A stretch of DNA of 22,168 bases from a virus, in the IMG/VR virus record IMGVR_UViG_3300032282_000152, positions 1-22,168 of that record; one strand, 5' to 3'. The notes beneath the pieces are model-generated. The model saw only the letters and a program-made list of their open reading frames with translations, did no database searches and had not been told where the DNA came from. Below, piece by piece: positions 1-22,168 of this stretch (its first letter is position 1; every line of letters starts with the position of its first letter). The translations under genes and the position numbers were made by a program.

Positions 1-1
1 C

Positions 2-313
2 TATGCTTTCATTGTTGACTATAAGACCGGAAGTAATCGCTACCCTGATCCTAAACAATTACGCTTAATGTCTTTGATGACGTTTGCTCACTTCCCTCAA
101 GTGAATAAGATTAAAGCAGGGTTGTTGTTTGTCATGAATAATGTTTTTATTACAGAAGAATATAAAAGAGAAGACATAGATAGTTCATGGGATAAGTTTA
201 CAGTATCACTTAATAGGCTTGACAATTCTTATGAAACTAATACATGGGTTGCAAACTCTACGCCTCTATGTAGATTCTGCCCTGTCAAGACCTGTGAATT
301 CAACAGAACGTGA
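2..313 (+). CDS. PD-(D/E)XK (Cas4/RecB-like) nuclease, C-terminal part
   Basis: The gene enters from the left edge; its frame is open from base 2 to the TGA at 311-313, giving the last 103 residues. The visible part begins with the nuclease core motif IVDYKTG (Asp at 17-19, Lys at 23-25), followed about ten residues later by QLRL, the usual order in RecB/Cas4-type PD-(D/E)XK nucleases. The C-terminus carries three cysteines spaced C-x2-C-x4-C (codons at 269, 278 and 293), within CRFCPVKTC. That resembles the C-terminal iron-sulfur cysteines of Cas4/AddB-type enzymes; the fourth would lie upstream, out of sight. Such proteins are exonucleases acting on DNA ends in phage recombination or replication. 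An ATG at 68 is internal to the domain and not a likely start. It is the first visible gene of the early arm. The family call is firm; the iron-sulfur cluster is inference. Confidence 0.85.
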   Translation, partial: YAFIVDYKTGSNRYPDPKQLRLMSLMTFAHFPQVNKIKAGLLFVMNNVFITEEYKREDIDSSWDKFTVSLNRLDNSYETNTWVANSTPLCRFCPVKTCEFNRT

Positions 314-319
314 TATAAT
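311..319 (+). promoter_or_regulatory. Possible extended -10 element (TGATATAAT)
   Basis: A perfect TGnTATAAT overlaps the stop codon of the nuclease gene and ends 5 bases before the ATG at 325. No good -35 box is seen at the expected distance. If used, transcription would begin at or near the start codon and give a leaderless message. In AT-rich DNA this may be chance. Confidence 0.3.
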
Positions 320-324
320 ATCGC

Positions 325-624
325 ATGCCTTTCGTTAATAAACCTAGACCTATTTATAAAGACTCCCCGCTTGAACATAAAAAGCGTATGGAGAGACAAC
401 GTGCACGTCGTGCAATTGATAAAAAGTATCCTGATAAAAATGGTAATGGTGAAGCAGACATTCGTGAAGGTAAAGATGTAGCCCATAAAAAAGCCCTTGA
501 CAAAGGTGGTTCAAATAAAGACGGGTATACTATCCAAGTGGCAAAAAAGAATAGATCATTTAAACGAGATTCAAAACATAATTTAGTTTCAGAAGTAAGC
601 AAACGCGAACGTAAGAAGAAGTAA
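325..624 (+). CDS. Small basic HNH-like phage protein
   Basis: A 99-residue, strongly basic protein (about one third Lys+Arg), probably nucleic-acid binding. The central part, GKDVAHKKALDKGGSN (residues 49-64) followed by KKNRSFKR (74-81), looks like the zinc-free core of small phage HNH-type proteins, whose usual form is DVDHK.PL.KGGS..NL.....NR. Here His54 is kept, but the preceding Asp is Ala53 and the central Asn-Leu is replaced by Tyr-Thr-Ile, so nuclease activity is doubtful. Residues 37-48 also fit an EF-hand-like calcium loop (D37, N39, N41, G42, D45, E48). No Shine-Dalgarno sequence precedes the ATG; a perfect extended -10 box lies just upstream, so the message could be leaderless. 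It sits between two DNA-processing genes. Function unknown; HNH relationship is moderately supported. Confidence 0.75.
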   Translation: MPFVNKPRPIYKDSPLEHKKRMERQRARRAIDKKYPDKNGNGEADIREGKDVAHKKALDKGGSNKDGYTIQVAKKNRSFKRDSKHNLVSEVSKRERKKK

Positions 625-632
625 AGTAATAC

Positions 633-660
633 TTGACAGCACTAATAGGTGTGCTAAACT
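633..660 (+). promoter_or_regulatory. Sigma-70-like promoter before the helicase gene
   Basis: A consensus -35 box TTGACA (633-638) is followed after 16 bases by TAAACT (655-660), preceded by TG as in an extended -10. The predicted start is near 667, about 35 bases before the helicase gene. It is the best promoter in the window and would drive the early operon rightwards. Confidence 0.6.
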
Positions 661-672
661 ACCTATCCTAGT
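641..672 (+). promoter_or_regulatory. Inverted repeat over the -10 box, candidate operator
   Basis: ATAGGT (645-650) and ACCTAT (661-666) are a perfect 6-base inverted repeat with 10 bases between. Outside them ACTA (641-644) matches TAGT (669-672) after a 2-base offset, giving nearly 10-base arms. The dyad covers the -10 box and predicted start site, where a repressor would block RNA polymerase. The HTH protein at 4326-4637 is a possible ligand (inference). Confidence 0.45.
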
Positions 673-703
673 TAATGAAAGAGCGACCTTGGGGTCTTAG
701 TTG

Positions 704-2269
704 ATGGAAATTATAGATAATACCGCAGTTAAACTTACCGTGCCTGAGCACATTGTTTCTCACATCACAAGCAATATTGAAAAATGTGAAGTGCTAGAAC
801 AAAAAGGCAATCTTACAGACCTTGTTGTATTCTGGGGTGTTGATGAGATGACTCGCCTTAACCAACTAATTTCATTTAGAAATAACTTACCTTCACCTAT
901 TGTGCGTGACTATGATTGGCCTGGTATTTATAAACCTTTCGATCACCAACGCATTACATCAGAGTTCTTATCTATCAATCATCGCGCCTTTTGTTTTAAC
1001 GAAGCGGGTACAGGTAAAACTTCGTCAGTACTTTGGTCAGCAGATTATTTAATGAAGCAAGGCAAAGTTAAACGCGTTCTTATTATATGTCCTCTATCGA
1101 TCATGTATTCAGCTTGGCAAGGCGATGTCTTTAATACGTGCATGCACAGATCAGTAGGTATCGCTCACGGCACTTCAACTAAAAGAGAAAAGATTATTAA
1201 TGGTGATTACGAATTCGTTATTATTAATTATGATGGTGTAGCTATTGTTAAAGATGCAATCATTAAAGGCGGATTTGATTTAGTAGTGATTGATGAAGCT
1301 AACGCATATAAGAGCCCTTCAACAGCCCGATGGAAAACGCTATCTAAAATATTAAAACCTGAAACTAAATTATGGATGATGACAGGTACGCCTGCCGCTC
1401 AATCACCTGTTGATGCTTATGGCTTAGCTAAACTTGTTTGTCCTCAACGCGTACCTAAATTTGCTATGGCTTGGCGGGACAAAGTGATGCAACAAATTAC
1501 AAGATTTAAATGGATACCAAAACATAATGCTAAAGATGAAGTATTCAAAGCATTACAACCAGCGATTAGGTTTGCTAAGAACGAATGTTTAGATTTACCT
1601 GATGTTATGTATCAGACGCGTGATATACCATTGACTCCGCAAGTTCAAAAATATTATAAGCAATTAAAAGAACAGATGTTAATTGAGACTGCAGGTGAGT
1701 CAGTCAGTGCTGTGAATGCCGCGGCCAATCTTAATAAGCTATTACAAATATCAGGCGGTGCAGTATATACAGATAAAAAAGAAGTTATTGAGTTTGATAT
1801 TTCACCTCGTCTATCTGCGTTAAGTGAAGTGATTGCTGAGACTACTAATAAGATATTAGTATTTGTACCCTACCGACATACGATACGAGTTGTATCTCAA
1901 TACTTAACTAAACAAGATATATCAAACGAAGTTATTAACGGGGAAGTATCAGCGACAGATAGAGCGCACATCATTCAACGCTTTCAAAGTATGGACGATC
2001 CTCGTGTATTAGTCATTCAACCTCAAGCGGCTTCTCACGGAGTGACGCTAACTAGAGCAGATACCATAGTCTTTTGGAGTCCTGTAATGGGAGTTGAAAC
2101 TTACCTACAATGCGTTGCCCGTATGGATCGTGTAGGTCAGAAGAATAAGATGACAGTTGTTCATCTTGAAGGGTCAGATGTAGAGAAAAGAATTTATAAG
2201 ATGTTGCAAGGCAAAGTAGATTTACATACCAAGTTAGTTGATCTTTATAGGGAGGAGTTAGAATCATGA
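704..2269 (+). CDS. SNF2-type superfamily 2 DNA helicase/translocase
   Basis: A 521-residue helicase with all the landmarks of the SNF2 branch of superfamily 2. Counting from the ATG, these are: Walker A EAGTGKT near 100-106, motif Ia LIICPLS, motif II VVIDEAN near 195-201, motif III MMTGTP, a RecA-like second lobe with ILVFVPYR, and motifs V/VI including QCVARMDRVGQK near 467-478. It should hydrolyse ATP to translocate along double-stranded DNA. In phages such proteins serve in replication or recombination, for example by remodelling forks or displacing bound protein. The ATG at 704 is preferred over the in-frame TTG at 701; a GGGG run lies 10 bases upstream. The stop overlaps the next ATG (ATGA at 2266-2269), so the two are translationally coupled. 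A promoter with a candidate operator lies just upstream. The family is clear; the precise role is inferred. Confidence 0.93.
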   Translation: MEIIDNTAVKLTVPEHIVSHITSNIEKCEVLEQKGNLTDLVVFWGVDEMTRLNQLISFRNNLPSPIVRDYDWPGIYKPFDHQRITSEFLSINHRAFCFNEAGTGKTSSVLWSADYLMKQGKVKRVLIICPLSIMYSAWQGDVFNTCMHRSVGIAHGTSTKREKIINGDYEFVIINYDGVAIVKDAIIKGGFDLVVIDEANAYKSPSTARWKTLSKILKPETKLWMMTGTPAAQSPVDAYGLAKLVCPQRVPKFAMAWRDKVMQQITRFKWIPKHNAKDEVFKALQPAIRFAKNECLDLPDVMYQTRDIPLTPQVQKYYKQLKEQMLIETAGESVSAVNAAANLNKLLQISGGAVYTDKKEVIEFDISPRLSALSEVIAETTNKILVFVPYRHTIRVVSQYLTKQDISNEVINGEVSATDRAHIIQRFQSMDDPRVLVIQPQAASHGVTLTRADTIVFWSPVMGVETYLQCVARMDRVGQKNKMTVVHLEGSDVEKRIYKMLQGKVDLHTKLVDLYREELES

Positions 2270-2997
2270 TTTTCCTATTCAAAAAACCAAAGTTGGTATT
2301 AGATTTTTTTACTTATTCAGAACCTGCGTACCACGCTAATAAAATTGATTACGCACACAGCTTTTACCCACAATGGTGGAAAGATACACCCAAAACTTAC
2401 ACTAATGATTTTTATGAAGCTTCTACTATAAAAAAATGTAGAGCAGTTATAGATAGCTATCAATATGGAGCCATAATTCCTATGTGGAGTGATATGGCAT
2501 TAGATATAAAAAATAAAACATATAAATGGCAGTTTGCAGATTTTAAAACTGAAGCTCATGCGCATTCAGCGGAGCAATGGAAAACTTATGCTGATCCAAA
2601 AAATTACGCGCATTTAAAAATAATATCTCCTTGGAGCGTCAAATGTAAACATAATATAAAGTTTCAATTTTTAAGCCCTTTTTGGAGCCACCCTATAGAT
2701 TCAATATATCGCGTTTTGCCAGGGATAGTAGATTATAAATACAATTATGGTACTCATATTAATTTATTAATAAATATACAAAATGATTATCGAGGTATGA
2801 TACCCGCGGCTACTCCAATGGCACATATAATTCCTTTGAGTGAAAAAGAGCTTATAATTAAAAATCATTTAGTCAGTATAGAAGAATATAAAAATAATTT
2901 TTGGGATCCATATACATTTACTGATGCATATAAACATGCTAAAAATAATATTGATAAGCAAGAAAAATGTCCGTTCAATTTTTTAAGGGGGAAGTGA
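2266..2997 (+). CDS. AT-rich inserted gene, DUF6065-like protein of unknown function
   Basis: A 243-residue protein rich in Trp, Tyr, Lys, Asn and His, with no signal peptide or membrane segment. A segment around residues 120-205 has the pattern IISPWSVK, then LPGIVDYKYNYG, then IPAATPMAHIIPL. This recalls a family found in T4-like and other phages, and in mobile elements, with a PW...GiVD.D.Y...GTP..QviPf layout (DUF6065 type, from memory). That family has no function I know of. The gene is more AT-rich than its neighbours and uses ATA for Ile very often, while the flanking replication genes use mainly ATT and ATC. It overlaps the helicase stop (ATGA) and the next start (TGATG), so it is fitted neatly into the operon. 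It looks like a later acquisition. No catalytic motif was identified. Confidence 0.85.
   Translation: MIFLFKKPKLVLDFFTYSEPAYHANKIDYAHSFYPQWWKDTPKTYTNDFYEASTIKKCRAVIDSYQYGAIIPMWSDMALDIKNKTYKWQFADFKTEAHAHSAEQWKTYADPKNYAHLKIISPWSVKCKHNIKFQFLSPFWSHPIDSIYRVLPGIVDYKYNYGTHINLLINIQNDYRGMIPAATPMAHIIPLSEKELIIKNHLVSIEEYKNNFWDPYTFTDAYKHAKNNIDKQEKCPFNFLRGK
2985..2992 (+). promoter_or_regulatory. Ribosome binding site that decides the next start
   Basis: AAGGGGGA ends four bases before the ATG at 2997 and lies inside the end of the preceding gene. It supports 2997 over the in-frame ATG at 2967, which has no such site. Confidence 0.6.
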
Positions 2998-3404
2998 TGA
3001 GTGATAATATTAAGTTAGATGAGATTGTACAAGCTTACTTGACAATACGCGGTCAACGTGAGAATATAGCAAGAGAGTTTGAGTTACAAGACGCTGAACT
3101 AAAAGCAGAACAAGCGCAATTAGAACAAGTGTTATTAGAGCAGTGCAATGAAATGAACGCCGAGACAATACGTACAGGCGCAGGTACAATAGTTAAGACT
3201 TTAAAAGAAAGTTATATATGTAGTGATTGGGATGGCCTTAAATCATTCATCATGGAAAACGGATTGATTGAGTTAATGCAACAACGATTACACAATACTA
3301 ATCTTAAAGAGTACTTAGCTAACCACGATGGCGAAGGTATGCCACCAGGAGTTAGTTCATTCAGAGAATATAGTATTGTAGTTAAGAAACCTAGTAAATC
3401 TTAA
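2997..3404 (+). CDS. Small coiled-coil phage protein of the replication module
   Basis: A 135-residue acidic protein. Residues about 10-55 are a heptad-rich, Glu/Gln-rich helix that should form a coiled coil. A compact second half follows with TIRTGAGTIVKTLKESY, then SDWDGLKSFIMENG, LMQQRLHNTNLKEYL and the end PPGVSSFREYSIVVKKP. I recognise this as a recurrent phage family (pattern: coiled coil, IRT..GT......Y...DW..F..F......LL..R....N..e.L......PPG......V.KP), usually next to ssDNA-binding or recombination genes; its biochemical role is unknown to me. The start at 2997 has a strong ribosome binding site; the longer frame from 2967 is less likely. The preceding stop overlaps this start as TGATG. 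The putative ssDNA-binding gene follows after 10 bases. Confidence 0.85.
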   Translation: MSDNIKLDEIVQAYLTIRGQRENIAREFELQDAELKAEQAQLEQVLLEQCNEMNAETIRTGAGTIVKTLKESYICSDWDGLKSFIMENGLIELMQQRLHNTNLKEYLANHDGEGMPPGVSSFREYSIVVKKPSKS

Positions 3405-3414
3405 GGAGTAAATT

Positions 3415-4317
3415 ATGAGTAACGAATTAGCAATATTAATGCAACAAAACCCAGCCCTACTTCAAACAGGGTTAGACGCAGATACACTAGCAGTAGCTGG
3501 TGGCGGAGGTAACAACGTCACTAAACGTATCTCAATCAAAGGCGGAGTATTCCGCAAGTATGCAGGCGGTGAAGAAGTTGGTACGATTGAAGACCGTTCA
3601 ATGAATGTAGTCTTTATCCGTATGGCTCACAACGCATCAAGAATGTATTACGCATCATCATATAAAGACGGCGAGAAGATTGTACCTACATGTTGGTCTA
3701 GTGATTCTCGTACACCTGATGCTGACGTATCAAATCCTCCAGCAAGTTCATGTGACCAATGTCCATACAGCGTTAAGAATTCTGTAGCAGGTAATGGTTC
3801 AGCATGTCGTTTATCATGGAGAACAGCAGTCACAGTGCCAGGAGATCCAAGTAATGACATCTATCAACTTGTATTACCATCAACATCATGTTGGCAAAAA
3901 GAAGATAATGGCAAGTGGGGCTTCAGACCTTATGTACAAATGCTAGCTAATAATAACATTGGTGCAAGTAAGATTATTACTAAGATGCAATTTGATACTA
4001 AGTCACCTACACCTAAACTATTATTCTCACCTGTCGGAGTATTAACTCCTGAGCAATTAGTTGAAGTAGAAAGACAAGCTAAGTCTCAAACAGCTGATAA
4101 TTATATTAAGTTAACTGTGTATAAACCTAAAGAAGATGGTGAAGCACCTGCACCACAAGTGGCTGCTCAACCTACTCCTGCTCCAGTAGTACAAGCAACA
4201 GGTGATGTACAGTCTGACGTAGTAATAGAGCAACCTACATTAAGAGCTGAGCCTGCGCCTACGCAGAAGCCAAATGATGTAAGTAGCATTGTTAAAAAAT
4301 GGTCAATTAAAACTTAA
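3415..4317 (+). CDS. Putative phage single-stranded DNA-binding protein with Cys cluster
   Basis: A 300-residue protein. Residues about 35-240 form a predicted folded domain with four cysteines at 93, 113, 116 and 131 (CWSSDSRTPDADV, then CDQCPYS, then ACRLSWR), likely to bind zinc. A low-complexity tail from about 240 is rich in Pro, Ala and Gln, and the last 15 residues are VSSIVKKWSIKT-like. The C.(S/A)SDG.TPD.DV...CA.CP pattern followed by CR.S.R is one I associate with a recurrent phage family often labelled ssDNA-binding; unlike bacterial SSB it has a basic rather than acidic tip. AAGGAG precedes the ATG. Its place between helicase and primase genes fits coating of single strands during replication. 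The assignment rests on family memory and context, not on a visible OB-fold signature. Confidence 0.75.
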   Translation: MSNELAILMQQNPALLQTGLDADTLAVAGGGGNNVTKRISIKGGVFRKYAGGEEVGTIEDRSMNVVFIRMAHNASRMYYASSYKDGEKIVPTCWSSDSRTPDADVSNPPASSCDQCPYSVKNSVAGNGSACRLSWRTAVTVPGDPSNDIYQLVLPSTSCWQKEDNGKWGFRPYVQMLANNNIGASKIITKMQFDTKSPTPKLLFSPVGVLTPEQLVEVERQAKSQTADNYIKLTVYKPKEDGEAPAPQVAAQPTPAPVVQATGDVQSDVVIEQPTLRAEPAPTQKPNDVSSIVKKWSIKT

Positions 4318-4325
4318 GGATAATC

Positions 4326-4637
4326 ATGGCTAAATGTTATAGTGAGAAATTCTTACTTAGTTTAAACGGCCTTAACGAAAAAAAGTTAGGTGTGCAGCTT
4401 GGTAGGTTATGCGTTAAAGCTAATCTGCCACCTAAACTTATTGCATACGCATTGGGCGTATCTCGTATGTCAGTGTATGGTTGGTTCAGAGGAAGACCAA
4501 TACGAGAAAAAAATATAGACAAAGTTGAAAAACTAATGGAAGTTATTAATGAATATTTCGAGGCTCAACAATTGCCAGTGTCAAGTATTATTGATGCAAA
4601 AATATTTATTGATACTAAAGTTATCGACAAACTATAA
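4326..4637 (+). CDS. Helix-turn-helix DNA-binding protein
   Basis: A 103-residue protein. Residues about 22-60 have a Cro/CI-like helix-turn-helix: LGRLCVKANLPPKLIAYALG, then VSRMSVYGWFRGRPI, where ALGVSRMSVYGWFRG is the turn and recognition helix. The remaining C-terminal third (KNIDKVEKLMEVINEYFEA onward) is helical and could mediate dimerisation. It probably regulates early transcription or takes part in origin recognition. AAGGAT lies before the ATG, and the gene starts 8 bases after the ssDNA-binding gene. Candidate operators in this window are the inverted repeats at 641-672 and 4681-4696. HTH identity is confident; target and sign of regulation are inference. It might instead be a replication accessory protein, as it sits next to the primase. 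Confidence 0.8.
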   Translation: MAKCYSEKFLLSLNGLNEKKLGVQLGRLCVKANLPPKLIAYALGVSRMSVYGWFRGRPIREKNIDKVEKLMEVINEYFEAQQLPVSSIIDAKIFIDTKVIDKL

Positions 4638-4651
4638 AAACGTAGTAGAAT
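4624..4651 (+). promoter_or_regulatory. Candidate sigma-70-like promoter before the primase gene
   Basis: TCGACA (4624-4629) and TAGAAT (4646-4651) are 16 bases apart; each matches the consensus in five of six positions. The -35 lies in the end of the HTH gene. The predicted start near 4658 would leave a leader of about 75 bases that holds an inverted repeat. A weaker alternative is TTGATA (4609) with TATAAA (4633). Confidence 0.4.
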
Positions 4652-4680
4652 AGAATCCTCCCTAGTGAGCAATTAAAAAA

Positions 4681-4696
4681 CACATAATTTTATGTG
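4681..4696. promoter_or_regulatory. Perfect palindrome, candidate operator
   Basis: CACATAA and TTATGTG are perfect 7-base inverted arms around TT. It lies between the candidate promoter and the primase start, just downstream of the HTH gene. No T-run follows, which argues against a terminator. Regulator binding or an origin site are the main options. Confidence 0.5.
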
Positions 4697-4699
4697 GCG

Positions 4700-4730
4700 G
4701 GAAACTGTTGACTAAAAATTTAGGAAACTG
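4700..4730 (+). repeat. Direct repeat GGAAACTG, two copies
   Basis: GGAAACTG occurs at 4700-4707 and 4723-4730, 23 bases apart (about two helical turns), right after the palindrome. The second copy contains the AGGA ribosome binding site of the primase gene. The spacing suits a protein binding twice on one face of the DNA, but two short copies could also be chance. Confidence 0.35.
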
Positions 4731-4733
4731 CAA

Positions 4734-7580
4734 ATGATGAAAGAATTTTATAAGAAAGCTTTGCCATCTACAGGCGTTTATTGTGTAGCTACGATTGATC
4801 CGATAGCTAAAATAACCAAGCATAAATTCGTAGAAAATGTTGACGAGCTCGCGGAGTTTATTGAGTCAAAAAAGAATACACCTACTAATATCTTTGTTGC
4901 ACTGAGTTCATTCGGCGGGTATAGTCGTAAAGCTGATGAAGCTAAATTTGTTAAGTCCTTCTTCGTTGATCTTGATGTGGGAGAAGGTAAAGGCTACGCA
5001 TCTAAAGAAGAAGCAATCCAAGCGATTGACCAATTCGTACTAGACTATGATCTTCCTCCTCCTGTTAAGATAGACTCGGGAACAGGTATCCATTCTTACT
5101 GGATATTTGATCGTGACATTCCCGCAACCGAGTGGAAACCCTACGCAGAAAAATTTAAAGAGTTTTGCTTAAGTCATGGCTTAAACATAGACCCGGTAGT
5201 CACCGCCGATTTAGCACGCATCTTACGTTGTCCTGATACATTTAATCAAAAAACTACACCCCCTATGCCTACTAAAGTTATGGGTAAAGACTTGCCTATC
5301 TATGTATTTGATGAGTTTAAAACATTCTTAGGTAATCTTGAACCTAGTCTTGCTGACATATTACAGGCCGCACCAAAAGGTCTTAGTGAAGATCAACGTA
5401 AAGCATTAAAGCTAGATAACTTCGAATCTAACTTCGATAAAATCGTACAATCAAAAGGTTGTGCTCAAATCAATTTTATTATAGATAATGTAAAGATTCT
5501 ACAAGAACCTTTGTGGTACTCAGGCTTATCCATAGCGCAACACTGTGCCGATAAAGAATCAGCTATTCATTTAATTTCGAAGGACTATCCTAACTATGAT
5601 GAAAAAGAAACTATTAGAAAGGCGCAAGCCACACAAGGTATGCCTCACTCATGTGAGACTTTTAATAATGTCAATCCTGGGATATGTAGTGGCTGCCCTA
5701 GTCGTGGCAAAATTACTAATCCATTAGCATTAGGTAAAATATTTAAAATAGCTGTCGAAGAACCGATCAAACCATTAGATCAATCGATGTCAGTTAAGAC
5801 TATTGAGCATATTAAAGAACATGCAGAGGTAGTCACACGGGGTTTATCATCGTTGCCCGAAGCTCTCTATCCGTTCGTATATGGTAAGGAAGGTGGTATC
5901 TATTGTATGCCTGCCCCTAAATATGATGAAGATGGAGTGCCTATTCCTGGTGATCCAATATTAGTAACATTGTATGACCTATTCCCACTGAAACGGATTT
6001 ATAGTCCCGCAGATGGGGATTGCTTGTTAATGAAAGCGATATTGCCAAATGACCCTGAACGCGAGTTTTTACTCCCTATGAGCAAGGTTTATGCAATAGA
6101 GGATTTAAAAAAGATCATCGCGTCTCAAGGTGTTTTATTTAATACAGATGCCAAAGGAGGCCAATATCTTATGAATTATCTAGTTAAATGGGGACATTAC
6201 CTCACAAACAAAAATGCCGCAGAAATCATGCGTATGCAAATGGGTTGGACGCCCAATCAAGAATCCTTTGTAGTAGGAGAGTCAGAGCTATTAAGAGATG
6301 GTAAAGAAGTCACATCACCTACCTCACCTTTATGTAAGAGTATAGCTAAACACTTAACACCTGCAGGTTCATATGAAGCATGGAAGGAAGCCGCTAATAA
6401 ACTTAGTAAACCTAGTCTTGAACTACATGCGTTTACTTTGTTAACTGGGTTCGGCTCAATCTTAATGAATAAAACCTCGACATCAGGGGTAACTATATCC
6501 TTAACAGGTGAATCAGGTGCAGCTAAGACTGGTGCGCTATATAGTTGTCTCTCTGTTTGGGGTAACCCGAAAGACCTATCGGTACTAGAAGCTACGTCAA
6601 ATGGTATGACAGGACGTTATCTAGGTCTTCACAATATTCCATTTGGTTTAGATGAAGTAGGTAACATTATCCCTAAAGACTTATCTCAGTTGATCCACAA
6701 GATTTCACAAGGTAAATCTAAAATCCGTATGCAAGCATCAGTCAATGCAGAACGAGATCATGAGATGTCAGCTAGTTTGATCGCTATATTTACTTCTAAC
6801 CAGAGTATGTATGACAAACTAAGTATACTTAAAAAAGATCCTAATGGTGAGGTGGCTAGGTTAATCGAGTTTGCAGTACGTAAACCACAAGCATTCCTTG
6901 ATGACCCTACACTAGGTAAAGAAATCTTTGATAAGTTTAGATTCAATTATGGCTGGGCGGGTCGCGAGTTTATCTTTGCTTTGTATAAACAAAGTGATGA
7001 CCAAGTTCAAAAGATGATGGATAAATGGGTTGACCAATTTAGAAAAGATTTTGGCGAAGATACAGCTTATCGATTCTATGAGAACTTAATTGCAGCTACG
7101 ATGACTGCGGGTGAAATAGCTGTTAATGCAGGCATAGTTCGATATGATCTTAAAAAGATTTATAACAGGATTGTCGGCGAAATGGTAGCTATACGTGATA
7201 ACGTAGTTAAGGTTAACGTGATTGATTACGAAGCTCTTATTGGTGAATTTATTAATGCTCATCAAACAGGCATTCTTGCGTTTAAAGATAATAAGATTTC
7301 AATGGAACCTCGTTCCCCTTTAGTTATTCGCGCTGAACTTGATACTCATTTGATCTATATATCTAAGCCTGAATTCCGTAAACACTTAGCAGAGAACCAA
7401 GTAAGTACTCGAGAGTTCTTGTATCAAATGAAACAGGCAGGGATTGAAGTCAAAGAATCTCGTAAGCGTATGGGTACAGGCTGGAAAGATGCAACTGCAT
7501 CAGTCAATGTAGAAGTATATGTACTTAATACAACTAAACTATCAGAACGTGCATTAGGAGCTACTCCTGAGCTTGTCTAA
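4734..7580 (+). CDS. Primase-helicase: AEP primase fused to DUF927-like helicase
   Basis: A 948-residue replication protein. The N-terminal archaeo-eukaryotic primase domain shows FFVDLDVG (metal ligands D79 and D81), SGTGIHSYWIF (115-125, His120) and ADLARILRCPDTFN (158-171). These are the three standard AEP motifs, so it should make primers or short DNA. A linker domain (about 230-330) has cysteines 243, 307, 318 and 321 (CSGCP), a likely zinc or iron-sulfur site as in other mobile-element primases. The C-terminal part is an ATPase of DUF927-helicase type: Walker A GESGAAKT near 592-599, Walker B PFGLDEVG near 637-644, and KISQGKSKIRMQ, where the family has a glycine-lysine-arginine motif. 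The last 200 residues include a winged-helix-like region. AGGA lies 8 bases before the ATG; a second ATG follows directly. It probably initiates and drives replication of this phage. The domain call is strong. Confidence 0.92.
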   Translation: MMKEFYKKALPSTGVYCVATIDPIAKITKHKFVENVDELAEFIESKKNTPTNIFVALSSFGGYSRKADEAKFVKSFFVDLDVGEGKGYASKEEAIQAIDQFVLDYDLPPPVKIDSGTGIHSYWIFDRDIPATEWKPYAEKFKEFCLSHGLNIDPVVTADLARILRCPDTFNQKTTPPMPTKVMGKDLPIYVFDEFKTFLGNLEPSLADILQAAPKGLSEDQRKALKLDNFESNFDKIVQSKGCAQINFIIDNVKILQEPLWYSGLSIAQHCADKESAIHLISKDYPNYDEKETIRKAQATQGMPHSCETFNNVNPGICSGCPSRGKITNPLALGKIFKIAVEEPIKPLDQSMSVKTIEHIKEHAEVVTRGLSSLPEALYPFVYGKEGGIYCMPAPKYDEDGVPIPGDPILVTLYDLFPLKRIYSPADGDCLLMKAILPNDPEREFLLPMSKVYAIEDLKKIIASQGVLFNTDAKGGQYLMNYLVKWGHYLTNKNAAEIMRMQMGWTPNQESFVVGESELLRDGKEVTSPTSPLCKSIAKHLTPAGSYEAWKEAANKLSKPSLELHAFTLLTGFGSILMNKTSTSGVTISLTGESGAAKTGALYSCLSVWGNPKDLSVLEATSNGMTGRYLGLHNIPFGLDEVGNIIPKDLSQLIHKISQGKSKIRMQASVNAERDHEMSASLIAIFTSNQSMYDKLSILKKDPNGEVARLIEFAVRKPQAFLDDPTLGKEIFDKFRFNYGWAGREFIFALYKQSDDQVQKMMDKWVDQFRKDFGEDTAYRFYENLIAATMTAGEIAVNAGIVRYDLKKIYNRIVGEMVAIRDNVVKVNVIDYEALIGEFINAHQTGILAFKDNKISMEPRSPLVIRAELDTHLIYISKPEFRKHLAENQVSTREFLYQMKQAGIEVKESRKRMGTGWKDATASVNVEVYVLNTTKLSERALGATPELV

Positions 7581-7767
7581 TGAAATAGAATGGGTGTTTC
7601 CGTTTGAGGGAATGGGTATTGGGGATAGCTTTTTTGTTCCTACACTTAAACCCTCACCGCTCATTTACGCAATAGAATCGGGGGCAAAGCGAGCGGGCGT
7701 TAAGATCAGAGCATTCACTACGATGAAAGATGGTTGTATGGGTGTTCGGTGCTGGCGACTAGCTTAG
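7573..7767 (+). CDS. 64-residue conserved-type small phage protein
   Basis: A small protein with VFPFEGMGIGDSFFVP near the start and DGCMGVRCWRL at the end. This layout (F.F..m..GDSFfvp, a helical middle, then dG.RvWR) is one I have seen in small phage proteins near replication genes; their function is not known to me. The start is probably TTG at 7573, because the conserved block begins within the first ten residues; AGGAG lies 12 bases upstream. An in-frame ATG at 7612 would cut into the block. The first eight bases overlap the primase stop. The stop overlaps that of the convergent 1800-residue gene by three bases. Reality as a gene is likely from coupling and pattern. Confidence 0.65.
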   Translation: MSNEIEWVFPFEGMGIGDSFFVPTLKPSPLIYAIESGAKRAGVKIRAFTTMKDGCMGVRCWRLA

Positions 7768-10700
7768 TTTTGCTTATTGATTTCAACTGCTCGTCGATTT
7801 AAATCTTTTATGTTGTTAAGCATATTATTTTCAGACTCAGTTAATCGATCTAAGGCTTCACGTTTTTCTTCCGAAGTTCTATTACTTGCCATAATAAGTT
7901 TTTTATAATCTCTAAGCTTTGTAAGCTGATTATGTAAGTTATTAATAGTTTTTTCAACGGCAATATAACCCTTATTCTTATTCATATAATCTCTATACTC
8001 ATCTACTTTACCTTCTTGTAATAGCGCATTTGCAGATGCTTTAGCAGTTACTACTTTGTCATATAGATCATAGAAATCGCCACGATTGCCTGTAGCTCTT
8101 TGGTTTTCTAACATTGATCCTACAAAAATAATATCGTTAGCTGTAGGCGCAGGTCTATCACCTGCAAAGTAATTAGTTACTTGTCCTAATGTTTGACCTA
8201 AATAACCAAAGTATCCTTTTAAGAGTTTATCGATCTTAATAGGTGAGTAATTAAGTTGTGCACCTACTACTTTAGCTAATTCAGAAGTTTTTTCTGTGTA
8301 TTGTAAGTAGGGCTCTTTTCTTTGTTGGCCTGCACTTACTACAGGAAGACCTGAGAATATATCAAAGTTAGTGTAGTTTTCAGCTAGAGGTCTGATAGCA
8401 GAAGGTATAGGCGCAAATCCTGCTATGAGTTCCCACGTCTTACGAATTGCTGCAGCAGCAACATCCATATCTTCTATATCAGCTTTAGGTGAATTTAATA
8501 CCCAAGCTCTAGTACCTCGTTCAGCCGCAACTTTTAAAGGTCTTAACTCTTGAGGTACTGGCATACGAAGGCCACCAATAAAGAAGTTATTATCTTGTTG
8601 ATCTTCACTTTGATTTTCATAATCATCATCACCGCTCATAAACGCCGCATACATAGCAGTAAACATTAAGTACTTAGCTAAACGGAAAGCTAATAATTTT
8701 TTACCTTCAGCTTTAGATACACCGTCTATGCGGCCTCGAGCAGCAGCAATATCACGTGCCATACCTTGAATAGGCGGATTAACAAACGGCATCATACGAC
8801 GTAAATAAGCTAGTGATCTAGACATACCCATTTGTTGATAGGGCATATATTGATGTGATCTTACCGCTGCTAAGTCTTCCGCAGTTTCTCTATCATACCC
8901 TTCCGCTTCTAATTCTTTTATAGCGTTTTCATAAATAGCTTCTCTAGCGCCTAGATCAGAGCCCTGTGCCATACGTTCAAAAAAGAATAAAGACTTTTCC
9001 CATAACTTTTTATCTTTACCTTTATACAGCTTTATAATATCTGCACTGTCTAAAACATCTTTTTGGCCGACAATACCGTAGCGATTAAGCATAGCGGCAT
9101 TAGGTGTGCGATCAGCTTTAAATTGATTATTAGCAATAGACTTCCAAGTTTTAATGATGTTATTTAAAAATCCTGCTTTATTACCTGACGTAAATGTTGC
9201 ACGAATAGGATCTTCCCAAGCTTGGTTCCATACAAATTGGGGCATCATAGTAATACCGTGACGTAAGCCGGATACTGGATACTTCATAATATCCCATATA
9301 GCACCTGTAATAATTGGTGATGCTGAGAATGCTGCCATATCATTTGGATCCATGACTCTAAAGTCTTTAGGTAATCCGTCGACATGAACTGTAATATGGT
9401 GATATGCTTTTTTCTCTACATCGGTCATAGGCCTGTCATACCATTGGCCGATACCAAGTTGTTGCATCATGTTAGCAGTTTCTTTAGCTGCATTATTTTT
9501 AATACCGCGTTGCATCATCCATGACATATTAGCTATATAGTTATCGATAGGATCAGCAGCTGCGCGTTTAGAGCCTACAAGTCTATATTCCTTACCCGCG
9601 CCTAGTAAGCCTTTACCTCGTATATTAGGTCTATCAAATGATTCAATTTCTTCTTCTGGCACACGATAGAGTGCTACATACTCAGCTCTTTTTAAGAATC
9701 TGTCTGCTTTTTCTCTTGTATATAATCCTGTATCAACCATGAAATCTAATAGGTCTTTACGTTGTACATTACGCATATCTTGCAAGCGTTTTAATTCTGT
9801 ACCGTAACGTCTATATGCTTCTTCAGCAGTTTTTTTATCTGATTCAGTCCACTCATCAATATTAATTTTTTCATCTGAGGAAGCTGTTTTATTAAACTCT
9901 GCTAACTCTGCATAACGAGGGCCGTAGTATCCAGCTACTAACATATCGTATGCAAGTTCTTTAGATCCTAATTGTTGAGTAGCTTTGTCAACTAATTCAT
10001 TCCAACCTTTAGATATATCTAACATCTTAACTTTATCAGGTCCTGAGCTTTCATCAGCTATAATTAATCCACTCGCGCGCCTAATTAATCGGCCTAAATA
10101 CAGTCCAGCTTGTGCTAATGACATAGAGTTATAAGCTTGTAAATTAATTAAATCGCCGCGTATTTTACCTTGTCTAAATGCGTCAGCTGCAGGGAGATTA
10201 GCATCTAGTGCTTTACGCTCAACGCTATAACGTCCACCAACAATCTTATTGCCAAGTTGATCCATCCATTTACGCCATTGATTTGTGTCGTCGTTAATTA
10301 CATTTTTAAACTTCTGGATTATGCTTTCATCAGTATCTTCAACATATTTAAGTGGAGTGCCATCAGGACGCGTCATGCCTTCAGGTGCACGTCTAGCTTC
10401 TAATACTTCTTTAGGCGCTGATACTGCTTCAGGTCCTGTCATAAATTGAGGACTTAATAAAAGGATTTCATCTAACATACTATGCGCTGAATCTGGAATA
10501 CCAAACATAGATTTAATTAGATTAACAAAATCAGACCATAGCGTTGCAACCTTACCTTTAGCAGGCTTTAATTTTAGTACGCTCTCTTGGTTCTGTAGAA
10601 ATTGTTTTAATTCGGGACTAGTTTCTGCTTCAGAGAAAAACTCTTTAATATCTTTTTGCCCGTAGAATCCAACATTCTTTTTAGCAGCAGCTTGATTGAA

Positions 10701-13166
10701 TGCTTCAAATAATCTAACTGCTTTTTTACCTAATGGTGAAGTACCTACTGGACGACCGTTAACTTCTTTAACATGTCTATCTAATGCAGCTTCTGTAGCA
10801 GCGTGATATATTTCATGTAAAGTAATCTGTACGTGGTCAACAGCTTTTGGATTAACATATACATGATTAGTATTAGGATCGTAATATCCAGGGGCATTAC
10901 CTGTTTTTTCAACTTCTCTCGTAGTTGTAAATCGAGTAGTTGCAATATTAGGAACGCGTCTTAATAAATTAATTAAAGATTTTTGAGGTTGATTAGCTTC
11001 TTTAATAACAGCTTTTAATGCTTCGTCTGCATTAGTTACTTTGTCATAGATAGGCGTAGCTTCAGTTAATTCTGCTGGAGCTGCATATAATACATCTTTG
11101 CCTTTTTCTTCAGCAGCTATCTCTTGTACATCTTTATTAACTTCTTCTTCTGATGGAGCCGCCTCTTGCATATCAGCTTTTCGTTGTTCACGAGCAAGGT
11201 ATGCTTCTAATTCTGTATTACCTTGTTGATCTAACGGTACAGCTTTCTTACCAAATATCTCACCTGTAATAAGATCTCTTAGAGCTTGTACACCACCATC
11301 TACATCATTTACGTCGGTAGAACTTAAATAACCGCCATTTAAAGCTGTCTCAACTGCATCATCTAATCCTTGACCATTTTTAGTAAATAATCCTACAGTA
11401 GCGCCAGATTTATTAACGCTTTTCTCATTTGTTAAGTCTTCAAGATGCTCTATATTAACGCCGCCATTTTGTTTTAGGTACGCTTGGATACCCATAGCTG
11501 GCGCTAATTTTTTCTCAGGTTTTAATACTTCGGTAGATTCAGGTGCTAGTGGAGCTGGGCGTGGGCCCTCTCGTCCTGCAAGTTGTTGAACATTATCTGT
11601 AGTACCTCCCAATCCAGTTCTGTCAACTCCTTCAACTCCGGCGGTAAGTCCTCCTGCCACGGGTTGTCCAGATACTTGAGCGCTTTCTCCAGGTCTTGCG
11701 GCGATAGTTGTTTCATCTTGTAATTCCTTAATAGTAGGTATTTTATTTAAGTAATCATTAATCTTTATTGCAATAGGCGAATCATCTTCTTTAGTTTTTA
11801 AGTATGCGCTAAATGCGTTTCTAATAGTAGTATTATCTTCAAGACTTAATGGATCTAATCCAGTTAAACTTTTTCTAATAACTGCTGTAGGACCAATACC
11901 TAAATCTTTAAATGTTTTATCTGATATGGCATCAGTAGGTTTAGTTTGATATTGTTGAGCAAGAGATACAATATTTGTGGGCACATTAGTTAATTCAGCA
12001 ATTGCTTTTTTCTGCGCATCAATGTCGCCTTGTTCTACTGCCTTATCAAATGAAGCTTGCATAGTAGCAATAGATTTAGCAATCTTAGATTTTTCTGGAG
12101 CTTTATTACCTAGTTCATTAAGGGATGTTTTAGCTAATTCGTCAGCAGCTTCTTTAGCTTTTAATACTTCTGCTTCAGTTTTTGCATCTTCTGCTATTTG
12201 ATTTATACGAGCGCGTTCAGCGTCAATTCTATTTAGTTCACGTTGTTGACTTTGTTCTTGGCCTTTAATAATGTCACGTTGTTCACCACGTTCATATACA
12301 CGGCCAGCACCACCAAGTGGTCCCATGAGAGATGTTTGATAAGCTATATCTCCATATTCTTTTAGAGCATCTTCACCTGTAAGAGGAAGCCCTGCATAAT
12401 ATCTTTCAATAGCTTGTTGAGCAATTTCAGTAGGTAATTCAGATAGTTCTGTTTTTAATGTACCTTTAGCAAGTGCGGTAGCAAATGATTCTTTAGCTAG
12501 TTTTGCGCCTGCTTCTGTAGCTAATTCTTTTGCGCTTATACCAAATACTCTTGATAAGCCACTTAAACCTAATGATAATCTATCTAAAGCTGCTTGACCT
12601 GCGCCTGAAGCAAATGCCCCTACTGCACCTACATCTACATTTTCACCCTTGGCAATTTGTTCTTCGGCTTTTCTTTGAGCACTTGTTCCTGCATAAGATA
12701 ATAGTGGAAGTAAGACTGATCCTGCTAATGCTCCCCAAGGACCTGCAATAGCGCCTGCTCTAGCCCCGAGAGCCATAGATCCAATTAATGGAACTTGTTC
12801 TGTTAAAACACCAGGAACTTGAGTAGCAACTTCTTTAGCTGCAGCTAAAACACCTTTATTTTCGTATGCCTGTTTAACAGCTTCTAAACTGCCTGCTGGT
12901 TTTTCAGTAATATCTTTTTGCCTAGATATACCGCGCATTGCCGCTTCGTTTGCATCAAAAGGTAGTTGAGTACCCGTTATAATATCGGCACCCATACGTT
13001 TAGTGCTGCCTACTAAAGCTTCAATAGGACCTGCTGTTTCAATAGGTTTATTTTTTAAAGCGAGTTGTTCTTGGATAGCGGCTACAACTTGATCTTGCGT
13101 AGCGCCTTCTGGGCCGTCAATAGAATAATCTTTACCGTCTGGACCCGTGATTGTATAGGTTGGCAT
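7764..13166 (-). CDS. Giant virion-associated (internal/ejection-like) protein with metallopeptidase motif
   Basis: An 1800-residue protein, the last gene of the late operon. It starts with TYTITGPDGKDYSIDGPEG and GATQDQVVAAIQ, an N-terminal module seen on many large phage virion proteins. A glycine-rich hydrophobic segment follows at about 126-160, then a long helical region to about 560. HEIYH at 784-788 is an HExxH zinc motif; an EFFSEAE stretch at 842-848 could give the third ligand, as in gluzincin peptidases. Near 1450-1470 is RRMMPFVNPPIQGMAR, reminiscent of C-terminal domains of phage 'large polyvalent' proteins, followed by a hydrophobic stretch (about 1495-1512). Length, position and hydrophobic parts suggest a protein packaged in the virion and ejected to help DNA enter, perhaps with peptidase activity on the envelope or on virion proteins. 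T7 gp15/gp16 are analogous in place only. Gene boundaries are firm; the role is inference. Confidence 0.75.
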   Translation of the reverse strand: MPTYTITGPDGKDYSIDGPEGATQDQVVAAIQEQLALKNKPIETAGPIEALVGSTKRMGADIITGTQLPFDANEAAMRGISRQKDITEKPAGSLEAVKQAYENKGVLAAAKEVATQVPGVLTEQVPLIGSMALGARAGAIAGPWGALAGSVLLPLLSYAGTSAQRKAEEQIAKGENVDVGAVGAFASGAGQAALDRLSLGLSGLSRVFGISAKELATEAGAKLAKESFATALAKGTLKTELSELPTEIAQQAIERYYAGLPLTGEDALKEYGDIAYQTSLMGPLGGAGRVYERGEQRDIIKGQEQSQQRELNRIDAERARINQIAEDAKTEAEVLKAKEAADELAKTSLNELGNKAPEKSKIAKSIATMQASFDKAVEQGDIDAQKKAIAELTNVPTNIVSLAQQYQTKPTDAISDKTFKDLGIGPTAVIRKSLTGLDPLSLEDNTTIRNAFSAYLKTKEDDSPIAIKINDYLNKIPTIKELQDETTIAARPGESAQVSGQPVAGGLTAGVEGVDRTGLGGTTDNVQQLAGREGPRPAPLAPESTEVLKPEKKLAPAMGIQAYLKQNGGVNIEHLEDLTNEKSVNKSGATVGLFTKNGQGLDDAVETALNGGYLSSTDVNDVDGGVQALRDLITGEIFGKKAVPLDQQGNTELEAYLAREQRKADMQEAAPSEEEVNKDVQEIAAEEKGKDVLYAAPAELTEATPIYDKVTNADEALKAVIKEANQPQKSLINLLRRVPNIATTRFTTTREVEKTGNAPGYYDPNTNHVYVNPKAVDHVQITLHEIYHAATEAALDRHVKEVNGRPVGTSPLGKKAVRLFEAFNQAAAKKNVGFYGQKDIKEFFSEAETSPELKQFLQNQESVLKLKPAKGKVATLWSDFVNLIKSMFGIPDSAHSMLDEILLLSPQFMTGPEAVSAPKEVLEARRAPEGMTRPDGTPLKYVEDTDESIIQKFKNVINDDTNQWRKWMDQLGNKIVGGRYSVERKALDANLPAADAFRQGKIRGDLINLQAYNSMSLAQAGLYLGRLIRRASGLIIADESSGPDKVKMLDISKGWNELVDKATQQLGSKELAYDMLVAGYYGPRYAELAEFNKTASSDEKINIDEWTESDKKTAEEAYRRYGTELKRLQDMRNVQRKDLLDFMVDTGLYTREKADRFLKRAEYVALYRVPEEEIESFDRPNIRGKGLLGAGKEYRLVGSKRAAADPIDNYIANMSWMMQRGIKNNAAKETANMMQQLGIGQWYDRPMTDVEKKAYHHITVHVDGLPKDFRVMDPNDMAAFSASPIITGAIWDIMKYPVSGLRHGITMMPQFVWNQAWEDPIRATFTSGNKAGFLNNIIKTWKSIANNQFKADRTPNAAMLNRYGIVGQKDVLDSADIIKLYKGKDKKLWEKSLFFFERMAQGSDLGAREAIYENAIKELEAEGYDRETAEDLAAVRSHQYMPYQQMGMSRSLAYLRRMMPFVNPPIQGMARDIAAARGRIDGVSKAEGKKLLAFRLAKYLMFTAMYAAFMSGDDDYENQSEDQQDNNFFIGGLRMPVPQELRPLKVAAERGTRAWVLNSPKADIEDMDVAAAAIRKTWELIAGFAPIPSAIRPLAENYTNFDIFSGLPVVSAGQQRKEPYLQYTEKTSELAKVVGAQLNYSPIKIDKLLKGYFGYLGQTLGQVTNYFAGDRPAPTANDIIFVGSMLENQRATGNRGDFYDLYDKVVTAKASANALLQEGKVDEYRDYMNKNKGYIAVEKTINNLHNQLTKLRDYKKLIMASNRTSEEKREALDRLTESENNMLNNIKDLNRRAVEINKQN

Positions 13167-13186
13167 TATATTAGCTTCTTATAGCC

Positions 13187-14815
13187 CTATTTACTTGAGG
13201 TTCTTAAATTGCCCCATCCAGTAGATGGAGATGCTGCAGAAGGAGCCCCTGTATTTGAAAGTCTAGCTCTTTGGTCTAATATATAATCTGCTGGAGTTGG
13301 AAATTGTTTAATGAAATTTTTATCATATTTATTAGTTTCCCAAATACCTGCTAATTTATCGTCGTCTAAACCGCCTGAACCGCTAAATGATTTCCAGATT
13401 TGAGTAGCTTTTGCAGAGTTAAATACTTTTTGTTCTTTGCCATCTTTATCTTTGATAGTTTTATAATTATCAGGATCTTGTTTAGCAGCTTCAATGTAAG
13501 TTTCATAGTCAGATTTCTTAGCAGCTGCAATCATAGCATTTTTAGTTGAAATATCGGCAGCATATTTAGTGCGCTCAAATGCATTCTTTTCTTCCATATC
13601 TTTAAGTTTAACTTGAGCATTACGAGCCGCCGCATGTTCTTCGCTATTGAGACCATATGTAACTGCCGCTGATTTTCTAGCGTCATCCACTTGAAGAAGT
13701 TTAGATCTAATATCAATTTGTTTTTCATTAAGTTTATCAAGTTTATCTTTAGCTTGAGCATAATCAGCAAGACCTGCTATTGCGCCTTCAGATATATTTT
13801 GTAATGCATATGGAGATTTACCACCAGCCATAGCAAAGCCAGCTTTAGTTAAAGCCATCCATGGTGCCATGCGTTCTTGTTCACCTGCACCTGTTTCATA
13901 TTTACTAGCTAATTCTTGTAATCTAGCACGTTCAGGATTCTCACCCATCATTTGATCATAACGAGCTTTTTTGCTTTCTGCTAGTCCTGTTGTATCTTCT
14001 AATAAACTATCAATACCAGTTGTTGCTGGACCCGCTGCAGGTTTAGTTACATCAACATTAGCCATAGGAGCTTCGCGTGTAGGAACATTATTAGCTACTG
14101 TTGGTGCTTTAGTTGGAGTAGTGCTTCGATAGATGTTACCTATATCTTCATTCGTAAGTTTATTATCTGCTGTAGGTGGAGTATTAAGTCCTACAAGTCC
14201 TGGAGCAGCAAACGCGGGTTTCTCAACTTTAGGCATATTAGCTGCGGAGGATCTTTGTGTAGTTAAAGCTGCAATCTGTGCATCAATATCAGCTAGTTTT
14301 TGTTGTTGAGCAGCTCTTTGTTCAGGAGTATATGAACTAAAAATATCATAGCTAATTTTATTTTTCTCTGCTTGAAGAGCGCCTATTTGTTTATCAATAT
14401 CAGTAGCTCCTCGATTTCCTAATCCTCTTAAGAAGTCACCTAACTTGGAAGTAGCAACAGGGCCACCATTATCAAACGCTACAATACCACCACCGGCAAA
14501 GTTTTGTTCATTATACATTTCGTCAGGTACTGGAAGGTCAGCAACACCTTGTGAAGTAGGAGCGCTTTGAGAAGCCATAGGATTTCCAGCTAGCATTTGT
14601 AAGCCGCCTTGCGGTGCTTGTGTTAATTCGTCTGCTACTGTAGTTTCAGGTGCTTGATCTGTTTGTGCAGCAAACCTTGATTCCATGTCTTTACGACGTT
14701 TAATTTCAGCTAATGCAAGATAACTAGGTACTTGGCCACTAGGCGAATTGATATATTGAATTAAATTGTTGAGCGGGATGTTTCTTAATTCTTCTTGTAA
14801 TTTAACAATGTTCAT
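13187..14815 (-). CDS. Virion protein, 542 residues, GGGIVAF-type
   Basis: The first 45 residues (LQEELRNIPLNNLIQYI, then PSYLALAEIKRRKDM) form a helical module I recognise from many environmental phages, where the pattern is LQ..LR.iPd..L......P.G..P.YLAL.EI.RR. A linker with Gln, Ala and Pro leads to NFAGGGIVAFDNGG at 105-118. The rest is Ala-, Lys- and Gln-rich, with predicted coiled coils at about 140-180 and 340-420. No enzyme motif is present. It lies between the 373-residue virion protein (3 bases away) and the giant protein (20 bases away), so it is probably an internal core or ejection component. Its family has no function established to my knowledge. The protein shares a (Y/F)A.GG motif with the 578-residue gene product upstream. 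Confidence 0.75.
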   Translation of the reverse strand: MNIVKLQEELRNIPLNNLIQYINSPSGQVPSYLALAEIKRRKDMESRFAAQTDQAPETTVADELTQAPQGGLQMLAGNPMASQSAPTSQGVADLPVPDEMYNEQNFAGGGIVAFDNGGPVATSKLGDFLRGLGNRGATDIDKQIGALQAEKNKISYDIFSSYTPEQRAAQQQKLADIDAQIAALTTQRSSAANMPKVEKPAFAAPGLVGLNTPPTADNKLTNEDIGNIYRSTTPTKAPTVANNVPTREAPMANVDVTKPAAGPATTGIDSLLEDTTGLAESKKARYDQMMGENPERARLQELASKYETGAGEQERMAPWMALTKAGFAMAGGKSPYALQNISEGAIAGLADYAQAKDKLDKLNEKQIDIRSKLLQVDDARKSAAVTYGLNSEEHAAARNAQVKLKDMEEKNAFERTKYAADISTKNAMIAAAKKSDYETYIEAAKQDPDNYKTIKDKDGKEQKVFNSAKATQIWKSFSGSGGLDDDKLAGIWETNKYDKNFIKQFPTPADYILDQRARLSNTGAPSAASPSTGWGNLRTSSK

Positions 14816-14818
14816 GAA

Positions 14819-15940
14819 TTATCCTGTTTTACCTAGTAAATTATATAGACCTAATCCAGCTAAGCCTACGCCGCCTAATTGTGAAGCTAAACTTGGTGCT
14901 GGAGAGTACGCTACTTGAGTTGAACCTAGTGCACCAGCATTACCGCGTAGAATATTACTGAGATAATCAAGCTGAGCTTTTTGATAATTTTGTTTATCCA
15001 TATAAGTTTGATATTGTTGATTAAGTCTTTCTTGTTGCATCGCTTGTGATTCGCCTGCTGACGCTGCCTGCGCTTTAAGTCTTTCAATATCACTTGATTG
15101 TTGTTGTGTGCCTAATGCACCAAGAGCTTGAGAACCTTGTAAGCCTGCAGTAAGTCCAGCTAATCCAAGGTCTTTACCGATACCCGCTTGGAATTGTTGA
15201 CCTTGTTGGTTAAGTTGTTCAGCTTGTAGACGTCTAGCTTGGTCAGCTTGGAATTGCTGTTGAGCATTTAAGTAACCTTGTTGTGAACCTTGTGCTTGAA
15301 TATCACCTAATTGCTGATTAAGGTTACGTTGTTGTTCTGTTTGCATTAATGCTTGTCTAGCGCCACCAAATGTGCCTCGACCAATAGAACCTAATGCACC
15401 CGCAGATCTATCTTTAGCGCCTTGTAACGAAGCTTGACGTAATGCAATATCAGTTACATTTTGTTGATACGGATTCATGTAATACGAAGCTGCACCAGGA
15501 GTAAACGTGCCGCCTGAAATTGCTGTAGGGCTATAACCAAGTGCTTGACTTAATCCGGCACCCGCTGCGCCAAAACCCATAGCTGATCCAGCGCCAAGTC
15601 CAGCACTAGCCACACCAAATTGACCTGGTCTTGCCATACCTGCTACTTGGCCTTGAACTGCTAGTTGCTCTGGAGTAAACCCTGCAATTCTTTCACCTGT
15701 ATAGGTAGGCATTTCTTTAACGCCGGTAACATCGCCCGCTGCGTTTGTACTATAAACTTGTCTACCAGTTTCTTTTAAAAGCTGCTCATAGTACGGCTTA
15801 GCATATTCAGGCAAGTTTGTAGAATAAGAAGTAGATTGCTGAGTGCCGCCACCGCCACCGCCACCTTTACCACCGCCGTAAAAAGTGAATGATTCTACTA
15901 GGTCAGTGACCCAATTAAATAGATTAAACATTTTAAACAT
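14819..15940 (-). CDS. Gln/Gly/Ala-rich virion protein, 373 residues
   Basis: The start has a short amphipathic helix, then a glycine run (residues 22-32). A recognisable block follows: LPEYAKPYYEQLLKETGRQ, ERIAGFTPEQLA, YYMNPYQQNVTDIALRQA and GRGTFGGARQALMQTEQQRN. Long Gln-rich helices occupy about 195-325 and a hydrophobic glycine-rich end follows. The pattern RIA.FTP.Q, MNPYQQ.V.D and FGG.RQA is frequent in phage genomes, next to tail or internal virion genes, and carries no known catalytic motif. It probably belongs to the ejected or internal core set with its two downstream neighbours. GGGAT, 9 bases before the ATG, overlaps the stop of the GNAT-like gene. Confidence 0.75.
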   Translation of the reverse strand: MFKMFNLFNWVTDLVESFTFYGGGKGGGGGGGTQQSTSYSTNLPEYAKPYYEQLLKETGRQVYSTNAAGDVTGVKEMPTYTGERIAGFTPEQLAVQGQVAGMARPGQFGVASAGLGAGSAMGFGAAGAGLSQALGYSPTAISGGTFTPGAASYYMNPYQQNVTDIALRQASLQGAKDRSAGALGSIGRGTFGGARQALMQTEQQRNLNQQLGDIQAQGSQQGYLNAQQQFQADQARRLQAEQLNQQGQQFQAGIGKDLGLAGLTAGLQGSQALGALGTQQQSSDIERLKAQAASAGESQAMQQERLNQQYQTYMDKQNYQKAQLDYLSNILRGNAGALGSTQVAYSPAPSLASQLGGVGLAGLGLYNLLGKTG

Positions 15941-15945
15941 AATTT

Positions 15946-16362
15946 TTATCCCACAGGTAATTCATAAAAAACAAACTTTGCTTTATAGCCTTCTGCTTCC
16001 CACATCTTTTTCCAACCAGGTCTTCCATAAGACTCCATCACTTTGCATCCATGATCTTTACAAAATCTTTGAAGTATTGGAAATCCTACTACTCGCCAAC
16101 TATGAAAATCTACGCCGCCTACAAAATGTAATATTAAAGTTCTCATTTGAGGATAGTCATAGATCTCAGTAATCCAAAATCCTACAATGCCTCTTTCGTC
16201 ATATGCAATCCACAATTGTTGTGCGCCATTAGTAAGCACACCTTGTTTCATATCTTCTGCAGTATATCTGCCATAAGTATACTTGGCACACCGTTCTGCA
16301 TAGCCATTAATTTGTGGCCACAAATCTTCTATATGTTCAGGTAAAACGACTGAAACTTGCAT
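15946..16362 (-). CDS. GNAT-fold acetyltransferase-like virion-cluster protein
   Basis: A 138-residue protein of usual GNAT length. The order fits the fold: N-terminal helices (VLPEHIEDLWPQINGYAE), a beta strand QLWIAYDERGIVGFWITEIY, then TLILHFVGG, helix RVVGFPILQRFCKDHGC, then VMESYGRPGWKKMWEAEGYK. The latter resembles the end of GNAT proteins, where a late strand and helix close the acetyl-CoA site. The typical Q/R-x-x-G-x-G/A loop is not clear, since HFVGGVDFHSW takes its place, so catalysis is uncertain. In T7 the small internal virion protein gp13 has a related fold and lies in the same kind of operon position, and similar small GNAT-like genes are common between phage structural genes. 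The start overlaps the preceding stop as TAATG. Either a virion assembly protein or a true acetyltransferase. Confidence 0.75.
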   Translation of the reverse strand: MQVSVVLPEHIEDLWPQINGYAERCAKYTYGRYTAEDMKQGVLTNGAQQLWIAYDERGIVGFWITEIYDYPQMRTLILHFVGGVDFHSWRVVGFPILQRFCKDHGCKVMESYGRPGWKKMWEAEGYKAKFVFYELPVG

Positions 16363-18098
16363 TATGCTGGGAGGTACTTCTCAGCCTTAATTTGTTTACC
16401 TTGTTTAGTATGTCCTGTTCTTGCTTGTCTTACTTTATCTAACATTGCATATAATCTTTTTGATCCTGCTTTAGATGAGCCATTACCTATATGACTTACT
16501 ACATCTGCAGGCACCACGAATTCACCGTCAGCCAAACGAGCCGGTTGTTTTCCCTCTATTGTAGCAGGAATTGAATCACTCATACCATCACCTTCACCAT
16601 CTAAATAACCACCTTCAGCGTAGGGAGTTTGCTCTCCTGTATTTAAATTAAGTCTATATCGAGTAGGTTGTTGATCAGCATTACGTAATATTGACCTTAG
16701 ACCCCCAAATACAGTAGGGAGGAATGATTTATTATAACTATCTGAGAAATGAATCGGTATACCACCAAGCAATTTAAAACCTCCAGTATTACCTTGATTA
16801 GGCATAGTTGATTTACCAGTATCTAAATTAAGTGTAGGAAGATTATTTAAATTAGATGCATCCGTTACATCACCACCATCTGCATAACCTAAAGTCTTAG
16901 CATTAGTCATCGCTTCTGCATTAGCCAATGAATTTAATCTGCCAATCCCATAACCATCTTGTGAAATAGTTTCTGTTGCTTGACCTTCGGGTCTATTATA
17001 TAAATCTGATATTCCTCCACCTACAGATGGATTACTTACGATACCGCCAAGAGCATAAGATTTAATTCTATCGTCTTCAACTGCTCCGCCAGAAGCTGCT
17101 AAATTTAAGTTACCAAATCTATCACTTAAGTTTAATCCCCCTGTAGCACTTAACCATTTTCCTTTATCAGGATCTTCATAAATATTTGTTGGTGGTGGTT
17201 TAATTAATTCATCAGAAAATAAACCTAACCCTGTTAATGCTAATTTACCAGTACCTTTTAGCGTATTACCTTCGCCTAAATATGTTGCAAATTCTTTAGG
17301 GCTACTTGCTGCTTGAGATACACCTGATGTTAAAGCATCAACACCGGTCTTTGCACTTGGACTTGATATACCTGTTGGAAATTTTTCTAAATTAATTGCA
17401 GATCCTGAATAATCAGGTCTTGCTGCCCATGCATCTAAATTCTGAACACCAACACCTGGAACTTTTGGATTTAATATATTAGCTGTATCTACATTAGCTG
17501 CATTCATAACAGGTTTTGGAGTTAATTGAAAACCTTGGCCTGGACTATAAGTAGGTAAATTAGTGTTGATACCTCCGATAGATTGAGCTAATTGATCCGT
17601 AGCGCCCATGGGGCCAGCTTTAAATCCAAGATCAGCGCCTAACTGACCTGTTGATCCCATAGCTCCAGTATATGGTGCGTTTAATTGTGTATTAAATTCT
17701 GCTGTCGTTGGAGCTCCTGGCATAACAGATTTGTTAGCAAACCCCATAAATGACTTACCTAAATCTGCACCTGAGTATCCACCTAGACCCGCACCAAAAG
17801 CTTTACCTAAATCACCTGTAGCTAGTAATGTTGTACCACCAATAAGTAATCCTGTTTCTAAAGCACTTAGTCCTACTGGGCCACCAAGTATTGCACCAGC
17901 ACCCATAGTTAGTAGTGAGTCAAAAAAGCCAGCTTCTGGTAAGCCTGTATCTGGGTTAATGGTTAAAGAACCGCCATGAGCCATAGCAAGAGACTGTAAT
18001 CCAGCTACTTCTCTAGGAGTAACGTGCATAAGCATCGTGTCATTGTTACGACCTAATGATGCTAAACCTTGAGCTGATTGTAGTGCTGGATAGTTCAT
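16362..18098 (-). CDS. Virion protein, 578 residues, with conserved C-terminal module
   Basis: The first 120 residues are rich in Gly, Ala and Leu (GLLIGGTTLLATG, then FGAGLGGYSG), a hydrophobic stretch that could touch membrane. A low-complexity, Pro/Asn/Gly-rich middle follows. YA.GG motifs occur at 348-352, 405-409 and 493-497. The C-terminal 85 residues have the sharp signature DGMSDSIPATIEGKQPARLA, then DGEFVVPADVVSHIGNG, then GSKRLYAMLDKVRQARTG. I recognise it from many aquatic phage genomes, always among structural genes, without assigned function. AAGGA lies 9 bases before the ATG. Its stop overlaps the GNAT-like start as TAATG. It belongs with the internal or ejection set; the function is not established. 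Confidence 0.78.
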   Translation of the reverse strand: MNYPALQSAQGLASLGRNNDTMLMHVTPREVAGLQSLAMAHGGSLTINPDTGLPEAGFFDSLLTMGAGAILGGPVGLSALETGLLIGGTTLLATGDLGKAFGAGLGGYSGADLGKSFMGFANKSVMPGAPTTAEFNTQLNAPYTGAMGSTGQLGADLGFKAGPMGATDQLAQSIGGINTNLPTYSPGQGFQLTPKPVMNAANVDTANILNPKVPGVGVQNLDAWAARPDYSGSAINLEKFPTGISSPSAKTGVDALTSGVSQAASSPKEFATYLGEGNTLKGTGKLALTGLGLFSDELIKPPPTNIYEDPDKGKWLSATGGLNLSDRFGNLNLAASGGAVEDDRIKSYALGGIVSNPSVGGGISDLYNRPEGQATETISQDGYGIGRLNSLANAEAMTNAKTLGYADGGDVTDASNLNNLPTLNLDTGKSTMPNQGNTGGFKLLGGIPIHFSDSYNKSFLPTVFGGLRSILRNADQQPTRYRLNLNTGEQTPYAEGGYLDGEGDGMSDSIPATIEGKQPARLADGEFVVPADVVSHIGNGSSKAGSKRLYAMLDKVRQARTGHTKQGKQIKAEKYLPA

Positions 18099-18133
18099 AA
18101 AGAGAGTTCCTTAATTTTATCTAATAATACCAT

Positions 18134-18149
18134 AAAAAGCCTTACGGCT
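18134..18149 (-). terminator. Weak terminator-like hairpin
   Basis: On the minus strand AGCC-GTAA-GGCT is followed by a T run. The stem has only 4 pairs, but the loop is a stable GNRA type. The stop codon of the 269-residue virion gene lies in the loop, and the gap of 43 bases before the next gene is the longest in the late operon. It might attenuate rather than stop transcription. Confidence 0.3.
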
Positions 18150-18951
18150 GTGTGTTGTCCATTAAAAATCCAATAGCTAAGAGGGTTACGCCATGAGTAC
18201 CGCTATTTACAGAAGCTCTCCATAGTACATCAGTTTTCTCAGTTTGAGCTATTGGAATAACACGAGTTACTGCATATTGTAATTGAAACGTTGTTTGTAA
18301 TAATGTAAAGGTTACAGGGTTTGTAATGGCATTATTTTTGACACGAACATCTAAACTTACATAACCATTGCCATTTGAAGATCCATTAAAAGCATCAATT
18401 TGATATAAGAAAAGTGTATATCCTTTAGGCACTGTATAGTAAGCCCCTTGAGATTTACCAAGTCCTGCTAAAATATATCCATAAGTCACGCCACCATTAG
18501 CTACAGTAATATTGCCTACATTACTTGTTTGGCCTGCAGCGGGACGGGTCATAACGACGCCATTAATACGTAAAAATTGCTTAGTAGTATTTACAGGTGT
18601 TGCACCATTTAATGTGAGTGAATCTGTAATCACATCATAATTAGCATCTAACCCTGTAATTAAAACTTGAGCCACACCCGTATCAGTTGCCGAAGAACTC
18701 ACCACCGTCATAGTGACTGCAGTAGTCGGAAATACATATTCAGTTGTACCGCCTAGCTCCCATATTGTTCTAATAGCAGTAGATTGTGCAGGCGCATTAG
18801 AAAATAAATTAAATACTGTAGTACCAGTAACTTTACCTCGACCTACTTGTGTCGCCCAATCCGCAGAGACTGTAGATATTTCATAATTAGGTACCACATA
18901 GGTAGGTGTTGTAGAGCTAGACCCTAATGGAGGAAATTGTTGAATACTCAT
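18142..18951 (-). CDS. Beta-rich virion protein, 269 residues
   Basis: A protein rich in Thr, Val, Ser, Asn and Gly, predicted all-beta. Recognisable stretches are MTVVSSSATDTGVAQVLITG, LDANYDVITDSLTLNGATPV and FLRINGVVMTRPAAGQTSNVG, then YYTVPKGYTLFLYQ. This order (VSSSA.Dt...V.I.GLd..y....E.v.LNG...V.T...ylRi......) recurs in phage structural proteins of cyanophages and other aquatic phages. I place it as a tail, neck or decoration protein; no receptor-binding motif is visible. The start is set at ATG 18951 because GGTGGAGAGG lies 7 bases upstream and it overlaps the previous stop as TAATG. A longer frame from 18987 would overlap the neighbour by 37 bases and is less likely. Confidence 0.78.
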   Translation of the reverse strand: MSIQQFPPLGSSSTTPTYVVPNYEISTVSADWATQVGRGKVTGTTVFNLFSNAPAQSTAIRTIWELGGTTEYVFPTTAVTMTVVSSSATDTGVAQVLITGLDANYDVITDSLTLNGATPVNTTKQFLRINGVVMTRPAAGQTSNVGNITVANGGVTYGYILAGLGKSQGAYYTVPKGYTLFLYQIDAFNGSSNGNGYVSLDVRVKNNAITNPVTFTLLQTTFQLQYAVTRVIPIAQTEKTDVLWRASVNSGTHGVTLLAIGFLMDNTQP

Positions 18952-19292
18952 TAAGTAGCCTCTCCACCTGTCACAGTTACAGTGCAACCTGTATTTGATG
19001 CTTTAACTTGTATTGTATCTCCCGCATTCATAATCTGGCTGCCTGTCCATTGAACTGTTGTATTAGCAGCTAAAGAATTACCGTAGAATAAAGCATTAGA
19101 AGCTCCAGCAGAGCCACCACTTGGAACTAAACTCACATACACACTTAAAGTACCCGCAGTTGTATTACATATCGTAATATCTTTAACATAAGTTCTTGTA
19201 ACTGGAGTTGAAGGCGTTGTATAAATCGTAGCATACGATGCTGTCATCGCAGCTTGACCTAGTTGTAACCCCGTTATATTTTGAAATGCCAT
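18951..19292 (-). CDS. Small beta-rich virion protein, 113 residues
   Basis: Nearly all beta-strand and turn residues (Thr, Ser, Val, Ala, Gly), with TYVKDITICNTTAGTLSVYV followed by LVPSGG, an aromatic FYGNSLAANTTVQW strand, and an end rich in Thr and Val. The KDI.I.NT.....V...LVP.GG layout is one I know from small phage virion proteins with an immunoglobulin-like or jelly-roll fold, presumably tail or capsid decoration. Its ATG follows the previous stop without any gap (TAA then ATG), and its own stop overlaps the next start. Function inferred from fold type and place only. Confidence 0.72.
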   Translation of the reverse strand: MAFQNITGLQLGQAAMTASYATIYTTPSTPVTRTYVKDITICNTTAGTLSVYVSLVPSGGSAGASNALFYGNSLAANTTVQWTGSQIMNAGDTIQVKASNTGCTVTVTGGEAT

Positions 19293-19487
19293 TTAGAAGC
19301 TTCCTGTATTTAACCAATTCATTACGTTTAAACTATTTACCTGCTGAATAGTCTGTCCATTTGCAGCATCAAGCGTATTAAAATAAAGACGCTCTGCATT
19401 ACTAAAAGATTCCTGATATGTTTGACTATAACTAATTGTAGGTATAGGTAAGTTAGGTGCTTTAGTTTTTAAAATATAGTCAGCCAT
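19293..19487 (-). CDS. Small virion-cluster protein, 64 residues
   Basis: A short protein with a central block QESFSNAERLYFNTLDAANG. Similar small phage proteins with an SN.LRLYFN.LD pattern occur between tail genes; none has a known function to me. The gene fits exactly between two larger genes: its ATG overlaps the gp10-like stop as TAATG, and its stop TAA is followed at once by the next ATG. This tight coupling argues that it is real. Confidence 0.7.
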   Translation of the reverse strand: MADYILKTKAPNLPIPTISYSQTYQESFSNAERLYFNTLDAANGQTIQQVNSLNVMNWLNTGSF

Positions 19488-21472
19488 TAGTTTCTCGTTC
19501 CATCTGGACGCGCATCGACTCTAGGTAGACCTAGTTGCCATTGTGTACCTATTGTGTTTGATCCAATTTTAAAACTCATTTGACGACCCCGTGCCCGAAT
19601 AAATACTTGATTTGTATATTCATCAACAGTAGCTGTTGCAGTCACAATTGTATCACCTGTTAATTGACCTTCTTGATTTGTATACGACGGTGCAGCACCT
19701 GGGAAATTACGTACACCTACAGTAATATCAGCTTCAGGGATTATAGCAGCGCCTGTTACCGGATTAGCTGTTTCAGAACCTCTAAAGTTAATATCGGGAA
19801 TTACACGTCGAATTAACATATATTTATCGCCATCACTAATATCTATATCAGCAGATTGAATATAAGAAGTAATAGGAAGTGGAGCAGCGCCTAAAGGTTG
19901 TCCATCATTTGTACCGTTTTCATGTTGATATACCCAGCCATTATCGAGGCCCACAGGATTATTAAATACGCCAGAATCAATCCATGCAGTTCTTTCTAAT
20001 TGACCATAATACCAAATGTTTTCAAGGTAATTAAATACAACATAGCGATTAATCTCATCTGAGTCAGCTGAAGGATAGAACCAAATAATCTCAGTAAATT
20101 TATTATTAACGCCTGCAAATATAAGTGCGCTCTGTGTATAGTTTAGGTCTGTAAAAATGTATTGTCTTAAAGTACACGGTAAAGTATCAACACGGCCAGA
20201 GTATGTATAGAATCTATCTCGGCCCATCCAGTAAGTAATATTGTTAGATCCTACAATAGCATTAGATCCAATAATTGAAATGTTATGTGATAACTCTTGT
20301 AAACCAAATACTTCTGCAGTGCCTAAATATTGAATAGATGTAAGTGATGTATTAGTAAGTACGAGTGTTTCTTGTCTAGTATTAATTGCAGTCACAATTC
20401 GTGAACCTGATTGTAGTCTTAAGAATCCTGCTGTATTAGTTGTAGTAGGCTCCCAGTTTTCTGGTTCAGGGCCAATATCAGGATCAACATTAGACCAACG
20501 AATAAGTAGTGGATCATAAGTACCTAAATAGTTTGGAGGCGTTGCAAGAGGATCATAATTAGTACATCCTAATGCAAGTAAGAAACCTTGTGGAGTAAAT
20601 AGAATCTTACCTACTTTTTGTGGCACTGCTACAGCTCCCGATACATCTGATAATAAAACGGCATGAGTAGCAAATGAAGGGTCAAAAGCCCAGTAATAAA
20701 TCTCTCCACCTGCACCCGATACAGTATCATACTGAGTATTAAATATTAAATCATTATTAAATTTATCCATAAAAATAAGTCTAGCTGGTTGGAATACAGG
20801 GATAGTAGAACCAGAACCCCAAGTATCACGGCCCCAAGTGGAAGTACCCCAGCCATAACCTGCCGTTGTAATAGGGTAACCTGCAGGCATATAAACAATA
20901 GCCGTAATTGCAGTACCGCCTTGTCCTGTAGTTGTAGACGTTGCAGTTGTTGTTGCCTCAAAAGTAAACGTATTAGCATCTATTACAGTGACTTGCACTG
21001 ATGTATTCATTTCAGTAATTGGAATGCCGCCTATTTTTTGAGGCGACCCCGTACCTACAATACCACTAAATGTTACATAAGTTCCAGTAGTAGCGCCATG
21101 TCCTGTAATAGTAACAGTTACAGTTTTAGAAGCATTGGTTGTACCTATACAATTATCTGTGCTAGGTGTTGTTGAATGTGTATAAGTTGCGTAGACAGGA
21201 GTAATATCATAAAGTGTTGTACCTGAACCTACAAATACTCTTGAGTTTGTACCAATGCCTAATAAGTTAGACCCATCTGTTGTAGACCAACTAAATATAG
21301 AGCGGGCAGAATCTGTATAGGGTGTAATGTTAGATACAGTCCAACCACCAAACTTTTCTGGGAACCCCGATCTAAAACGAACAAGCTGAGTCTCATACCA
21401 TCCACCTTCAGAGGCGTAATTAGTCTGATCTCGATTAACACCAGGTTTAAATACAAGTTTACTTAATGCCAT
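19487..21472 (-). CDS. Tail stabilisation protein, P22 gp10-like
   Basis: A 661-residue protein opening with FKPGVNRDQTNYASEGGWYE, then LVRFRSGFPEKFGGW and LGIGTNSRVFVGSGTTLYDI. This N-terminal pattern (F.PGi.rd.T.Y...g.W.......VRFR.G.pEK.GGW) marks the family of podovirus packaged-DNA stabilisation/tail hub proteins, of which P22 gp10 is the reference. The second half has beta-propeller-like repeats with MGRDRFYTYSGRVDTLPC, RYVVFNYLENIWYYG and WVYQHENGTNDG. Residues about 110-195 form an inserted beta-domain with GHGATTGTYVTFSG and VIDANTFTFEATTTA, a module common in podovirus tail proteins. The protein would join the portal ring to the tail needle or hub and retain DNA. Its ATG overlaps the lysozyme stop as TAATG. 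It is the best evidence for a short-tailed phage. Confidence 0.85.
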   Translation of the reverse strand: MALSKLVFKPGVNRDQTNYASEGGWYETQLVRFRSGFPEKFGGWTVSNITPYTDSARSIFSWSTTDGSNLLGIGTNSRVFVGSGTTLYDITPVYATYTHSTTPSTDNCIGTTNASKTVTVTITGHGATTGTYVTFSGIVGTGSPQKIGGIPITEMNTSVQVTVIDANTFTFEATTTATSTTTGQGGTAITAIVYMPAGYPITTAGYGWGTSTWGRDTWGSGSTIPVFQPARLIFMDKFNNDLIFNTQYDTVSGAGGEIYYWAFDPSFATHAVLLSDVSGAVAVPQKVGKILFTPQGFLLALGCTNYDPLATPPNYLGTYDPLLIRWSNVDPDIGPEPENWEPTTTNTAGFLRLQSGSRIVTAINTRQETLVLTNTSLTSIQYLGTAEVFGLQELSHNISIIGSNAIVGSNNITYWMGRDRFYTYSGRVDTLPCTLRQYIFTDLNYTQSALIFAGVNNKFTEIIWFYPSADSDEINRYVVFNYLENIWYYGQLERTAWIDSGVFNNPVGLDNGWVYQHENGTNDGQPLGAAPLPITSYIQSADIDISDGDKYMLIRRVIPDINFRGSETANPVTGAAIIPEADITVGVRNFPGAAPSYTNQEGQLTGDTIVTATATVDEYTNQVFIRARGRQMSFKIGSNTIGTQWQLGLPRVDARPDGTRN

Positions 21473-21921
21473 TATTTACCTTCAAAAAGTGCTTTCTCGT
21501 CCAGTCTGCGGGTTCGCAAACCTTTAAGTATTTTACCACCAGCACGGCAGTATTTCACTAACGATTCCATAGCCGCCTTTTTATCCCCGCGAAGAAGCGC
21601 TTGACGGAGTGTTGATCGCTGAAATGTACCAAGCCCAAGATTAAAGGCAAAAGATACAATGCAATCAAATTCACATTGTCTAAGAGGCACGTTAGGTAAC
21701 ATCTTAGATATTCCCAGTTCGAAGCGACGTAGGTCGGATTTAAGAAGTCCATTTATTTCTTCTTCCGTAAAAGTTCTATTCCAAGTATCAGGCAACAATT
21801 TACCATCCCCGATAAGATGACCCACACCAACAGTCCACAAGTTTGCAGGGCAACGATAGGGACGACTACGCACACCCTCGTGATGTTTGATAAGAGCGAT
21901 GCCAGCTTTTGATACATTCAC
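21472..21921 (-). CDS. Endolysin, GH24 lysozyme
   Basis: A 149-residue lysozyme that would cut the glycan of peptidoglycan at the end of infection. The catalytic triad sits at E15, C24 and T30, in HHEGVRSRPYRCPANLWTVG followed by VGH. Spacing (E-8 residues-D/C-5 residues-T) is that of T4 lysozyme (E11-D20-T26), with Cys in place of Asp, a change found in a known subset of GH24 endolysins. The C-terminal stretch GLRTRRLDEKALF is the usual GLxxRRxxExxLF end. No signal or membrane anchor is present, so it needs the holin for release. The start is GTG at 21921, one base after the upstream TAA. It partners the 3TM holin directly upstream; together they form the lysis pair. Confidence 0.92.
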   Translation of the reverse strand: MNVSKAGIALIKHHEGVRSRPYRCPANLWTVGVGHLIGDGKLLPDTWNRTFTEEEINGLLKSDLRRFELGISKMLPNVPLRQCEFDCIVSFAFNLGLGTFQRSTLRQALLRGDKKAAMESLVKYCRAGGKILKGLRTRRLDEKALFEGK

Positions 21922-22168
21922 TTATTTCTTTTCCCAAGTCCTAGCACCGAAGTAGAAACCAATGATAGAACCTACAATAGCCATTTCATCATCAGAGAAT
22001 ATAATATCCATAGACTCACGGCTAAAACCCGCAGATTTGATAGCCCAAATAAAACCGCCAATATCTACAAATAAAAGTAATGCTACAAAAGTGAAAGCAA
22101 CAATAGGGCGGACACTTGCGTTAAGAGTTCTAACCCAGGGTGCTGCATCGTGTACAAGTTTTGCATCA
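21922..22168 (-). CDS. 3TM-type holin, C-terminal part (open at right edge)
   Basis: The frame is open from the right edge to the TAA at 21922-21924, giving the last 81 residues. The visible sequence has WVRTLNASVRPIVAFTFVAL, a hydrophobic segment through LLFVDIGGF, and a second hydrophobic segment IVGSIIGFYFGARTWEKK at the end. The pattern (W.Rt.nas.RP...y.fv...then aifa.I..F.FG.Rt.eK) is that of the GTA-type/3TM holin family (from memory). The third segment would be upstream, out of sight. The product should form the pore that lets the lysozyme next to it reach the cell wall. The lysozyme GTG follows the stop directly. The start is not visible. Confidence 0.8.
   Translation of the reverse strand, partial: DAKLVHDAAPWVRTLNASVRPIVAFTFVALLLFVDIGGFIWAIKSAGFSRESMDIIFSDDEMAIVGSIIGFYFGARTWEKK

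What the first reader, a model, noticed from the sequence alone, without database searches (positions are those of the whole stretch)
2266..2997. AT-rich gene inserted seamlessly in the replication operon
This gene differs from both neighbours in composition and in heavy use of ATA for Ile, yet overlaps each by stop/start codons. It has no replication motif and recalls a phage family of unknown function. Such cargo inside an early operon often has a role against the host or against competing phages.
Basis: partly seen in the sequence, partly recalled or inferred. Interest (0 to 1): 0.55.

Follow-up and report, generated by a model that had tools for sequence, protein, structure and literature searches.

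The report
Phage cargo gene with dUTPase-like fold
A phage carries one extra gene, fitted without a scar between two replication genes, whose product is predicted to have the fold of the DNA-precursor enzyme dUTPase but a rebuilt active site, and whose relatives in ocean viruses sit beside a halogen-adding enzyme of unknown purpose.

Summary
The 243-codon gene at 2266-2997 is absent from this slot in all 91 related contigs in which the slot could be read. In 21 of 24 close relatives the helicase overlaps the 2997 gene directly (ATGA); three carry unrelated small genes there. The 731-bp insert brings a ribosome-binding-like sequence for the next gene, so the slot stays coupled. Low GC is weaker evidence: 50 of 54 other family members are also AT-richer than their surroundings, and third-position GC is ordinary.

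The protein belongs to a phage family of unknown function (phrog_7084). Two AlphaFold models (pLDDT 94 and 81) match dUTPases in nearly every top row, and weak profile alignments place dUTPase motifs III-IV in register. It is not a canonical dUTPase: motif IV Gln is His, motif II is lost, no Pfam match. Invariant Cys58, Lys118 and a KCP element found either C-terminally or in an internal loop suggest a new centre. In cyanophages the family directly follows VirX1-type halogenases.

Best reading: mobile accessory gene for a remodelled nucleotide-pocket enzyme. An anti-host or anti-phage role is untested.

The parts
2266..2997 (+). inserted gene, 243 aa, phrog_7084 family, predicted dUTPase-like fold
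   Evidence: absent at this site in 91 of 91 readable related contigs
2266..2996 (.). 731-bp inserted segment (boundaries uncertain by the 4-base ATGA shared by both ends)
   Evidence: alignment of the window with empty sites
701..2269 (+). SNF2-type DNA helicase, gene before the slot
   Evidence: PF00176 E 3.9e-19, phrog_62 E 5e-100
2997..3404 (+). gene after the slot, 135 aa from the ATG at 2997, unknown function
   Evidence: phrog_13900 E 1.6e-20, labelled 'minor head protein'; conserved after the helicase
2266..2269 (+). ATGA: start of the inserted gene overlapping the helicase stop
   Evidence: sequence; the same ATGA starts the 2997 gene in empty relatives
2251..2255 (+). GGAGG ribosome-binding-like sequence inside the helicase end, serving whichever gene sits in the slot (inferred)
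   Evidence: sequence
2985..2994 (+). AAGGGGGAAG ribosome-binding-like sequence carried by the insert for the 2997 gene (inferred)
   Evidence: sequence
2437..2439 (+). codon of Cys58, invariant in 62 of 62 aligned members
2485..2493 (+). WSD, residues 74-76; possible counterpart of dUTPase motif I Asp (inferred)
2563..2565 (+). codon of His100, 61 of 62
2617..2619 (+). codon of Lys118, 62 of 62
2722..2742 (+). residues 153-159 GIVDYKY, counterpart of dUTPase motif III
   Evidence: hhalign register
2809..2826 (+). residues 182-187 ATPMAH, counterpart of dUTPase motif IV, Gln replaced by His187
   Evidence: hhalign register; conservation
2965..2976 (+). KCPF element, residues 234-237, in a low-confidence C-terminal tail; possible counterpart of the dUTPase motif V arm (inferred)
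4734..7580 (+). primase/helicase-type replication protein of the same operon
   Evidence: PF06048 E 1.7e-23; phrog_8841 E 4e-32

Best explanation
The gene is an accessory (moron) gene that entered a reusable cargo slot at the stop/start overlap between helicase and the 2997 gene, and is presumably transcribed and translated with the replication genes. It encodes a protein with the dUTPase-type fold whose classical active site has been rebuilt: the nucleotide-pocket hairpin of motifs III-IV is kept in outline, motif II and the motif IV glutamine are replaced, and an invariant Cys58/His100/Lys118 set plus a mobile KCP element are added. Most likely it binds and chemically processes a nucleotide or nucleotide-like small molecule during early infection, not dUTP in the classical way. 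Shown: insertion, family, purifying selection in a sister clade. Predicted with good support: the fold. Inferred: co-expression, ligand type, catalysis.
For: Empty sites and alternative cargo. Structure model pLDDT 94.3, pTM 0.88. Foldseek PDB: 49 of 50 rows shown are dUTPases, one a dCTP deaminase, best E 1.5e-4. VIA-align Z 10.6, rmsd 2.5 over 119 residues, all rows dUTPases. A second model of a member about 20% identical gives the same: Z 10.9, rmsd 3.0 over 115. Profile-profile alignments put motifs III-IV in one register: score 22.2 (E 0.016) for 53 sequences, 27.2 (E 0.002) with cyanophage members added and 30.8 (E 8e-4) for the cyanophage-type subset, against a maximum of 21.2 in 40 column shuffles each. 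One member is annotated in GenBank as 'triphosphate nucleotidohydrolase' (S-CREM1_70). Purifying selection: dN/dS 0.03-0.12 in 21 pairs of one clade. Nucleotide-related neighbours elsewhere: ribonucleotide reductase next door but one in HF2, RNR subunits a few genes upstream in S-RIM4, 3 dCMP-deaminase-type, 2 NUDIX, 1 GTP cyclohydrolase I among 142 neighbour proteins.
Against: No catalytic test. Pfam and NCBIfam find nothing convincing, and sequence-level homology is weak (hhalign probability at most 48% in any comparison). Outside the replication setting the family lies most often near 2OG-Fe(II) oxygenases, tail-fibre genes and halogenases, which need not act on nucleotides. The motif III acid is D or E in only 38 of 53 members. 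28 of the 31 records searched, most of them fragments, have no PF00692 match, so no argument from redundancy with a true dUTPase is possible.
Confidence: 0.5

Rival explanations
1. It is a non-catalytic binder: a dUTPase scaffold turned into a sponge, decoy or regulator that captures a nucleotide signal or a host or rival-phage regulator (counter-defence, host takeover or superinfection control).
For: Single-gene cargo in a swappable slot of an early-type operon. Classical catalytic residues drift (motif III acid D 19, E 19, N 8, S 5, T 1, Q 1 of 53). Phage dUTPases are known to act as signals by binding the Stl repressor (PMC5593958, abstract and passages seen). Four contigs carry two family copies.
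Against: No PADLOC match; no defence genes seen beside it; the most invariant residues (Cys, His, Lys) look like chemistry rather than a passive pocket; wide spread in archaeal and cyanobacterial viruses without a common defence setting.
Confidence: 0.22
2. It works with Fe(II)/2OG oxygenases and flavin halogenases on tail-fibre proteins or another non-nucleotide substrate, and the copy in this window is a stand-alone relative.
For: In cyanophages the family gene directly follows the VirX1-type halogenase and precedes an oxygenase array beside tail-fibre genes. All 14 records with a halogenase >=43.8% identical to VirX1 also hold the family gene, against 0 of the 46 other halogenase records listed (threshold chosen after seeing the list; the 14 records are 8 phages). 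2OG oxygenases are the commonest neighbours.
Against: The window has neither a halogenase nor a PF13640 oxygenase in 22 kb. Only 6 of 30 family-bearing records have a halogenase against 0 of 20 without the family (p 0.07), and 16 of 30 against 5 of 20 for PF13640 (p 0.08), with phage type and contig length as confounders.
Confidence: 0.2
3. It is simply a fast-evolving working dUTPase or dNTPase that keeps uracil out of phage DNA.
For: Fold; Asp156 and Tyr159 of the window protein sit where motif III has Asp and Tyr; replication operon.
Against: Motif IV Gln is His in 51 of 53 and motif II RS is not kept; no PF00692 match. Three family-bearing records carry a separate PF00692 protein (two dUTPase-like, one dCTP-deaminase-like in HF2).
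Confidence: 0.06
4. The gene was ancestral and lost in the relatives, or the window is a mis-assembly.
For: Only one contig with this arrangement is known here; the collections may withhold records very near the window.
Against: 21 of 24 close relatives are empty and 3 hold different genes; 0 of 11 close-relative records carry the family anywhere in the part held; flanks match relatives at 84-92% upstream and 81-100% downstream over 15 loci, and both junctions are in-frame overlaps with coding sense.
Confidence: 0.04

Closest known systems
phrog_7084 (viral protein family, unknown function; includes syn9 gp43 and an HF2 protein)
   Same: Window protein E 2.2e-23; HF2 protein E 1.2e-95, syn9 gp43 E 1.8e-71, S-RIM4 protein E 1.8e-35. 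Shared Cys58, Lys118, Pro122-Trp123, Pro184.
   Different: The window protein is a distant member (hits to phage genomes 21-25% identical; best metagenomic relatives about 41%) in a new genomic place.
Trimeric dUTPase (PF00692), e.g. P. falciparum 2y8c, ASFV 6kz6, E. coli Dut
   Same: Predicted fold (Z 10.6, 119 residues aligned); hairpin of motifs III-IV in register; flexible conserved C-terminal tail.
   Different: About 90-100 residues longer; motif IV Gln to His; motif II not kept; invariant Cys/His/Lys; no Pfam match; tail is KCPFxF instead of the Gly-rich motif V.
dCTP deaminase / Dcd-Dut (e.g. 2yzj)
   Same: Same superfamily fold; appears in the Foldseek list at E 7e-3.
   Different: No residue-level agreement beyond the common hairpin was shown; adding Dcd sequences to the dUTPase profile lowered the score.
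Cyanophage VirX1 module (PDB 6qgm halogenase plus 2OG oxygenases)
   Same: A phrog_7084 member is the direct downstream neighbour of VirX1 in Syn10 and syn9.
   Different: No halogenase or PF13640 oxygenase in the window record.
Staphylococcal phage dUTPases that derepress SaPIs through Stl
   Same: Phage proteins of the same fold; precedent for signalling by this fold (PMC5593958, passages seen).
   Different: Those are active dUTPases with motifs IV-VI; no Stl-like partner was sought or known here.

Membership tests
phrog_7084 | profile match | tested here: met
   E 2.2e-23, residues 14-199; 12 of 12 members of A1 match
dUTPase-like fold superfamily | fold | tested here: met
   two predicted models; Foldseek E 1.5e-4 and 6.6e-4, VIA Z 10.6 and 10.9; no experimental structure
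Canonical trimeric dUTPase | PF00692 profile match | tested here: not met
   0 Pfam families at E up to 10 for the window protein; none for 12 members; window record 0 matches
Canonical trimeric dUTPase | motif III Asp (base) and Tyr | tested here: inconclusive
   window has D156 and Y159 by hhalign register; D in 19 of 53, Y in 30 of 53
Canonical trimeric dUTPase | motif IV Gln (GxRxAQ) | tested here: not met
   His187 in the window and 51 of 53; Gln in 2 of 53 and in 6 of 9 cyanophage members
Canonical trimeric dUTPase | motif II Arg-Ser | tested here: not met
   aligned region is PxW/YN-like (columns 137-141), register from one weak hhalign alignment
Canonical trimeric dUTPase | Gly-rich motif V arm folding over the active site | tested here: inconclusive
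   a conserved KCPFGFG-type tail exists in 46 of 62 but differs in sequence; placement over the pocket not testable
Canonical trimeric dUTPase | trimer; dUTP hydrolysis | not testable with these tools
   no multimer prediction or assay available
Anti-phage defence or counter-defence gene | match to a known defence family | tested here: inconclusive
   PADLOC 0 families; PADLOC does not cover counter-defence well
Moron / accessory cargo gene | present/absent polymorphism at one site among close relatives | tested here: met
   21 empty, 3 other cargo of 24 close contigs
Moron / accessory cargo gene | own promoter and terminator | not tested
   no promoter or terminator scan was run; boundaries leave room for ribosome-binding sequences only

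The most novel reading that the evidence does not exclude
phrog_7084 is a virus-specific branch of the dUTPase fold that has given up classical dUTP hydrolysis for a new Cys-His-Lys centre, completed by a KCP element that has moved between the C-terminal tail and an internal loop. It processes unusual (for example halogenated or oxidised) nucleotides: in cyanophages it would make or remove halogenated nucleotides next to VirX1, giving that halogenase a physiological partner, and in this phage it would guard or modify the precursor pool of the replication operon.
Probability: 0.12. Interest if true: 0.8.

Novelty: new variant of a known kind. Interest (0 to 1): 0.5.

Why it matters
It gives a fold and a testable biochemical class to a virus family labelled 'unknown function', found in haloarchaeal viruses, cyanophages and many uncultured phages. 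It shows a stop/start overlap in a replication operon acting as a swappable cargo slot. It also points to a strict genetic neighbour of VirX1, a viral halogenase whose natural substrate is, to my knowledge, not known (recalled; the review PMC8407142, passages seen, lists no gene cluster for it). If the neighbour handles nucleotides, that question becomes directly testable.

Tried and rejected
Low GC as proof of transfer: weakened, because 50 of 54 other members are AT-richer than their own locus and third-position GC is ordinary.

An early idea that Pro122-Trp123 replaces motif II was dropped: the cyanophage-type hhalign alignment puts PW opposite the dUTPase PTG segment and motif II near columns 137-141. 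That register is itself weak.

Homing endonuclease as carrier of the insertion: no such gene lies in or beside the insert. Endonuclease-like genes do occupy the same slot in distant relatives (L060, L078), so the slot attracts such genes, but nothing links them to this insertion.

Cellular relatives: one scan of genome contigs with A1 used a single narrow peptide pattern and confirmed none of 31 candidate stretches; a wider scan could not be built. Absence from cells is therefore only weakly tested.

Solved-structure search by sequence: best E 0.52, unrelated, then none. A viral scan with HF2-type dUTPase-like protein L222 gave 16 close relatives only and with E. coli Dut 6, so the dUTPase profile used is small (9 dUTPases, 2 dCTP-deaminase-type).

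Literature: 'phrog 7084' 0 papers; 'dUTPase-like fold' + phage 0; DURP-type terms 0; further searches (search listings). Passages read: PMC8407142, PMC9964418, PMC3037559, PMC10452541, PMC5593958. The S-CREM1 main text does not mention its 'triphosphate nucleotidohydrolase' (0 occurrences); supplements could not be read.

Rows dropped: one search kept 80 of 304 helicase relatives; one search kept 80 of 131 family relatives; the neighbour scan used 142 of 157 candidate neighbours, themselves restricted to the same strand, 80 to 699 aa and two genes either side; the structure and conservation alignment used 52 loci proteins of 55 non-redundant ones plus P0001, leaving out L001 (the window again), L146 and L147.

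Full report
What is there. The gene at 2266-2997 encodes 243 aa. Its ATG sits in the ATGA that ends the SNF2-type helicase (701-2269) and its TGA shares one base with the ATG of the next gene at 2997. The record is a 22,168-base IMG/VR virus contig. The gene is the AT-richest part of the window (GC 0.306, mean 0.382) and uses ATA for 16 of 23 isoleucines against 107 of 401 elsewhere (p = 4e-5). But its third-position GC (0.225) is ordinary for this genome, and first-position GC is what is low. The family as a whole behaves so: 50 of 54 other members are AT-richer than the rest of their own locus, 30 of them by five points or more. Composition alone would therefore not prove transfer.

Insertion. 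Related contigs were found by the neighbours. In 21 of 24 contigs with helicase >=85% identical the helicase ends in ATGA that directly starts the 2997 gene; the window has 731 extra bases exactly there. Two contigs carry a different 102-aa gene and one a different 107-aa gene at the same place, again joined by overlaps. In 67 more distant contigs the gap runs from nothing to about 1.4 kb; its occupants include endonuclease-like genes and small unknown ones. None of the 91 contigs has the window gene there. A family profile found no member anywhere in the 11 close-relative records searched; two of the 32 other relatives have one elsewhere (L136 record, about 1.5 kb before the helicase; L084 record, position 46350). 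All are possibly fragments. So the site is a cargo slot, and the insert seems to bring its own ribosome-binding-like AAGGGGGAAG for the gene behind it (inference from sequence).

Family. The protein matches phrog_7084, unknown function (E 2.2e-23), and no Pfam family at E up to 10. Relatives occur in 39 phage records, chiefly haloarchaeal HF2-like viruses plus cyanophage S-RIM4, and in many viral contigs. A divergent member finds 24 records, 17 of them cyanophages. Four contigs carry two copies. dN/dS is 0.03-0.12 in 21 pairs within one clade, so the protein is under purifying selection there; the window copy itself has no close homologue for such a test.

Fold. With 53 sequences AlphaFold2 gives pLDDT 94.3, pTM 0.88. 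Foldseek against the PDB returns dUTPases in 49 of 50 rows shown and a dCTP deaminase in one, best E 1.5e-4. VIA-align gives Z 10.6, rmsd 2.5, 119 residues, 13% identity for P. falciparum dUTPase, and all rows shown are dUTPases. A second model, of a member about 20% identical to the first (pLDDT 81.2, alignment of 25, partly shared), again gives dUTPase-superfamily matches throughout, Z 10.9, rmsd 3.0, 115 residues. By sequence the link is weak but consistent: hhalign places GIVDYKY...ATPMAH on dUTPase motifs III-IV (E 0.062; E 0.016). With the cyanophage members included the scores are 27.2 (whole family) and 30.8 (cyanophage-type subset) against at most 21.2 in 40 column shuffles each. A two-sequence profile of the divergent type gave score 34.1, E 1.8e-4. 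GenBank already calls one member, S-CREM1_70, 'triphosphate nucleotidohydrolase'.

Active site. Over 62 aligned members Cys58, Lys118, Pro122, Trp123 and Pro184 are invariant and His100 is 61 of 62. The classical residues are not: motif III acid D 19, E 19, N 8, S 5, T 1, Q 1 of 53; motif IV His in 51 of 53 (Gln in 6 of 9 cyanophage members). A K/R-C-P element occurs in the C-terminal tail of 46, in a loop before Cys58 of 10, in neither place of 6 and in both of 0. The ten internal ones are nine cyanophage sequences (two of them identical) and one other (weak, YCPHS), so this is one or two evolutionary events, not ten. [quoted passage not shown] by analogy KCP may close the pocket from either attachment point. 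That is inference.

Neighbours. In cyanophages the family gene follows the halogenase directly and precedes 2OG-Fe(II) oxygenases beside tail-fibre genes (Syn10, syn9, S-RIM44, S-CREM1, P-TIM40, Sf-FP1, Sf-FR1). The Syn10 halogenase is VirX1 (PDB 6qgm, E 0, 1271 bits, residues 1-530 on 2-531). All 14 records with a halogenase at least 43.8% identical to VirX1 hold the family gene next to it by coordinates or annotation; none of the 46 other halogenase records listed appears among the family hits (65 records in all, 5 not listed; threshold chosen afterwards; the 14 records are 8 phages). Eight of those others were read within 4 kb and scanned with the profile: none. Sf-CH5 and S-RIM4 have the family without an adjacent halogenase. 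Across viral contigs 2OG oxygenases are the commonest neighbours (PF13640 in 14, PF13759 in 7 of 142, overlapping sets), with 4 halogenases and 3 dCMP-deaminase-type proteins. Record-level enrichment is not significant: halogenase 6 of 30 carriers against 0 of 20 non-carriers, p 0.07; PF13640 16 of 30 against 5 of 20, p 0.08. The window itself has neither. Several family members lie near nucleotide genes: ribonucleotide reductase one small gene away in HF2, nrdAB a few genes upstream in S-RIM4.

Interpretation. Insertion, family and cargo slot are shown. The fold is predicted with good support. That the protein handles a nucleotide-like ligand is inferred from fold, kept hairpin and the replication or nucleotide settings of some members; that it is an enzyme is inferred from the invariant Cys, His and Lys. 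Against this stand the oxygenase/halogenase/tail-fibre settings and the drift of classical catalytic residues. An anti-host or anti-phage role is possible but has no direct support (PADLOC none).

Noticed in passing
L251:5398-7762 (cyanophage Syn10); L256:3398-5762 (syn9): The gene of the solved viral halogenase VirX1 overlaps by 17 bases a phrog_7084 gene, and every phage with a close VirX1 relative in the collection has this pair.
   Followed up: partly
cyanophage members of phrog_7084, e.g. L251:6974-7759, L252:9061-9768: The KCP element sits in an internal loop before the invariant Cys instead of the C-terminal tail used by most members; no sequence has both.
   Followed up: partly
L208:1541-2991; L008:5001-7674; L196:2310-5270; L021:5001-7111: Phage contigs with two copies of the family; in L208 the two are tandem and overlapping.
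   Followed up: no
window 2997-3404: phrog_13900 is labelled 'minor head protein', yet its members here are fixed behind a replication helicase; the label may be wrong.
   Followed up: no
L059:7563-8567, L060:7563-8893, L117:7638-8676, L078:7535-7993: The same helicase/2997-gene slot holds lysine-rich or HNH-type endonuclease-like genes in distant relatives.
   Followed up: partly
L042:4657-5001 and L040:4693-5001: Two further unrelated small genes of unknown function in the slot in close relatives; worth screening as cargo.
   Followed up: partly
L253:7975-13465 (S-CREM1): Eight 2OG-Fe(II) oxygenase or JmjC genes in a row behind the halogenase and the phrog_7084 gene, with a collagen-like gene nearby.
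   Followed up: no
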